NCBI GenBank assembly: GCA_029167225.1
Contig: JARFNK010000017.1
Location: 1 to 64,000, forward strand
DNA length: 64,000 nt
Direction: 5' to 3'
Source: Sphingobium arseniciresistens
Lineage (GTDB): Bacteria > Pseudomonadota > Alphaproteobacteria > Sphingomonadales > Sphingomonadaceae
The translations under genes and the position numbers were made by a program. The notes under the pieces were generated by a model. The model was not told the DNA's origin, did not search any database, and saw only the letters and a list, made by a program, of their open reading frames with translations. The first letter of the stretch is position 1. Every line of letters starts with the position of its first letter. Of this stretch, positions 1 through 64,000 are shown piece after piece.

Positions 1-179
1 CAATCCCGACGGTGTAGTGGAGGCGATCCTCCTCAAGGCCGCCGAGTGCCTCGGCGGAACCCACCCCCAGCCCCTCCTTCCAGGGAGGGGGGAAGGAAAA
101 GCTGACCGTCCACTTTCCACCCCTTCCCGCCGTTCCACGCATCCCCACGTAAACAGATGATGCCGGCATGTCGGATGCG
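1..179. other. Left-edge intergenic DNA, no gene assigned
   Basis: No complete gene is visible. A plus-strand frame is open from the window edge to a TGA at 158-160, so the tail of a gene that starts outside the window is possible, but the translation after about residue 20 is Pro/Arg-rich and matches nothing I recognise. A C-rich/G-rich hairpin (arms 71-77 and 84-90) lies inside that frame, which fits noncoding DNA better. A similar hairpin occurs at 3379-3397. Confidence 0.35.
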
Positions 180-827
180 TTACCGTAAGGCGATTGCCGA
201 GGCCGCCCCGTCCCCAATCATCCCGGCAGATGGCAGGAACGGCGCGACGACCGAACTGGCGCGCTCGACATAGAGCGCCTTCTCCCCCACCGGCGCGACA
301 TAGTGCATGGCATCCTCGGCATCGCGCAGAGAGGCGCCGCGCGCGATGATCCATGTCGCCAGATATTGCGAGGCGAGGCATCCGCCCGCCGTCGCGACAT
401 TGCCGTGCGCGACAAAAGGCGCATCGATCACGGTGACGCCGGCCTCGACCACCCAGGGCTTCGTCGTGAGGTCGGTGCAGGCAGGCAGATCCCCCAGCAG
501 CCCCAGTTTGGCGAGCAGCAGCGTTCCTGAACATTGCGCGCCGATCAGCTGGCGCGAGGGATCGAGGCTCAGGCGCGACAGCAACCCTTCGTCGGCGGCG
601 ATATCGCGCGTCCTGATGCCGCTGCCGACCAGCACGGCATCCGCCTCCGCCGCGAAGGCGAGCGGACGCTGGCGTCGGACGGTCACGCCGTTCATCGACG
701 TCACCTCCTCCGTGGGCGCGGTGATATGGGCGGCCCAGCCCTTCGCCTTCATGCGATTGAGAATGGCCGCCGCGATGAACGAATCCAGTTCGTTGAACCC
801 ATCGAACGTCAGAACCGCGATCTGCAC
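180..827 (-). CDS. DJ-1/PfpI family protein
   Basis: A protein of about 215 residues with the DJ-1/PfpI fold signature: it opens with VQIAVLTFDGFNELD and carries the nucleophile-elbow cysteine in IGAQCSGTLLLA. Members act as glyoxalase-like, isonitrile hydratase or protein-repair enzymes, or as inactive regulators, so the substrate cannot be told from sequence. I place the start at the GTG at 827 because CGGGAGG lies 5-6 bases upstream; the in-frame extension to 896 has no ribosome site and reads as non-family sequence. The gene stands alone, divergent from the glycine-zipper gene at 1044. The family is confident and the function is open. Confidence 0.85.
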   Translation of the reverse strand: MQIAVLTFDGFNELDSFIAAAILNRMKAKGWAAHITAPTEEVTSMNGVTVRRQRPLAFAAEADAVLVGSGIRTRDIAADEGLLSRLSLDPSRQLIGAQCSGTLLLAKLGLLGDLPACTDLTTKPWVVEAGVTVIDAPFVAHGNVATAGGCLASQYLATWIIARGASLRDAEDAMHYVAPVGEKALYVERASSVVAPFLPSAGMIGDGAASAIALR

Positions 828-1043
828 TCTAGCCTCCCGAAACCGGCCCTTGCCATGGCCATCCACCTTGTAGCCCCATTGTGCGCCCGATCGCACGGCC
901 AGTTGCGAAGATCTGGCATGAACGGCGGCGGCCCATCCCCTTGCTTAACCTGAGATAACAGCGTGGTTCAGGAAGGCGCCAACAACATCGTGCAATATGC
1001 CGTCACACAAGAGCTACCCCTTCAGGTCGAGAGGAGACCCATT

Positions 1044-1391
1044 ATGATCATTCGCAAGTCCATCATCGCCGCCGCACTGGCCGCCGCCACCTTCACCGCC
1101 GCGGTTCCGGCGACCTCCTTCGCCCATGATGGCGGTCGTCGCCATCATTATAACGGCCATGGCTATGGGCATGGCCGCGACCGCTATGTCGATCGCCGCG
1201 GCTATCGCGATGACCGTGGCTATCGCTGCCGCAAGTCCGGCGGCACCACCGGCCTGCTGGTCGGCGGCGTCGCGGGCGCGCTGCTGGGTCGCGCTGTCGA
1301 CACCCGCGGCGACCGCGCGCCGGGCACGATCATCGGCGCTGGCGCCGGCGCCCTCGCCGGTCGCGCCATCGACCGCAATTCCCGCTGCTAA
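1044..1391 (+). CDS. Exported glycine-zipper 2TM-domain protein
   Basis: A 115-residue protein with a Sec signal peptide (residues 1-25, ending near ATSFAHDG), a His/Arg/Tyr/Gly-rich middle (about 26-58), then two glycine-zipper helices (GLLVGGVAGALLG and GTIIGAGAGALAG). This is the pattern of the glycine-zipper 2TM / 17-kDa surface antigen group, thought to associate with the outer membrane. The start at 1044 is supported by GAGGAG about 8 bases upstream. A 19-bp perfect hairpin follows the stop. The role in envelope integrity is inferred from the family only. Confidence 0.8.
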   Translation: MIIRKSIIAAALAAATFTAAVPATSFAHDGGRRHHYNGHGYGHGRDRYVDRRGYRDDRGYRCRKSGGTTGLLVGGVAGALLGRAVDTRGDRAPGTIIGAGAGALAGRAIDRNSRC

Positions 1392-1394
1392 TCC

Positions 1395-1437
1395 CGACGA
1401 AGCAGGCAGCGCCAACGCGGCGCTGCCTGCTTCGTCG
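1395..1437. terminator. Bidirectional hairpin between convergent genes
   Basis: Perfect 19-bp inverted repeat (arms 1395-1413 and 1419-1437, five-base loop) four bases after the stop at 1391 and before the stop of the convergent flavoprotein gene at 1519. There is no strong T-tract on either side, so termination efficiency is uncertain, but the position and stem stability fit a shared terminator. Confidence 0.7.
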
Positions 1438-1518
1438 CATCCGTCCATTGGGGACGTAAGCGACTTCCATGCTACGGGGTGATCGAAGCCTGACGTCCCG
1501 ATCGCCACGCGACATCCA

Positions 1519-2148
1519 TCATGACGAACCGCGATCGCCCAGCCGTTCGCGCAGCGCTGCGTTTTCCGCCTCCAGCCGGGCAAGACGCTCGTGGAGCGGC
1601 CGGGAAGCCTCGGCGATTTCCCGCTCCGTGAAGCGCGGGGTGATGTGCTGCGGACAGTTCCAATCGAACGCTTCCAGACGCAGGCGGAAGATCCGCTCCG
1701 GCTTCGCCTTGTAGGCTTCGTCCGTGACGATTTCCGTGACCGCTGGGTCCGTATCCAGCCCCAGCGTCTCGACATGGGCGTAGATCTTGAGCCGGGCGCG
1801 CCTGGAATAATCCATCAGGATCAGGCTCACCCGATCATTCGCCGCGACATTGCCGGTGCTGATATATTGCCGGTTGCCGCGATAATCGGCAAAGGCCAGC
1901 GTTCGGTCGTCGACCACCTTGAGGAAACCGGGCGGGCCGCCGCGATGCTGGACATAGGGCCAGCCGGTTTCCGACACCGACGCCATGTAGAAGCTGTCAC
2001 GCCCCGCGATGAACGCCATTTCGTTCCCGGTGAACCGGTCGAATTCCCGATGCCCGGAGAACCGATCCCACATCTGATCGGCGCCCATCTGCGCCTGCGC
2101 AGCGCGGACGCTGGGGGTCATGGCGATATCAAGAAATCCATAGGCCAT
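1519..2148 (-). CDS. Pyridoxamine 5'-phosphate oxidase-like (PPOX) flavoprotein
   Basis: About 209 residues. The core (GNEMAFIAGRDSFYMASVSETGWPYVQHRGGPPGFLKVV ... GNRQYISTGN) is the FMN-binding split-barrel of the PPOX class, specifically the larger pnp-oxidase-like group whose members end in a heptad-like helix (here about residues 175-205, rich in Arg/Leu/Glu). FMN- or F420-dependent redox chemistry is typical; the substrate is unknown. The start at 2148 is preferred over the ATG at 2154 because GGAGA then sits at a normal distance. It lies 84 bases after the alpha/beta hydrolase on the same strand, so co-transcription is possible. Confidence 0.8.
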   Translation of the reverse strand: MAYGFLDIAMTPSVRAAQAQMGADQMWDRFSGHREFDRFTGNEMAFIAGRDSFYMASVSETGWPYVQHRGGPPGFLKVVDDRTLAFADYRGNRQYISTGNVAANDRVSLILMDYSRRARLKIYAHVETLGLDTDPAVTEIVTDEAYKAKPERIFRLRLEAFDWNCPQHITPRFTEREIAEASRPLHERLARLEAENAALRERLGDRGSS

Positions 2149-2232
2149 GGTCATTCTCCGTAAAAAACGGGCGACATCACGAACGGCGAGCGGCTTCGAG
2201 CGGAGGCGCCGTCAGCCGTCTCGCCCCCTCGA

Positions 2233-3228
2233 TCAGCGCTTTGCCACCTTCCCGTCGAGGAATGTGCGGATCAGCGGTGCCATCTCGTCGAGCTTGTCCT
2301 CCAGCGCGAAATGGCCGGTGTCGAGGATATGAAACTCGGCGTTCGGCAGGTCGCGGCGATAGGGATGCGCGCCAGCCTCCGGGAAGATCTTGTCATTCTT
2401 GCCCCAGATGACCAGCGTCGGCGGCTTGCGATCCCGGAAGAACTGCTGGAACTGAGGATAGAGCGGCAGGTTGGTGCGATAGTCGTAGAACAGGTCGAGC
2501 TGGATATCCTTGTTCCCCGGCCGGTCGAGCAGCGCTTGGTCCTGGACCCAATTGTCGGGGCTGATGCGCGACACGTCTTTCACGCCATCGGTATATTGGA
2601 ACTTCGTCGCGTCGAGCGTGACCAGCCATGACTGTGCGTCACGATCCTTTGCCGAGCCGCTCTTCCAATAGGCCTTGATCGGATCCCAGAAGGCGCCCAG
2701 CCCCTCCTCATAGGCGTTGCCGTTCTGGACGATGAGCCCGCTGACCCGCTCGGGATGCTTGAGCGCGAGCCGGTAGCCGACCGGCGCGCCATAATCCATG
2801 ACGTACATGGTGTAGTCCTTCGCGCCGATGGTGGCCAGCAGCGTATCGACCATGTCGGCATAGTGGCCGAAGCTGTAGACGAACTGCTTGTGATCGGGCG
2901 CGTCGCTCTGGCCGAAACCGGGATAGTCCGGCGCGATCACATGATAGCGGTCGGCGAGCAGCGGGATCAGGTTGCGGAACATGTGCGAGGATGTCGGGAA
3001 GCCGTGCAGCAGCAGCACGACCGGGCCATCGGCGGGGCCGGCTTCGCGGTAGAACATCTTCACGCCGTCGATCGTCGAGGAACGATAATGGACGGTGACA
3101 GGCGCGGGGCGAGCCTCCGCCGAAACCTGAGCCGGGGCCGGGGCAGCAAACGCCGGCGACATCGCGGCAGGGGCGAAAGACGCGATGCTGGCGGCTGCGA
3201 GCATCAGGGGCAATATCCGTCGGTTCAT
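2233..3228 (-). CDS. Exported alpha/beta hydrolase, epoxide hydrolase/dehalogenase type
   Basis: 331 residues with a Sec signal peptide (1-29). The fold shows the HGFP oxyanion motif at 75-78, DYPGFGQSD at 101-109, a nucleophile elbow with aspartate (VMDYG, Asp145) and a catalytic His306 in DTGHF. An Asp nucleophile with HGFP points to epoxide hydrolases or haloalkane dehalogenases and away from Ser esterases. The signal peptide implies periplasmic action. GGAGG lies just upstream of the ATG at 3228; an in-frame extension to 3309 has no ribosome site. The LysR gene upstream may regulate it. The substrate is unknown. Confidence 0.85.
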
Positions 3229-3378
3229 CTGTACCTCCACCTTTGACCGGGCCGGCAAGCACGATGCGCCGCCCCCTTGAAGACAGAGATATTCCTTCCG
3301 GATGATCATGATAATCTGGCGAATGTGGAAATCATTATTCCTTATTATGGAATAGTTGACGACATGGACATCTCTCCT

Positions 3379-3397
3379 CCCTTCCCTTCAGGAAGGG
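3379..3397. terminator. Small hairpin between LysR gene and hydrolase gene
   Basis: Seven-base arms (3379-3385 and 3391-3397) around a five-base loop, in the 219-bp gap after the LysR stop. It could end the LysR transcript or be one of the short C-rich/G-rich palindromes scattered in these genomes (compare 71-90). There is no T-tract. Confidence 0.35.
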
Positions 3398-3447
3398 GAA
3401 TGTCATGCCGTCCACACGGCCACATCGCGGGATATGTCCCGCGCTAC

Positions 3448-4356
3448 CTAGAGCTCATTTACGCTGAACAGCGGGTTCGCGCGCAGTCGCGCCACCGCGA
3501 AATCGACGAACGTCCGTACCTTCGCGGTGGCGCGCCGGCCCTCCGCATGGACGACATGGATCGGCAGCGCCTTCTCCGCATAGCCCGCCAGCACCGGCTG
3601 TAGTCGCCCCTCCTGCAAGGCTGGCCCGACCTGATAGGACAGCACGCGGGTCAGCCCCCATCCCTGTTCGGCGGCGGCGATGGCGGCCTCGTTGGTGTTG
3701 CACAGCAGCCGGGGGTGGACGACGACGCTGGTCTTGCCATCCTCGCCGAAATGCCATTCCGGCGACACCCATGCGCCTGTCGGAATGATGATGCGGTGGT
3801 TCGCCAGATCGGCGGGAACCTGTGGAATACCGTGCCGCTCGAAATAGGAGGGCGCTCCGCAGACGACCCGCTTCACCCAGCCAACCCGCGTCGCGCTCAT
3901 GCCGGAATCGGGCAGGTGCCCGATGCGGACGGCGACATCGATGCCTTCCTCGACGATGTTCACGATGCGATCGACGAACAGGCTGCGCCCGGTGACGGCG
4001 GGATAGTGATCGAGATAGTCGAGCAGGATCGGCAGGACATGCAGATGGCCGAACATGATCGATCCAGTGACGGTCAGCGTCCCCGTAGGATTGCCATGAG
4101 ACCCAGCCGCCGAGGCCTCCGCATCGGCAATGTCGGTAAGGATACGGCGGCAATCGTCGAAATAGCCCCGCCCCGCCTCTGTCAGCGTCACCGAGCGCGT
4201 CGTCCTGGTGAGAAGCCGCACGCCGATCTCATCTTCCAGCGTCGACACCGCCCGCGTGACCGCCGGCGGGCTCATGTGCAGTTGGCGTCCGGCCTCGGCG
4301 AAACTCCGCGTCTCCGCGACCCTGACGAACACCTTCATGGCCTGCCAACGATCCAT
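3448..4356 (-). CDS. LysR-family transcriptional regulator
   Basis: 302 residues with an N-terminal winged helix-turn-helix (about 1-60: FVRVAETRSFAEAGRQLHMSPPAVTRAVSTLEDEIGVRLLTRTTRSVTLTEAG) and a C-terminal periplasmic-binding-like effector domain (about 90-295). This is the common CrgA-like subgroup of proteobacteria. AAGGG precedes the ATG by six bases. Its nearest downstream neighbour on the same strand is the exported hydrolase (219-bp gap), the most likely target, while 81 bases separate it from the upstream UdgX gene. The effector is unknown. Confidence 0.92.
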   Translation of the reverse strand: MDRWQAMKVFVRVAETRSFAEAGRQLHMSPPAVTRAVSTLEDEIGVRLLTRTTRSVTLTEAGRGYFDDCRRILTDIADAEASAAGSHGNPTGTLTVTGSIMFGHLHVLPILLDYLDHYPAVTGRSLFVDRIVNIVEEGIDVAVRIGHLPDSGMSATRVGWVKRVVCGAPSYFERHGIPQVPADLANHRIIIPTGAWVSPEWHFGEDGKTSVVVHPRLLCNTNEAAIAAAEQGWGLTRVLSYQVGPALQEGRLQPVLAGYAEKALPIHVVHAEGRRATAKVRTFVDFAVARLRANPLFSVNEL

Positions 4357-4437
4357 TCCGAGCCCTTCATCCTACGATATTCGGCCGGAAGCTGCGCAGG
4401 ATCGTGGTGCGGGGTCAATGCCTCACCCGCTCTCGGG

Positions 4438-5877
4438 CTACCTTTGCCGCATGGTTTCCAGCCGGGCGGCGAAATCCCTCAGATCCTGTACGAAACGCGC
4501 ATATTCCCCGTCACGGTCCTCCTGGACGCGCAGCAGGAAACTGGGATGGACGGTCACGCCCAACGCGCCGCCGTCAAGCGCCACCTGCGGGATGCCGCGC
4601 ACCGACGCGATCGAGGTTGCCCGCCCCGTCAGCGCTTGTGTGGCCGTCGCGCCGAGCGCGATCGTCAGGACCGGACGCACCAGCGCGCGTTCCTGATCCA
4701 GCCACCAGCGACAAGCCTTGATCTCGCCGCCATTGGGCCGCGCGTGCAGCCGCCTCTTGCCGCGCGGTTCGAACTTGAAATGCTTGACCGCATTGGTGAC
4801 GTAAACCTGTGCCCGATCGATCCCCGCCTCAACCAGCGCCCTGTCGAAGAGCTGCCCGGCAGGCCCTATAAAGGCCCGGCCAGCGAGATCCTCCTGATCG
4901 CCCGGCTGTTCTCCCACGAACATCAGCGCGGCGTCGACCGGCCCTTCGCCGAACACCGTCTGCGTGGCGCAGCGATGCAGGTCGCAGCGGATACAGCCTG
5001 CCGCCGCCCGTTTCAGGGATGCCCATCGGTCCTGCGGAGACAGCGCCTCGTCACCGATCTCCCCCGCCATATCCATCGACTCCCTCGACCGTTCGACCAT
5101 CGCCGTTTCGCGGCCATGAGCACCCGCGACGAGCTGATTGATGAGTGCCGTCTCGGGCATGTTCGCCCAATATTTGCGCGGCATTTCCTTCAGCATCGCC
5201 TTCATCTTCAAGCGCGCGGGGTTGAAGATGGCGGCATAATAGCGCTTCCACGTCTCCTCCACAGGATCGCCCGCTGGCGCATCCGCGCGGACCGCGCCCG
5301 GCCCTTCGCACAGCGATGCGCCATCCCAGTGCAGCGAAAGCGCCGGGGTCAGGATCGACCAGCGCATCGCCGCGAAGCGATCGACGAAGAAGGATGCAGC
5401 CGTGCGGACGATATGATGTTCAGGCTCGAACCACGCGATGAAATGCGGCGCGCCATCCTTCCCGGAGATTTCGCGAAAGCGCAGGAAGGCATGCATCTTG
5501 TGAATGTCCCGCCGCACGGCCTTGGCCAGCATCTCCACCCGGCGAACCAAGGGGTCGGCCTTGTCGGTGAAGGCCCCCGGCTGCGCGCGAACACGGAGCA
5601 ACAGCACATAGAGAAGCGCGAACCGTTCAGGATCGCCATGGCAGGCCGCCATGCGCGCAAGGGCGACGAAGCCGCGCGGGACGGCGAATGCGCCATCGTT
5701 CAAAGCGCCGTAATGTGGGGGTGCGGCCGTACCAACGTTCCCCCCGAAAAGATCGCCGCCCTCGCCTTCCACCCGCCACAGGATGTCGCCGGGTGCCGCG
5801 CCCCTCCCCGCCAGCATCCGCGCAGCCTCGCGCCACCCCTCGAAATCGTCGGGGGCCGAAAGGCGCACCTCGTGCAT
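4438..5877 (-). CDS. udgX: DUF4130 - UdgX uracil-DNA-binding fusion protein
   Basis: 479 residues. Roughly 1-235 match DUF4130, the putative DNA-metabolism domain that accompanies UdgX. Roughly 280-479 are a UdgX-type uracil-DNA glycosylase: CIRC at 295-298 and Cys389 as Fe-S cluster ligands, GEQPGDQED at 322-330 (uracil pocket), the KRRLH loop at 374-378 whose His becomes covalently linked to the abasic site in studied UdgX proteins, and HPSFLLR from 444. A further family-4 UDG Cys position appears to be His366 (NAVKHFKF). The ATG at 5877 overlaps the stop of the radical SAM gene (TGATG), so the two are translationally coupled. Assignment is firm for UdgX; the role of DUF4130 is unknown. Confidence 0.92.
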   Translation of the reverse strand: MHEVRLSAPDDFEGWREAARMLAGRGAAPGDILWRVEGEGGDLFGGNVGTAAPPHYGALNDGAFAVPRGFVALARMAACHGDPERFALLYVLLLRVRAQPGAFTDKADPLVRRVEMLAKAVRRDIHKMHAFLRFREISGKDGAPHFIAWFEPEHHIVRTAASFFVDRFAAMRWSILTPALSLHWDGASLCEGPGAVRADAPAGDPVEETWKRYYAAIFNPARLKMKAMLKEMPRKYWANMPETALINQLVAGAHGRETAMVERSRESMDMAGEIGDEALSPQDRWASLKRAAAGCIRCDLHRCATQTVFGEGPVDAALMFVGEQPGDQEDLAGRAFIGPAGQLFDRALVEAGIDRAQVYVTNAVKHFKFEPRGKRRLHARPNGGEIKACRWWLDQERALVRPVLTIALGATATQALTGRATSIASVRGIPQVALDGGALGVTVHPSFLLRVQEDRDGEYARFVQDLRDFAARLETMRQR

Positions 5878-7127
5878 CAGCCCCCAAACAGCTCCAGTTG
5901 CTGGGGCCGCGGCGGCTTGACCCAGGCGCTGAGGTCGGCGCGATCGGACAGGACGGTGGGCGTCCATCCCTGCGCGATGATGAACGGCCGGACCTTGGCG
6001 ATCGACGCCGTCAGCCGGGCCACATCCTCGATGCGCAGCTTCCGCCAGCGCCGGGAACTGAGGATGCGGTCCACCGCCCGCACGCCCAGCCCCGGCACGC
6101 GCAGCATCTGCTCACGCGGCGCGCGGTTGATATCGACCGGGAACATGGCGCGGCTGCGCAGGGCAAAGGCGAGCTTGGGGTCGATGTCGAGCGGCAACAT
6201 GCCGGCAGCATCGGTCGCCTGCGCCACCTCGCTGGTCGAATAGCCGTAGAAGCGGATGAGCCAGTCCGACTGATAGAGCCGATGCTCCCGCATCAACGGC
6301 GGGCGGCGGAGCGGCAGGACGGCGCTGGCATCGGGAATGGGCGAGAATGCCGAATAATAGACCCGCCGCAAGGCATGGCGATCATAAAGCTGGCCGGCCC
6401 GCGCGACGATCTGGCTGTCACTCGCCTCGTCCGCGCCCACGATCATCTGGGTCGACTGCCCCGAGGGCGCGAAGCGCGGGGCATGGCGGTAGCGGCGGCG
6501 GGCATCGCCGCCATCCTCGATCGCCGCACGCATGCCCAACATCGCGCCGTCGATCCGCCCGGCGTCCTTTTCCGGCGCGAGTTTCGCAAGGCCGGCAACC
6601 GTCGGCAGTTCGACATTGATCGATACCCGGTCCGCATGGATGCCAGCAGACCGGACCAGTGCCGGATCGGCGTCGGGGATCGTCTTGAGATGAATATAGC
6701 CGCGAAAATGATGCTCTTCGCGCAGGATGCGCGCGACCTCGACGATCTGCTCCATCGTATAGTCGGGCGAGCGGATGATGCCCGACGAGAGGAACAGGCC
6801 CTCGATATAATTGCGGCGGTAGAAGGAGAGCGTCAGGTCCGCCACCTCCCGCGCCGTGAACCGGGCGCGGCGCACGTTGGAACTCACCCGGTTGATACAA
6901 TAATGGCAGTCGTAGACGCAGGAATTGGTCAGCAGGATCTTGAGCAGGCTGATGCAGCGCCCGTCCGGCGCATAGGCATGGCATATGCCCATGCCCCCAT
7001 CGGTCGAGCCGATGCCCTTGCCGTCCCGGCTGTTCCGCTTCACCGCACCAGACGAGGCGCAACTCGCATCATATTTGGCAGCGTCGGCCAGGATGGATAA
7101 TTTCTCCCCAAGATCGAGACGCGCCAT
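5877..7127 (-). CDS. Radical SAM protein, putative DNA modification/repair, UdgX-linked
   Basis: 416 residues. Cys70-x3-Cys74-x2-Cys77 (SCVYDCHYC) is the radical SAM 4Fe-4S site. A helix-hairpin-helix (PGLGVRAVDRIL, 345-356) suggests DNA contact. The C-terminus ends QQLELFGG, and QLELF at 410-414 fits the bacterial sliding-clamp-binding consensus QL[SD]LF. This family is recurrently paired with UdgX/DUF4130, as here with overlapping stop and start codons. The ATG at 7127 is preceded by AAAAGGA, which overlaps a GTTC-N7-GTTC site on the plus strand. The reaction is unknown; DNA-base repair or modification is inferred from domains and partners. Confidence 0.9.
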   Translation of the reverse strand: MARLDLGEKLSILADAAKYDASCASSGAVKRNSRDGKGIGSTDGGMGICHAYAPDGRCISLLKILLTNSCVYDCHYCINRVSSNVRRARFTAREVADLTLSFYRRNYIEGLFLSSGIIRSPDYTMEQIVEVARILREEHHFRGYIHLKTIPDADPALVRSAGIHADRVSINVELPTVAGLAKLAPEKDAGRIDGAMLGMRAAIEDGGDARRRYRHAPRFAPSGQSTQMIVGADEASDSQIVARAGQLYDRHALRRVYYSAFSPIPDASAVLPLRRPPLMREHRLYQSDWLIRFYGYSTSEVAQATDAAGMLPLDIDPKLAFALRSRAMFPVDINRAPREQMLRVPGLGVRAVDRILSSRRWRKLRIEDVARLTASIAKVRPFIIAQGWTPTVLSDRADLSAWVKPPRPQQLELFGG

Positions 7128-7129
7128 TT

Positions 7130-7144
7130 GTTCCTTTTATGTTC
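7130..7144. promoter_or_regulatory. Candidate LexA (SOS) box, GTTC-N7-GTTC
   Basis: GTTC at 7130-7133 and GTTC at 7141-7144 are separated by exactly seven bases, the form of the alphaproteobacterial LexA operator. It ends three bases before the ATG of the radical SAM gene and covers its ribosome site, so LexA bound here would block expression. Two exact matches would be expected by chance in 64 kb of both strands, so the position is what gives it weight. Confidence 0.6.
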
Positions 7145-7220
7145 CAACTCCGATCCTGTCCATAATCTCGATCAATGCGCGCACGGCCGGGAAGTCTCGC
7201 GGAGCGACGAGACCCAAAAC

Positions 7221-7257
7221 AAAGGGCGCATGATCCGGTCGGATCATGCGCCCTTTT
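7221..7257 (-). terminator. Rho-independent terminator of the TonB receptor gene
   Basis: Sixteen-base perfect arms (7221-7236 and 7241-7256) with a four-base loop, followed on the minus strand by TTTGTTTT. It lies 58 bases after the receptor stop and insulates the radical SAM operon. Confidence 0.85.
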
Positions 7258-7314
7258 CCTCGATCGCCCCGACACGACCCTGCGTGCTGCGGCAGATTGG
7301 AAGACAGCCCTGCC

Positions 7315-9930
7315 TTACAGCTTGAACGACAGGCGGGCGTAATAATAGCCGCCCTGCCAGTCGACCACCGACTGCGCGCGGTAGATGCGTCCGGCCGTCG
7401 CCTGCAGGCGATCGGGATCGGGGTAGTTGTCGAAGATGTTCCTCGCGCCCACCGACAGCGTATATTTGTCGTCCAGCGTGTAGCTCAGTTCCATGTCGAT
7501 CTGCGCTTCGGGGTTGAACTTCTGCGTGCCGAAGGGGGTTGCCGTCGACATGACGGTGTAGGGACCGAAGATATTTGCGCGCACCATCGCCTTGAACGCG
7601 CCGATCTCATGATTGGCCGTGACCGAACCGCGCCAGCGGGGGACGTCATTCTCGAAATTATAGATGGTGTAGTTGGCCAGCGCCGCCTGCGGGATGTTGA
7701 TGCTGTCGATCTTGTACCAGTTGGCGTTGAACGCCGCCGTCAGGTTCGACTTCATCCGGTTCTGCCAGCGATGGGTGTAGGACGCGATGACGTCGAAGCC
7801 CTTGGTCGTGGAATCGAAGGCATTCTGGAAATAGGCGACGCTGGCGATGCTGTCGGCGCCCGGCACATTATTGGCGATCAGCGCCGCCTTGAGCGCAGCA
7901 TCCACGTTGCGCGGCGTCGTCGCATAGATGGCGTCGCGGATCTTGATGAGATAGCCGTCGACGGTGAAATCCAGCCCCGGCAGCGGATTGGCGGTGAAGC
8001 CCAGCGAATAGTTGGTCGACTTTTCCGGCTTCAGATCGGTAGCGCCCAGGAAGCGTGAGATCGGATTGTCGGCCGGGAACAGCCCCGCCTGGGTATAGAC
8101 CCCCTCGACCGTGCGGATCGAGACCGAGGTCAGGTTGCGCAGGCCCGGCGAGGGCGCATGGAAGCCGGTGCCGATCGACCCGCGGATCGCATAGCCCTTG
8201 ATGAATTCGTAGCGGGTGGCGAACTTGCCGTTCCACTGCGAACCGAAGCTGCGGAAATTCTCGTAGCGACCGGCGAAATCCAAGAACCAGCCCGGCAGCG
8301 GATCGGTCGACACTTCGCCATAGACCGAAACCGCACGGTCACTCCATTTGCCCGCCGCCGAGGGCGGGATGCCGTTGATGCCGTTCGATCCGACCGGCAG
8401 CACATTGTAGACCGGATCGAACCCGGCGAAGCCATCGCCCGTTCCCGACAGATAATTGCCGCAATTAAGACCCGACACCGCAAGGCCCGCCGTGGTCGGC
8501 GTGCGATTGTCGTTACAGAAATTATAGGGGTCGGCGCTGCTATAGGGGCCGGCGCGATAGGATTCGAGGTCGCCCGGACGGATGGTGAACGTCTCCTTGC
8601 GATATTCGACGCCCGCGCTGATCACCAGCGGCTTGTCGAATGCCGCGACCGGCACGGTGTAGGCAAAATCGCCGTTCAGCGACAGTTCCTGCTCGATATA
8701 TTGCGAGGGCGTGAAATCGCGCGGCGAGTCCGGGCCGATCGACGCATTGACCGTATTGTTGATCGTGTAGACCTGCTTGTTCCAGCCATAGCGGCCGCTC
8801 AGATCATAGCTGAAGCTGCTGTCGCCGGCCATGTCGATCGTGTTCTTGTAGCCCGCGACCGCGCTCCAGTCGGTCACGTCGCCCGAGAATGTCGGGGTAA
8901 AGCCCGCCGGGAACAACTCGGTGAAGGAGAAGATCGACCCGTCGGCCAGCCGCACCGGCACGCCGTTGACCGCCTGCCCGTTGGCGGGGAAGCGATAATT
9001 GGCGTCCACGGTCGCCTTCGACTTGGAGAAGTTGCCGAAGGCATAGATCTGGCCGTTGTCGCCCACGTCGATGCCCGAGTTCACCACCGCGCGGAAGGCG
9101 TGCGAGATGGGCTGCCCCCAGCGCTGCAACGGCTTGTCGAGGTCGATCAGGCTGGCATAGCCGGGATTGGCGGCCGCATAGCTGGTCGCATCGAAGGCCG
9201 TGCTGGAGAACTGGTTGGCGCGCGTCGTGCCCTCGTCCTTGCTATATTCGGCGGTGATGTTGACGAAGCCATGGTCGGTCAGCGGCAGGCCAACATTGCC
9301 CATCAGCAGGATGCTGTCGCCGTCATTCTTGTAATATTGGCCGGTCTGGGCGACCAGCGTCATGCCGTCATTGTCGTCCTTCAACTGGAAGTTGATGACG
9401 CCGGCGATCGCGTCCGATCCATATTGCGCCGCCGCGCCATCGCGCAGCACTTCGAGCGACTTGAGCGCCAGCGAGGGAATGACCGCCGCGTCGGAACCCT
9501 GGGCACCGGTGCCAGAGCTGCCCACGCTGGCCGCCTTGTGCCGGCGCTTGCCGTTCATCAGCAGCAGGGTCTTGTCCTCCGGCAGGCCGCGCAGGCTGAT
9601 CGGGCGGATGAAGGTGCCGGTATTGCTGTTGGGCTGGCGGGTGACGTTGAAGGACGGCACCACCGTCTGCAGCACGTTCAGCGTATCGGTGTGCGACACC
9701 TTCTCGATATCTTCGGACGAGAAATGGTCGATCGGCACGGGCGAATCCTGCACCGTGCGGGGCTGGCCGCGTACGCCGGTCACGACGATGGCGCTGTCTT
9801 CCGTCTCCGCTTCGCTGGTCTGGGGCGCGCTCGTCTGGGCGCCGCCGCTCTGGGCCTGGGCAGGTATGGTGACGACCAGTGCGAGGAGCGAGGCTCCGAG
9901 CAAGTGCAAGGTTCGAGATTTACAAGCCAT
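7315..9930 (-). CDS. TonB-dependent outer-membrane receptor
   Basis: 871 residues: Sec signal peptide (1-26, ending PAQAQS), a TonB-box-like DSAIVVTGVRG near 40, a plug domain (about 50-190, with ISLRGLPEDKTLLLMNGKRR and VLRDGAAAQYGSDAIAGVINF), then a 22-strand barrel ending in the outer-membrane signature ARLSFKL. This is the sphingomonad type that usually takes up carbohydrates or other organic nutrients. The ATG at 9930 starts the signal peptide; the open frame continues upstream to 10083 without family character. A strong terminator follows. The ligand cannot be inferred; the neighbouring D-alanine operon is a separate unit. Confidence 0.92.
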   Translation of the reverse strand: MACKSRTLHLLGASLLALVVTIPAQAQSGGAQTSAPQTSEAETEDSAIVVTGVRGQPRTVQDSPVPIDHFSSEDIEKVSHTDTLNVLQTVVPSFNVTRQPNSNTGTFIRPISLRGLPEDKTLLLMNGKRRHKAASVGSSGTGAQGSDAAVIPSLALKSLEVLRDGAAAQYGSDAIAGVINFQLKDDNDGMTLVAQTGQYYKNDGDSILLMGNVGLPLTDHGFVNITAEYSKDEGTTRANQFSSTAFDATSYAAANPGYASLIDLDKPLQRWGQPISHAFRAVVNSGIDVGDNGQIYAFGNFSKSKATVDANYRFPANGQAVNGVPVRLADGSIFSFTELFPAGFTPTFSGDVTDWSAVAGYKNTIDMAGDSSFSYDLSGRYGWNKQVYTINNTVNASIGPDSPRDFTPSQYIEQELSLNGDFAYTVPVAAFDKPLVISAGVEYRKETFTIRPGDLESYRAGPYSSADPYNFCNDNRTPTTAGLAVSGLNCGNYLSGTGDGFAGFDPVYNVLPVGSNGINGIPPSAAGKWSDRAVSVYGEVSTDPLPGWFLDFAGRYENFRSFGSQWNGKFATRYEFIKGYAIRGSIGTGFHAPSPGLRNLTSVSIRTVEGVYTQAGLFPADNPISRFLGATDLKPEKSTNYSLGFTANPLPGLDFTVDGYLIKIRDAIYATTPRNVDAALKAALIANNVPGADSIASVAYFQNAFDSTTKGFDVIASYTHRWQNRMKSNLTAAFNANWYKIDSINIPQAALANYTIYNFENDVPRWRGSVTANHEIGAFKAMVRANIFGPYTVMSTATPFGTQKFNPEAQIDMELSYTLDDKYTLSVGARNIFDNYPDPDRLQATAGRIYRAQSVVDWQGGYYYARLSFKL

Positions 9931-10224
9931 TACATAACCCCCATTTTTGCTGTGCGACAGTGTCCTGCACACCGTCCGATCCACTGAGGGGCCTCTGTGT
10001 TTCTTGTGACAGATGACCCGGCTATGATCCTTTTGCAAAAGCAGGATATGTGCGGCCCGACCGTGCTTGGTGCCGAATTTCAAGGAGGCAGCGGAATCTT
10101 ATGCCAAGTTTCTGCATGAAGACGCGCGATCTGGAGGAATGAACGCGCCGCCTGCCATGTACGGCAGGCACGAAAAAGGGCGCGCCCGACGGAAGCGGAC
10201 GCGCCCTTTTGCTGAAATGAAGGC
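9931..10224. other. Intergenic region between RidA and TonB receptor genes
   Basis: 294 bases that must hold the receptor promoter. The only clear structure is the ridA terminator hairpin (10174-10210). I see no convincing promoter hexamers and no small gene. Confidence 0.5.
10174..10210 (-). terminator. Terminator after the alr-dadA-ridA operon
   Basis: Eleven-base perfect arms (10174-10184, 10200-10210) around a 15-base loop, with A-rich DNA on the left that gives a U-tract on the minus strand. It begins 15 bases after the ridA stop. Confidence 0.8.
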
Positions 10225-10572
10225 TTATGCCTTGGCGGCGACGATGATGATTTCGACCTTGTAATCGGGCGTCGCCAGCTTCGCTTCGCCGGTCGCGCGC
10301 GCGGGTGCTTCGCCCTGGGCGATCCATGCGTCCCACACCACGTTCATCTCGGCGAAGTCGGCCATGTCGGCCAGCCAGATCGTGGCGCTCAGCAGGTGGT
10401 TGCGATCGCTGCCGGTCCGCGCCAGCAGATCGTCGACCTGCGCCAGCACCGCCGTCGTCTGCTCGGTGACGCTGGCGCCGGGCGCGGCGACCTGCCCGGC
10501 CAGATAGATGGTGTCGCCGTGGATGACGGCCTGGCTCATGCGCGGGCCACGATCGAGACGGGTAATGGACAT
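10225..10572 (-). CDS. ridA: RidA family enamine/imine deaminase
   Basis: 115 residues, the full length of the family. Seen: the YLAGQVA strand, the trimer-forming core and APARATGEAKLA containing the conserved Arg that binds the substrate carboxylate. RidA proteins hydrolyse reactive 2-aminoacrylate and other imines released by PLP or flavin enzymes. It lies 38 bases downstream of dadA on the same strand, which fits clean-up of imines made by the D-amino-acid dehydrogenase and racemase. Confidence 0.9.
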   Translation of the reverse strand: MSITRLDRGPRMSQAVIHGDTIYLAGQVAAPGASVTEQTTAVLAQVDDLLARTGSDRNHLLSATIWLADMADFAEMNVVWDAWIAQGEAPARATGEAKLATPDYKVEIIIVAAKA

Positions 10573-10610
10573 TCTATGCTCCTTGGGTTGTAGCGGGGTC
10601 GATGGCCGCC

Positions 10611-11861
10611 TCAGTAGCGGCTGAGGGCGAGATCGTGAACATCGATCGCAGGGCTTTTTCCGCCGATGATGTCGGCGATGACATGGCCCGATCCGCAGGC
10701 CATCGTCCAGCCCAGCGTGCCATGGCCGGTGTTGAGGAAGAGGTTGGGATAGCGCGTCCCGCCGATGATCGGCGTGCTGTCCGGCGTCATCGGCCGCAGC
10801 CCGGACCAGTAGCTCGCGCCCGCAAGATCGCCGGCATCGGAGAACAGCGTGCCGACCGAATGTTCCAGCGTCGCCCGGCGCGCGGGCGGCAGGCTATTGT
10901 TGAAGCCGGAAATCTCCGCCATGCCGCCCACCCGGATGCGGTCGCCCAGCCGCGTGATCGCGACCTTGTAGCTCTCGTCCAGCAGGGTGGAGACAGGCGC
11001 GCGCGCGGCATCGGTGATCGGCACGGTGATCGAATAGCCCTTCACCGGATAGACCGGCACCCTCAGCCCCAGTGGCCGCAGCAGGCCCGGCGAAAAGCTG
11101 CCCAGCGCCACCAGATAGGCGTCGGCGGTCATCACCCCGGCATCGGTGACGACGCCGGTGATCCGCCCGCCCTCCTGTTCCAGCCGCACGATACTGCGCC
11201 CGAAATGAAAGGCCACGCCCTGCGCCTGTGCCGTCTCCGCCAACCGGTTGGTGAACTTGAAACAGTCCCCTGTCTCGTCATTGGGCAGGCGCAGGCCGCC
11301 GGCGATGGATGACGCGCTGTTGGCAAGGCCGGGCTCCGCCGCGAGGCAGCCCGCGCGGTCGAGCACCTCGAAGGGCACGCCATCGGCCTGGAGCACCTCG
11401 ATATCCCGCGCGATGCCGTCCATCTGCTGCGCCTCGCGGAACAGCTGCAGCGTGCCCTGCGACCGCTCGTCATAGCTGATGCCGGTTTCCGCGCGCAGCG
11501 CGATCAGGCAATCGCGGCTGAACTCGGCCACGCGCACCATGCGGCTCTTGTTGATCGCATAGCGGTCCGCCGTGCAGTTGCGTAGCATCGCCACCAGCCA
11601 GCGCAGCATCGCCATGTCGGGCTGTGGCCGCAGGATCAGCGGGGCATGTTCCATGAACAGCCATTTGACCGCCTTTTTGGGGATGCCCGGCGCCGCCCAG
11701 GGCGAGGCATAGCCGGGCGAGATTTCCCCGGCATTGCCGAAGCTGGTTTCCAGCGCCGGCCCTTCCTGCCGGTCGATGACAACGACTTCGTGCCCAGCCT
11801 TCGCCAGATACCAGGCCGAGGCGACGCCCACGACGCCGCTGCCCAGGACGATAACCTTCAT
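10611..11861 (-). CDS. dadA: D-amino acid dehydrogenase
   Basis: 416 residues, the standard DadA length. The N-terminus [20 protein letters not shown] is a Rossmann FAD-binding GxGxxG, followed by the signature [22 protein letters not shown] and C-terminal [15 protein letters not shown] and [15 protein letters not shown]. It oxidises D-alanine and other D-amino acids to 2-oxo acids and ammonia, passing electrons to the respiratory chain. The ATG overlaps the alanine racemase stop (ATGA), so the racemase and dehydrogenase are coupled: L-alanine to D-alanine to pyruvate. Confidence 0.95.
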
Positions 11862-13000
11862 GCTGCATTTCTCCGGCCGTTACATGCCTGTGCCACCGGC
11901 AGATAATGCCGTGCATAGCGCCCGCCCAATTGGGTGAGGATCTCATAGCTGATCGTGCCCGCGTCGCGCGCGACATCGTCCACGCCCTGATGCGGGCCGA
12001 GCAGTTCGACGATCGCCCCCGGACAGGCGATCGTGCGCGGGATGGCGGTGACGTCGATCAAGGTGCTGTCCATCGACACCCGGCCGACGATCGGCGCGCG
12101 CTGCCCATCCAGATAGACCGAGCCGCGATTGCTGAGGGCGCGCGGCCAGCCATCGGCATAGCCCACCGGGATGGCGGCGATCCGGCGCGGGGCATCCGCC
12201 ATGGCGGTCAGGCCATAGCCGATGCCCACGCCGGCGGGGACGTCTCGCAGCTGGACGATCTTCGTTTCCAGCCGCACGACCGCGCGCATCGGGTTGGGCC
12301 CGTGACTGACCGGCGCCCCGCCATACAGCGCGATGCCCGGCCGGACCAGGTCATAGCGGAAATCCTCCGGCAGGAAGGCGCCGCCGGAATTGGCGAGCGC
12401 GCGCGGCGCGGGCGGCAGGCAGGCGGTGAGTTCGTCGAAGGTCCGGCGCTGCGCATCGCTCGCTTCCCCCGGCCCGTCATCCGCGCAGGCAAGATGCGAC
12501 ATCAGCAGGACAAGGTCGATCCCGGCGAGCAGTTCTGGTTCATTGGCAAGGATCGCGACCTCATCGGCGCTCAGCCCCAGCCGGCCCATGCCACTGTCCA
12601 CCTGCACCACGGCGGGCAGCGAGACATGGCGGCGCATGGCCTCCGCCCGCCAGCGGTCGATCTGCTCCAGCCCGTTGAGCACGGGAATCGCGCCGATTGC
12701 GGCGCAGCGCTGTTCCGCGCCGCCGATCAGGCCGTTCAGAATGTAGATGCGGCCATCACCGGGCAGCAGGTCGACCAGATCCTCCACCTCGCACAGATGC
12801 GCGACGAAGAAATCCCGGCAACCCGCCGCCGCCAGAGCCGGCACGACATTGCGCGCGCCCAGCCCATAGGCGTCGGCCTTCACCACCGCCGCCGTCCGTG
12901 CGGCCCCCGCCAGAGCGCGGATATGCCGATAATTATGGACGATCGCGTCCAGATCTATCGTCAACAGCGCGCTGGCGCTGTCGGGATCCACATATCGCAT
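11858..13000 (-). CDS. alr: Alanine racemase, catabolic (dadX-type)
   Basis: 380 residues. The PLP lysine is in [13 protein letters not shown] near residue 38, and the second catalytic base is the Tyr in [39 protein letters not shown] closes the active site. It interconverts L- and D-alanine. The ATG at 13000 is chosen because GGGGGC lies just upstream and the protein then begins at the usual place. Coupling with dadA and ridA marks this copy as catabolic; a biosynthetic copy may exist elsewhere. The operon is divergent from a permease gene, with a shared 337-bp control region. Confidence 0.93.
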
Positions 13001-13337
13001 GTCGCCCCCAAAATCGCTTCGCGCCCATGCTAGGAGCGCGCGGTCGGAATTTATGATCGTTGTTGCGCCGATCGTGACGAAGCGGAACAGATTTGTGAAT
13101 TTCTCCCGCACAATATTCCGTCTGCGCCGGATTTCCATCCCGCGAGCGTCCGGCGAGCCGATTCCCGGCACGGAAGCGCGCAGGCAGCCCCCGCCTTAGA
13201 ACCACCGACAAATGCAGCAGATAATGCCGCACCCTTCGGCAAATGCGGCAACCAAGCCCGCACGCCGCCCCTAAGATCGACGGTCAGCCGGGGCTTGCCA
13301 AGGCCCCCACGCCATCTCCCTGTTGAAAGGAACCGCC
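13001..13337. promoter_or_regulatory. Divergent control region, alr operon / amino-acid permease
   Basis: 337 bases between divergent genes. Three copies of AATGCNGCA (13211-13219, 13223-13231, 13242-13250) lie within 40 bases on the permease side; the core TGCNGCA is itself palindromic. These look like operator half-sites for a shared regulator. I could not fix promoter hexamers with confidence. Confidence 0.4.
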
Positions 13338-14735
13338 GTGTCGCGATGGACATATCGCAAGCCGATAGAGATTGACGGCCTGGAGGCACATCATCGCCTC
13401 ACCCCCACATTGAGCTGGTGGCATCTGGTCGCGCTGGGCGTCGGCGCGATCGTGGGCACCGGCATCTATACGCTGGTCGGCGTGGGCGCCAATCTCGCCG
13501 GGCCTTCCGTCATCCTGTCCTTCCTGATCGCAGGCGCCATCTGCGCCTGCGCCGCGCTCGCCTATGCCGAGGTCGCGACGATGATCCCGGCGTCGGGCAG
13601 CGCCTACACCTACAGCTATACGGTGCTGGGGGAGATTTTCGCGTGGATCGTGGGGTGGAGCCTGATCCTGGAATATTCGCTGGTCGTAAGCGCCGTGGCG
13701 GTCGGCTGGTCGGGCTATGCGACCGGCTTCCTGACGGCGATGGGCATCCCGCTGCCGGTGGCGCTCACCGCCGCGCCCCATGCCGGCGGTATCTTCAACC
13801 TGCCCGCCCTGCTCATCATCGCCGCCGTCTCCGGCCTGCTCTCGCTCGGCACGAGGGAAAGCGCCACCATCAACGCCATCCTCGTCGTCGTGAAGATCGT
13901 GGCGCTGCTGATCTTCGTCTTCGTCGCGCTGCCGCATTTCGATGCCAGCCACTTCACCCCGTTCATGCCGAACGGCTTTGCCGGCAAGTCCGTGGGCGGC
14001 GTGCAATATGGCGTGATGGCGGCCGCCGCGATCATCTTCTTCGCCTTCTACGGCTTCGACGCCATTTCCACCGCAGCGGAAGAAACCAAAAATCCGGGCC
14101 GCGATCTGCCGATCGGCATCATCGGCTCCATGCTGATCTGCACGCTCATCTATGTCGGCGTCGCCGCCGTGGGGGTCGGGTCGATGGACTATACGGTCTA
14201 CGCCAAAAGCGCCGAGCCGCTGGCGCTGATCCTGCGCGAACTCGGGCGCGGCGGGGTCGCCGCCATCATCGGCGCGGCGGCGGTGATCGCCCTGCCCACC
14301 GTCATCCTCGCCTTCCTCTATGGCCAGAGCCGCATCTTCTTCGTGATGGCGCGCGACGGATTGCTGCCACAGGCGCTCGCGAAGGTCAGCTCGCGCACCG
14401 GCACGCCGATCCGCATCACCATGTTGACGGCGGTGGTCGTGTCGATCCTGGCGGGGCTGGTGCCACTCGACGAGATCGCCGCGCTCGCCAATGCCGGCAC
14501 GCTGGTCGCCTTCATCGCGGTGTCCGTCTGCATGCTGGTGATGCGCCGGCGGGAGCCGAACCGGCCCCGCGTCTTCCGTACCCCGCTCGCCTGGTTCGTC
14601 GGTCCGGCCGCGATCCTGGGCTGCCTCTACCTGTTCTGGAGCCTGCCCGCCCGGACGCACCAGTTCTTCCTGATCTGGAACGCCGCCGGCATCGCGCTGT
14701 ACCTGCTGTGGAGCAGGCGGGCACGCCCGGCCTGA
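13338..14735 (+). CDS. APC-superfamily amino acid permease
   Basis: 465 residues, about 12 hydrophobic membrane segments, with the APC signature GVGAIVGTGIYTLVGVGA near residue 38 and the second-helix/third-helix pattern SFLIAGAICACAALAYAEVA. It belongs to the cationic-amino-acid-transporter-like (CAT/YfnA) branch. The GTG at 13338 is chosen because AAAGGA lies six bases upstream. It is divergent from the alanine racemase/DadA operon, so import of alanine or a related amino acid to feed that pathway is a reasonable inference, not proven. Confidence 0.88.
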   Translation: MSRWTYRKPIEIDGLEAHHRLTPTLSWWHLVALGVGAIVGTGIYTLVGVGANLAGPSVILSFLIAGAICACAALAYAEVATMIPASGSAYTYSYTVLGEIFAWIVGWSLILEYSLVVSAVAVGWSGYATGFLTAMGIPLPVALTAAPHAGGIFNLPALLIIAAVSGLLSLGTRESATINAILVVVKIVALLIFVFVALPHFDASHFTPFMPNGFAGKSVGGVQYGVMAAAAIIFFAFYGFDAISTAAEETKNPGRDLPIGIIGSMLICTLIYVGVAAVGVGSMDYTVYAKSAEPLALILRELGRGGVAAIIGAAAVIALPTVILAFLYGQSRIFFVMARDGLLPQALAKVSSRTGTPIRITMLTAVVVSILAGLVPLDEIAALANAGTLVAFIAVSVCMLVMRRREPNRPRVFRTPLAWFVGPAAILGCLYLFWSLPARTHQFFLIWNAAGIALYLLWSRRARPA

Positions 14736-14767
14736 TTGGATGGCCTGAGCGGAAAGAAGAAGACGAC

Positions 14768-14811
14768 AAAAAGGGGCACTGCCGGCATATCGGCAGCGCC
14801 CCTTCTTTTTT
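14768..14811. terminator. Bidirectional terminator
   Basis: A-tract, stem (AAAAAGGGGC / GCCCCTT with an inner CTGCCG/CGGCAG pair) and T-tract, placed 33 bases after the permease stop and 18 bases before the stop of the convergent dehydrogenase. It serves both strands. Confidence 0.85.
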
Positions 14812-14828
14812 CGTGCCTGCGCTTCAAA

Positions 14829-15905
14829 TCAGGCGATGGCTTCGGCGATCGCCTTGCCGCAGATTTCGGTATTGCCCTTGCCGCCAAGGTCGCGGGTCCG
14901 CAGGCCCTCTTCGGGCAGCACCGTTTCGATCGCGGTGATGATCGACTGCGCCGCGGCGCCCTCGCCCAGATGTTCCAGCATCATCGCGGCGGTCCAGATC
15001 TGGCCGACGGGATTGGCGATCCCCTGCCCGGCGATGTCAGGGGCCGATCCATGCACCGGCTCGAACAGCGAGGGCACCGAACGATCCGGGTTGATGTTGC
15101 CGCAGGGCGCAACGCCGATCGTGCCCGTGCAGGCCGGGCCGAGATCCGAGAGGATATCCCCAAACAGGTTGGATGCGACAACCACGTCGAACCGGTCCGG
15201 GTTCATCACGAACTGCGCGGCGAGAATATCGATATGATATTTGTCGGAGCAGATGTCGGGATATTGCGCCGCCATCGCCTCCACGCGGCTGTCCCACCAC
15301 GGCATGGTGATGGCGATGCCGTTGGACTTGGTGGCGGAGGTGACATGCTTCTTGGGCCGCTTGCTTGCCAGTTCATAGGCATAGCGCAGGATGCGGTCGG
15401 TGCCGAAGCGGGTCATCACCGTTTCCTGCAGCACCACCTCGCGGTCGGTGCCCGGAAAGGCGGTGCCGCCGATGGCGGAATATTCGCCCTCGGTATTCTC
15501 GCGCACCACCATGAAGTCGATATCACCCGGCTTGCGCCCCGCCAGCGGACAGGGCACGCCCGGCATCAGCCGCACCGGCCGCAGGTTGACATATTGGTCA
15601 TATTCGCGCCGGAACTGGATCAGCGATCCCCAGAGCGAGACATGGTCGGGCACGGTGTCGGGCCAGCCGACGGCACCGAAGAAGATCGCATCGACATCGC
15701 CGATCCGCGCCTTCCAGTCGTCCGGCATCATCTGCCCATGCTGCACATAATAATCGCAGCAGGCGAAATCATGCCATTGCTGCTCGACCGTGAAGCCATG
15801 CAGCGACGCCGCCGCCTCCAGCGCGCGAATGCCCTCCGGCACGACTTCCTTGCCGATGCCGTCGCCGGGAATGACGGCGATCTTGTAGTTGCGTTGAGCG
15901 GCCAC
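14829..15905 (-). CDS. Tartrate dehydrogenase / D-malate dehydrogenase (decarboxylating)
   Basis: 358 residues of the isocitrate/isopropylmalate dehydrogenase fold: VIPGDGIGKEVVPEG at the N-terminus, LRPVRLMPG, VVRENTEGEYS, SATKSNGI with the catalytic Lys, and NLFGDILSDLGP with the metal-binding Asp residues. The stretch DLGPACTGTIGVAPCGNINP is typical of the tartrate/D-malate branch, where LeuB proteins differ. It makes pyruvate and CO2 from D-malate or acts on tartrate with NAD and Mn/Mg. The start is GTG with GAGGAG upstream. It follows the semialdehyde dehydrogenase by 34 bases and is probably in its operon. Confidence 0.88.
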   Translation of the reverse strand: MAAQRNYKIAVIPGDGIGKEVVPEGIRALEAAASLHGFTVEQQWHDFACCDYYVQHGQMMPDDWKARIGDVDAIFFGAVGWPDTVPDHVSLWGSLIQFRREYDQYVNLRPVRLMPGVPCPLAGRKPGDIDFMVVRENTEGEYSAIGGTAFPGTDREVVLQETVMTRFGTDRILRYAYELASKRPKKHVTSATKSNGIAITMPWWDSRVEAMAAQYPDICSDKYHIDILAAQFVMNPDRFDVVVASNLFGDILSDLGPACTGTIGVAPCGNINPDRSVPSLFEPVHGSAPDIAGQGIANPVGQIWTAAMMLEHLGEGAAAQSIITAIETVLPEEGLRTRDLGGKGNTEICGKAIAEAIA

Positions 15906-15939
15906 GCCGTCTCTCCTCTTGCCTGATGTAAGAAAAATG

Positions 15940-17475
15940 TCAGCGCGCGCGCTTCAGCCCGCCCCAGTGCATCGCCTTGGATTCCAGATATTCCTCGATC
16001 CCCTCGCGCCCGCCCTCGCGGCCGAGGCCCGATTGCTTGATCCCGCCAAAGGGCGCCATCTCCATCGCGATGATCCCGGTGTTGAGCCCGACCATGCCGA
16101 ACTCCAGCGCCTCCCCCACGCGCCAGGCGCGATGCAGGTCGTCTGTGTAGAAATAGGCGGCGAGGCCATAGGGCGTCGCATTGGCGAGGGCGAGCGCCTC
16201 CTCCTCGGTCGAGAAACGGAAGATCGGCGCGACCGGACCGAAGGTCTCCTCATTGGCGAGGCGCATGGCGGGCGTCGCGCCGGCCAGCAGCATCGGCGCG
16301 GCAAAGCGCTCTGCGTCCGTCGGAAGATCGGCCACCGCCGCGATGCTCGCGCCTTGTGCCACGGCGTCGGCCACATGCTCGGCCACCTTCTGCACGGCGG
16401 CATGGTTGATGAGCGGACCGACGGTGGTGCCGGCATCACGTCCGTCGCCGACCTTGAGCGCGCGCACGGCCTCGCCCAGCTTCGCGACGAAGACATCATG
16501 AATGCCGTCCTGCACCAGCAGGCGATTGGCGCACACGCAGGTCTGGCCGGCATTGCGGAACTTGCTGGCCATCGCGCCCGCCACCGCCAGGTCAACGTCC
16601 GCATCGTCGAACACGATGAACGGCGCGTTGCCGCCAAGCTCAAGGCTGAGCCGCTTGATGCTGTCCGAACATTGCCGCATCAGCAGCGCGCCGACGCGGG
16701 TCGATCCGGTGAAGCTGAGCTTGCGCACGATCGGGTTGGCGGTCAGCTCCGCGCCGATCTCCTGCGGCATGCCGGTCACGATGTTGAGCACGCCGGCGGG
16801 CAATCCCGCCTTCCGCGCAAGATAGCCCAGCGCGAGCGCGGTGAAGGGCGTCAGTTCCGACGGCTTCACAACCATGGTGCATCCCGCCGCCAGCGCCGGC
16901 GTGACCTTGCGCGTGATCATCGCCGCAGGGAAATTCCACGGCGTGATGGAGGCGCAGACGCCGACCGGCTGCTTGAGTACCGTGATCCGGCGGTCGCTGG
17001 TCGGCGCGGGCACGTCATAGCCGCCGACCCGGCGGCCCTCGTCGGCGAACCATTTGATGAAGCTCGCGGCATAGCGGATCTCGCCCTCGGCCTCGGCAAT
17101 CGGCTTGCCCTGTTCGGCGGTCATGATCCGGCCCAGATCAGGCACATGCGCCAGTACCAGCGCGTGCCAGCGCTCCAGGATCTCCGATCGCTCACCTGCA
17201 GCCGTCGCGCGCCACGCGGGCAGGGCCGCGTCCGCCGCAGCGATAGCACGGCGCGTATCCTCGCCGTCGCAATCGGGTACGGTGCCGATCACCTCGCCCG
17301 TCGCCGGGTCCAGCACCACGAGCGTTCGGCCGCTTCCGGCATCCGACCAGCCATCGCCGATCAGCGCCTGCGTAATGAACAGCGCGGCGGCATCCAGCAC
17401 CGGCCGGCCGGAAGCGGACTTCCCGGCAGCACGGGTGTGGGCGGAAGGGGCGGCGGCGGGATCAATCAATGCCAT
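15940..17475 (-). CDS. gabD: NAD(P)-dependent succinate-semialdehyde dehydrogenase
   Basis: About 511 residues of the aldehyde dehydrogenase superfamily: ITPWNFPAAMITRK (cofactor), SFTGSTRVG, the general base in LELGGNAPFIVFDDADVD, and the catalytic Cys in NAGQTCVCANR. The block GMVGLNTGIIAMEMAPFGGIKQSGLGREG is typical of GabD. It oxidises succinate semialdehyde to succinate, the last step of 4-aminobutyrate breakdown. The ATG at 17475 gives a protein with a short N-terminal extension (about 30 residues) relative to usual GabD, so an internal start is possible. The open frame reaches 17886, but that part is antisense to the CsaA gene. Confidence 0.88.
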   Translation of the reverse strand: MALIDPAAAPSAHTRAAGKSASGRPVLDAAALFITQALIGDGWSDAGSGRTLVVLDPATGEVIGTVPDCDGEDTRRAIAAADAALPAWRATAAGERSEILERWHALVLAHVPDLGRIMTAEQGKPIAEAEGEIRYAASFIKWFADEGRRVGGYDVPAPTSDRRITVLKQPVGVCASITPWNFPAAMITRKVTPALAAGCTMVVKPSELTPFTALALGYLARKAGLPAGVLNIVTGMPQEIGAELTANPIVRKLSFTGSTRVGALLMRQCSDSIKRLSLELGGNAPFIVFDDADVDLAVAGAMASKFRNAGQTCVCANRLLVQDGIHDVFVAKLGEAVRALKVGDGRDAGTTVGPLINHAAVQKVAEHVADAVAQGASIAAVADLPTDAERFAAPMLLAGATPAMRLANEETFGPVAPIFRFSTEEEALALANATPYGLAAYFYTDDLHRAWRVGEALEFGMVGLNTGIIAMEMAPFGGIKQSGLGREGGREGIEEYLESKAMHWGGLKRAR

Positions 17476-17709
17476 ATCTGCATGCCTTGCTCTTCGGGAT
17501 ACGGGCCTGGCCCGCCTTGCGATCCAATGTAGGGGCATGGCCCGCGACGACACAGGGGCCTTGCGCGGCCCCCGCCCGCACGAACCGCCGAATTGCCCCG
17601 CCTCTTCGCTATAAAATTGCACGGCATGCCTGCTGTTTGCGAACGACCGTCGCAGCGGCCGGTCTATACCGGATCGACTCATCCAACAGAGCAATGCAAC
17701 AGACGGACC

Positions 17710-18060
17710 ATGCCCATGCCGCCCATCAAGCCGGAAGCCAGCTACGCAGCCTTCGAGCAGCTCGACATCCGCATCGGCCGCATCGTCGCTGTCGAGCCGT
17801 TCCCGCGTGCGCGCAACCCGTCCTACAAGGTCGCGCTCGACCTGGGGGATCTGGGCATCAAATGGTCGGCGGCGCAGATCACCCATTATGCGCCAGACGC
17901 GCTGGTCGGCACCTTGGCGACCTGCATCTGCAATTTCGCGCCGCGCAATATTGCCGGCTTCCTGTCCGAAATCCTAATCCTGGGCGCGCGCGACGAAGCC
18001 GGCAATGTCATTCTGGTCAGTCCGCGCAGCGATGTGTCTTTGGCGGCGCAACTGTTCTGA
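17710..18060 (+). CDS. csaA: CsaA-type tRNA-binding domain protein
   Basis: 116 residues forming a single OB-fold tRNA-binding domain: FEQLDIRIGRIVAVEPFPRARNPSYKVALDLG, IKWSAAQITHYAP and the C-terminal VILVSPRSDVSLAAQLF. CsaA is described as a dimeric export-related chaperone with tRNA-binding capacity. The length matches the family (about 110). A start two codons later (17716) is also possible, since neither has a strong ribosome site. It is divergent from gabD across 234 bases. Confidence 0.88.
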   Translation: MPMPPIKPEASYAAFEQLDIRIGRIVAVEPFPRARNPSYKVALDLGDLGIKWSAAQITHYAPDALVGTLATCICNFAPRNIAGFLSEILILGARDEAGNVILVSPRSDVSLAAQLF

Positions 18061-18135
18061 AACGGGCGAGTAAGCCGCTGTTCATGCAGGAAACGGCATG
18101 ACGGGCGGGGATCTTTCAGGAAGGTGGAATATATC

Positions 18136-18513
18136 ATGACAGCATTCAGAGCCATCAGCGCAGCGACCCTTGGCTTTGCTTCCATTGCAATCACGTCGCC
18201 CGCTGCGGCGCAGGCGGCACCGAACGGCAAGGCCGCATTTGCGCCCTGCGCGGTATGCCACGGTATCAAGCCGGCCGAAAAGCGCATGGGCCCATCGATG
18301 TTCGGCATCGTCGGCCGCCCCTCCGCCGCGCAGGCCGGCTTCACCTATTCGCCCGCACTGACGAAAGCGAAGATCACCTGGACCAAGGCGGAATTGGACG
18401 CCTTCCTCAAGGCCCCCATGAAGAAGGTGCCTGGCACGCGCATGGTCTTTGCCGGCGTCCCCGACGATGCCAAGCGGGCCGCCCTGATCGACTATCTCTC
18501 AACGCTGAAGTAA
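18136..18513 (+). CDS. Class I c-type cytochrome
   Basis: 125 residues with a Sec signal peptide (cleavage near SPAAAQA, residue 26), one heme-binding CAVCH (Cys38, Cys41, His42) and a probable distal Met in GTRMVFAGV near 98, a spacing normal for small monoheme cytochrome c of the c550/c2 type. It is a periplasmic electron carrier. AGGTGGA precedes the ATG. A strong terminator follows. Its partner is unknown; the convergent Tat-exported flavoprotein next door is one possible electron donor, by proximity only. Confidence 0.9.
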   Translation: MTAFRAISAATLGFASIAITSPAAAQAAPNGKAAFAPCAVCHGIKPAEKRMGPSMFGIVGRPSAAQAGFTYSPALTKAKITWTKAELDAFLKAPMKKVPGTRMVFAGVPDDAKRAALIDYLSTLK

Positions 18514-18534
18514 GACGAAACACACGCGCAGAAC

Positions 18535-18566
18535 GCCGGGCGGGCCGCAAACCCGCCCGGCTTTTT
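18535..18566 (+). terminator. Rho-independent terminator of the cytochrome gene
   Basis: Ten-base GC-rich arms (18535-18544, 18552-18561) followed by TTTTT, 22 bases after the stop codon. Confidence 0.9.
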
Positions 18567-18600
18567 CATGCCCGCCGTTCCTGCCCCCTCGGAAATGCAT

Positions 18601-18635
18601 CAGGCCGCATATCCCGTGGAAGGACATGCGGCCTG
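18601..18635. repeat. Inverted repeat downstream of the flavoprotein gene
   Basis: Ten-base perfect arms (18601-18610 and 18626-18635) 50 bases beyond the flavoprotein stop. It is possibly the terminator on the minus strand, but no T-tract follows. Confidence 0.5.
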
Positions 18636-18685
18636 TGGCGACGCCGAAGGAACATGGGGCCAGCAGGCCACCCGTCCCGGCCAGA

Positions 18686-20677
18686 TCAGATGCGCTCGTA
18701 GAAGCCGAGCGAGCGCTGCTCCAGTTCGCGCACCGCGCGGAATGCCTCGTCGATCGCCGTGCCCGCCGTGCTGACGCCGCCGGAATCCGCATTGGCGATG
18801 GTGATCCGTCCAAAAGGCTGGCGCGCGATCACCGTGGGCGACACGTCGCCCGGCTGCATCCCGTCGAACAGCGAATTCCGCCCGGTGGTGAAGCCATGCG
18901 CCCAGCGGTTGACGGTGATCGCCAAGATGTCCCGTGCGGGATCGAGGCCGCCAGCGCCCAGCGCCGCGGCCGCCTGCTTGCGCACCGCCCGCTCGAAATG
19001 CTCGAAGGGCGTTTCGAGCAGCCCCTGCCGCACGATGCGGAACTGGTCGTCCGCCGGGGTCCCCGGCTCGGGCAGCGCGCCCTTCAGCATCTCGCTCATC
19101 ATCGTGATATTGGAGCAGATGCCGGAATTGGCGCCCGTGCCGAAACCCACGACGATCGGCTCGGAAGGGCTCATCGACGGCGTGAGCGCGCCCAAACTGC
19201 GCGGCGCGGGCAGGCCCACCCGGCCGTAGAAGGAGGACGGATAGGTGATGCTGTTGACCTTGAGCCGGGCGAAGCTCTCCCAGTTACGAAACAGCACATT
19301 GGTCGCAAGGTTCGGCGCCCGCAGCGCCTGATGCAGCGCAGCCTTCTGCTCCTCGGGCAATTCCGGGATCAAATAGGGGATAATGTTGTTCATGCAGGCC
19401 ATGACGACATTCTTCGCCCGCACCTTGTACAGGCTCTTGCCGGTCACATAGGTGATCTCGCACTCGCTGTTGTCGGGATCGAACAGGCGGCGTTGTTCGT
19501 CGATATGCTTTACCCGCAGCGCGATGCTGCTCAGGCGGATACGGGTGTTGGAACCGGCCTGATCCAGCACGGCATAGTTGACGCGCTTGGTCTCGACCTC
19601 CGCGAAATCGCCTGGAGGCAGCGCCGCCGGGATAAGCGAGCGGACGATGAGCCGGGCAATGTCGCTGTTGCCGGCGGGCAGGACGAAATCATCGGCCTCA
19701 TGCTCCTCGCTCTCCGGCGATCCCCAGGGTCGCTCCAGCCCCAGCCCGTCGAAGCCCGGCCGCATGCGGAAGAAGGCGAACCATGCCGTCCCCATGTCGG
19801 AGCCCAGGCACCACATGCCCTGCATCAGCGGCACGACATCGGGATGGACCTTCGCGACGTTGAGCAGATAGTCGCGATAGCTCATCGACTGCAGCTTCGC
19901 GGTCTTCTCCGCCGGGCTCATGCCCGCGAGATAGTCGACCTTGCCGTGGATCAGCTGCAGCAGATCCTTCTTCACCGCATCGGGAAAGGGCGTCTGCGCA
20001 AGGAATTCCGGGGTCGGGCTGGTGGGCACGCCGCCCATGACCAGCTTGTCCTTGCCATAGACTTCCTTGCGGAAAAAGGTGGCCTGCCCCATGCCCAGCG
20101 AGCGGTAGAGATTGCGATCCACCTTGTCGGTCGGATGCCCCTTGCCGATCCCCAGCTCGCGCACGAGGTTGATCGATTCATAGGTCCATTTGGACGGCGC
20201 CACCATGTAGGAGGAGCCGCCATTGGCGATCAGCTGCTTGCCCTCATGGACATATTCGTTGCGCTTGGCGTGGCCGCCGAAATCGTCATGATTGTCGATG
20301 ATCAGGATCTTCGCGGAAGGTCCGGCACGCTTGCGGTAGAAATAGGCGGCAGCAAGGCCGCTGATCCCCCCGCCCACGACGACGAGGTCATAGGCCTCGC
20401 CCGTGTCCTGCGGCGCGCCGAAGGTCTGGCCGTCACGCAATGCATGGGCATTTTCAAAGGCACCGGGATGCTGGCCGCGCATGCCGTAGCGCATCGGCGG
20501 ATAGTTGGCGGCCGTGACCGGCCCGTCCGCCATGACAAACGCCTTCGCCGACCGGGCCGAGGCCGCGCTGCTGGTCGATGCGGCGGCAATCCCCCCGGCG
20601 ACTGCGGCGACACCCTGAATGAAATCACGCCGCTGGATGGGACGCCCCATTCCCAGATCTTTGTCTTCCCCGTTCAT
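18686..20677 (-). CDS. Tat-exported FAD oxidoreductase, spermidine dehydrogenase-like
   Basis: About 663 residues. The N-terminus carries a twin-arginine motif (RRDFIQGVAA) and hydrophobic stretch, so the folded flavoprotein is exported to the periplasm. A Rossmann FAD site follows (DLVVVGGGISGLAAAYFYRK with ILIIDNHDDFGGHAKRNEY), and C-terminal RPFGRITIANADSGGVSTAGTAIDEAFRAV completes the flavin pocket. The whole resembles SpdH, which cleaves spermidine to 1,3-diaminopropane and 4-aminobutyraldehyde; the amine substrate here is inferred. The ATG at 20677 follows an in-frame TTG; AAGGGA lies upstream. It is divergent from an Lrp/AsnC regulator that probably controls it. Confidence 0.78.
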   Translation of the reverse strand: MNGEDKDLGMGRPIQRRDFIQGVAAVAGGIAAASTSSAASARSAKAFVMADGPVTAANYPPMRYGMRGQHPGAFENAHALRDGQTFGAPQDTGEAYDLVVVGGGISGLAAAYFYRKRAGPSAKILIIDNHDDFGGHAKRNEYVHEGKQLIANGGSSYMVAPSKWTYESINLVRELGIGKGHPTDKVDRNLYRSLGMGQATFFRKEVYGKDKLVMGGVPTSPTPEFLAQTPFPDAVKKDLLQLIHGKVDYLAGMSPAEKTAKLQSMSYRDYLLNVAKVHPDVVPLMQGMWCLGSDMGTAWFAFFRMRPGFDGLGLERPWGSPESEEHEADDFVLPAGNSDIARLIVRSLIPAALPPGDFAEVETKRVNYAVLDQAGSNTRIRLSSIALRVKHIDEQRRLFDPDNSECEITYVTGKSLYKVRAKNVVMACMNNIIPYLIPELPEEQKAALHQALRAPNLATNVLFRNWESFARLKVNSITYPSSFYGRVGLPAPRSLGALTPSMSPSEPIVVGFGTGANSGICSNITMMSEMLKGALPEPGTPADDQFRIVRQGLLETPFEHFERAVRKQAAAALGAGGLDPARDILAITVNRWAHGFTTGRNSLFDGMQPGDVSPTVIARQPFGRITIANADSGGVSTAGTAIDEAFRAVRELEQRSLGFYERI

Positions 20678-20724
20678 CAAATCGTCCCTTACCGATATTC
20701 AAGAAATATTGATTTAATTTGGAC

Positions 20725-20760
20725 AGTCATGAAATAAATGATTATATTACTCATGAAATT
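20725..20760 (-). promoter_or_regulatory. Probable promoter and operator of the flavoprotein gene
   Basis: An exact TATAAT on the minus strand (20746-20741) is flanked by two copies of TCATGAAAT (20727-20735 and 20751-20759), each with a palindromic TCATGA core, in a clearly AT-rich divergent spacer (20678-20906). This arrangement fits a promoter whose -10 is bracketed by regulator sites. The adjacent Lrp/AsnC gene is the obvious candidate regulator. The -35 is not clear. Confidence 0.5.
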
Positions 20761-20906
20761 CCAATATGTATTCAATTATTCCTTTAACATACTTGCAGAA
20801 GAGCGTAATTCATTTGACAGAAGCCCTTCCGATCCGCTTCAGGGTTGGAGACTATCCGTAAAGCTGGCGGGCGTTCTGCCGAATTTGCACGGGATTTTGA
20901 AATTAT

Positions 20907-21428
20907 ATGCCGGAATCCACCTATGAGGGGCTCGACAGCCTTGATTTCCGTATCCTTGCCGCGCTCGTCGAAGATGGCCGCGTCTCCGACGTGAGTCTCG
21001 CGGAGACCATCGGCCTGTCGAGTACGTCGGTCGCCCGGCGACGCAAGATCCTGGAGGAAAAGGGGGTCATTCGCGGCTATGGCGCCGATCTCGACCTGCT
21101 GCGCCTGGGCTATGCGATGACTGCGGTCGTGATGATCGAACTGACGTCGCAGGCGGTGCCCGTCCTCGCGGAATTCGAGGAGGCCGTCACCCGCTGCCCG
21201 TCCATTTCCTTTGGCGGCTTCGTGTCGGGCGTGACTGATTTCATGATCATGCTGCGGGTGCAGTCCTTCGCCGACTACGACCATATCTATCGCAGCGAAC
21301 TGTCCGCCCTGCCCCATGTCGCCAAGATCAGCACCAGCTTCGTGCTGCGCCAGGTGCTCGACCGCGCCGTGCCGCCGATCATCCTGTCGGAAGAAGCAAA
21401 GCCCGACAAACATGGCGACAAGGGCTGA
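20907..21428 (+). CDS. Lrp/AsnC-family transcriptional regulator
   Basis: 173 residues: winged helix-turn-helix (about 8-58; DFRILAALVEDGRVSDVSLAETIGLSSTSVARRRKILEEKGVI) and an RAM effector-binding domain (about 70-155; GFVSGVTDFMIMLRVQSFADYDHIY). Such regulators usually respond to amino acids and control neighbouring amino-acid or amine genes. Divergent from the SpdH-like gene across a 229-bp AT-rich spacer with paired repeats, it probably governs that gene and itself. A TTGACA hexamer at 20814-20819 may be its own -35, but the matching -10 is weak. Confidence 0.92.
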   Translation: MPESTYEGLDSLDFRILAALVEDGRVSDVSLAETIGLSSTSVARRRKILEEKGVIRGYGADLDLLRLGYAMTAVVMIELTSQAVPVLAEFEEAVTRCPSISFGGFVSGVTDFMIMLRVQSFADYDHIYRSELSALPHVAKISTSFVLRQVLDRAVPPIILSEEAKPDKHGDKG

Positions 21429-21476
21429 GGTGCGGGAGAGAGAACCCTGCCCTCCCCAAACTGCATGAATGGAAGA

Positions 21477-24400
21477 CTATTCCGCCATCAAGGTCACCGG
21501 CCCGATCAATCCCGACGGCCGCAGCGGCGCGTCGGGCTTGTAGGTCGGCGCGGTGGTGAAGGTCACTTTCCGGGCGCCCGGCTGCTGATCACCGATCAAG
21601 CGGTTGACCCACAGGTTCGCGACCCTGATTTCCAGCGCATTGTCACCCGGCTTCACCAGCGGGCCGATGTCGAGCCGGTAGGGAGCAAACCAGCCTGTCC
21701 CCGCCACTTGCCCGTTCACGCGCACCTCTGCGACATCACCCACTTTGCCAAGGTCGATCCACAAGCGATCTCCGCGCTTGACGCCTTTGGGCAGCCTGAA
21801 GCGCGTGGCATAGCTGGCGATGCCTGAAAAATAGCGTACCCCCATTTCCATGCTTGTTTCGAGCGGCGCGAGTGTCGGCATGTCGACACGCGCGGGGGCG
21901 CCGCGTTGCGGCTGGAAGTTCACGGTCCAGGGCCGGTCGAGCGTGGTCACGGCGTGCGGCGTCTTCGCCGCGACGTTGGCTGATGGCGCGGACGCCGTGT
22001 CGCGGAAGACAATGAAGAAGGCATCCTCCGGCCCCACGTCGATCGGCACGACCGTCTCGCCACCCTCGATCCGATAGGATATGGGCTGGGCCGTCCCCTC
22101 GATCGCGCGCCAGATTTCGGGGCGTTTGCCGGTGATGCGGAACCGCGCCTCGATCGATCCGGCCTTCTCCGTCCGGTTGTTCAGGAAATAGATGTCGCCA
22201 TCCGCCAGCCTGCGATGGACGAAGCGATAATCGCGATCCGCCCCGCCACTTGCGATCTGCAGGTCAGGAACGACGCCGACCCCCTCGAGCGCGGCTTCCA
22301 CGTCACGGCTTGCGATCACACGCCCCTTGCCGACGCCTTGCCCGCTCCAGAGCCGCTGACACAGCGCCTGGAACGCACCAGCGTCATCCTGCAATGCCGA
22401 TGCACGCTCGGGCGCCAAGCCGATCACGGTCGCTCCCGCCTCTACCAATGCAGCGATGCGCTGAAGCGTCGGCAGCGTCATCGCGCGACTGCCGCCTCCC
22501 AGATACAATGCCTTGTACCTGGCGCCACCCGGCGTCACCAGTTCACCATTCTCGACTGTCAGCTGCTTGGACAATATCTCCGCGTTTACGAAATCATAGG
22601 CGTATCGGATCGGCAGATCAGCGGGCGAGCCGCCCTCGAACTGTGCGGTGATCGGCTGGTCTTCGCCGTAGAAATAGGCGACATCCGCATGGTTGCGCCC
22701 CTGCTGGAGCAGGAATGCGGTGCGTGCCATATAATCGACCCAGGGCTTGGCCATGTCCGCCCAGCTTTCATGCCGATTGAAATATTGGCCGAAAATCATG
22801 AGACTGAGCCCAGGCACCTTGTCGTCCACCGGTTGATGCACGGACGTGTGGACGATCGGCCGGTTGACGCCGGACGCGAATTCCAAGTCGATGACCCGCT
22901 TGAGGTCCGAAGGCGCGAACGCCCATGGCGCAAAGGCCGATGTCATGGATTCGGCTGCCACGATGTTCTGGCCGTAGATATGCGCGACCGACGCTGCGCC
23001 CTTCATGTCGCCGATCAGCGTGGGGCGCGGAGATTCTCCCCGGTTGAAGGTCCACAACGCCGCCATCGGCACATCGGCATGAGATCGCATCGCCAGGTCG
23101 TCGCCCAGCACCGGCCGCCCGCTCTCAAGCGCTTCGCCGTAGACGGCAAGGCCGTTCTCATGCGCCACCTTGGCGACAGTGCCATAATGTGCATCGGCGA
23201 TGAGGTCGGCCAGGGTCTGGCGGAAATCATGGAGGAAGGCGTCGCTGCGCGCGACCGATCCCACCACCGCACCGACCAGCGTCGGCAGGAATGGAACCGG
23301 ATCATAGCCTCGACGCGCCTTGAACTCCTCGATCATGCGCGGCGTCCAGTTTGACGGCCCGACCTCGATACTGTCGGTCAGCAGCGCGCGAATGCCCTTC
23401 TTGCCGATCCATTCGGCCCCTGCTGCGTCGCGATACATGCCGATGTAGGATTCGAGATAGCGACGAACGGCGGCGGCATCATATTTATCCACCTCAAGGC
23501 CGGTCGCCTCGGGCGGTGCTGGGTGATTTGTCTTGCCAGTCAGCGAATAGCCAAGCCGCACGATGCGCCAGTCGCTTCCCTTGGGCGCCGTCCAGTCGAG
23601 CGTGCCGTCCGGGCGCAGCCTGTCGGTCAAGTCCACGACCTTTGCAGGATCGACGACCGGGCCATCCGCCGGCGCCGTGCCGCTCATCCCGTCATAATCG
23701 CTGGCGAGCGCATAGCCCGCTTTCTGTTCGAACCGGTCGATCCTCGGCTCCGAGCCCAGCTGGAACTCCCCGATGGCAAGGTTCGGATTTTCCTGCTGCC
23801 CGAGAAAATCGAACATGACCGCGCCGGGCGCACCGTCGCCGAGCCCCGGCCCGCCCGCAGCGTCGTTGCGGGTCAGCGTCAACCGGAACCGCTGCGCCGT
23901 TACGGGTGCGAAGGCCATTGTGGACGATGCTTCGCTGAGGCTGAACTGCCCGACGACCTGCCAGCGTCCTCCCACCTGCGCCTCCAGCATAGGGCGATAG
24001 ACCGGCTGCCTGAATGGCGGGCGAGCGTTCGGTATGAACAGGTTGGCCGTCCGCACCGTGACCGGCTTGCCGTAGTCGAGGATCATGGCGCCGGGCTTCG
24101 CCGCATCGCCCCTGGCAATCTGCGCCGACGACTGAACGTCTCCGTCCATCAGCGCAACGGCCTCCACGGGCGCGCCATCGCCCTGGGTGATGCGCGGCTG
24201 GGGCAGGGCGTGCAGCGCAGCCGGATAGGCGATGACGCGGGCATCGCGATAGAAAGACGGCTTGACCGCCCCCCTGTCGGCCCCCGGCATCTCGTCGCTG
24301 AAGCTCATATTCTGGAACGGCCCGGTGATCGACGGCGGCATCGCCAGCGCGCCTTTGACCCGGCCCCCGCCGCGCAACGCGGTCTCGCTCCACACCAGCT

Positions 24401-24806
24401 TTTTCATCGCGTCTTCGGGCTTTACCCATGGACCTCCCGTCTCGCTCCAGCCCGGCGAGGCGGCGATCGCAAATTCCAGCCCCTTCGCGTCCGCCGTCCG
24501 CACCGCGTGGCGGAACGCGTCTTTCCACGCGTCGGTCATGTAAACCAGCCGCTGCGGCACGATCTGCGGGGTCTGGAGGTTGACGTCGAAATTCTGGACC
24601 CCGCCAATGCCCATTCGCGCCATCCAGTCGAGATCCTTGTCGATCCCGTCCTTCGTGATGTTGCCATTCATCCAATGCCACCATACGCGCGGGCGGGCGC
24701 TCTGGGGAGGATTGCGGAACCCATCGCTCAACTCGTCCGCAAACGACGGGGTAGCAATCGCGGTACAGACGAACAAAGCGGCGATGCGAAGCGCTCGGGC
24801 GTTCAT
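21477..24806 (-). CDS. Exported GH106-type alpha-L-rhamnosidase
   Basis: 1109 residues with a Sec signal peptide (ending near ATPSFADE). The opening FRNPPQSARPRVWWHWMNGNITKDGIDKDLDWMARMGIGGVQNFD is characteristic of glycoside hydrolase family 106, followed by the large barrel region; a C-terminal GH2-type jelly-roll (about 1000-1090: YATRFRLPKGVKRGDRLWIDLGKVGDVAEVRVNGQ) should bind sugar. It would release rhamnose from flavonoid glycosides or pectin-like side chains, in the periplasm or at the surface. It follows a TonB receptor by 123 bases on the same strand, suggesting uptake and cleavage of one rhamnoside. The exact linkage is unknown. Confidence 0.87.
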   Translation of the reverse strand: MNARALRIAALFVCTAIATPSFADELSDGFRNPPQSARPRVWWHWMNGNITKDGIDKDLDWMARMGIGGVQNFDVNLQTPQIVPQRLVYMTDAWKDAFRHAVRTADAKGLEFAIAASPGWSETGGPWVKPEDAMKKLVWSETALRGGGRVKGALAMPPSITGPFQNMSFSDEMPGADRGAVKPSFYRDARVIAYPAALHALPQPRITQGDGAPVEAVALMDGDVQSSAQIARGDAAKPGAMILDYGKPVTVRTANLFIPNARPPFRQPVYRPMLEAQVGGRWQVVGQFSLSEASSTMAFAPVTAQRFRLTLTRNDAAGGPGLGDGAPGAVMFDFLGQQENPNLAIGEFQLGSEPRIDRFEQKAGYALASDYDGMSGTAPADGPVVDPAKVVDLTDRLRPDGTLDWTAPKGSDWRIVRLGYSLTGKTNHPAPPEATGLEVDKYDAAAVRRYLESYIGMYRDAAGAEWIGKKGIRALLTDSIEVGPSNWTPRMIEEFKARRGYDPVPFLPTLVGAVVGSVARSDAFLHDFRQTLADLIADAHYGTVAKVAHENGLAVYGEALESGRPVLGDDLAMRSHADVPMAALWTFNRGESPRPTLIGDMKGAASVAHIYGQNIVAAESMTSAFAPWAFAPSDLKRVIDLEFASGVNRPIVHTSVHQPVDDKVPGLSLMIFGQYFNRHESWADMAKPWVDYMARTAFLLQQGRNHADVAYFYGEDQPITAQFEGGSPADLPIRYAYDFVNAEILSKQLTVENGELVTPGGARYKALYLGGGSRAMTLPTLQRIAALVEAGATVIGLAPERASALQDDAGAFQALCQRLWSGQGVGKGRVIASRDVEAALEGVGVVPDLQIASGGADRDYRFVHRRLADGDIYFLNNRTEKAGSIEARFRITGKRPEIWRAIEGTAQPISYRIEGGETVVPIDVGPEDAFFIVFRDTASAPSANVAAKTPHAVTTLDRPWTVNFQPQRGAPARVDMPTLAPLETSMEMGVRYFSGIASYATRFRLPKGVKRGDRLWIDLGKVGDVAEVRVNGQVAGTGWFAPYRLDIGPLVKPGDNALEIRVANLWVNRLIGDQQPGARKVTFTTAPTYKPDAPLRPSGLIGPVTLMAE

Positions 24807-24929
24807 GATCCGCGATCCTCTTCTCATGTCATGTGCAGACGATGGGCGTAGGGCAGCCCAATTCAGGCTATCGCTGGAGGACCGGGACGGCGGCACTGCC
24901 CCCGCCTTCCGGCCCTCCAGATCAGGTCA

Positions 24930-27254
24930 TCAAAAGGTCCGGCGTAGCGTGACGCCCAGTTCGCGATCGTTCGTGACCGTGCCGATCCGCAGGCCGGACG
25001 GCACGCCGAAGATGGTCCATGGGCCACCATCAGTATCTTCGACCACCTTGTTGAACAGGTTCTTGCCCCAGACGCTCAGTTCCCATTTCTTGTCTGGACT
25101 GAACACCCCGATCGACCCGTTCACCGTGGTATAGCCGGGGAAAGTCCGTCCGGTCTGCGGGAAATAGGAGCTGCTGCGCGTGAAGGAGTTCAGCCGGATA
25201 TAGGCGGGGATCTGGCCGACTTCGAAATTATAGTTGGTATTGGCCGTGAAGCTCACCTTGGGCAGCGATCCAAGGGGGCCGTTCAGCTTACAGATGCTGA
25301 CATAGCGGCCCTGCTGGACGCGCGGGATCCCGTCGACGTCAAGTTCGCCATCGCCATTATAGTCGTTGCAGGGCAAATCGGCGTTGGAGAAGTGCGCTTT
25401 GGTATAGGTGAAAATCCCGCCAATGGTCCACGCATCCGTAACCCGTCCGTTCAGCTCGAATTCGACGCCCCGGCTGACGGCATCCCCGTTCCCCGTCATC
25501 GTGCCGAAGCATTGCGGGCCGTTCTGGAGGCCGTCGTCTGTGCCGAAGGCAGGCCCACTGGCGCTGGGCACGCCGGTACAGGCGATGTTGAACTGGGACG
25601 TGATGTAGCCATCGAACTTCTGGTCGAACAGCGTCAGGTTGGCCGTCACCCGACGGTCGAACCACTGCGTCTTGAGCCCCAGTTCGATCGACCGCGACTT
25701 CTCCCGCCCGAAATTGCCGAAGCTCGCAGGGATGGAGGGACGCGGGGCTGCATTGGCGCCGCCCGATCCGGGCCGGAACGACGTGCCGTAGGAGATATAA
25801 GCCATCACGTCAGGGGTGAACTGATGCTGGAAACTCGCATTGCCGGTCACCGCGTCATAGCTCCGCTTCGACCCGTCCACACGGTTGGTAATGTTGACCT
25901 TGCTGTATCGGACGCCAGCCTGGAACTGGTCCTTGTCGGTCAGTTCGAACCGTTGATTGGTAAACAGGCCGAAATCCTTCGTCGTATTCCGGTTAAGCTG
26001 CCCGGTGAACAGCGGTGGCAGGTTCGTCACCCCGTTGGTGCGGACATTCTGCACGAAGACGCCATAGATGAAGTTGTAGAAGCCCTCGCCACTGGACTGA
26101 AGGCGCAGTTCGCTGGAGATCGACCGCCGTTTCGTTCGTACGTCGATATTGCGGGCAAAATTATTGGCTTCCCCGATGCCGGCGAAATCGAAGTTGAGGT
26201 CGGTGAAGTAATCGGTGTTGTTATAGCCGCCGACATAATTGAGCGACAAGCGATCCGACAGGTCATAGCGGGCTGTCGCCGTAACCAGCGCGCCCTTATA
26301 GTCGTTGGGGTTCCTGCCTTCTGTGAGGGCAATCTTGTCCTTGAGCGTGAAGGTCTGTCCGCACGCCACCGAACCAACGAGGATCGCGCCGTTCTGATCG
26401 CCCGCGCATGGCGCGCGGCCCTCGATCTGGCGATAGAAATCGCCTGTCTGGTGGGTATATTGCGCCATGATGTCGGCAGAGAAACGGTCGGTGGGAGCCC
26501 AGCTCAATGTGCCGCGCAGAACCGTGGTTTCCTGATAATTGCTTTTGCCGTTGTTGATATTCTTGACCTCGGTCAGGCCGTTGTGATCGTAAATCCCGGC
26601 AAGACGGAAAGCCAGCGTGTTGCTGATCGGCCCGCCAAAGGCGGCCTCGAAACGCTGTCCATCGTGGTCGCTGAGCGTACCTTCGGCATAGCCTTCGAAG
26701 TCGGTAAAGCTGCCCTTCTGCGTCGCGATCGTTAAAGCGCCGGATGGCGAAGGCCGACCGCGCAGCGTACCTTGTGGTCCCTTGAGCACCTCGATCTGGC
26801 CGATATCGAGCGTCGCGGCAAACGCGTCGAACACGGTAATGGGAACTTCGTTCAGATAGGTTTCAACCGTATAGGTCGAGGGGCCGCCACCGCTCGGCAT
26901 CTTGATCCCGCGAAGGGAGATGGATTGTTCAGACGGGCTTGTCTGGGTGAGCGACAGTCCGCCCACCACCGTGGTCAATTCCTGCGTATTTTGAATGTGA
27001 AGATTCTGGATGGTTGCCGCACTTACCACATTGACGGTCTGAGCAACCTTCTGCACCGGCTCGGCGACCTTGTTCGCCGTCACGATGATCTCTTCAATTT
27101 CCATATTACCGCCAGCAGGCGATGCAGCATTTTCCTGCGGTGCCGCGCCGGCAAGCTGAGCCGGCTGCGCCCATGCGCCTGTAGGAATTACAAATGCTGT
27201 TGCTGCTGCGCCACTGATCAAAAATGCGCGTGTACGCCTGGCATGGTTAGCCAT
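24930..27254 (-). CDS. TonB-dependent receptor paired with the rhamnosidase
   Basis: 774 residues: Sec signal peptide (ending TGAWAQPAQ), TonB box in EIEEIIVTANK, plug domain (about 60-170: SISLRGIKMPSGGG, IEVLKGPQGTLRGRPSPSGALTI), then the barrel ending LGVTLRRTF with terminal Phe. The plug KGPQGTL...G pattern is the common sphingomonad nutrient-receptor type. GGGGAGGA precedes the ATG at 27254. It lies just upstream of the GH106 gene and probably imports its rhamnoside. By eye the GC content is lower than in the neighbouring catabolic genes. Confidence 0.92.
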   Translation of the reverse strand: MANHARRTRAFLISGAAATAFVIPTGAWAQPAQLAGAAPQENAASPAGGNMEIEEIIVTANKVAEPVQKVAQTVNVVSAATIQNLHIQNTQELTTVVGGLSLTQTSPSEQSISLRGIKMPSGGGPSTYTVETYLNEVPITVFDAFAATLDIGQIEVLKGPQGTLRGRPSPSGALTIATQKGSFTDFEGYAEGTLSDHDGQRFEAAFGGPISNTLAFRLAGIYDHNGLTEVKNINNGKSNYQETTVLRGTLSWAPTDRFSADIMAQYTHQTGDFYRQIEGRAPCAGDQNGAILVGSVACGQTFTLKDKIALTEGRNPNDYKGALVTATARYDLSDRLSLNYVGGYNNTDYFTDLNFDFAGIGEANNFARNIDVRTKRRSISSELRLQSSGEGFYNFIYGVFVQNVRTNGVTNLPPLFTGQLNRNTTKDFGLFTNQRFELTDKDQFQAGVRYSKVNITNRVDGSKRSYDAVTGNASFQHQFTPDVMAYISYGTSFRPGSGGANAAPRPSIPASFGNFGREKSRSIELGLKTQWFDRRVTANLTLFDQKFDGYITSQFNIACTGVPSASGPAFGTDDGLQNGPQCFGTMTGNGDAVSRGVEFELNGRVTDAWTIGGIFTYTKAHFSNADLPCNDYNGDGELDVDGIPRVQQGRYVSICKLNGPLGSLPKVSFTANTNYNFEVGQIPAYIRLNSFTRSSSYFPQTGRTFPGYTTVNGSIGVFSPDKKWELSVWGKNLFNKVVEDTDGGPWTIFGVPSGLRIGTVTNDRELGVTLRRTF

Positions 27255-27620
27255 GATGATCCTCCCCTGACACTCGGGACCGGTTGTTCGGTTCCCGCCC
27301 ATGATCATCAAATAAATTTATTGCGCTGTCAATTATTCCTGCATTACAATATTTTGTCTCAATATATGGGAAATATCAGAGTAGAACATTGGCTCCTGCC
27401 ATCGTCCAGGGTGGCGCAATTCGTGACGATTAAAGGGGGAACTTGCCAGGTTCCATGAGGGCCGCGCACCGCTGGGCCTGCGCCTGTGGCTCTTCCAAAA
27501 CCCAGCCCGGCTGATGCGCCCGGCAATTGCCTGCATGGGCGCGAAACATCGAAACCGGCAGCAATATGGTAAGGGATCGCGCCGGTCCTGAGTGACAGTG
27601 CGCGTGAGAATGCGTTCTGG
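27255..27620. other. Intergenic region upstream of the rhamnoside TonB receptor
   Basis: 366 bases after the Lrp gene. The receptor-proximal third is AT-rich and contains the promoter at 27304-27332. The rest shows no gene, repeat or hairpin that I can support. Confidence 0.5.
27304..27332 (-). promoter_or_regulatory. Sigma-70-type promoter of the TonB receptor
   Basis: On the minus strand TTGACA (27332-27327), a 17-base AT-rich spacer and GATGAT (27309-27304, four of six consensus bases) lie 50 bases upstream of the start codon. A perfect -35 with ideal spacing makes this the best promoter visible in the window. Confidence 0.6.
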
Positions 27621-28121
27621 TCAGCCGATCGTATCGACGCCGGAGTGCAACCGCACCGATGGCTGGCCTTTGACGATCGGCGACTTGATGACGATGTAGG
27701 AGAAATATTTGCTGACGCCGATATTGCGCTCCAATATCGCCTCCATCATCTCCTGATATTCCGCGATGCTCTTCACCACGAATTTCAGCAAATAGTCGAA
27801 GCCACCGCTGACGAGATGGCATTCCACCAGCTCTTCCAGATTGCGGATGCCCTGTTCGAACTTGATGAAGTCCTGACGCCGGTGATCGCCCAGCGTCACC
27901 GACGTAAAGACCGTCTGGACATTGCCCAGCTTCGCCAGATTGATGTTGGCGCTGTAGCCGGAGATATAGCCGGCATCCTCCAGCCGCTTGACCCGCGCCA
28001 GACAGGGGCTGGGCGATAGCCCGACCTTGTCGGCGAGCTGTGCATTGGTCATCCGGCCGCTCCGCTGGAGTTCGGCCAGGATATTGATGTCTATGCGGTC
28101 AAGTTTGGGCTGGTTCAGCAT
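27621..28121 (-). CDS. Lrp/AsnC-family transcriptional regulator
   Basis: 166 residues: helix-turn-helix (about 6-55; DRIDINILAELQRSGRMTNAQLADKVGLSPSPCLARVKRLEDAGYI) and RAM domain (about 70-150; LVSGGFDYLLKFVVKSIAEYQEMMEAIL). The SPSPCLARVKRLE recognition helix is the Lrp type. It lies 27 bases after the HAD gene on the same strand and can be its last operon member, which suggests it senses a substrate or product of the aminotransferase. Confidence 0.92.
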   Translation of the reverse strand: MLNQPKLDRIDINILAELQRSGRMTNAQLADKVGLSPSPCLARVKRLEDAGYISGYSANINLAKLGNVQTVFTSVTLGDHRRQDFIKFEQGIRNLEELVECHLVSGGFDYLLKFVVKSIAEYQEMMEAILERNIGVSKYFSYIVIKSPIVKGQPSVRLHSGVDTIG

Positions 28122-28148
28122 GGGTCCAACTCTATCACATCCGGGGCA

Positions 28149-28874
28149 TCATTCGCCGCGCAGTTCTTCCTGGTGCGCTTTCACCAGGTCGGCCATCGAA
28201 TCGAAGCGGAAGTCGATGCGCGGCATCTCGCCGGGGTTCATCGTCGCGCCAAACCCTTCCTGCGCATGGCGGCGATAGATCCAGCAGCTGGCGAGGCCAT
28301 GGCGGTTGCCCGGCACATGATCGTGGAACAGGCTTTCGGCCGTGTGCAGGATCTCGCCCGGCGCGATGCCGATGCCGCCGACATGCTTGGCCATATACTC
28401 AAAATTGGCGTCCGCCGGCTTGTAGGCGCCGATATCCTCCGCGGTGTAGATCGCGTCGAACTCCACCTGCAGCTTCTCGTTGCTGTAGCTGAAAGTGCGG
28501 TTGTCGACATTGGAGAGGATGATGAGCTTGTAATATTTCTTGAGATACTGGAGCGCGCCGGCGCTGTCGACGAAGGCCGGCCAGTCGCGCACGGACAGGC
28601 CATAGGCCTCGCAATCGTCGACGGTCACGGACACGCCCCACTGCTCGGCCAGCCGCTTGTAGACGATCGGCAGGATCTCCCGATAGGGCTTGCCCGGCGT
28701 CTGCAGCTGCTGGCTCGATTCATGGAAGGCATGGGCTTCGAGGATTTCGTTGCGGCTGAGCGGGCGGTCGACCTTGCTGGTCAGTCCGCTCAGCGCCTCG
28801 ACCATGCCCGACTCCCAGTCGATCAGGGTGCCGTAGCAATCGAACGAAAGCGCCTTGTACTCAGTCAACCGCAT
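28149..28874 (-). CDS. HAD-family hydrolase, haloacid dehalogenase type II-like
   Basis: 241 residues. Motif I SFDCYGTLIDWE contains the nucleophilic Asp; motif II is ILSNVDN with a Ser; motif III has Lys in GAYKPADANF; and a late acidic motif is less clear (FHDHVPG). The family includes L-2-haloacid dehalogenases and phosphatases with similar sequence. It overlaps the end of the aminotransferase gene by 14 bases, so the two are co-expressed. A 2-substituted acid or phosphate substrate in amine catabolism is a guess. No dehalogenase function should be assumed from the name. Confidence 0.82.
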   Translation of the reverse strand: MRLTEYKALSFDCYGTLIDWESGMVEALSGLTSKVDRPLSRNEILEAHAFHESSQQLQTPGKPYREILPIVYKRLAEQWGVSVTVDDCEAYGLSVRDWPAFVDSAGALQYLKKYYKLIILSNVDNRTFSYSNEKLQVEFDAIYTAEDIGAYKPADANFEYMAKHVGGIGIAPGEILHTAESLFHDHVPGNRHGLASCWIYRRHAQEGFGATMNPGEMPRIDFRFDSMADLVKAHQEELRGE

Positions 28875-30240
28875 TACGAATCTCCTTGATGTCCAGTACG
28901 GCGTCGAGCGTCTTTGTGAAGCGCTCGATCAGCAGGTCAATATCCGCTTCCGTGCAGATCAGCGGCGGCGCGAAGCCGACGATGCCGTCGGTGAAAGCGC
29001 GGAAAATAAGGCCATTGGCATAGCCGGTCCGGGCGAGATGATCGGGCAGGCCCAGCGCAGGCGCGGGCTTGGCCTTGCTCGCCTTGTCCACGACCAGCTC
29101 GACGCCCGCCAGCATCCCGCGTGAACGCACGTCGCCGACGAGGGGATGGTCGGCCAGCGCGGCGAGCTTCTGCCCGAAATAGGCGCCGACCTTCTGCCCA
29201 TTGGCGAGCACGCCGCCCTCCTGATAGAGGCGCATCACCTCCAGCCCGACGGCCGCGCTCACCGGATGCCCGGAATAGGTGAAGCCATGGCCGATCGACG
29301 CGCCGCCCTGCGTATTGTCGGCGATCGCGCGATAGATGCGGTCGGAGAGCAGCACGGCGCCCATCGGGCTGTAGCCGGAGGTCAGGCCCTTCGCCATCGT
29401 CATGATATCCGGAGCCACGCCCTCGGCTTCGCAGGCAAACATTGGCCCGGTGCGGCCGAAGCCGGTGATGACTTCATCGGCCACCATCAGGATGTCGAGT
29501 TCGGTGCAGAGCGCGCGGATGGCCTTCAGCCAGCCAACCGGCGGCACGATGACGCCGCCCGAACCCTGGATCGGCTCGCAGAAGAAGGCTGCGACATTCT
29601 CCGCGCCCAGCGCCTCGACCTTGGCGCGCAGCGCGGCGACCGACATCGCGATCGACGCCTCCCCATCGCCATCGGAACCGTCCCGATAGGGATAGGGCGC
29701 GGGAATGTGATGCTGGAACGGCAGGGGCACGTCAAAATTGGCGTGGAAGGCCGGCAGCGCGGTCAGGCCGGCGCCGGTGCTCGTCGATCCATGATAGCCC
29801 CGCTCCAGCGCGATCATGTGCTTCTTGTGCGGACGGCCTGTGACATTGGCATGGTAACGGATGAAACGCACGGCGCTGTCCACCGCATCAGACCCGCCCA
29901 GGGTGAAATAGACATGGTCGAGATCGCCCGGCGCGACCTCGGCCAGCTTCGCCGCGAGCAGGATCGCCGGCTCGCTGCCGAAGCCGAAATAGCCCGTCGC
30001 ATAGGGCAGCCGCGCCATCTGCTCGGTCGCGGCATCGACGATGCTCTGCTGGCCATAGCCGACATTGACGCACCACAGCCCGGCAAAGCCATCGAGCAGC
30101 CGATGCCCGGCGGCATCGGTCAGATAGACCCCCTCGCCGGACTGCAGCACGGTGACGCCCCGCGCCTCATGCCCGGTCCAGGACGAAACGGGATGGATGA
30201 GATGACTACGATCGGTTTCGATAAGCAAGTTAAGCAGCAT
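28861..30240 (-). CDS. Class III aminotransferase (polyamine/omega-amino acid:pyruvate type)
   Basis: 459 residues. Seen: LHPxxx entry (HLIHPVSSWTGHEARG), DGFAGLWCVNVGYG, HGSTSTGAG, the PLP-binding DEVITGFGRTG with Asp and MTMAKGLTSGYSPMGA with the Schiff-base Lys. This matches the SpuC/beta-alanine:pyruvate group, which transaminates putrescine, cadaverine or beta-alanine to aldehydes. With the SpdH-like flavoprotein and GabD also in the window, a role in putrescine breakdown is plausible. It heads a unit with the HAD and Lrp genes. Confidence 0.88.
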   Translation of the reverse strand: MLLNLLIETDRSHLIHPVSSWTGHEARGVTVLQSGEGVYLTDAAGHRLLDGFAGLWCVNVGYGQQSIVDAATEQMARLPYATGYFGFGSEPAILLAAKLAEVAPGDLDHVYFTLGGSDAVDSAVRFIRYHANVTGRPHKKHMIALERGYHGSTSTGAGLTALPAFHANFDVPLPFQHHIPAPYPYRDGSDGDGEASIAMSVAALRAKVEALGAENVAAFFCEPIQGSGGVIVPPVGWLKAIRALCTELDILMVADEVITGFGRTGPMFACEAEGVAPDIMTMAKGLTSGYSPMGAVLLSDRIYRAIADNTQGGASIGHGFTYSGHPVSAAVGLEVMRLYQEGGVLANGQKVGAYFGQKLAALADHPLVGDVRSRGMLAGVELVVDKASKAKPAPALGLPDHLARTGYANGLIFRAFTDGIVGFAPPLICTEADIDLLIERFTKTLDAVLDIKEIRNAVD

Positions 30241-30533
30241 TGCGCACCTGTCTGGTTACTGCCCGATCGTACCGCGCCTTTTCCCGTCGCGAATTTCGTT
30301 TTTGCATGCCGAAAGGGGTAGCCGCCTCTTTTTTGCAGATCATGCCGGCATATTCTGCTGCCCGGAGACCACCATCAACAACAGCGTCGGAGCCAATAAT
30401 CTCGGGCCTTTAGGCGCCTTGGTGACAGCATCGGCAGACGAAACCGCGCGCATGCCGTGGCAGCATCTACCAGTGAGGAAGCTGCGCCGATCCAACCGGC
30501 GTCCACGTCTGTCTGGTCCTCAGGAGAGCGGCG
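30241..30533. other. Intergenic region upstream of the aminotransferase
   Basis: 293 bases between the small HTH-like gene and the aminotransferase. It must hold the promoter of the aminotransferase unit. I see no clear hexamers, hairpins or further gene. Confidence 0.4.
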
Positions 30534-30911
30534 TCATCCCGCGATGACGGGTGCCATATTGGCCAGCGGCTTCGGCACACCCCGCAGACGATCGACTGGC
30601 CGAACCTTGCCCAGCGACGCCGAGCGCAGGAAGGCATGACCAAGAGCGGCCAGGTCGATGTCCGCAGAACTCCCGGCGACCGGATACCGCGCGCAGAGGG
30701 CTCGCATCATGTCAGGGTTGCTGAGAACGCGATCACGCAGCCGCAGACCCACCGACATACGAACGAGTTGTCCCGCCGCGATCTTTATCCATGTGTTCCA
30801 ACTGATCCCAAGACAGCGCATGATCGTCGTCTGGCCGCCCGCGAACGGCGCCAACACGGGCACGACATCTGGATTGACGATGCACATTCCCGTCGCCTGG
30901 TCCACGGTCAT
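30534..30911 (-). CDS. Small HTH-like hypothetical protein
   Basis: 125 residues from the ATG at 30911, which has a strong ribosome site (GGAGAGGA directly upstream). The central stretch, about residues 30-62 (CLGISWNTWIKIAAGQLVRMSVGLRLRDRVL), has the periodicity of a helix-turn-helix in which GISWNTWIKIAAG contains the turn. I recall short proteins of this style in sphingomonads but cannot name a family. Codon usage looks coding. It could be a small DNA-binding regulator; target unknown. Confidence 0.55.
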   Translation of the reverse strand: MTVDQATGMCIVNPDVVPVLAPFAGGQTTIMRCLGISWNTWIKIAAGQLVRMSVGLRLRDRVLSNPDMMRALCARYPVAGSSADIDLAALGHAFLRSASLGKVRPVDRLRGVPKPLANMAPVIAG

Positions 30912-31224
30912 TCCTCTCCAAGGGCGTCGCGCCCATTCTGTTCCTGGACGGAACCTACGAGCCGATGACGCGCAATCTCTCCTGAAAATCGCCCGATCGC
31001 CGCCGCCCATGCCGTTTCCTGACGCGAGAGCGAAAGATTCTTCCGCGCGGCGGTTCGCCTGAAGGTCCAGCCGCTGCTGTCGAATCCTGCACGATCAACG
31101 GGCGAACGCGCCGCAACCTTCGTGCACTACGGCAGCATCTGCCGGACACCGCATGTCATGCTCGGCGTGCGGAGGATCGCCATCTGCCGCGACCATCACC
31201 ACAACCAAAAAGGGGTATCCACGG
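30912..31224. other. Divergent intergenic region, nothing distinctive
   Basis: 313 bases between the HTH-like gene (minus) and the lipocalin-like exported protein gene (plus). AAAGGGG at 31209-31215 is the ribosome site of the latter. I see no further gene or repeat. Confidence 0.4.
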
Positions 31225-31743
31225 ATGCGTACCATATTGCGGCCTGCCATTTCCGCCCTGCTCGTCCTCGCCGCGACCCACGTCAGTTCCGGCACGCCTG
31301 CCGTTGCCGCCGACGCTGTGCTGACCGATGCGCGCGAGCAGGCGCCCGCCGCGCTGATCGGCCCGTGGAAGGCCGATCTCGCGGCGTCGAAATATGCGGG
31401 AGCCAAGCCCAGGGTCGCCCTGCGCACCTTTGCCTATACGGCCGAGGGCAAGGTGCTGGTGACGTTCATGACCCTGAACGCCCAGGGCAAATTCTCGACC
31501 GGGCACTGGGCCGCGCAGGTCGATGGCACGCCGGCCATCGAATATCACAGCGCCGCCAATTCCGTACCGTACAATGTCGTCAGCTTCACCAAGGTCGACG
31601 AGACGACGCTCAACCTGATCGTGACCCGCCACGGCAAGGTCGACATCCAGGCCGTGTACAAGCTGTCGGCCGATGGCACGACGCTCACCTACAGCTATGG
31701 CGACACTGTCATCGTCTATCGCCGCTGGGACGGCCTGGACTGA
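31225..31743 (+). CDS. Exported small beta-barrel-like hypothetical protein
   Basis: 172 residues. A Sec signal peptide (1-29, ending PAVAADA) is followed by a protein built of short strands: LIGPWKADLAASKY near 45, then alternating strands through VYKLSADGTTLTYSYGDTVIVYRRWD at the end. The opening I-G-x-W-K-A-D and the strand-rich layout resemble lipocalin-like or DUF4488-like periplasmic proteins. AAAGGGG lies 9 bases upstream of the ATG at 31225. A 13-bp hairpin follows. Function unknown. Confidence 0.75.
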   Translation: MRTILRPAISALLVLAATHVSSGTPAVAADAVLTDAREQAPAALIGPWKADLAASKYAGAKPRVALRTFAYTAEGKVLVTFMTLNAQGKFSTGHWAAQVDGTPAIEYHSAANSVPYNVVSFTKVDETTLNLIVTRHGKVDIQAVYKLSADGTTLTYSYGDTVIVYRRWDGLD

Positions 31744-32069
31744 ACGATCTGGACTGAACCGCAGCATCGGCCTTTCGCCCTGGCGCCGCGTGCCGGGTGA
31801 AAGGCCGATGCGCGCGCTGAAAGCTGCGGACTGCGCTCGGCAGGCCCTGCGAATTTGAACGGGAGTATGAAGCGTTTCTCTATGATGAAAAAATAACGCC
31901 AACATGATGGCTATATTGCCAATTATTGGAAATTTGCACAGGAATATTTGTCGACACTGGCGCGAAAAACGCTGGATTCCCGGCTGTTTCGAAAGTTGGC
32001 ACGGCCCCTGCAATGCCTTGGGCACGACCCAGTTCGGGTCGCTCGAGACACACAGGGAAGGAAAAAACC
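31744..32069. other. Intergenic region with terminator and AT-rich leader
   Basis: 326 bases. The first part holds the hairpin at 31764-31811. The second is AT-rich (31860-31940), includes a small palindrome CCAATTATTGG at 31919-31929, and probably holds the promoter for the small exported protein at 32070. Confidence 0.45.
31764..31811 (+). terminator. Hairpin terminator after the exported protein gene
   Basis: Perfect 13-base arms (31764-31776, 31799-31811) with a 22-base GC-rich loop, 20 bases after the stop. No T-tract follows, so it may act weakly or protect the 3' end. Confidence 0.55.
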
Positions 32070-32321
32070 ATGTTCAAATCCGCAGCCATCGTCGCAATCG
32101 CCGCCGTCATGACCACCGTTGCGAGCCCCGCCTTCGCGAAGCCCGAAGGTCGCTTCGGTTCGGCGAAGATCACCTACAATGAAAAGACCAACAAATATTG
32201 CCTGCGTACGGCGCAGCCCAGCTCGCTCATTCCCTCCGTGACCTGCCGCACCGCCGACGCCTGGGCCGATGCCGGTCTGACGATCACCCGCAAGGCTTCC
32301 ACCCAGCTTGCCCAGCGGTAA
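32070..32321 (+). CDS. Small exported protein with two cysteines
   Basis: 84 residues. Signal peptide (1-23, ending ASPAFAK), then a mature part of about 60 residues with KITYNEKTNKYCLR and SVTCRTADAWADAGLTI, that is two cysteines about 15 apart that could form a disulfide in the periplasm. AGGGAAGG precedes the ATG. Similar small proteins with unknown role are common in sphingomonads. The preceding AT-rich spacer suggests its own promoter. Confidence 0.68.
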   Translation: MFKSAAIVAIAAVMTTVASPAFAKPEGRFGSAKITYNEKTNKYCLRTAQPSSLIPSVTCRTADAWADAGLTITRKASTQLAQR

Positions 32322-32590
32322 CGCAAATGGCCTCCCGCCGGGACGGATCGACATTCAGCCCAGATCGGCCTGAACCCAATGTCGGTCCGCCTCGCAAGAT
32401 CCGGGGGACAGCCGCTGGTAGAATGGCGGCGTGAGGGCCTGTGGGGCATGCGACGTGCATCGCCCCATGCCACCCGATGCCGGATCCCATGCCGCATGCG
32501 TACGAAATGGCTCGGCCATTGATCTGGATAGACAAAGCGAAGATAGCCGGGGGCGACCGCCGAAAAGTCGGAAGCCGAAAGCCCCCGCAA

Positions 32591-32974
32591 ATGACATCCT
32601 CCATCGACCTCGCCATCCGCCTGCGCCGAGCCACGTTCAATCGCGCGCTCGCCGAGGCGGACCTGGGCGCCATCGGTCCCATCCTTGCGCAGGACGCGAT
32701 ACTCGTCACCGGCACGGACAGCGCGATCCTCTCCGGACGCAAGGCGCAACTGATGGCCTGGAAGCGCGAATTTTCGGCCCCGGACCGCACGATCTACGTC
32801 CGCACCCCGGACACCATCCTCGCTTCGACCGTGGAGCCCATCGCGCTCGAACATGGCCACTGGCAAGGCACAACCAACGCCCTCCCGCTCGCCTCCGGCA
32901 GCTACACCGCCAAATGGCGCAAGACAGGCGCTGACTGGGTGATCGAAGCCGAAATCTACCTCACCCTTGCCTGA
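32591..32974 (+). CDS. SnoaL/NTF2-like (DUF4440) protein
   Basis: 127 residues with the alternating helix-strand pattern of the NTF2 fold: N-terminal helices (IDLAIRLRRATFNRALAEADLGAIGPILAQDAILVTGTDS) and a C-terminal sheet (LASGSYTAKWRKTGADWVIEAEIYLTLA). The pattern [YW]xAKWRKxGxxWxIxAEI is typical of DUF4440 proteins. The cytoplasmic location is inferred from the lack of a signal peptide when starting at 32591. Roles vary from isomerases to small-molecule binding; none can be chosen. Confidence 0.75.
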   Translation: MTSSIDLAIRLRRATFNRALAEADLGAIGPILAQDAILVTGTDSAILSGRKAQLMAWKREFSAPDRTIYVRTPDTILASTVEPIALEHGHWQGTTNALPLASGSYTAKWRKTGADWVIEAEIYLTLA

Positions 32975-33066
32975 GCATTCAGGGCCGGCGCGGACGGCTC
33001 ACCCATGTCTCGCCGCATTTAACGGACCGGACCGGGGGAGCGCGATTTATGCGCCTGGGCTGGTCA

Positions 33067-33363
33067 TCATGCGCCGGGCCGGCGGCTGTCCTGCGCCTGA
33101 ATCCGCCGTGCCCAGCGATCGGAAACCCGCACCGGCTTCCACAGTCCGGGGCCGACGACGGCAAGAGCGGCGCCAAAACTGCCGGCCATCGTCGCTGTCG
33201 CTGCAAGCAGCATCTGAATCAGCGTAACCACCGCGCGCGGATGGCCGATCACCAGATGGCGCAGCAGCGCCGCCGAGGCGCCCGCCAGCGCGATCAGCGC
33301 CAGCCCCGCCAACCTTAGTCCGATCTGCGCGCGCACATCCTGATACCAATATGTCATGGCCAT
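33067..33363 (-). CDS. Small two-TM membrane protein
   Basis: 98 residues with two hydrophobic segments (about 13-35, LRLAGLALIALAGASAALL, and about 46-72) and a basic C-terminal tail (SDRWARRIQAQDSRR). GAGAGGC precedes the ATG at 33363; an ATG two codons later is equally possible. It lies downstream of kdpE on the same strand after a 136-base gap. I recognise no family and infer only an inner-membrane location. Confidence 0.6.
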   Translation of the reverse strand: MAMTYWYQDVRAQIGLRLAGLALIALAGASAALLRHLVIGHPRAVVTLIQMLLAATATMAGSFGAALAVVGPGLWKPVRVSDRWARRIQAQDSRRPGA

Positions 33364-33499
33364 TGCCTCTCAACGAGGCATGGAAATTACGGATTCACGC
33401 ATAGAATCTCGAGAGGGAGACGGCGCAACATCCATTGAATTTGCATAGGATTTGGCGGGGCCAGCGTATCTGCTCCGCCTTCCCTGCCTCCCCGCTCCA

Positions 33500-34225
33500 T
33501 TATCCCCCGGGCGCGAACTCTTCCGTCTCGCCCTCGGTGTTGAAGCGCAGGCGATAGCCGATGCCCAGCTCGTTGCCGATGATCCGGGGGCGCTGCGGGT
33601 CGTCCTCCAGCTTCTGCCGCAGCGTCCGCACCAGCACCCGCAGATATTCAACATGATGCTCGACCTCCCGCGGCCAGACCTCCTTCATGATCTGGCTGTG
33701 GGTGATGACGCGGCCGGGAAAGCGCGCAAGCTGCGCCAGCACCGCATATTCCTTTGGCGTCAGATGCACTTCATGGCCGCCCTTGGTGACGATCCGCGCC
33801 ATCAGGTCGATCTCCACGTCGCCGGCCCGGATCGCCGTCGTGCCCCCGTCCCGCGTCATCCGGTTGCGCAGGGCGACGCGAACGCGGGCGAGCAGTTCGT
33901 CGGTATCGAAGGGCTTGGTGAGGTAATCGTCCGCACCAAGATCGAGCGCGGCGACCTTCTGGTCGGTCACGTCGCGCGCCGAGACCACGATCAGCGTCGT
34001 TTCCGACTGCTGCTTGATGAGCGGCACCAGTTCCAGCCCATCGCGATCGGGCAGGCCCAGGTCGAGCAGGCAGACATCGGGCCGCTCGCGCCGCAGCAGC
34101 TCCATCGCCTCGCGCGCATTGCTTGCCCCGACCGTGGCATAGTCGGCGCGGGTCAGCGCGACATGGATCAGCCGCCGGATCTGCGGCTCGTCATCGACGA
34201 TCAGGATCTTGTGGCGCACGGTCAT
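33500..34225 (-). CDS. kdpE: KdpE response regulator
   Basis: 241 residues, OmpR class. Receiver domain 1-115 with the phospho-acceptor Asp55 (VCLLDLGLPD), acidic pair in VDDEP at the start and Lys in DDYLTKPF. Winged-helix DNA-binding domain about 130-230 (HLTPKEYAVLAQLARFPGRVITHSQIMKEVWP). It activates kdpFABC under potassium limitation. The ATG overlaps the kdpD stop (ATGA), so sensor and regulator are coupled. Confidence 0.95.
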   Translation of the reverse strand: MTVRHKILIVDDEPQIRRLIHVALTRADYATVGASNAREAMELLRRERPDVCLLDLGLPDRDGLELVPLIKQQSETTLIVVSARDVTDQKVAALDLGADDYLTKPFDTDELLARVRVALRNRMTRDGGTTAIRAGDVEIDLMARIVTKGGHEVHLTPKEYAVLAQLARFPGRVITHSQIMKEVWPREVEHHVEYLRVLVRTLRQKLEDDPQRPRIIGNELGIGYRLRFNTEGETEEFAPGG

Positions 34226-36891
34226 GGCATCGTCTCGTCTGGCAGGGTGGTGATGATAAGTGGCTGCGGAATGGCGATGGTGAAGCAGGCGCCATGGGGA
34301 TCGGCCATGTTCGACGCTTCGACCGAGAGCCCCATCGCCTCGGCAAAGGCCTTGACGATCGCGAGCCCCAGGCCGGTGCCCAGCTTCGAGCGATCCGACC
34401 CCTCCAGCCGGGTGAAGGTGTCGAACACCCGCCGTTCCGCGCCCGCCGGGATGCCGGGCCCGACATCGATCACGCTGAGCAGGATGGCATCGGGCAGGCG
34501 GCGGCCCGCTATGGTGACGGGCGTTCCGGGATCGCCATAGCGGCCGGCATTGTCGAGCAGGTTGATGAGGCAATGGTGCAGCAGGGTCGGATCGACCCGG
34601 ACCAGCGGGATGTCGGGCGGGATCTCCACCTTCACCTCCCGTCCCGCCAGCGACTGGCGGGTATCGTGGACCGCGCCCGCCACCGCATCGAACAGGTCGG
34701 TCGCCTCGATCTTGAGCGGCAGCGCGCCTGCCTCCACCCGCGCCATGTCGAGCAGGTTGGCGACGAAACGGTTGAGGCGCATCGCCTCGGCCTCGATCGT
34801 GCCGACCAGATCGGAGGGATGCTGCGCGCGCAGTTCATGCGCGGCGGAGATGATGGTGGTGAGCGGCGTGCGCAGGTCGTGGCTGACCGAGGAGAGCAGC
34901 GCGGACCGCAGCCGGTCGCGCTCGCGTACCTGCCGCACGTCCAGCATTTCCTCTTCCAACGCCATGCGGTCGAAGGCGATGGCCGCCTGATCGAGCAGGC
35001 TCATCAACAGCGGCACCTGATCGGACCGCAGCGGCTCCCCCGCGTCCTCCCGCGCGAGGCCCAGCACCGCGACCACGCCGCGCTGCGTCCTGAGCGGATG
35101 GAACAGCCAGTCGGATGCGGTCAGCGTGGAAGAGCCGCGCCCGGCCGGCTGGTCATTCTCCATCGCCCAGCGCGCCGCCGCCCGTTCGATCTCGGCCAGC
35201 CGGTCCTCGGGCGGATAGGCGGCGCGCAGTTGCGGGCCGTCGGGCGAGGGCAGCAGCAGCACGGTGTTGACGCCGAACAATCGGGCCACCTCGGCGCACA
35301 CCGCATGCATCATCTCTTCCGGGCCTGCCGAAGCCGTCAGATGGCGGGAAAAGCCGGCCAGCGCCGCATTCTGCCGGGCGCTGCGCTGGGCGAGGTCCGC
35401 CTGTGCCCGCACCCGCGCGGCAAACTGGCTGGTGACGATGGCGACGCCGAGCAGCACGAGGATGCTGATGACATTTTCCGGGTTGTTGACCGTCAGCGTG
35501 CCGGTGGGCGGCAGGAAGAAGAAATTATAGGCGAGGCTGGAAGCGAAACCGGTGAACAGCCCCGCCCGCAGCCCGAAACTCGCCGCCGCGAACATCACCG
35601 GGACAAGGTAGAGCAGCGCGATATTGCCAAAGTCGATCGCCTCCAGCAGCAGCCGGCCGAGCGTCGTCATCGCCGCGACCATCAACCCGGACCAGAGATA
35701 GTCCAGCGGCGGCCCCCATGAAGCCCCCTTGCCGCCGCGCACGATCGTCTGCGTCTTTTCGCCCTCCTCGCCGGGCAGGACATGGATGGCGATATTGCCG
35801 ATCTGCCGCACGAGCCGATCGACCACCGATCCATGGCGCAGTTCGAACCACCAGCTGCGCGCGGACTTGCCGATGACGATCTGCGTCGCGCGCGCATCGG
35901 TGGCGAAACTGCTCAGCCCTTCGACGACGCTCGCCGCCGGAATGGTGGCGGTCTCTGCACCCAGGCGGGAGGCGAGCGCCAGCGTGTCAGCCAGCCGCTG
36001 GCGCTCCTGTTCCGACAATTGCTGGCTGCGACGGGTCTCGATATGCACCGCCGTCCACGGTGCCTTGAGCGCATCCGCCAGTCGCTTGGCCGCGCGCACG
36101 AGCCCGGCGGCGCTGGCAAGCTCGCTGACCGCCACGACCACGCGCTCGCCCGCCGCGAAGCTGCCCGCCAGCGCGTGGGCGCGGACATAGTCGAGCATCT
36201 GCGCATCGACCGCCTGCGCCGCCCGGCGCAGCGCCAGTTCGCGCAGCGCGGTCAGGTTCGACTTGGAGAAGAAATGGTTGAGCGCGCGGCTGGCCTCGGC
36301 AGGAATATAGACCTTGCCGTCCTTCAGCCGCTCGATCAGCTCGTCGGGCGGGATGTCGACCACCTCGATCTCGGCGATCTCAAGGATGGAATCGGGCACC
36401 GTCTCGCGCACCCGGACGCGGGTGAAGGAGGCGACGACGTCGTTCAGGCTCTCGATATGCTGGATGTTGAGCGTGGAATAGACGTCGATACCGGCGTCCA
36501 GCAGTTCCTCGACATCCTGGTAGCGCTTGGGGTGGCGGCTGCCCGGCGCGTTGCTGTGCGCCAGCTCGTCGACCAGGACCAGCTGGGGATGGCGGGCGAT
36601 GACCGCGTCGATGTCCATCTCGCCCAGGCTGTGCCCCTGATGGTCGACCTGCAGGCGGGGGATCACTTCATGCCCCTCGACCAGCGCCTCGGTCTCGCGA
36701 CGGCCATGCGTCTCGACCACGCCGACGACGACATCCACGCCCGCGCGAAGGCGCTCCTTGCCTTCGGACAGCATCTCGAAGGTCTTGCCCACGCCCGGCG
36801 CGGCGCCGAGGAAGACTTTCAGACGGCCACGACCTTCCTGCGCCGCCTGGCGCAGGAAGGCTTCTGGATTGCGGGTGGTTGGATCGTTCAC
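34222..36891 (-). CDS. kdpD: KdpD sensor histidine kinase
   Basis: 889 residues, the full KdpD architecture: N-terminal KdpD domain with Walker A GAAPGVGKT (29-37) and LVLVDELAHSNAPGSRHPKRY, a universal-stress-like domain (about 250-370), four membrane segments (about 395-500), a GAF-like region, the HisKA H-box (SVSHDLRTPLTT, His about 668) and a HATPase domain (INLLDNAGRYG, GPGIP, GTGLGLAI). It senses potassium limitation and phosphorylates KdpE. The start is GTG overlapping the kdpC stop (GTGA). Expression therefore follows the pump genes. Confidence 0.96.
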   Translation of the reverse strand: MNDPTTRNPEAFLRQAAQEGRGRLKVFLGAAPGVGKTFEMLSEGKERLRAGVDVVVGVVETHGRRETEALVEGHEVIPRLQVDHQGHSLGEMDIDAVIARHPQLVLVDELAHSNAPGSRHPKRYQDVEELLDAGIDVYSTLNIQHIESLNDVVASFTRVRVRETVPDSILEIAEIEVVDIPPDELIERLKDGKVYIPAEASRALNHFFSKSNLTALRELALRRAAQAVDAQMLDYVRAHALAGSFAAGERVVVAVSELASAAGLVRAAKRLADALKAPWTAVHIETRRSQQLSEQERQRLADTLALASRLGAETATIPAASVVEGLSSFATDARATQIVIGKSARSWWFELRHGSVVDRLVRQIGNIAIHVLPGEEGEKTQTIVRGGKGASWGPPLDYLWSGLMVAAMTTLGRLLLEAIDFGNIALLYLVPVMFAAASFGLRAGLFTGFASSLAYNFFFLPPTGTLTVNNPENVISILVLLGVAIVTSQFAARVRAQADLAQRSARQNAALAGFSRHLTASAGPEEMMHAVCAEVARLFGVNTVLLLPSPDGPQLRAAYPPEDRLAEIERAAARWAMENDQPAGRGSSTLTASDWLFHPLRTQRGVVAVLGLAREDAGEPLRSDQVPLLMSLLDQAAIAFDRMALEEEMLDVRQVRERDRLRSALLSSVSHDLRTPLTTIISAAHELRAQHPSDLVGTIEAEAMRLNRFVANLLDMARVEAGALPLKIEATDLFDAVAGAVHDTRQSLAGREVKVEIPPDIPLVRVDPTLLHHCLINLLDNAGRYGDPGTPVTIAGRRLPDAILLSVIDVGPGIPAGAERRVFDTFTRLEGSDRSKLGTGLGLAIVKAFAEAMGLSVEASNMADPHGACFTIAIPQPLIITTLPDETMP

Positions 36892-37490
36892 CGGGCGCTT
36901 GTAGCGCTGATCCTGTCCAGTCGTCGATTGAGATCGAAGACATTCACCCGCGGCTCGCCAAGGAAGCCCAGCAGGGGCTGCTCGACACCCTGCGCGACGA
37001 GCGCGCGGACGGTCGCGGGGGACAGGCTGCGCGCGCGCGCGACGCGATCGACCTGATAAAAAGCTGCCTCCGGGCTAAGATCGGGGTCGAGCCCGGAGGC
37101 AGAGGTGGTCAACAGATCGGGTGGAACGTGGCGATCTGGACGTTCGGACGGGGTGGACGCGGGAAGCGCGGCCACGTCGGCCTTCACGCGATCGGCCAAT
37201 GCCTGCGACGTCGGGCCGAGATTGGAGCCGGACGAGGCCATGCCGTCATAGCCCTTGCCCGCCGCCGATGGCCGCGAGTGGAAATAACGATCGCTGGCAA
37301 AGCCCTGCCCGACGATAGAGGAGCCGATGGCCTGGCCATCCTGCATGACGATGCTGCCATTGGCCTGCGCCGGGAAGAGCATCTGCCCGATGCCGGTCAG
37401 CGCCAGCGGATAGGCGAGGCCAAGCAGCAGGGCGAACAGCACGGTCATGACCAGTGCGGGACGCAGCGAAGTGAGGAAATCCTTGCCCAT
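36888..37490 (-). CDS. kdpC: K+-transporting ATPase KdpC subunit
   Basis: 200 residues with one N-terminal membrane anchor (about 8-32; FLTSLRPALVMTVLFALLLGLAYPLALTGI) and the periplasmic KdpC domain (GQAIGSSIVGQGFASDRYFHSRPSAAG, ASGSNLGPTSQAL). It stabilises the KdpFABC complex. AAGGAG precedes the ATG at 37490. It is 13 bases downstream of kdpB and overlaps kdpD. Confidence 0.95.
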   Translation of the reverse strand: MGKDFLTSLRPALVMTVLFALLLGLAYPLALTGIGQMLFPAQANGSIVMQDGQAIGSSIVGQGFASDRYFHSRPSAAGKGYDGMASSGSNLGPTSQALADRVKADVAALPASTPSERPDRHVPPDLLTTSASGLDPDLSPEAAFYQVDRVARARSLSPATVRALVAQGVEQPLLGFLGEPRVNVFDLNRRLDRISATSAR

Positions 37491-37503
37491 GTTCTTGTCT
37501 CCT

Positions 37504-39540
<2,037 letters not shown>

Positions 39541-39607
39541 GGAAATGCTCCGATTCTTGTGGGGCGGATGGTCGGGAGCCGGATGCCGGCTCCCGACGGC
39601 ATGCGGG

Positions 39608-41311
39608 TTAGAAGAGCTGGCCGTGGATCATCGCCAGATGATCCGCGATGGGGCCAAGGGCGAGGCCGGGCAGGAAGGTGAGCCCGCCGACGATCAGCAC
39701 GATGCCGATCAGCAGCCCGGTCCACAGCGGCCCGGTGGTGGGGAAGGAGCCGGCGGTTTCCGGCGTATATTTCTTCCCCGCCAGGCTACCCGCGATCGCC
39801 AGCATCGGCACGATGATGAAGAAGCGGCCGATCCACATCGCGATGCCCAGCAAGCCGTTGTAGAAGGGGGTGTTGGCGGTGAGCCCGGCAAAGGCCGACC
39901 CGTTGTTCCCCACGCCCGAGGTGAAGGCGTAGAGAATTTCGGTAAAGCCATGCGGCCCCTTGTTGAGCGGCCCGGCAAGGCCCGCCTCCGTCACCGATGC
40001 GATAGCCGTGAAGCCAAGGATGATGAGCGGCAGCACGGCGATGGCGAGCACCGCCAGCTTCACTTCGCGCCCTTCGATCTTCTTGCCGACATATTCGGGC
40101 GTGCGGCCGACCATCAGCCCGGCGACGAACACCGCGAGAATGGCGAACAGCAAGAAGCCATAGATGCCCGCGCCCACGCCGCCGACGACGACTTCGCCCA
40201 GCTGGATGTTGAACAGCGGGATCATGCCGCCCAGCGCGGTGAAGCTGTCATGCATGGCGTTGACCGCGCCGCAGCTCGCCGCCGTGGTGATGACCGAGAA
40301 GAGTGCCGAGGCAGCGATGCCGAAGCGTACTTCCTTGCCCTCCATATTGCCGCCGGGCACGCCCAGGCCGTGGAGGATCGGGTTGCCGGCTGCTTCCTGC
40401 CAATAGGTGACGGTGACGCCGACGAGGAAGATCGCCAGCATCGCCGACAGGATCGCCCAGCCCTGCCGCGTATTGCCCACCGCCTTGCCGAAGGTCCAGG
40501 TCAGGCCGAAGCCGATGACGAAGATGGACAGCATCTGCACGAAATTGGTGAGCGCGGTGGGGTTCTCGAACGGATGGGCGCTGTTGGCGTTGAAGAAGCC
40601 GCCGCCATTGGTGCCCAGCATCTTGATCGCTTCCTGGCTCGCCACCGGGCCGAGCGCGAGGGTCTGCTTCACGCCTTCCAGCGTGGTCAGGTCGACCGAT
40701 CCGGCGAGCGTCTGCGGCACGCCGTTGGCGATCAGGAACAGCGCATAGACGATGCACAGCGGCAGCAGCAGGTACAGGGTCACGCGGGTCACGTCGGCCC
40801 AGAAATTGCCGATCGTGCTTGCGCCGCGCCGGGCGAAACCGCGGAAGAGCGCGAAGGCGAGCGCGATGCCGGTCGCCGCCGACAGGAAATTGTGGATGGT
40901 GAGGCCCAGCATCTGGCTGAGGTTCGACATGGTCGATTCCCCGCCATAGCTCTGCCAGTTGGTGTTGGTGGTGAAGCTGACCGCGGTGTTGAACGAGAGA
41001 TGCTCGCTCAGCCCCGCAAATCCCAGCGGATTGAGCGGCAGCAGGCCCTGCAGGCGCAGCACGCCATAGGTGAAGAACAGCAGCGCCGCGTTGAAGATCA
41101 GCATGTGCACGGCGTAGCGGCGCCAGCCCTGCTCCTGCGCCGGATCGATGCCGGCGAGCTTGTAGAAACCGCGCTCCACCGGCCCCAGCACGGCATGGAG
41201 CGGCGTGCGGCGCCCCTCATACAGGGCGAAGAGCCACAGCCCCACGGGTTTGGTAAGTGCCAGCAGGATGCCGACAAAGGCGATGATGAGGGTCCAGCCC
41301 TGAATGGTCAT
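39608..41311 (-). CDS. kdpA: K+-transporting ATPase KdpA (channel-like) subunit
   Basis: 567 residues with ten or so membrane segments and the selectivity-loop repeats of the KdpA/Trk superfamily, e.g. [61 protein letters not shown] and [20 protein letters not shown]. It selects and conducts potassium in KdpFABC. It begins 13 bases after kdpF. Confidence 0.97.
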
Positions 41312-41324
41312 GGCGTCCCCCGTT

Positions 41325-41414
41325 TCAGAAGCGTTCGGGCCGCACGAGCACGGCGGCGAGATAGATGAGAAGGCCGGTCGCGGTGATCGCCGCCAGCCAG
41401 AGGTCGATGGTCAT
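41325..41414 (-). CDS. kdpF: KdpF small stabilising subunit
   Basis: 29 residues, read directly from the sequence: [20 protein letters not shown] then a short VLVRPERF tail ending in TGA. One hydrophobic helix and the RPERF end are typical of KdpF, which stabilises the KdpABC complex in the inner membrane. AAGGGGG lies 9 bases upstream of the ATG. Position immediately before kdpA confirms the assignment. Confidence 0.93.
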
Positions 41415-41427
41415 GGCCTTGCCCCCT

Positions 41428-41511
41428 TCACGCGTTGTCGCACAGGCCGGCATAGGCGAGCGTCGCCGCCAGCAGGCCGAGGGTGAGGCCGATCCAGAGG
41501 ATGTCCTGCAT
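41428..41511 (-). CDS. 27-codon membrane peptide upstream of kdpF
   Basis: A 27-residue frame, beginning MQDILWIGLTLGLLAATLAY and ending GLCDNA, is almost one hydrophobic helix with a short polar end. GGGAG precedes the ATG by about 9 bases. Short hydrophobic frames of this form, ending near LC[DE], recur just upstream of kdpF in many proteobacteria as I remember them, so it is probably a real member of the kdp operon. No function is known to me; an accessory subunit or a leader peptide are both possible. Confidence 0.6.
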   Translation of the reverse strand: MQDILWIGLTLGLLAATLAYAGLCDNA

Positions 41512-41707
41512 GGGTGAAATCTCCCGCATGGCGCCGCCCCGCAAGGCTGCGGCGCGTGTCGTCTGCGGTCATCCCATTAGGCGAGCCGTGCGTTTGAATG
41601 CGAGACGCGGGAACGACCAGAGGCGTAGTATTTGCGTATGATTTTGGGGTGCTTCCGGATCGGGAAGGTCACGCAAGCCTATCGTGGGCGTGCCCGGACC
41701 CGGGGCA
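41512..41707 (-). promoter_or_regulatory. Presumed kdp promoter region
   Basis: About 195 bases upstream of the kdp operon with the only AT-richer patch at roughly 41625-41660. KdpE sites and promoter must lie here. I cannot identify either by sequence with confidence. Confidence 0.35.
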
Positions 41708-41750
41708 CAAAAAAAAGAGGCGGCACCCGCAGGCCCCGCCTCTCCTTTTT
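41708..41750 (-). terminator. Rho-independent terminator of the TonB receptor gene
   Basis: Seven-base GAGGCGG/CCGCCTC arms (41717-41723, 41736-41742) with a T8 tract on the minus strand, 29 bases after the receptor stop. It separates the receptor from the kdp operon. Confidence 0.85.
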
Positions 41751-41770
41751 CACATTATGATCGGGTCAGA

Positions 41771-44700
41771 TCAGAAACCGAACTTCACGCCAGCCTTGAA
41801 GTAACGACCCAGAATGCCTTCACCACCCTGAATGGGATTATACCCATGGGCGCCATAGGTCACGACATCGATCGGCGGCAGGTCGTTGAGCAGGTTCTGG
41901 ACCGTCGCGTAGAAGGTGAACTTGTCATTGACCTTGACCTGAGCGTTCAGATCAACCGTGATGTAGTCATCAACCTGGCAGGGCGTGGAGCCATCGCTCA
42001 GACCACAATCCTTGTAATCGGTACCCTGGTCGGTAGCCGAAAGGTCATAGCCGTCGAAATAGTTCAACGTGCCCGTCAACGTAAACTTGTCGTTGAAGGA
42101 CAGTGCCGTGGTCCAGGTGCCCTTCCACTTGGGCGTTCCCGAACCAGCCGTCAGGTTGAAGTTGCCGAGCGTCCCGTCATAGCGTTCGACGGTCCCATCG
42201 GGATAGACCGTTTCCAGCTTGAGAATGTAGGTCGCTTCCGCGTTGGTATAAAGGCGGATGCTATCGGTCAACGGCACGCTGACAGTCGCACCAAAGTCAA
42301 GGCCCGAAGTCTTCAGGGTATTGGCATTGATGAACGGCGACTGGACGAACGCGATACGCGGCAATGCCGTCGGATTGTTGATATCGGCCGCGTCAGGAAC
42401 GATGGTGTAGCCCGCCGGAACAGCCTGACCCGAATAATATGCAGCAATCGCCGGAGAATTGTTCGCCGTGGTGATAACGTTGGTTTTCTTAATGTTATAA
42501 TATTCAGCCGTCAGCGTAACACCACGCATCGGCTGGAGCGAAATACCGCCGGTGAAGCTACGCGATTTTTCAGGCTTCAGATTGGCATTCGAAATGGACG
42601 TCGCACCATAGTTCGCCGTCCTGATGTAGCTGGGGCAGCTGTTGTACGTCGCCTGCGAGCAGCCATATTGTGCCAGGAAAGAATCTGGATAGATGGCCGC
42701 CGTCGCATTCACATACCCGGTGGTCGGGAAGGTGGCATTCGCTTCGCCAAAGCTCGGAATGCGGAAACCACGCGAGTAGGTGCCGCGCAGGCTCAGCTTG
42801 TCACCGAAAGGCTTCACGACCACACCCGCCTTGGGCGAGAAATTATCGATGCCATTGGGGTAGCGATCATAACGGCCGGCCAGATTGACAGTGACCGGAT
42901 CGATGATCGGTGCGTTGATTTCGCCGTAGGCCGAGTAGACTGTGCGGTCACCCTTCGTGGCAAAGCCGTTCAGACGGAAATAACGCTGAGTACCTCCGAG
43001 AACGTCGGAGTTGATGCTGGGCGAATCCACGGCTTCATAACGCACGGACACACCGAATGCGACCGAGAGCGGGCCGCCGGGCAATTCCGCGACATCACCC
43101 TTCACGTTCGCTTCGACCTGATAGAGATCGGAGGTCGAGGTATTGCGAGCTTCAGGTGCGATATAGTCCAACACGCTTTGGCTGTTGGCGCCGGGATTTA
43201 CGAAGTTGTAGCTGCCGTCGGCAATAACATTCAGAAGGTTTTGGATATATACATAGCCATTGTAGCGGCGCATCAGGTCAATGTGCGTTGCCGTGGCGTT
43301 GACGTCATAGCTCCACATATCGTTGATGGCGCCACGAATGCCCAGCGCAGCGCGATAGGTGCGGGTACGGCTGTAATTATCCTCGAACAGATTGGGGATT
43401 CGACCGGCGATAGCCGCCGTTTGGCCCTGTGCGGCAAAAGGATTGTTGGGGTTCAGAGTGCCGTTGGCCGCGGTACAGGCCACCGACGTTCCGCGGGGAC
43501 ATACATAGACCGGCAACTGCAGGATGGTGTTATTGCCATAATAGGCAACGTTCGCCGATGTGCTGTAGCGCGGAAAATAGAAAGGCGCCGGAGCGTTTCC
43601 GCGAATGGTCGCGGGGATATAGCTGTCGTGCGAGGACGACTGCTGGAAGTTGAAGGCCGCATAGGCTTCACCATCATCGCCGACGCGAGCGGAGAATCGC
43701 GCGGAAAGACCGAAACGCTCGATCGTCGGGGAAATCACACCGTAAAGATTGGTCAAATCTTCCTGGCATACCGTGGACGAAGACGACGCGTTGGCATTCA
43801 ATGCCAGCTCAGCCGCCGTCGGATTATAGCTGGGCAGCCCCTGACAGCCGTTCAGGAGCTGATAGCGGGAGGAAACACCCGGAATGGCATTGCCTGTTGC
43901 CGCATCGCGCGGACGCACGATGAACGGCGTCGCGATGCCGAAGCCGCCGGTAAATCCGTCCGGCTGCAAGCCGTTGATGACGCCATTGAAACCGCAGGTC
44001 CCATCGTTACAGATGCGGGAGAAATCGTCGGAATTGTAGGGATAGCCCCGATTGCGGTTATAGAGTGCTTCCGAACGATAATAGAAGCCGCTGATATAAC
44101 CGTTATAGCCCTTTTCATCCAGATCGCCGAAACCGGCAGTCAGTGACAAGCGGTACTGCGCGGCATCGCCGCGGCTGGAAATCCCGCCCTCGGCACGGCC
44201 GGAAACACCCTTGATATTCTTCTTGGTGATGATGTTCACCACGCCGGCGATCGCATCTGCACCATAGGTCGAGGATGCACCGTCGCGCAGCACAACAACA
44301 CTCTCGACGATATCGTCTGGAATCGTGTTCAGATCGACGAAATTGCGCGTTCCGTCATCCGCAAGCGGATAATAAGCAGAGCGCATGCCGTCAAACAGCA
44401 CAAGGGTCGAATTCGTTGTAAGGCCGCGCAGAGACACTGCGGATGCGCCCGCAGCGAAGGCCCCATTTGCAGTAAAACTGTTGGTGAGCGCCGGGCCGTT
44501 ATTGGCGGCAATGCGCTGGATGCCTTCCTGAATTGTGCTGATGCCGCGCTGGTCAAGCTGCTCAGTGGTCACAGTGGAAATGGGAGAGGCTTGAACCATG
44601 TTCGGATTCTGAAAGAGAGACCCGGTGACGATGATGACGTCTTCATTGCTCTCCGGGGCCTGGGCACTCTGCGCGAATGCGGGTGCGGAGAAGGCCGTAA

Positions 44701-44773
44701 GGCCGGCGCCGACGAGCGCAAGCGTCTGCAATGCCGCGCTACCGCGCAGCCCTATCTTCGAGATATTCTTCAC
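41771..44773 (-). CDS. Large TonB-dependent outer-membrane receptor
   Basis: 1000 residues: Sec signal peptide (ending near SAPAFAQSAQ), TonB box NEDVIIVTGS, plug domain (about 50-190: AVSLRGLTTNSTLVLFDGMRS, ESVVVLRDGASSTYGADAIAGVVNIITKKN) and a long barrel ending FKAGVKFGF. The start is taken as GTG at 44773, with AAGGGA eight bases upstream and the signal peptide starting there. By eye the GC content is clearly below that of the kdp genes beside it. Several Cys pairs in extracellular loops (for example CQGLPSYN, CPRGTSVAC) suggest disulfides. Ligand unknown. Confidence 0.9.
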   Translation of the reverse strand: MKNISKIGLRGSAALQTLALVGAGLTAFSAPAFAQSAQAPESNEDVIIVTGSLFQNPNMVQASPISTVTTEQLDQRGISTIQEGIQRIAANNGPALTNSFTANGAFAAGASAVSLRGLTTNSTLVLFDGMRSAYYPLADDGTRNFVDLNTIPDDIVESVVVLRDGASSTYGADAIAGVVNIITKKNIKGVSGRAEGGISSRGDAAQYRLSLTAGFGDLDEKGYNGYISGFYYRSEALYNRNRGYPYNSDDFSRICNDGTCGFNGVINGLQPDGFTGGFGIATPFIVRPRDAATGNAIPGVSSRYQLLNGCQGLPSYNPTAAELALNANASSSSTVCQEDLTNLYGVISPTIERFGLSARFSARVGDDGEAYAAFNFQQSSSHDSYIPATIRGNAPAPFYFPRYSTSANVAYYGNNTILQLPVYVCPRGTSVACTAANGTLNPNNPFAAQGQTAAIAGRIPNLFEDNYSRTRTYRAALGIRGAINDMWSYDVNATATHIDLMRRYNGYVYIQNLLNVIADGSYNFVNPGANSQSVLDYIAPEARNTSTSDLYQVEANVKGDVAELPGGPLSVAFGVSVRYEAVDSPSINSDVLGGTQRYFRLNGFATKGDRTVYSAYGEINAPIIDPVTVNLAGRYDRYPNGIDNFSPKAGVVVKPFGDKLSLRGTYSRGFRIPSFGEANATFPTTGYVNATAAIYPDSFLAQYGCSQATYNSCPSYIRTANYGATSISNANLKPEKSRSFTGGISLQPMRGVTLTAEYYNIKKTNVITTANNSPAIAAYYSGQAVPAGYTIVPDAADINNPTALPRIAFVQSPFINANTLKTSGLDFGATVSVPLTDSIRLYTNAEATYILKLETVYPDGTVERYDGTLGNFNLTAGSGTPKWKGTWTTALSFNDKFTLTGTLNYFDGYDLSATDQGTDYKDCGLSDGSTPCQVDDYITVDLNAQVKVNDKFTFYATVQNLLNDLPPIDVVTYGAHGYNPIQGGEGILGRYFKAGVKFGF

Positions 44774-45184
44774 GATCCAGTCCCTTGCTCTGGAGTAAGG
44801 GCCAAAGGCCCCCTGTTTATGCTGACGTGGAAAAGAGGGACTGGTCGCCGGTTTCCCGACGAACCTGTGAGCCCGACAGCAACCTCTTCTCCATGTGCTG
44901 CCTTTAGTCTGCGCAGGGCTTTTCCGGCTGTAAAGCAGGCGAAAGTGGCGCATCCCGCTTTTGACCCAATATGTAGTATTTATGCAACACGCTGACACAA
45001 GGCAGCAATTTTGCCGCCTTCTGTAATATTATTTCAGGGACTGGAGCAGAGAGAACATTAACGGTCTGTTCATGTCCCAACACAGGAAGAATCTGACCGA
45101 CTCGACACGAGAAAGCCTTCCGCCGACGCTGAAAAGTGCCCTCCGGCTGCCTGTCGCCGGCCTCATCCAGAAAATTGCAACGCG
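44774..45184. other. Long leader/promoter region of the TonB receptor
   Basis: 411 bases with no supportable gene. A near-palindrome at 45001-45018 (GGCAGCAA / TTGCCGCC) with a possible minus-strand -10 (CATAAA-like, around 44980) lies upstream of a leader of about 200 bases. The rest shows nothing distinctive. Confidence 0.4.
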
Positions 45185-46105
45185 TCAGTTCGCCGGCATT
45201 GGCCCGGCGATCAGCAGCGGATCGATCCGCGCGTCGTTCCATTTCATCGCCCAGTGGAGATGCGGCCCGGTCGCCCGGCCAGTCGCGCCTACCGCGCCGA
45301 TGCGTTGCCCCTTCACCACATGCTCCCCTTCGCGCACGTCGATGCGCGAGAGGTGGAGGAACGCGCTGTTGAGGCCGGCGCCATGGTCGATCATCAGCAG
45401 ATTGCCCTCCAGCGTGAAGGGATGGTCCGCGGCCAGGATGACCACGCCATCGGCCGGCGCCACCACGACATCGCCCGTTGCCGCCGCGATGTCCACACCG
45501 CCATGGTAGGCGCCGGGCGTGCCCTGATAGATGCGCTGGGCGCCGAACAGGCCGGAAATGCGCCCGGTGCGCGGCCAGACGAAGCGCTGACGCCAGCCCT
45601 CGCTATCGGTCTTCATGAGGCGCGCGGCGGCGATCCTCTCAAGCTCCGGCTTGCGCAGTGCCATGAATGCGGCGGTATCGCGGGTCGGGCGCATCGGGGC
45701 GTTGATCCGCTCGATCCGCCAGGCGCGAGGGGTGACGGATAGCGCCTGAGTCACGGCGCGGCCATCGGGCAGGCGTGCCACCAAAGTCGCCGCAGCCGGC
45801 GCATCCCGGTCGAAGGCGATCAGGAAACGGCCGTCCGGTTCCACCGGCACGGACTGCCCGTTGAGCGTGAGCGAAACGGTATCGGACGGTGCGGTGCCCA
45901 CAAGCATCCCACCCTGCATCGCCGCCCCTTCCAGCGCGAAGCGGGCGAGCACCGGCTCCTGCGTGATCCGCCGCTCGGGCACGGTCCTCATCGTCGGCGG
46001 CGGCGCGACCGCCACGGGCGCATCGGCCTGCGGCACGGCGGCACAGGCGGCGAGAAGCGGCACGACAAGAGCCGCGGCCAGCCAGCAACGGATCTGAATG
46101 GTCAT
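45185..46105 (-). CDS. M23-family (LytM) peptidase, lipoprotein
   Basis: 306 residues. Lipobox LLAAC (Cys21) predicts a lipid anchor. The C-terminal M23 domain (about 190-300) has zinc ligands in YHGGVDIAA and GPHLHWAMKW and the usual APADGVVILAADHPFTLEGNLLMIDHG core. It cuts peptidoglycan cross-links or regulates amidases. The full HxxxD and HxH set suggests an active enzyme. The ATG overlaps the DUF2093 stop (ATGA), so it is coupled to that gene and to xseA. Confidence 0.9.
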   Translation of the reverse strand: MTIQIRCWLAAALVVPLLAACAAVPQADAPVAVAPPPTMRTVPERRITQEPVLARFALEGAAMQGGMLVGTAPSDTVSLTLNGQSVPVEPDGRFLIAFDRDAPAAATLVARLPDGRAVTQALSVTPRAWRIERINAPMRPTRDTAAFMALRKPELERIAAARLMKTDSEGWRQRFVWPRTGRISGLFGAQRIYQGTPGAYHGGVDIAAATGDVVVAPADGVVILAADHPFTLEGNLLMIDHGAGLNSAFLHLSRIDVREGEHVVKGQRIGAVGATGRATGPHLHWAMKWNDARIDPLLIAGPMPAN

Positions 46106-46326
46106 GAAGGGATGCCGCGCCTCGCCCTGTCCTTCAGTTCCGCCTCGGTGGAGAGCGGCGCACTCGCATAGGCTTCCTGCCGGGCGATGCTCCAGTAGCG
46201 CAGTTCCTCAAGCGGGATCCTTGCCCCGGTCACCGCGCAGAGCACATGGTCGCCGGGGGACAGCACGCGAAAGCTGTAGGCCATATAGTGCAGCCTGGCC
46301 GGGCGATCATGGTTGGACATCAGCAT
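46102..46326 (-). CDS. DUF2093 domain protein
   Basis: 74 residues with the DUF2093 core RVLSPGDHVLCAVTGARIPLEELRYWSIARQEAYAS. The family is small, widespread in Alphaproteobacteria and uncharacterised; it often sits downstream of xseA, as here (61 bases). The start could be 46326 or the ATG two codons later (46320); neither has a strong ribosome site. Confidence 0.85.
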   Translation of the reverse strand: MLMSNHDRPARLHYMAYSFRVLSPGDHVLCAVTGARIPLEELRYWSIARQEAYASAPLSTEAELKDRARRGIPS

Positions 46327-46387
46327 TGCGGCGCATTTCCGGTTCGGTGGCAGGTCATCGGGAAAAATGATATCAGGAGAGTTGGCA

Positions 46388-47956
46388 TCAAGAAAACAGA
46401 TCCTGCTGCCGGATCTCCCGCGTTTCTTCCGGCCGCGGCTTTCGCGCGACCTTCGGCGGAGAGGATATATCGACAGTGGGGCTCTGCTCAAGAGGCGCCG
46501 GGCTGAACGCCGGGGCATCCTGGCCCGTGGTATCCCCGCCCACCACATCGGCGCCCGCAATCGCCGCTGGCACGCTGCCGTCCGCAAAGGTGAGCGTGAA
46601 ATGGCCCGCCGCGCGCGCCTCGCTCGTCGAGCGGAGCAGGCGGTCCCCCGCCATCACCCGCGCAAAACCGCGTCGCAGCGGCGCATCGGGATTGAGCGAC
46701 GCCGCCAGCCGGGAAAGCTGGTCGAGTGAAGTACGCGCATTGGCAAGCGAACGGGTAAGCAATTCGGGCCGCAGCCGCAGTCCCTCGAGCTGCTGCCGCT
46801 CGCGCGACACGCGCTGGGCAAGCAAGGCGGGACGCAGCGCACCGGAGGCGACCGCGAGCGCACGGCCCGCATCCACCAGCCGGTGCCGCAGCCCCCGCGC
46901 CAGCCGCTCGCTAAGATCGTCCGCCCGCTGCCGCTGGGGCGCGAGCAGCCGGTCGGGCGGTGGCATCAGGCGGATTTGCATGTCCAGCCGCTCGCGCGCC
47001 TGTGCAATGCCGCGCCGACTTGCCCGACCCATGCGCAGGCCCTGCTCGGTCAGGAACGCCATCAGCTCGGCGCGCACCGGCACGGCCATTTCGGCGGCGG
47101 CGGTCGGCGTCGGCGCCCGCACATCGGCGGCATAATCGCACAGGGTCGTATCCGTCTCATGCCCCACGGCCGAGATGATCGGGATGGAACAACCGGCGAC
47201 CGCGCGCACAACGGCTTCCTCGTTAAAGGCCCACAGATCCTCGATCGAGCCGCCACCGCGCGCGACGATCACCAGGTCGGGGCGCGGCACCGGGCCGCCG
47301 GGCCGGATCGCGTCGAAGCCGCGCACGGCCGCCGCGACCTGCGCCGCCGCGCCTTCGCCCTGCACCAGCACGGGCCACACCAGCACATGCGTCGGGCAGC
47401 GATCCTCCAGCCGGTGCAATATGTCGCGGATGACGGCGCCGGTGGGCGACGTCACCACGCCGATCACCCTAGGCAAAAACGGCAGCGGCACCTTGCGCGC
47501 GGGATCGAACAGCCCCTCCGCGCCCAACTGGCGCTTGAGTTTTTCGAGCAGCGCCATCAGCGCGCCTTCGCCCGCCAGCTCCATCCGCTCGATGATGATC
47601 TGATATTTGGAACGCCCCGGATAGGTAGTGAGGCGGCCGGTGGCGATCACCTCCACCCCGTCCTGCGCGGCAAAGGCGAGCCGCTGCGCCCCGCCCTTCC
47701 ACATCACGCCGTCGATCACGGCATTGTCGTCCTTCAGCGCCAGATAGATATGGCCAGACGCCGCGCGCTTGAAGCCGGAAATCTCGCCGCGCAGCTTCAC
47801 ATGACCGAAGCGATCCTCCACCGTGCGCTTGAGCAGGCCGGACAATTCGCTCACCGACAGCGGCGGCGCGTTGTCGCCGGGGGTTTCCTCCGCTAACAGG
47901 CGGCCCGACGGGTCGATGCCGTCATTATAATCCGGGAAACCACTGGTCGGGGACAT
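46388..47956 (-). CDS. xseA: Exodeoxyribonuclease VII large subunit
   Basis: 522 residues. The N-terminal OB-fold ([44 protein letters not shown]) and the Exonuc_VII_L catalytic region ([68 protein letters not shown]) are complete. It degrades single-stranded DNA with XseB. The C-terminus ends RQQDLFS, a relaxed match to sliding-clamp motifs. The start codon at 47956 abuts purD, which is divergent, so its promoter must lie inside purD. Confidence 0.95.
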
Positions 47957-47963
47957 GACGTTG

Positions 47964-49244
47964 ATGAACATCCTTCTGCTGGGCGGCGGCGGGCGCGAAC
48001 ATGCGCTGGCGTGGAAGCTGGCGCAATCTCCGCTGGTGGAGACGCTCTATGCCGCACCGGGTAATCCGGGCATAGCCCAGCATGCAACCCTGGTCGACCT
48101 CGACGCGACAGATCATGGCGCGGTGACGGCCTTCTGCGCGGCAAACGCGATCGCCCTCGTGGTGATCGGCCCGGAAGCGCCGCTGGTCGATGGGCTCAGC
48201 GATAGCCTGCGCGCGGCGGGCGTGCCGGTCTTCGGCCCATCGCAGGCGGCGGCGCAGCTTGAAGGCTCCAAGGGCTTCACCAAGGATCTGTGCGCCCGCG
48301 CCAACATCCCGACCGCAGCCTATGTCCGCACGGTCAGCGCGGCGGACGCACTCACCGCGCTCGACCGCTTCACCCTGCCCGTGGTCATCAAGGCCGATGG
48401 CCTCGCCGCCGGCAAGGGCGTCATCATCGCCATGACCCGGCAGGAAGCGGAGGAGGCGATCGCCGACATGTTCTCCGGCAGCTTCGGCGCGGCCGGCGCG
48501 GAAGTGGTGCTGGAAGAGTTCATGACCGGCGAGGAGGCGAGCTTCTTCGCCCTGACGGACGGCCAGGCGATCATCCCCTTCGGATCGGCGCAGGACCACA
48601 AGCGCGTCGGCGATGGCGACGTCGGCCCCAATACCGGCGGCATGGGCGCGTACAGCCCTGCCCCGGTGCTGACCGCCGCCCTGGAAGCGCAGGTGATGGA
48701 GGAGATCATCCGCCCTACCGTCGCCACCATGGCGGCCGAGGGAATGCCCTATAGCGGCGTGCTCTATGCCGGGCTGATGCTGACCGATGCCGGCCCCAAG
48801 CTGATCGAATATAATGCCCGTTTCGGCGATCCGGAATGCCAGGTGCTGATGATGCGGCTGCAGGGCGATCTCGCCGCGCTGCTGCTTGCGGTGGCAAAGG
48901 GCGAACTGGCCGACCATGGTCCCGTCAGCCTCTCGGACGAAAGCGCGCTCACCGTCGTCATGGCGGCGAAGGGCTATCCCGGCACGCCGGAAAAGGGCGG
49001 CGCGATCAGCGGCATCGCGCAGGCCGAGGCCGGCGGCGCCCGCGTCTTCCATGCCGGCACTGCGACGAAAGACGGGCAACTCGTCGCCAATGGCGGCCGC
49101 GTGCTCAACGTGACCGCGATCGGCAAGACGGTGACGCAGGCACAGGCCGCCGCCTACCGGGCCGTCGACGCCATCGACTTCCCCACCGGCTTCTGCCGCC
49201 GCGACATCGGCTGGCGTGAAGTCGCGCGCGAGGCCGAGGGATAA
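47964..49244 (+). CDS. purD: Phosphoribosylamine-glycine ligase
   Basis: About 426 residues. [23 protein letters not shown] at the N-terminus, [12 protein letters not shown], an ATP-grasp domain ([60 protein letters not shown]) and the C-terminal PurD domain. It catalyses the second step of purine synthesis. The ATG at 47964 begins the conserved sequence; an earlier ATG at 47955 overlaps the xseA start. GGGGA lies 11 bases before 47964. Confidence 0.95.
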
Positions 49245-49359
49245 TCGCGCAGGCTGAGGCACAGAGGCGCGGACCCGAGATGGACTGATCCGCGTTCCGC
49301 GCTATCATCACGGTCAAAGACCGCCCATAAGTGGCTGCTGCATAAGGGAGAGCCCAAGC

Positions 49360-49980
49360 ATGTCCGAATTTTTCGCTGCATATGGCCTGTGGCTGCTGAT
49401 CGCCCTGCTCGTGGTGATCGTCGTCATGTTCCTGCTCACCGGCCGCAAGCGGGATGCCGCCGCGCCGACGCAGACAACTGCGCAGGTGCCCAGCCAGGCA
49501 CCCGTCGCTGAAAAGACGCCCGTGGCCCCGCCACCAGCGCCGCCCGCTGCCGTCGCTGAGCCCGTCGTCTCGGTGCCGCCCACCGCGCCTACCCCCGCCG
49601 CCGTTCCTGTCGCCGAACCGGCGCCGATCGCGCCCGTCCCGGTCTCGCCGGCCGTCGCCGTCGTGCCGGACGTGGCCGTATCGACGCCCGCGCCGGCCGC
49701 CACTCCAGCGCCTACGGCCGCGGCTGCCGCGCCATCGGGCGGCGCCGACAATCTGCTGCTGCTCAAGGGCATCGGCCCCAAACTCGCCGCCCTGCTCGGC
49801 ACGCTCGGCGTCACCAGCTTCGCGCAGATCGCCGCGTGGAGCGATGCGGATCTCGCCGCGATCGACGAGAAGCTGGGCAATTTCAAGGGCCGCCCGGTCC
49901 GCGACCAGTGGATCGACCAGGCAAAGCTGCTTGCCGCCGGCGACACAGCCGGGTTCGAGGCGCGCTACGGCAAGCTGTAA
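49360..49980 (+). CDS. Membrane-anchored helix-hairpin-helix protein
   Basis: 206 residues: an N-terminal membrane helix (about 8-27; LWLLIALLVVIVVMFLL), a Pro/Ala/Val-rich linker of about 95 residues (about 35-130), then a compact helix-hairpin-helix domain (DNLLLLKGIGPKLAALLGTLGVTSFAQIAAWSDADLAAIDEKLG) ending FEARYGKL. The HhH resembles that of proteins annotated as flap-endonuclease-like 5' DNA nuclease or rpL21-fusion modules, but no nuclease domain is present. It may tether DNA or another HhH partner to the inner membrane; this is inference. Confidence 0.8.
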   Translation: MSEFFAAYGLWLLIALLVVIVVMFLLTGRKRDAAAPTQTTAQVPSQAPVAEKTPVAPPPAPPAAVAEPVVSVPPTAPTPAAVPVAEPAPIAPVPVSPAVAVVPDVAVSTPAPAATPAPTAAAAAPSGGADNLLLLKGIGPKLAALLGTLGVTSFAQIAAWSDADLAAIDEKLGNFKGRPVRDQWIDQAKLLAAGDTAGFEARYGKL

Positions 49981-50192
49981 TGCGCCCTTGGCAGGGGCGT
50001 TGAGGGACTCCCGGCTTGTGCCGCGCATCGCCGCAGGCCGGGAGGAGGTTCTGCCGCCCATGACAAGAGCAGCATCCCCACCCGATCGATGCCCCCGCCA
50101 GAAGACACGACAACACCCGCCAAGCACCGCGCCGGGGCGCTTTCCTCATGCGGGAGCTTCCCGCATCGTCCCGCTGCCGCTAAGCGGGCAAG

Positions 50193-51365
50193 GTGAACGC
50201 ACATCTTCCCTCTTTCTCCAGCGATCTCGCGATCATCGGCGGCGGTCTCGCCGGCGGGCTGATCGCCATGGCGGTCGCCGCCCGGCATCCCGGCAGCCGC
50301 ATCATGCTGGTCGAGCAGGGCCCGGTGCTGGGCGGCAACCATCTCTGGTCCTTCTTCGACGGCGATCTTGACCCCGAGGCCGCTGCGCTGGTCGCACCCA
50401 TCATCGCCCAACGCTGGCCGGCGGGCCATGCCGTGCGCTTCCCCGGCTTCGAACGCAGCCTGGACACGCCCTATAACAGCATCGCCTCGGCCAGCCTCGA
50501 CGCGCATCTGCGCACGCTCGCCAATGTCACGATCTTCACCGAAGCGACGGTCACGGCGCTGACCCCGGAGAGCGCGACGCTTCATGATGGCAGCCGCATC
50601 GCCGCCAAGGCAGTGATCGACGCGCGCGGTGGCGGCGACCTCTCCGTCCTCGATTGCGGCTGGCAGAAATTCGTGGGCCAGCGCCTGCGCCTGTCCGCCC
50701 CCCACGGGCTCGACCGCCCGGTCATCATGGACGCCACCGTGGCGCAGCTGGACGGCTATCGCTTCGTCTACCTGCTGCCCTTCGGCCCGAACGAGATCTT
50801 CGTCGAGGACACCTACTATAGCGACGACGAAACGCTCGACGTCCCGGCGATCCGCGCCCGCATCGCCGACTATGCCCGCGCGCAGGGCTGGCATGTCGAG
50901 GCGGTGGCGCATGAGGAGCAGGGCGTGATCCCCGTCGTCCATGGCGGCGCTTTCGACCGCTTCTGGCCGGGGTCACAGGGCGTCGCCCGCGCCGGCACCC
51001 GCGCCGGGCTGTTCCACCCGCTCACCGGCTATTCGCTGCCCGACGCCGCCGCCACGGCCCTCGCCCTCGCGGCCCGATATCCGATCGACGGCGCGGCGCT
51101 CGCCCGCTGGAGCCGTACCCGCGCCGCGGCGCACTGGCGGAGGGGCGGCTATTACCGCCTGCTGGGCCGCATGCTGTTCCGTGCCGCGCCGCCAGCGGAG
51201 CGCTGGCGCGTCTTCGCGCGCTTCTACCGGCTCGCGCCTGCGCTCGTCGGCCGCTTCTATGCCGGACGATCGACGATTTTTGACAAGGCCCGCATCTTGT
51301 GTGGTCGTCCCCCGGTGCCCATAAGGGCCGCCATGCATGCACTTATGAACAGGAATTCCCGATGA
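50193..51365 (+). CDS. crtY: Lycopene beta-cyclase
   Basis: 390 residues. FAD-binding DLAIIGGGLAGGLIAMAVA, LVEQGPVLGGNHLWSFF, DARGGGDLSV, GWQKFVGQRL, VYLLPFGPNEIFVEDTYYSD and GLFHPLTGYSLPDA are all CrtY hallmarks. It cyclises lycopene to beta-carotene. The start is GTG at 50193. Its stop overlaps the crtI start (ATGA), so the two are coupled. Confidence 0.94.
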   Translation: MNAHLPSFSSDLAIIGGGLAGGLIAMAVAARHPGSRIMLVEQGPVLGGNHLWSFFDGDLDPEAAALVAPIIAQRWPAGHAVRFPGFERSLDTPYNSIASASLDAHLRTLANVTIFTEATVTALTPESATLHDGSRIAAKAVIDARGGGDLSVLDCGWQKFVGQRLRLSAPHGLDRPVIMDATVAQLDGYRFVYLLPFGPNEIFVEDTYYSDDETLDVPAIRARIADYARAQGWHVEAVAHEEQGVIPVVHGGAFDRFWPGSQGVARAGTRAGLFHPLTGYSLPDAAATALALAARYPIDGAALARWSRTRAAAHWRRGGYYRLLGRMLFRAAPPAERWRVFARFYRLAPALVGRFYAGRSTIFDKARILCGRPPVPIRAAMHALMNRNSR

Positions 51366-52846
51366 CCCGCAGCGCGATCGTCATCGGCGCAGGCTTTGGC
51401 GGACTGGCGCTCGCCATTCGCCTGCAATCGGCCGGGGTGCAGACGACCGTGGTGGAAGCCCGCGACCGCGCCGGCGGCCGCGCCTATATGTGGCAGAAAG
51501 ACGGCTTCACCTTCGATGCCGGCCCGACCGTCATCACCGATCCAGACTGCCTTTCGGAACTTTGGCGCCTGACCGGCCACGACATGGCGCAGGACGTGAC
51601 GCTGATGCCGGTGTCGCCCTTCTACCGGCTCAACTGGCCCGACGGCACCAATTTCGACTATTCCAACGACGATCCGGCGCTGCGCCGCGAGATCGCCAAG
51701 CTCGATCCCGATGATGTGGCCGGTTACGAGCGGTTCGTCGATTATGCCGCGGGCGTCTATGAGGAGGGCTATCGCAAGCTCGGCCATGTCGCCTTCCTCG
51801 ACTTCGCCTCGATGATAAAATCCGCGCCTGCGCTCGCCCGCTACCAGGCATGGCGGTCGGTCTATTCCATGGTCTCCAGCTTCGTGAAGAGCGAGAAGCT
51901 GCGCGAGGCGCTGTCCTTCCACACCCTGCTGGTGGGCGGCAATCCGATGAGCACGAGCGCCATCTATGCGCTGATCCACAAGCTGGAGAAGGATGGCGGC
52001 GTGTGGTTTGCGAAGGGAGGCACCAACCAGCTTGTCGCCGGCATGGTTCGCCAGTTCGAGCGGATCGGCGGCACCATCCGCCTGAACGACCCGGTGACGG
52101 AGATCGAAACCTTCGGCGACAAGGCCACCGGCGTCCGCACGGCCAGCGGCTGGCATGGCGAGGCGGACGTCGTCGCCTCCAATGCCGACCTGATGCACAG
52201 CTATCGCGACCTGCTCGCCCACCATCCGCGCGGGCAGAAGCAGGGCCAGAAGCTGGAGCAGAAGAAATGGTCGCCCAGCCTGTTCGTCGTCCATTTCGGC
52301 ATCAAGGGCAGCTGGCCGGGCATTCCGCACCACATGATCCTGTTCGGGCCGCGTTATGAAGGGCTACTGACCGACATCTACCAGCATGGCGTCCTGCCGG
52401 CGGACTTCTCGCTCTACCTGCACCACCCCACCGTCACCGACCCGTCGATGGCACCGGAGGGCTGCTCGACTTTCTATGCGCTGGCCCCGGTGCCGCACAT
52501 GGGCAAGCTGCCGATCGACTGGGATGCCTATGGCGAGACCTATGCGCAGCGCATCCTGGACGAGATCGAGCGGCGGCTCATCCCCGACATCCGATCGCGC
52601 ATCGTCACGCAGTTCCACTACGCCCCGCCCGATTTCGCGCGCGATCTTGCCGCGCACAAGGGCAGCGCCTTCAGCCTTGAGCCGCTGCTGACGCAGAGCG
52701 CCTTTTTCCGCGGCCACAATCGCGATGATGTCATCCCCAACCTGTATCTGGTGGGTGCGGGCACGCATCCGGGCGCCGGGATTCCCGGCGTGGTCGGCAG
52801 CGCCAAGGCAACGGCGAAACTGATGCTGGAGGATTTGAACAGGTGA
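51362..52846 (+). CDS. crtI: Phytoene desaturase
   Basis: 494 residues. N-terminal AIVIGAGFGGLALAIRLQSAG (FAD), GRAYMWQKDGFTFDAGPTVITDP, and C-terminal NLYLVGAGTHPGAGIPGVVGSAKATAKLM are the CrtI signature. It converts phytoene to lycopene in four desaturations. It overlaps crtY and its TGA overlaps the GTG of the next gene (GTGA). Confidence 0.95.
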   Translation: MTRSAIVIGAGFGGLALAIRLQSAGVQTTVVEARDRAGGRAYMWQKDGFTFDAGPTVITDPDCLSELWRLTGHDMAQDVTLMPVSPFYRLNWPDGTNFDYSNDDPALRREIAKLDPDDVAGYERFVDYAAGVYEEGYRKLGHVAFLDFASMIKSAPALARYQAWRSVYSMVSSFVKSEKLREALSFHTLLVGGNPMSTSAIYALIHKLEKDGGVWFAKGGTNQLVAGMVRQFERIGGTIRLNDPVTEIETFGDKATGVRTASGWHGEADVVASNADLMHSYRDLLAHHPRGQKQGQKLEQKKWSPSLFVVHFGIKGSWPGIPHHMILFGPRYEGLLTDIYQHGVLPADFSLYLHHPTVTDPSMAPEGCSTFYALAPVPHMGKLPIDWDAYGETYAQRILDEIERRLIPDIRSRIVTQFHYAPPDFARDLAAHKGSAFSLEPLLTQSAFFRGHNRDDVIPNLYLVGAGTHPGAGIPGVVGSAKATAKLMLEDLNR

Positions 52847-53424
52847 AGCGGCTGGCAGTCTATTGCGGATCGGCGACCCCGGCCGACCCGGTCTATGTCG
52901 AATGCGCCAGGGTCGTTGGCCGGGCGCTTGCCACGCGCGGCATCGGCGTCGTCTATGGCGGCGGGCGGCTGGGCCTGATGGGCGCAGTGGCCGACGCCGC
53001 GCTGGAGGCGGGCGGCGAGGTCATCGGCATCATCCCCGAGGCACTGGTCGGCGCAGAGGTTGCGCATCGCGGCTGCACGCAGCTCCACGTCGTCGCCAAC
53101 ATGCACCAGCGCAAGCAGATGTTCACTGACCTGTCCGACGGCTTCGTTACCCTGCCCGGCGGCGTCGGCACCATGGACGAGCTGTGGGAAGCGATCAGCT
53201 GGGCGCAGCTTGGCTATCATGAAAAGCCGGTCGGCCTGCTCAACATTGCGGGCTTCTACGACCAGCTCATCGCCTTCAACCGCCACATGATAGAGGTCGG
53301 CTTCATCCGCAAGCAACATGCCGGCATCATGGTGACGGGCGAGACGATCGAACAGCTGCTCGACGCCATGGCCGCCTATCAGCCGCATGAGACGATCTTC
53401 AAGATGAAGGCAGCGAACCTGTGA
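52843..53424 (+). CDS. LOG-family (TIGR00730) nucleotide phosphoribohydrolase
   Basis: 193 residues. Rossmann-like core with GVVYGGGRLGLMG (39-47 region), and the LOG motif PGGVGTMDE at 105-113 preceded by MHQRK. Studied members release free bases from nucleoside 5'-monophosphates (cytokinin-activating LOG or AMP/purine ribohydrolases). It is inserted between crtI and crtB with GTGA overlaps on both sides, so it is made with the carotenoid enzymes. A reason for this linkage is not evident. Confidence 0.92.
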   Translation: MKRLAVYCGSATPADPVYVECARVVGRALATRGIGVVYGGGRLGLMGAVADAALEAGGEVIGIIPEALVGAEVAHRGCTQLHVVANMHQRKQMFTDLSDGFVTLPGGVGTMDELWEAISWAQLGYHEKPVGLLNIAGFYDQLIAFNRHMIEVGFIRKQHAGIMVTGETIEQLLDAMAAYQPHETIFKMKAANL

Positions 53425-54356
53425 CATCGGGCCGCGCCGCGCTGGTCGCGCATGCGCGGGAGAGCATCGCGAAGGGCTCCAAGTCCTTCGCCCTCGCATC
53501 GAAACTGTTCGATCCCGTCACCCGCGAGCGGGCATGGCTGCTCTATGGCTGGTGCCGCGCGTGCGACGACCTTGCCGATGGGCAGGACCATGGCGGCGCG
53601 ATGGCGCTGGTGGAAGACCCGCAGGCGCGGCTCGCCCATATGCGCGCGCTGACCGATGCGGCGCTCGCCGGGCGGGCCACCGGCGACCCGGCGTTCGATG
53701 GGCTGGGCGTGGTCGCCGCTGAATGCCGCCTGCCCCACCGCTTCGCCCATGACCTGATCGAGGGGTTCGCGCTCGACGCGGCGGGCTGGCGGCCGCAGAG
53801 CCAGGACGACCTGATGCGCTATTGCTATCATGTCGCCGGTGCCGTGGGGCTGATGATGGCGGTCGTCATGGGGGTCGATCCGCAGGACGAAGCGACGCTG
53901 GACCGCGCCTGCGACCTTGGCCTTGCCTTCCAGCTCGCCAATATCGCGCGCGACGTGGGCGAGGATGCGGAGGCTGGGCGCTGTTACCTACCCGCCGCAT
54001 GGCTTGCCGAGGCGGGCCTGACACAGGCGACGCTGATGTCGCCCGCCGCGCGGCCCGCCCTCGCATCATTCGGGCAACGGCTCGCGGCCATGGCCTCCGC
54101 CCATGAGGAGAGCGCCCGCCACGGCACCGGCGCGCTTTCCTTCCGTTCGGCCTGGGCGGTGCTGAGCGCGGCCGGCATCTATGGCGACATCGCGCGCGAG
54201 GTTGCGCGCCGGGGCGAAGGCGCCTGGACGAACCGGGTGGTGACGCCCAAGCGCGACAAGCTGGCATGGGTCGCGAAGGCGGCGGGACAGGCGATCGGCA
54301 GGGCGCGCAAATGGCCCGCCGCCACGCCTCGCACGTCACTCTGGAGCCGGCCATAG
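53421..54356 (+). CDS. crtB: Phytoene synthase
   Basis: 311 residues. First Asp-rich motif CRACDDLADGQD, second NIARDVGEDAEAGRCYLP, and GSKSFALASKLF near the N-terminus mark the squalene/phytoene synthase family. It joins two geranylgeranyl diphosphates to make phytoene. Start GTG at 53421 overlaps the LOG stop. crtE and any hydroxylase (crtZ, crtG) are not in the window. Confidence 0.94.
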   Translation: MTSGRAALVAHARESIAKGSKSFALASKLFDPVTRERAWLLYGWCRACDDLADGQDHGGAMALVEDPQARLAHMRALTDAALAGRATGDPAFDGLGVVAAECRLPHRFAHDLIEGFALDAAGWRPQSQDDLMRYCYHVAGAVGLMMAVVMGVDPQDEATLDRACDLGLAFQLANIARDVGEDAEAGRCYLPAAWLAEAGLTQATLMSPAARPALASFGQRLAAMASAHEESARHGTGALSFRSAWAVLSAAGIYGDIAREVARRGEGAWTNRVVTPKRDKLAWVAKAAGQAIGRARKWPAATPRTSLWSRP

Positions 54357-54508
54357 GGGCGCAGCAGCAATATCTACCAAGCGCTGCGTCCGTAATGGAT
54401 ATAATGTTCCGTTCGGGCGTTCGCCGCCCATGACATCGTCCAATCGCCCTTCGGTCTCGCGCGCGACCACGGGGTGAACGGTCCCCTCAACCGGAAGGTT
54501 ACAGCCGG

Positions 54509-56122
54509 ATGCCTGCTCCTTCGAGTAATGCGGAACGTTACCGCACGCTCTTTGAAACGATGGATGAAGGCTTCTGCATCATCGAATTTTTCGATGGGCC
54601 GCATGGTCCGCTCAGCGACTATATCCATGTCGAGGCCAATCGCGCCTATGAGCTGAACGCCGGCATTCCCGATGTCGTCGGGCAGAAGGTCAGGGAAATG
54701 GTGCCCGACGAGGCCGATGGCTGGGTGGAGCTGTATGGCAGCGTGCTGCACAGCGGCAAGCCCATCCGCTTCCAGCGCGAACTGGTGAAGACCGGGCGCC
54801 ATCTCGACATCGCCGCCTTCCGGGTCGGCGAAGCGGCCGAGCGGCAGGTCGCCGTCCTCTTCAAGGATGTCACGGAGCAGATCCGCGCCGAAAACACCCT
54901 GCGCGAGCTGAACAAGAAGCTGGAAGCACGGATCGCCCAGGCGCTCGCCGAGCAGGAGGAAGCCGAAGCCTCGCTGCGGCAGGCGCAGAAGATGGAAGCG
55001 GTGGGCCAGATGACCGGCGGCCTCGCCCATGACTTCAACAATCTTCTGGCAGGGATTTCCGGCGCCTTCGAAATGATCGGCGTGCGGCTGGCGCAGGGCA
55101 AGGTCGCCGATGTCGACCGCTATCTCTCCGCCGGCCAGGGAGCCACCCGCCGCGCCGCCGCGCTCACCCACCGCCTGCTCGCCTTTTCCCGGCGGCAGAC
55201 GCTTTCCCCAAAGCCGACCTGCATCAATCGCCTGCTGTCGGACTTCACCGATCTGGTCCGGCGCACGGTCGGGCCGACGATCGCCGTGGAAACCGTGGCC
55301 GCCGGCGGCCTGTGGCCAACGCTGGTCGATGCCAACCAGCTCGAGAACGCGCTGCTCAACCTGTGCATCAACGCCCGCGACGCGATGCCGGACGGCGGCC
55401 GCATCACCATCGAGACGGCCAATTGCTGGCTCGACAAGCGCGCGGCCAAGGAACGGGCGCTGGAGCCGGGGCAATATGTAAGCGTCTGCGTGAGCGACAC
55501 CGGCACGGGCATCGAAAAGGCGCATCTCGACCGCGTGTTCGACCCGTTCTTCACCACCAAGCCGCTTGGCCAGGGCACCGGGCTGGGCCTGTCGATGGTC
55601 TATGGCTTCGCCCGGCAAAGTCATGGCCATGTCCGCGTCTATTCCGAAATCGGCCATGGCACGATGGTCTGCATCTATCTGCCCCGCCATCATGGCGAGG
55701 AAGAGATCGACGTGCCGGCCGATGTCGCGGCGGCGGCAGAGGCGGAAGCGGGCGAGACGGTATTGATCGTCGATGACGAGCCGTCGGTGCGGATGCTGAT
55801 CGTCGATGCGCTGTCCGACCTTGGCTATCACTGTATCGAGGCACATGACGGCCCGGCGGGGCTGCGGGTGCTCGAAACGAAAACGCGGGTGGACCTGCTC
55901 ATCACCGATGTCGGCCTGCCGGGCGGGCTCAACGGACGTCAGGTCGCCGAAGCGGCCCGCTCATTGCGGCCGGACCTGCGCATCCTGTTCGTGACCGGCT
56001 ATGCCGAAAATGCGGTGCTCAACCACGGCCATATCGAACGCGGCATGGAAGTCCTCACCAAGCCCTTCACCGTCGGCGAACTGGTGCGCCGGGTGACCGC
56101 CATCCTCCAGCCCGAAGGATAG
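54509..56122 (+). CDS. Soluble hybrid histidine kinase with PAS and receiver domains
   Basis: 537 residues, no membrane segment: PAS (about 8-130; YRTLFETMDEGFCIIEFFD), a short coiled-coil (about 130-165), HisKA with H-box GGLAHDFNNLLAGI (His about 175), HATPase (NALLNLCINARDAMPDGG, DTGTGI, GTGLGLSM), and a C-terminal receiver (VLIVDDEPSVRML, phospho-Asp in LLITDVGLPGG, KPF). No LOV cysteine motif (GRNCRF) is visible, so light sensing by flavin is unlikely. It lies 152 bases after crtB; co-regulation is possible, not shown. The output regulator is unknown. Confidence 0.9.
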   Translation: MPAPSSNAERYRTLFETMDEGFCIIEFFDGPHGPLSDYIHVEANRAYELNAGIPDVVGQKVREMVPDEADGWVELYGSVLHSGKPIRFQRELVKTGRHLDIAAFRVGEAAERQVAVLFKDVTEQIRAENTLRELNKKLEARIAQALAEQEEAEASLRQAQKMEAVGQMTGGLAHDFNNLLAGISGAFEMIGVRLAQGKVADVDRYLSAGQGATRRAAALTHRLLAFSRRQTLSPKPTCINRLLSDFTDLVRRTVGPTIAVETVAAGGLWPTLVDANQLENALLNLCINARDAMPDGGRITIETANCWLDKRAAKERALEPGQYVSVCVSDTGTGIEKAHLDRVFDPFFTTKPLGQGTGLGLSMVYGFARQSHGHVRVYSEIGHGTMVCIYLPRHHGEEEIDVPADVAAAAEAEAGETVLIVDDEPSVRMLIVDALSDLGYHCIEAHDGPAGLRVLETKTRVDLLITDVGLPGGLNGRQVAEAARSLRPDLRILFVTGYAENAVLNHGHIERGMEVLTKPFTVGELVRRVTAILQPEG

Positions 56123-56132
56123 GCCCAGCGCC

Positions 56133-57455
56133 CTATCGTTCCGAGACCAGCAGCTTGTCGATCTTGCGCCCGTCCATGTCGACGATCTCGAAGCGCCAGC
56201 CCTGATCGTCGGCATGCTCGCCCACTTCGGGCAGATGCTTGAGCAGCCACAGCACATGGCCCGCAACCGTGGCGTAGTCCCGGTCTTCCGACAGGTCGAT
56301 GCCGATCCGCTCGGCCAGCATGTCCATCGGCATCTGGCCGGAGACCAGCAGGCTGCCGTCCTCGCGCTCCACCAGGTCGGGCTCGTCGTCGATCGCGCGG
56401 TCTGAGGCGAATTCGCCCGCGATGGCGGAGAGCAGGTCGGCGGGGGTCACGATCCCCTCGAAATGCCCATATTCGTCATGCACCATGACCATCGGCACTT
56501 CGGACCGGCGCAGCACGTCCAGCGCATCCATCGCATCGACCTGATCGGGCACGACCTCCGCCTTGCGCAGCAGCGCGGTGAGGTTCAACGCCTCGCCGCG
56601 GAACAGCGCCGCCATGATGTCGCGCGCCTGCACCACGCCGATGATGTCCTCCACCGATCCGCGCCCCACGGGCAGACGGGTATGGGGCGTTTCCAGCAGG
56701 CGTTCGCGGATGGCCTCTGCATCGGCATCCACGTCGATCCAGTCGACGTCCATGCGCTGGGTCATCACCTCGCGCACCGGGCGATCGGCAAGCCGCACCA
56801 CGCCGGAGATGATCGCGCGCTCGCTTTCCTCGATCACGCCAGACTTGCTGGCCTCCGCGACGATCAGGTGCAGTTCCTCCGCCGTCACATGGCTTTCCGA
56901 TTCGCGGGCGAGGCCGAGCAGACGGAAGATGACGCCGGTGCTGCCGTCGAGCAGCCAGACGAGCGGCGCGGTGAGGCGGGCGATCCACGACATCGCCGGC
57001 GCGACCAGCGCCGCGATCGCTTCGGGCGCCCGCAGCGCGAACTGCTTGGGCACCAGCTCGCCCACCACCAGCGAGGCATAGGTGGTGAGGCCGATGACGA
57101 GGATGAGCGAGAGATTGTCCGCATGCCGTGGCGGAATCCCCAGCCATTCCAGCCGCTGCGCGACCGGCGTGCCCAGGCTCGCGCCCGAATAGGCACCGGC
57201 GATGATACCGATCAGCGTGATGCCGATCTGCACCGAGGAGAGGAACTTGCCGGGATCGCCCGCCAGCCTGATCGCCACGCGCGCGCCGCGGCTGCCGGCT
57301 TTCTCCATCGCGGCGAGGCGCGGCTTGCGCGCCGAGACAATCGCGAGTTCCGACATCGAAAAGACGCCGTTCAACGCCACCAATGCGAGAATGATGACAA
57401 GATCAACCCAGGGAAAGGGCGTGAGGGGGCTCTGCGGGGATGGAAGATTGGCCAT
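56133..57455 (-). CDS. CNNM/CBS-domain transporter (hemolysin C / CorC-like)
   Basis: 440 residues: N-terminal DUF21/CNNM membrane domain (about 15-200, four helices; GVFSMSELAIVSARKPRL), two CBS domains (about 215-335; REVMTQRMDVDWIDVDADAEAI, RSEVPMVMVHDEYGHFEGIVTPADLL) and a C-terminal CorC_HlyC domain. These proteins probably handle Mg2+ or related cations; the older name hemolysin is misleading. The start at 57455 has GGGGGAAG upstream. The gene converges on the kinase gene with a 10-base gap. Confidence 0.9.
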   Translation of the reverse strand: MANLPSPQSPLTPFPWVDLVIILALVALNGVFSMSELAIVSARKPRLAAMEKAGSRGARVAIRLAGDPGKFLSSVQIGITLIGIIAGAYSGASLGTPVAQRLEWLGIPPRHADNLSLILVIGLTTYASLVVGELVPKQFALRAPEAIAALVAPAMSWIARLTAPLVWLLDGSTGVIFRLLGLARESESHVTAEELHLIVAEASKSGVIEESERAIISGVVRLADRPVREVMTQRMDVDWIDVDADAEAIRERLLETPHTRLPVGRGSVEDIIGVVQARDIMAALFRGEALNLTALLRKAEVVPDQVDAMDALDVLRRSEVPMVMVHDEYGHFEGIVTPADLLSAIAGEFASDRAIDDEPDLVEREDGSLLVSGQMPMDMLAERIGIDLSEDRDYATVAGHVLWLLKHLPEVGEHADDQGWRFEIVDMDGRKIDKLLVSER

Positions 57456-57639
57456 GGCGGTCTTCCCCCTCATGCCGACAATCTGTCGATTTCACAACAA
57501 CAACATCAGCAAAGGTTCAGTTCGCATGTGGAACAAACTGGCGCGACGGGCGCTGATGCGGCAAGCGGCCATATGATCTGGCCGCATCCTGGAGAGCGCT
57601 TTGGTGCGACGCTTGAGTAGAAGGCAAGGGAGACTATCG

Positions 57640-58323
57640 ATGAATACCGCACGCAAACTGATCTGTGTCGCAGGGCTGGGCGCCATGCTCGCCACCACCG
57701 CCGCCTGCACCACCGATCCGCAGACGGGCGAGCGCCGAATATCGAAAGCTGCGATCGGCGGCATCGGCGGCGCGCTTGGCGGCTATCTGCTCGGCGATGT
57801 GGTCGGCGGACGGCATGACCGTACGGAAAAGATCCTTGGTGCGGGCATAGGCGCGGTCGCTGGCGCCGGCATCGGCTCCTATATGGACGCGCAGGAGCGC
57901 AAGCTGCGCGAGCAGACCGCGGGCAGCGGCGTCGACGTGATCCGCGATGGCGACAGTCTGTTGCTCCGCATGCCCTCGGGCATCACCTTCGCCTTCAACG
58001 ATGCGAGCGTCCAGCCGCAGTTCCAGCCGACGCTGAACGAGGTCGCCTCCACGCTGGCGCAATATCCAAAGACCTATATCGACGTGTACGGCCATACCGA
58101 CAGCGACGGCACCGACGCCTATAACCAGGCCCTGTCGGAGCGCCGGGCGCAATCGGTCGCCAATTACCTCAGCAGCCATGGCGTGCAGTCCGCCCGCATC
58201 GCCACGCGCGGTTTCGGCGAGAGCCAGCCGATCGCATCGAACGACACGGTCGAGGGCAAGGCGCAGAACCGCCGCGTCGAGATCAAGATCGTGCCGGTGA
58301 CGGAAGGCGACGTGCGCAATTGA
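57640..58323 (+). CDS. OmpA-family lipoprotein (YiaD-like)
   Basis: 227 residues. Lipobox TTAAC (Cys23), a glycine-zipper region (about 40-90; AAIGGIGGALGGYLLG and GAGIGAVAGAGIG), then a C-terminal OmpA domain (about 120-220) with the peptidoglycan-binding pattern DVYGHTDSDGTDAYNQALSERRAQSV and NRRVEIKI. It likely links the outer membrane to the cell wall. AAGGGAG precedes the ATG. Confidence 0.92.
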   Translation: MNTARKLICVAGLGAMLATTAACTTDPQTGERRISKAAIGGIGGALGGYLLGDVVGGRHDRTEKILGAGIGAVAGAGIGSYMDAQERKLREQTAGSGVDVIRDGDSLLLRMPSGITFAFNDASVQPQFQPTLNEVASTLAQYPKTYIDVYGHTDSDGTDAYNQALSERRAQSVANYLSSHGVQSARIATRGFGESQPIASNDTVEGKAQNRRVEIKIVPVTEGDVRN

Positions 58324-58391
58324 TCAGGCCGCACATCCCGCCGTCGCCCGTCACCAGCGGGCGGCGGCGGGATAGGCGTCGTCAAATCACA

Positions 58392-58457
58392 CCGTTCGCC
58401 CTGAGCGTGTCGAAGGGCCATCTTTCTTTTCAGCTTCGACACGCTCAGCCGGAACGG
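58392..58457. repeat. Palindromic intergenic repeat (REP-like)
   Basis: Imperfect inverted repeat: left arm 58392-58415, right arm 58434-58457, with the core GAGCGTGTCGAAG / CTTCGACACGCTC, between convergent genes (58323 and 58490). The core matches an abundant dispersed palindrome that I remember from sphingomonad and other proteobacterial genomes. It can also serve as a bidirectional terminator. Confidence 0.75.
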
Positions 58458-58489
58458 AGGAGGGATATCTCCCCAAGCGGCGAGATGCC

Positions 58490-59107
58490 CTAAAAGCTCG
58501 CCTTCAGCCCATCGATGACGAACTGCGCCGCGAGCGCGGCGAGCAGCACGCCCAGCAGGCGGGTAATCACCGCCTCGATCTTCTTGCCCAGCAACGCCAT
58601 CAGCGGGCCGGCGGCAAGCAGCGCGCCGAGCATCAGCAGCAGCACGGTGAGCATCGCGCCGATCACCACCATCCGCTGCTGCAGGCCGTCCGCCCGCGCC
58701 ATCAGCAGCATGACCGTCGCGATGGAGCCCGGCCCCGCGATCATCGGCATGGCCATGGGGAAGACGGAAACGTCCTCCACCTCCGGCGTCTCGGCGATCT
58801 TCTGCGCCCTATCCTCCCGGCGCTGGGTGCGCTTTTCGAACACCATGTCCATCGCGATCAGGAACAGCATGATGCCGCCGGCGATGCGGAAGCTGTCGAG
58901 CTGGATGCCCAGCACGCCGAGCAGCTGCTTGCCCCACAGCGCGAAGACGATGAGGATGGCAGTGGCGATGCAGACGGCGCGGATCGCCATGGCGCGCCGC
59001 TGCTCGCCGCTCGCCCCGGTCGTGATGCTCGCATAGATCGGCGCGCAGCCCGGCGGGTCGATCACCACGAACAGGGTGATGAAGGCGGAGATGAACAGCG
59101 CCATCAT
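58490..59107 (-). CDS. MarC-family membrane protein
   Basis: 205 residues, six membrane helices, with the family marks VVIDPPGCAPIYASIT at the N-terminus, FRIAGGIMLFLIAMDMVF and AMPMIAGPGSIATVMLL. The family was named for a drug-resistance locus, but its transport role is uncertain. It overlaps the preceding gene (ATGA) and is the last gene of the yggT-folD operon. Confidence 0.9.
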   Translation of the reverse strand: MMALFISAFITLFVVIDPPGCAPIYASITTGASGEQRRAMAIRAVCIATAILIVFALWGKQLLGVLGIQLDSFRIAGGIMLFLIAMDMVFEKRTQRREDRAQKIAETPEVEDVSVFPMAMPMIAGPGSIATVMLLMARADGLQQRMVVIGAMLTVLLLMLGALLAAGPLMALLGKKIEAVITRLLGVLLAALAAQFVIDGLKASF

Positions 59108-59850
59108 GACGGCGCGCCCACCTTGTCGTCGAGGATCACGACATCCTTGTCCCCCTGCCGCATCCGCACGACCAGATGGCGCGAGAGATCCGGCGCGACC
59201 GTCATCTTCCAGCTGAGCGTGCCATCGGGCGACCGCCCCTCGCCCGGTATGGGCAGCGCGACCGGCGTGGCGGCTGGCACCGGGCCACCCTGTCGCGACC
59301 GCTTGCCAGCGCCTGGCGGCGGCGGGCCGCCCTCGCCATCCGGTCCGCGTGCGCCACGGGGCGGGCAGGTCGCGACCTTGCCCGTCAGCATTTCTGGCGG
59401 CTCACGCGGCGTCTCCAGAAAATCGCCATGGTCCAGTATCCACTGCCAGCCCCGCTTGGGGTCACGCCGCCAGACCGTGGAATAATAGCCCTGCCGGCCG
59501 TTGGGCCATTGCGACGCGCCGGTGGTCACGCCGATCGTCCCGTCACAGGAAACATAGGAGGAAAAGGGCTGCCACCTGACCGCAGCCGGCGGATCCTTGC
59601 GGCCTTTCAGCCAGACCTGCGCGCTCACCTGTTGCGGGACATACATCACCGCATCCTTGGCGGCAGCCTCACGGAAAGCCGTCCACTGGCCGCGTTCCTG
59701 CGCGGCGCGGGCAAAGGCCAGTTCGGCGGCGATCACCGCGCTGGGATTGGGCGCGACATTCTCCGGCGCGCGCCGCGCAAAGGCCATGGGCGCGGCGAGC
59801 ATCGCCGCCGCCATCGCGCCAAGACAGGCTGCCCGCGCGGCGCCCCTCAC
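59104..59850 (-). CDS. Exported NTF2/DUF4440-like hypothetical protein
   Basis: 248 residues. Signal peptide (1-25, ending PMAFARRA), then an NTF2-like domain (about 35-140; [33 protein letters not shown] ... [24 protein letters not shown]), then a Gly/Pro-rich insert (about 165-200) and a C-terminal strand block. The catalytic role is unknown. It overlaps folD (ATGA at 59847-59850) and marC, so it belongs to the operon. Confidence 0.78.
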
Positions 59851-60740
59851 AGCCCCTCGGGCGCGGGGAGGCCGGCGCGCCTATGGGCGGCGACCAGCGT
59901 ATTGCGCAGCAGCACGGCAATGGTCATCGGGCCGACGCCACCGGGGACCGGCGTGATCGCGCGGGCATGGCTGATCGCCTCCGCCGTCGCCACGTCGCCG
60001 ACGATCCGGCTCTTGCCCGGCTCCTCGGCCGGCACGCGGTTGATGCCGACGTCGATGACGGTCGCGCCCGGCTTGATCCATTCGCCGCGCACCATCTCGG
60101 CGCGGCCTACGGCGGCGACGACGATGTCCGCGCGATGCACGACCGAGGCGAGATCACGGGTGCGGCTGTGGGCGATCGTCACGGTGCAGCTTTCGGCGAG
60201 CAGCAGCTGCGCCATCGGCTTGCCTACGATGTTGGACCGGCCGATCACCACCGCTTCCAGCCCGGACAGGTCACCCAGTTCGTCCTTCAGCAGCATCAGG
60301 CAGCCGAGCGGCGTGCAGGGTACCATCCCCGGCGCCCCCACCGCCAGCTTGCCGCTGTTGACGACATGGAAGCCGTCGACGTCCTTGGCCGGATCGATCG
60401 CCGCGATTACGGCGGCTTCATCGATATGGGCGGGCAGCGGCAGCTGGACGAGGATGCCATCCACGCGGTCATCGGCGTTCAGTTCCTCGATCAGGTCGAG
60501 CAGGTCTTCCTGCCCCATGCTGGCGGGGCGCCGGAACTCGAAGCTCTCCATGCCGACCTCGACGGTCATGCGCCCCTTGTTGCGCACATAGACGGCGCTG
60601 GCCGGGTCTTCGCCCACCAGCACCACGGCGAGGCCGGGCCGCCGCCCTTGCCGTTCGGCGAACGCTCCCACGGCTTCGGCCACCTGCACGCGCAGGCCCG
60701 CCGCATATCCCTTGCCGTCGATGATCTTGCCGATTGTCAT
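59847..60740 (-). CDS. folD: Bifunctional methylene-THF dehydrogenase / methenyl-THF cyclohydrolase
   Basis: 297 residues, normal FolD length. YVRNKGRM holds the catalytic Tyr/Lys; [36 protein letters not shown] (NADP) and [16 protein letters not shown] complete the signature. It interconverts 5,10-methylene- and 10-formyl-tetrahydrofolate. It starts at 60740, overlapping the DUF167 gene (ATGA). Confidence 0.96.
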
Positions 60741-61054
60741 TGCTGTCCCGCGAGTAAATCTATTGCCTGGGCCAGTGCTTCGGGCTCGCCCATGATCCTC
60801 AACCGCTTTAGCCGGTTGGTGTCCCCTGCCGCCAGAGAAATCGCGCGCGGCGGCACATCCAGCACCCTGGCCATCAACTGCATCAGCGCCTCGTTTGCGC
60901 GACCCTTTTCCGGCACCGCGCGCACCTGTGCCTTCAGCCAGAGCGCGCCGGCCTCGTCGGTCCACACGCCACCCACGCCCTCGCGCGCGCTGCGCGCGGT
61001 CAGGCGGACCGAAAGCAGCAGTTCACCGCCGCCATCCGCCCGCCAGCAGCTCAC
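60737..61054 (-). CDS. DUF167 (YggU-like) protein
   Basis: 105 residues. [49 protein letters not shown] and [11 protein letters not shown] are the DUF167 pattern (family core about 70-100 residues). Function unknown. It overlaps yggT by four bases (61051-61054), so it is translationally coupled to both neighbours. Confidence 0.9.
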
Positions 61055-61344
61055 ATCATCGACATGAACAGCGGCGGCAGGATCGCCTGACGCAGGATGA
61101 CGATGGCCAGCAACACGACCATCGGCGACAGGTCGAGCGCGCCCAGATCCGGCATGATCCGGCGGATCGGCGCGTAGATGGGCTGGGTCATCCGGTCGAG
61201 CGCGACCATGACGGTGCGGACGAAATCATTGCTGGTGTTGATGACGTTGAACGCGATCAGCCAGCTGAGCACCGCCTGGATGATGATGATCCACCACAGC
61301 ACGTCCAGCAGGATGACAATGATCTGATAGAGCGCGTAGGCCAT
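61051..61344 (-). CDS. YggT-family membrane protein
   Basis: 97 residues with two membrane segments (about 5-28 and 72-92) and the YggT motif QAVLSWLIAFNVINTSNDFV then LDRMTQPIYAPIRRIMPDLGALDLSP. The family is often linked to osmotic or cell-division functions in the inner membrane. It heads a five-gene chain with DUF167, folD, the DUF4440-like gene and marC. Confidence 0.92.
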   Translation of the reverse strand: MAYALYQIIVILLDVLWWIIIIQAVLSWLIAFNVINTSNDFVRTVMVALDRMTQPIYAPIRRIMPDLGALDLSPMVVLLAIVILRQAILPPLFMSMM

Positions 61345-61376
61345 GCAGTCTCCAATATCTCTCGCAATTGCTTAGA

Positions 61377-61475
61377 GCGATTTCCAATCAGATGGCATCA
61401 TCTGATGACTCGGAAATCGCGTAAAACCAAAAAGCCGGAGCGGTTGATCCGATGCAATCGGATCGCAAGCCGCTC
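61377..61475. repeat. Two-stem intergenic repeat
   Basis: Stem 1: outer arms 61377-61385/61412-61420 (GCGATTTCC/GGAAATCGC) with inner arms 61387-61394/61399-61406. Stem 2: outer 61438-61443/61470-61475 (GAGCGG/CCGCTC) with inner 61446-61453/61457-61464. It resembles the dispersed palindromic units of sphingomonad genomes and may terminate the argB transcript on the minus strand. Confidence 0.7.
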
Positions 61476-61557
61476 TAGCCGAGGGGATAGCCGGCCGACA
61501 AGCGGCCGACACAGCTTATTCCATGAATATAGCAACAGGTTCGGCAGAGGGCGTTTT

Positions 61558-62463
61558 TCAGCGCCGAACAAGCGTGCCCGCGCCGCGATCGGTAAAGACT
61601 TCCAGCAGCATCGCATGGGGTACGCGGCCATCCAGGATGACGGCAGCGTCGACGCCGCCCTCCACCGCCTTCACGCAGGTTTCCAGCTTGGGAATCATGC
61701 CGCCGCTGATCGTGCCATCGGCGCGCAGGCCGTGGATCGCCGCGGGATCGAGATCGGTGAGCAGCTGCCCCTGCTTGTCGAGCACGCCCGCCACGTCCGT
61801 CAGCAGGAAGAAGCGCGACGCCTTGAGCTCGGACGCGATCGCACCCGCCATGGTGTCGGCGTTGATATTATAGGTATGGCCGTCCGCGCCGATGCCGACG
61901 GGCGCGACCACCGGAATTATGCCGTCCTTCGACAGGCTGTCGAGAATGCGCCGGTCCACCTTCACCGGATCGCCGACAAAGCCCAGGTCGACATGGCGCT
62001 CGATGCCCGAATTGGGGTCCGGCGCGCGGGTGCCGCCCACCTTCTCGCAGATGACGAGGCCGCCATCCTTGCCGGAAATGCCCACGGCGCGGCCACCCGC
62101 ACCGGCGATCCAGCCGACGATTTCCTTGTTGATGGACCCCGCCAGCACCATTTCGGCGATCTGCGCGGTTTCCGCGTCCGTCACGCGCAGGCCGTTCACG
62201 AAATGCGATTCGACGCCCAGCTTCTTGAGCATCGCACCGATCTGCGGCCCGCCGCCATGCACGACGATGACGTTAATGCCCACCGCCTTCATCAGCACGA
62301 CATCCTCGGCGAAGTCGCGCGCGGCCTCCGGATCGCCCATGGCGTGGCCGCCATATTTCACGACGAAGGTCTTGCCCGCATAGCGCTGCATATAGGGCAG
62401 CGCCTCGACGAGGGTCTCTGCCTTGGCAAGGAGGGCGGGGTCTGGATCGTGCTTGCTGGTCAT
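61558..62463 (-). CDS. argB: Acetylglutamate kinase
   Basis: 301 residues, normal length. VVKYGGHAM near 36, [26 protein letters not shown], the N-acetylglutamate/ATP region [18 protein letters not shown] and [17 protein letters not shown] are all present. It carries out the second step of arginine synthesis. The ATG at 62463 begins the family sequence; it has no strong ribosome site. Confidence 0.96.
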
Positions 62464-62532
62464 GGGCTGCGCCCATAGGGCCAAGCGGCGATTATCGCAA
62501 GTTGGTGACTGCGCCGGTCAGCGATCCAGGCG

Positions 62533-63183
62533 TTAGCGATCGAGGCGACGGCCGATGGCGACGCAAGCGGTGATGAGCAGCGGCACCAGCACGATCGACA
62601 GCACCACCTTGGTCAGCATCTGCCCGGCCATCAGCTCGACGATCGGGCGCTCGCCATAGAAGGAAATGGTGATGAACAGCACCGTGTCGACGATCTGCGA
62701 GACGACGCTGGCGATCATGCCGCGCAGCCAGACGAGCCTGCCCTTCCCCTGCGACAGCTTGGAGAAGATGAGCACATTGAGCGTCTGGGAAATGCCGTAG
62801 GAGATGAGCCCGGCGAGCATCATCCGCGCGCCCTGCCCCACCACGATGGGAAAGGCATCGATCGCGGGGGGATACATGCCCGGATCATGTGGCAGCGCGA
62901 TCACCAGCTGGATCAGTGCGGCGGACACCAGCAGCGGGATGAAACCCAGCCGCACCAGCGCGGTCGCGACCTTCTGCCCATGCAGTTCCGCCATCGCGCT
63001 GGAAATCACCACCAGCAGCAGGAAGGCGAAGATGCCTGCCTCCACCGCGAGCGGCCCCAGCGCCACCTGCTTCACGCCCAGCACGCCGGCGATGCACACC
63101 ATGCCGCCGTAGAGCACCGAGAAGACGAAAAGCGAGCGGGAAATGCCGGATACAGGCGCGGCGGGCGATGCGGAAGCTGTCAT
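62533..63183 (-). CDS. Queuosine precursor transporter (YhhQ/VUT family)
   Basis: 216 residues, about six membrane helices, with YGGMVCIAGVLGVKQV at the N-terminus, ISYGISQTLNVLIFSKL and RGMIASVVSQIVDTVLFITISF, which match the YhhQ/VUT family that imports 7-cyano-7-deazaguanine or related queuosine precursors. Specificity is inferred from the family. It lies 69 bases upstream of argB on the same strand. Confidence 0.88.
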   Translation of the reverse strand: MTASASPAAPVSGISRSLFVFSVLYGGMVCIAGVLGVKQVALGPLAVEAGIFAFLLLVVISSAMAELHGQKVATALVRLGFIPLLVSAALIQLVIALPHDPGMYPPAIDAFPIVVGQGARMMLAGLISYGISQTLNVLIFSKLSQGKGRLVWLRGMIASVVSQIVDTVLFITISFYGERPIVELMAGQMLTKVVLSIVLVPLLITACVAIGRRLDR

Positions 63184-63234
63184 CCGCCGGGCTTATCCAG
63201 TTTTGCACCGGCTGGAAAGAGTTGGCACTGGAAA

Positions 63235-63255
63235 GGGGCAGCCATGTGCCGCCCC
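63235..63255 (-). terminator. Hairpin after the alcohol dehydrogenase gene
   Basis: GGGGC/GCCCC arms (63235-63239, 63251-63255) extended past one mismatch, 18 bases after the stop at 63273, followed by TTT on the minus strand. It is a moderate terminator. Confidence 0.6.
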
Positions 63256-63272
63256 TCTCCTTTTCATGCGCG

Positions 63273-64000
63273 TCAGGCGGCGGTGTCGAGGGTCGCCATG
63301 TCGATGACGAAGCGATATTTGACGTCGCTTTTCTGCATCCGGTCAAAGGCAGCGTCGATATCAGCCATCGGGATCGTCTCGATGTCCGACAGGATGCCAT
63401 GCTCGGCGCAGAAATCGAGCATCTCCTGCGTCTCGGCGATCCCGCCGATCAGCGACCCGGCGATGCTCTTGCGGCCGAAGATCAGCTGGCCGATATTCGG
63501 GCTGGGGTGCGGATGCTCAGGCACGCCGCACAGCGTCATCGTGCCGTCGCGCTTGAGCAGCGCCACGAACGCATCCAGATCATGGCTCGCGGCAACCGTG
63601 TTCAGGATGAAATCGAAGCTGCGGCCATGGGCGGCCATCTCGTCCGGGTTGCGGGAGACGACGACCTCGTCCGCGCCCAGATCCAGTGCATCCTGACGCT
63701 TGGATTCGGACGTGGTGAAGGCCACGACATGGGCGCCCAGTGCATGGGCGAGCTTCACCCCCATATGGCCAAGGCCACCGATGCCGACAATGCCGACCTT
63801 CTTGCCCGGCCCGACATTCCAGTGCCGCAGCGGCGACCATGTGGTGATGCCCGCGCAGAGCAGCGGCGCCACCGCCGCCAGATCCTTCTCGTCATGCCGG
63901 ATCGTCAGCACGAAGTCCTCGCGCACCACGATATGGTCGGAATAGCCGCCAAGGGTATGGCCGAAATCGGCGTCCGGCCCATTATAGGTGCCGACGAAGC
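63273..64000 (-). CDS. NAD(P)-dependent zinc alcohol dehydrogenase, truncated by window edge
   Basis: The 5' part lies beyond the window; 242 C-terminal residues are visible in one open frame from 63998. Seen: TLGGYSDHIVV, LCAGITTWSPLRHWNVGPGKKV, the nucleotide-binding GIVGIGGLGHMGVKLAHALGA, and the C-terminal DVKYRFVIDMATL. This matches the YahK/cinnamyl-alcohol dehydrogenase branch of medium-chain dehydrogenases, which reduce many aldehydes with NADPH. The zinc ligands are in the missing part. Confidence 0.92.
   Translation of the reverse strand, partial: FVGTYNGPDADFGHTLGGYSDHIVVREDFVLTIRHDEKDLAAVAPLLCAGITTWSPLRHWNVGPGKKVGIVGIGGLGHMGVKLAHALGAHVVAFTTSESKRQDALDLGADEVVVSRNPDEMAAHGRSFDFILNTVAASHDLDAFVALLKRDGTMTLCGVPEHPHPSPNIGQLIFGRKSIAGSLIGGIAETQEMLDFCAEHGILSDIETIPMADIDAAFDRMQKSDVKYRFVIDMATLDTAA

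Follow-up and report, generated by a model that had tools for sequence, protein, structure and literature searches.

What does a radical SAM enzyme do when its gene is coupled to that of a UdgX-type uracil-DNA glycosylase? The question is raised by two minus-strand genes in a 64,000-nucleotide stretch of Sphingobium arseniciresistens DNA (the window), which together occupy positions 4438-7127: a radical SAM gene (5877..7127, 416 aa; hereafter rSAM) that matches the profile TIGR03916 (rSAM_link_UDG) over its cut-off, and a gene for a DUF4130-UdgX fusion protein (4438..5877, 479 aa) with both NCBIfam and Pfam matches. The rSAM stop codon and the start codon of the fusion gene share one base in the sequence TGATG. 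An initial annotation had described this coupled pair as a radical SAM enzyme with Cys70/74/77 and a helix-hairpin-helix (HhH), followed by a DUF4130-UdgX protein with a KRRLH loop, and our analysis confirmed all of these elements. Families were called by hmmscan against the curated cut-offs of NCBIfam and by Pfam gathering scores.

The rSAM protein scored 543.6 bits against TIGR03916 (cut-off 343.5), a family that NCBIfam entitles "putative DNA modification/repair radical SAM protein", and 27.8 bits against the Pfam family Radical_SAM (PF04055; gathering score 29.5, E = 3.2e-06). Its next NCBIfam matches were ThiH, BzaD, HydE, NrdG, and MoaA, and no SplB family occurred among the 14 families listed up to E = 1. 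The CxxxCxxC motif (CVYDCHYC, residues 70-77; 6897..6920, minus strand) is kept in all 139 aligned homologues. An N-terminal region that the initial annotation had not mentioned (6954..7064, minus strand) carries Cys23, Cys49, His50, and Cys58, each conserved in 138 of the 139, with a divergent Gemmatirosa rSAM (L193) as the sole exception; this region could possibly form a second metal site. The HhH (residues about 330-358; 6054..6140, minus strand) gave weak matches to the Pfam profiles HHH_3 and HHH_5 (E = 0.016-0.02) and to ComEA and RuvA profiles, and it fits the RVPGLG sequence at residues 343-348, in which R343, P345, G346, and G348 are present in 139/139 homologues. A profile search of PDB sequences with rSAM gave mostly HhH matches and weak ones to radical SAM proteins, none of them with E below 0.00088. 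The AlphaFold2 model, built with 41 near relatives as input, reached a pLDDT of 54, with the HhH part alone confident, and a fold search with it yielded no match at E ≤ 0.001; a model of this pLDDT therefore permits no argument about the active site.

The fusion protein consists of a DUF4130 domain (5149..5856, minus strand), which scored 203.1 bits against TIGR03915 (cut-off 112.25) and 129.9 bits against PF13566 (gathering score 27), and a UdgX domain (4477..5145, minus strand), which scored 301.7 bits against TIGR03914 (cut-off 189.95) and was also found by Foldseek and the PDB profile search. Within the latter lie motif A, GEQPGD, at residues 322-327 and the KRRLH loop at residues 374-378 (4744..4758, minus strand), whose histidine is equivalent to H109 of Mycobacterium smegmatis UdgX; the KRRxH loop and the covalent-capture role of H109 are described in the available portion of PMC10359453. 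The score, the GEQPG motif A, and the loop with its capture histidine identify the domain as a predicted member of the UdgX family. The model of the fusion protein had a mean pLDDT of 79.6 (mostly 81-95 for residues 61-200, only 56-60 for residues 201-240), and its top Foldseek matches were M. smegmatis UdgX structures at 47-51% identity. Among the 50 matches listed of 622 with the whole model, 49 belonged to the UDG superfamily and 1 was a phage DNA polymerase, with no DUF4130 relative, while the PDB-sequence profile search gave UDG matches only, all in the UDG half (E = 1.3e-69). The capture histidine was recognized by pattern in 101/106 fused proteins and by inspection of the sequence in 4 of the remaining 5; the fifth (L176) has a loop insertion with RKH still present. 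Unlike the M. smegmatis protein, the UdgX described here is joined to DUF4130 as the C-terminal half of one protein, in an operon with a LexA box.

All three models of the trio TIGR03916/TIGR03915/TIGR03914 thus score well over their cut-offs at this locus, and the genes are ordinary members of these families, which appear in the LexA literature as COG4277-COG1573 (COG4277 being, we presume, the rSAM family TIGR03916). An annotated Phaeobacter pair has the identical gene order and one-base overlap.

To see which parts belong together, we turned to a sample of 299 genomes of the phylum, in which rSAM matched in 66 genomes at E ≤ 0.001 and in 53 over the cut-off, the 13 weak matches not being counted. 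DUF4130 was present in 53/53 of the rSAM genomes, a co-occurrence for which chance was rejected at a Fisher p of about 1e-54, with kinship ignored; in these tallies genome G071 was scored as having DUF4130, its match being a fragment with a stop. The two genes lay on the same strand in all 52 of 52 loci, 46 times within 100 nt of each other. These counts bear out the functional coupling that the initial annotation had assumed. UdgX behaved differently: it exceeded the cut-off in 40 of the 53 rSAM genomes and in none of the other 13, and it occurred without rSAM in 12 of the 299, with DUF4130 retained, whole or in part, in 3 of those 12 (in one of the genomes, G200, the contig starts 1.2 kb before DUF4130, so that rSAM may be cut off). 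The co-occurrence of the three families, which had been proposed as a check, is constant for rSAM and DUF4130 and not for UdgX. Among close relatives (the best 80 of at least 579), DUF4130 was found in the locus for 69, once as a piece, and the genomes of the other 11 relatives, together with that of the one having a piece, all carried DUF4130 (12/12). UdgX is fused to DUF4130 in many Proteobacteria, including 64 of these 69 near-relative loci, and 7 switches of the fusion label, which was assigned by hand for L122 (contig edge) and L145 (UDG in another frame), can be placed on the rSAM tree, at least 6 of them forced by starred branches. Outside the phylum, where the four loci came from plasmid-collection records, those of Parabacteroides, Pusillibacter, and Fusobacterium had rSAM and a stand-alone DUF4130, both over cut-off, and no UdgX over cut-off, the first two records being plasmids only and the Fusobacterium record 2.1 Mb long; the 1.1-Mb plasmid that carries the Gemmatirosa rSAM had no DUF4130. 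Because DUF4130 accompanies rSAM in 53/53 genomes, while no UdgX over cut-off is present in 13/53 and at least 6 switches of the fusion label are required, the sequences indicate that rSAM and DUF4130 form the core of the module and that UdgX is optional.

The rSAM promoter offers a clue to when this core is made. A predicted LexA (SOS) box, GAACATAAAAGGAAC, a direct repeat of the alphaproteobacterial type, lies at 7130..7144 on the minus strand with 2 nt between its end and the rSAM start codon, a feature absent from the initial annotation. GTTCN7GTTC alone is expected 1.2 times per window by chance, and the box is not accidental because it is conserved across relatives: GAACN7GAAC or GTTCN7GTTC occurred within 120 nt before rSAM in 80/80 close relatives (again the best 80 of at least 579), compared to 21 matches in the remaining 832 kb of those 80 loci. 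A second GTTCN7GTTC, at 8674-8688, was rejected as an SOS site, as it sits within the long, TonB-receptor-like open reading frame at 7315-10083. In the phylum sample, with promoter windows of 150 nt, the alpha-type box preceded rSAM at 35/35 loci of the same class and CTGTN8ACAG, the E. coli-type LexA box, at 0/35. At loci outside the class, the alpha-type box was found at 0/17 and CTGTN8ACAG at 15/17 with one base off allowed in an end arm (12 exact); background expectations were 0.16 of 35 and 0.21 of 17. The rSAM promoter thus carries a conserved, lineage-appropriate predicted LexA box, and these predicted boxes track the lineage-specific LexA code. No recognized box preceded rSAM at L133 and L153 of the phylum sample, and visual inspection revealed none ahead of the Parabacteroides, Pusillibacter, and Fusobacterium genes, where the LexA code may differ. 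GAACN7GAAC was likewise absent (0/12) from the DUF4130 loci of 12 sphingomonads in which no whole DUF4130-UdgX gene was found beside rSAM, with at least 3 pairs cut by contig ends (L047, L087, and L088). In the source genome, TTGTTCN7GTTC occurred 21 times, compared to 4 times for the reversed control pattern, and sites of this pattern precede recA, uvrA, two SRAP genes, an MmcB-like gene, and a ribonucleotide reductase gene, i.e., genes of known SOS types. The boxes support the earlier suggestion that the pair has a role in handling DNA damage.

A second clue, likewise missing from the initial annotation, lies at the other end of the gene. Residues 410-414 of 416 read QLELF (5886..5900, minus strand), a consensus-type pentapeptide for binding the beta sliding clamp (DnaN). 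The strict pattern QLxL[FWP] occurred within the last 25 residues of 85/139 homologues, compared to 0.7 expected from shuffled tails, and no protein had a match in its body. A relaxed pattern, extended to M at position 4 once 14 tails had failed to match (those inspected read QMEMF; the strict pattern is unaffected), matched within the last 35 residues of 138/138 homologues, compared to 6.9 by shuffling and to 23 matches per 52,286 residues of body sequence. Within the last 12 residues it matched 137/138 rSAMs and 6/1597 other open reading frames, coding or not. Q410 is present in 139/139 homologues, whereas no residue in columns 383-409 of the tail is invariant across 12 diverse rows. The Pol IV-like protein of the source genome, which served as positive control, ends in QLALAI. 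The motif is a short one, however, and two weaker Y-family polymerase-like proteins of that genome had no terminal match to it. We conclude that rSAM ends in a predicted clamp-binding peptide, at the terminal position typical of beta-clamp clients. The resemblance is to the Y-family polymerase Pol IV, with its C-terminal clamp-binding peptide and its context of damage tolerance, except that here the putative client is a radical SAM enzyme and not a polymerase.

The families, their association, and their SOS control are already in print. A 2013 figure legend, in the available part of PMC3765255, associates rSAM, DUF4130, and UDG, and the same source speaks of SplB-like radical SAM photolyases with DUF4130, which could mean the TIGR03916 family or COG1533 proteins. 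The accessible text of a 2021 Bacteroidetes LexA paper (PMC8565304) places a COG1573-COG4277 operon in the SOS network, with reference to Verrucomicrobia and Alphaproteobacteria, as reported or predicted SOS control, and describes it as a putative base excision repair system built on UDG. The earlier statement that the partners of UdgX are undescribed therefore holds for their chemistry, in that no reaction of the rSAM/DUF4130 pair is described in the literature we found, and not for their association and SOS placement. Neither the clamp peptide nor the core/accessory split was found as a family property in the openly licensed literature.

Taken together, these features make it moderately probable, in our view, that the module is built around a radical enzyme which is induced by SOS, tethered to the clamp, and acts together with DUF4130 on damaged bases, with UdgX as an accessory. 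Cleavage of LexA would lead to production of rSAM, whose tail would dock on the beta sliding clamp while its HhH would bind DNA. Its 5′-deoxyadenosyl radical would convert or reverse a base lesion at the stalled fork, a lesion and a reaction that we infer; the putative substrate is DNA, with RNA or nucleotides also possible. DUF4130 would recognize the lesion or finish the reaction, and UdgX, where present, would capture and shield uracil or AP sites in the same stretch. More tentatively, we suggest as possible, rather than probable, that this may be the first clamp-tethered radical enzyme, switched by SOS, that resets a fork-blocking lesion with DUF4130 as a new lesion-handling domain, such that the polymerase passes without excision or translesion synthesis, and UdgX is an AP-site trap added in some lineages.

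Modification of nucleic acids is common among radical SAM enzymes, and rSAM might install a DNA (or RNA) base modification during SOS instead of repairing lesions. The words "DNA modification/repair" in the NCBIfam title allow for this, and clamp tethering would suit post-replicative marking; yet an SOS-inducible constant modification would presumably be unusual, and no dedicated reader or restriction partner was named in the annotated neighborhoods examined, which leaves this explanation unlikely. Still less likely is a system centered on UdgX, with rSAM as an auxiliary, that excises or protects uracil and AP sites in the manner of SRAP/HMCES shielding: the base excision repair label (PMC8565304) and a proposal of AP-site protection by UdgX (PMC10359453), each in the part of the source available, speak for it, as do the LexA-type boxes at the two SRAP genes, whereas UdgX is the very part that is lost while rSAM and DUF4130 persist jointly. 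The initial annotation had raised the possibility that rSAM acts on the adduct between UdgX and DNA, so as to release or repair it. The gene coupling, the presence of UdgX over cut-off in 40 of 53 rSAM genomes, its frequent fusion in near relatives, and the retained capture histidine would fit such a role, but the optional nature of UdgX is evidence against it, with rSAM and DUF4130 found without UdgX over cut-off in 13/53 genomes and in the three other-phylum records, UdgX without rSAM in 12 genomes, and a recurrently changing fusion label, and we regard it as very improbable. Reversal of pyrimidine dimers in the manner of spore photoproduct lyase (SplB), as the wording of PMC3765255 could imply, has similarly slim prospects, as rSAM, which resembles SplB in being a radical SAM enzyme with a proposed role in DNA repair, has no SplB family match, differs in its C-terminal HhH, clamp peptide, extra N-terminal cysteines, and constant DUF4130 partner, and aligned by hhalign no better with a SplB-like family (E = 0.82) than with biotin synthase (E = 0.76), in a test that was insensitive (control pair only E = 0.0076).

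Should rSAM truly bind the sliding clamp, as our preferred account of SOS-induced base processing supposes, radical SAM chemistry would take place at the replication fork, with a handle for finding the lesion, and the candidate address tag makes this chemistry directly testable. UdgX, a present-day tool of genomics and base editing, would then be seen, in many genomes, as an optional addition to a larger repair module. The families are widespread, as the 53 of 299 phylum genomes with rSAM attest, and viral relatives came from one contig (L208).

In the window, the radical SAM gene (rSAM; positions 5877-7127, minus strand; 416 aa) and the DUF4130-UdgX fusion gene (4438-5877, minus strand; 479 aa) are joined by a TGATG overlap, so nothing lies between the two. 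The rSAM protein scored well over the curated NCBIfam cut-off for TIGR03916 and carries CVYDCHYC at residues 70-77. The 479-aa protein scored well over those for TIGR03915 and TIGR03914, was also assigned DUF4130 and UDG by Pfam, and displays GEQPGD at residues 322-327 and the KRRLH loop at residues 374-378. The gene pair described in the initial annotation is thus real, as is the helix-hairpin-helix (HhH) that it placed in rSAM, whose R343, P345, G346, and G348 are invariant in 139 homologues. Among the best 80 of at least 579 relatives, the closest rSAM (88% identity) belonged to a Sphingomonadaceae bin, and the other 79 matched at 73-78% identity, mostly from Sphingomonas and Sphingobium, which marks the genome as that of a sphingomonad. 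One locus titled Arthrobacter sp. TPD3018 (L086) is Sphingomonas-like, with an rSAM 76% identical to that of the window, and is probably mislabelled.

The co-occurrence analysis that had been proposed upheld the partnership for DUF4130 and not for UdgX. Of 299 phylum genomes, 53 carried rSAM over its cut-off; the corresponding figures were 56 for DUF4130, or 57 when a broken fragment is counted, and 52 for UdgX. DUF4130 was present in 53/53 rSAM genomes and occurred without rSAM in four (G071, a fragment; G200, near a contig end; G217; and G287). The two genes shared a strand in all 52 fetched loci besides the window, with a gap of at most 100 nt in 46 and a largest gap of 2,978 nt. UdgX over cut-off was found in 40 of the 53 rSAM genomes, was missing from 13, and occurred in 12 genomes lacking rSAM. 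The idea that rSAM might act on the UdgX-DNA adduct is disfavoured by these 13 genomes. Parabacteroides, Pusillibacter, and Fusobacterium records likewise held rSAM and a stand-alone TIGR03915 protein with no UdgX over cut-off; the one UdgX match in the Fusobacterium record fell below it (22.2 bits). That record (Fusobacterium vincentii, NZ_CP084075.1) is filed as a plasmid, yet at 2.1 Mb is of chromosome size. On a quick 56-row rSAM tree with some long branches, the fused/alone label changed seven times, at least six of them forced by starred branches. Within the examined loci of 80 sphingomonad near relatives, DUF4130 was present in 69, UdgX-fused in 64; a genome search found it in 12/12 of the remaining 11 plus one with a piece. 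Three of these 12 (L047, L087, and L088) have less than 2.4 kb after rSAM, so that their DUF4130 may be an adjacent gene separated by a contig end. DUF4130 is very probably the constant partner of rSAM, and UdgX is dispensable to the module. A 538-kb Acinetobacter baumannii record in the plasmid collection has an rSAM listed as 49% identical to the window's, alongside Bacteroidota and Bacillota copies.

A LexA box, GAACATAAAAGGAAC, lies at 7130-7144 (minus strand), ending 2 nt before the rSAM ATG. In its own genome, TTGTTCN7GTTC occurred 21 times versus 4 for the reversed control pattern. The six adjacent genes checked were recA, uvrA (part), two SRAP genes, an MmcB-like gene, and ribonucleotide reductase alpha; some of the other sites will be chance. 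The alpha-type direct repeat (GTTCN7GTTC/GAACN7GAAC) lay within 120 nt upstream of rSAM in 80/80 near relatives, against 21 matches in the 832-kb remainder of these loci. In an even phylum sample, same-class loci had the alpha-type box in 35/35 and the E. coli type in 0/35; outside the class, the alpha-type was found in 0/17, exact CTGTN8ACAG in 12/17, and a one-base variant in 3 more, with neither box type at L133 and L153. A box that tracks the LexA specificity of each lineage argues strongly for genuine LexA control, and SOS control of rSAM is all but certain. GAACN7GAAC was found in 0/12 examined stretches of DUF4130-UdgX loci where the gene was not found whole beside rSAM (L196-L207), which speaks against joint control of genes that are truly separated.

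The rSAM C-terminus reads QQLELFGG; the consensus pentapeptide for beta-clamp binding is QL[S/D]LF. Strict QLxL[FWP] matched the last 25 residues in 85 of 139 proteins versus 0.7 expected from shuffled tails, and the protein body in none of the 139. A relaxed pattern, fitted after QM, QA, QG, and QMEMF tails had been seen, matched the last 35 residues in 138/138 fetched homologues versus 6.9 by shuffling, with 23 body matches in 52,286 residues. It fell in the last 12 residues of 137/138, versus 6/1597 among the remaining ORFs of 150 aa or more, whether or not these are coding. Q410 was kept in 139/139, including Parabacteroides (QLILPF), Pusillibacter (QLSLF), and Fusobacterium (QLKLF), and columns 383-409 held no invariant residue in 12 diverse rows. 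As a positive control, the genome's own Pol IV-like protein ends in QLALAI; its two weaker Y-family-like proteins, which we take to be ImuB, had no terminal match. The tail is predicted, with good confidence, to bind the clamp. Two matches in this genome exceeded the DnaN cut-off (C88:202445-203551 and C1:88591-89724), so either the genome encodes two clamps or its assembly is mixed (listed contamination 6.02%).

LexA cleavage would induce rSAM, whose tail would dock onto DnaN while its HhH holds DNA; a 5'-deoxyadenosyl radical could then attack a lesion where a fork has stalled, with DUF4130 completing the reaction or recognising the lesion, and UdgX, if present, capturing uracil/AP sites. 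The data demonstrate the promoter boxes, the constant partner, the dispensability of UdgX, and the tail peptide. A nucleic acid is the highly plausible substrate of rSAM, and repair is somewhat favoured over modification.

We take COG4277 to be the rSAM family of the window. The linkage is not new: the NCBIfam names rSAM_link_UDG and SAM_7_link_chp already record it. The available text of a 2021 paper (PMC8565304) places a COG1573-COG4277 two-gene operon, termed a putative base excision repair system, within the Bacteroidetes SOS network, citing Verrucomicrobia and Alphaproteobacteria. The supposition that the partners' roles are undescribed is partly wrong. In the openly licensed literature we found no description of the chemistry or of a clamp motif. 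Word searches of the accessible portions of two UdgX papers (PMC10359453 and PMC10776899) returned neither "operon" nor "SOS", nor "DUF4130" in the former; the part available of a 2007 review (PMC1839093) lists four COG1573 glycosylases among Caulobacter repair genes. The observation holds up and merits further study; what this analysis adds to it is the clamp-type tail peptide and the division of the module into core and accessory parts.

By modelled fold and sequence, the UdgX half is a normal family member. The DUF4130 half had no PDB sequence match at E <= 1 and, in 12 diverse rows, nine invariant columns (R134, F135, P153, R168, I176, W211, R223, W238, and E243, numbered one above the real protein). 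In rSAM, C23, C49, H50, and C58 were kept in 138/139; the exception, a divergent Gemmatirosa protein (L193:4001-5263), keeps CxxxCxxC, HhH, and QLSLW, and its 1.1-Mb plasmid, the replicon searched, had no TIGR03915 match. We infer that these four residues may form a second metal site linked to the DUF4130 partnership. By short-motif match, a hemerythrin-like gene lies between rSAM and DUF4130 in 26/80 sphingomonad loci, and its product might shield the Fe-S enzyme from oxygen. The one copy checked, on a viral-collection contig (L208:1-5016), matched Pfam Hemerythrin at 59.1 bits. That contig carries rSAM, an ORF that by eye is phage tail-tape-like, and the hemerythrin gene, and is probably a prophage edge.
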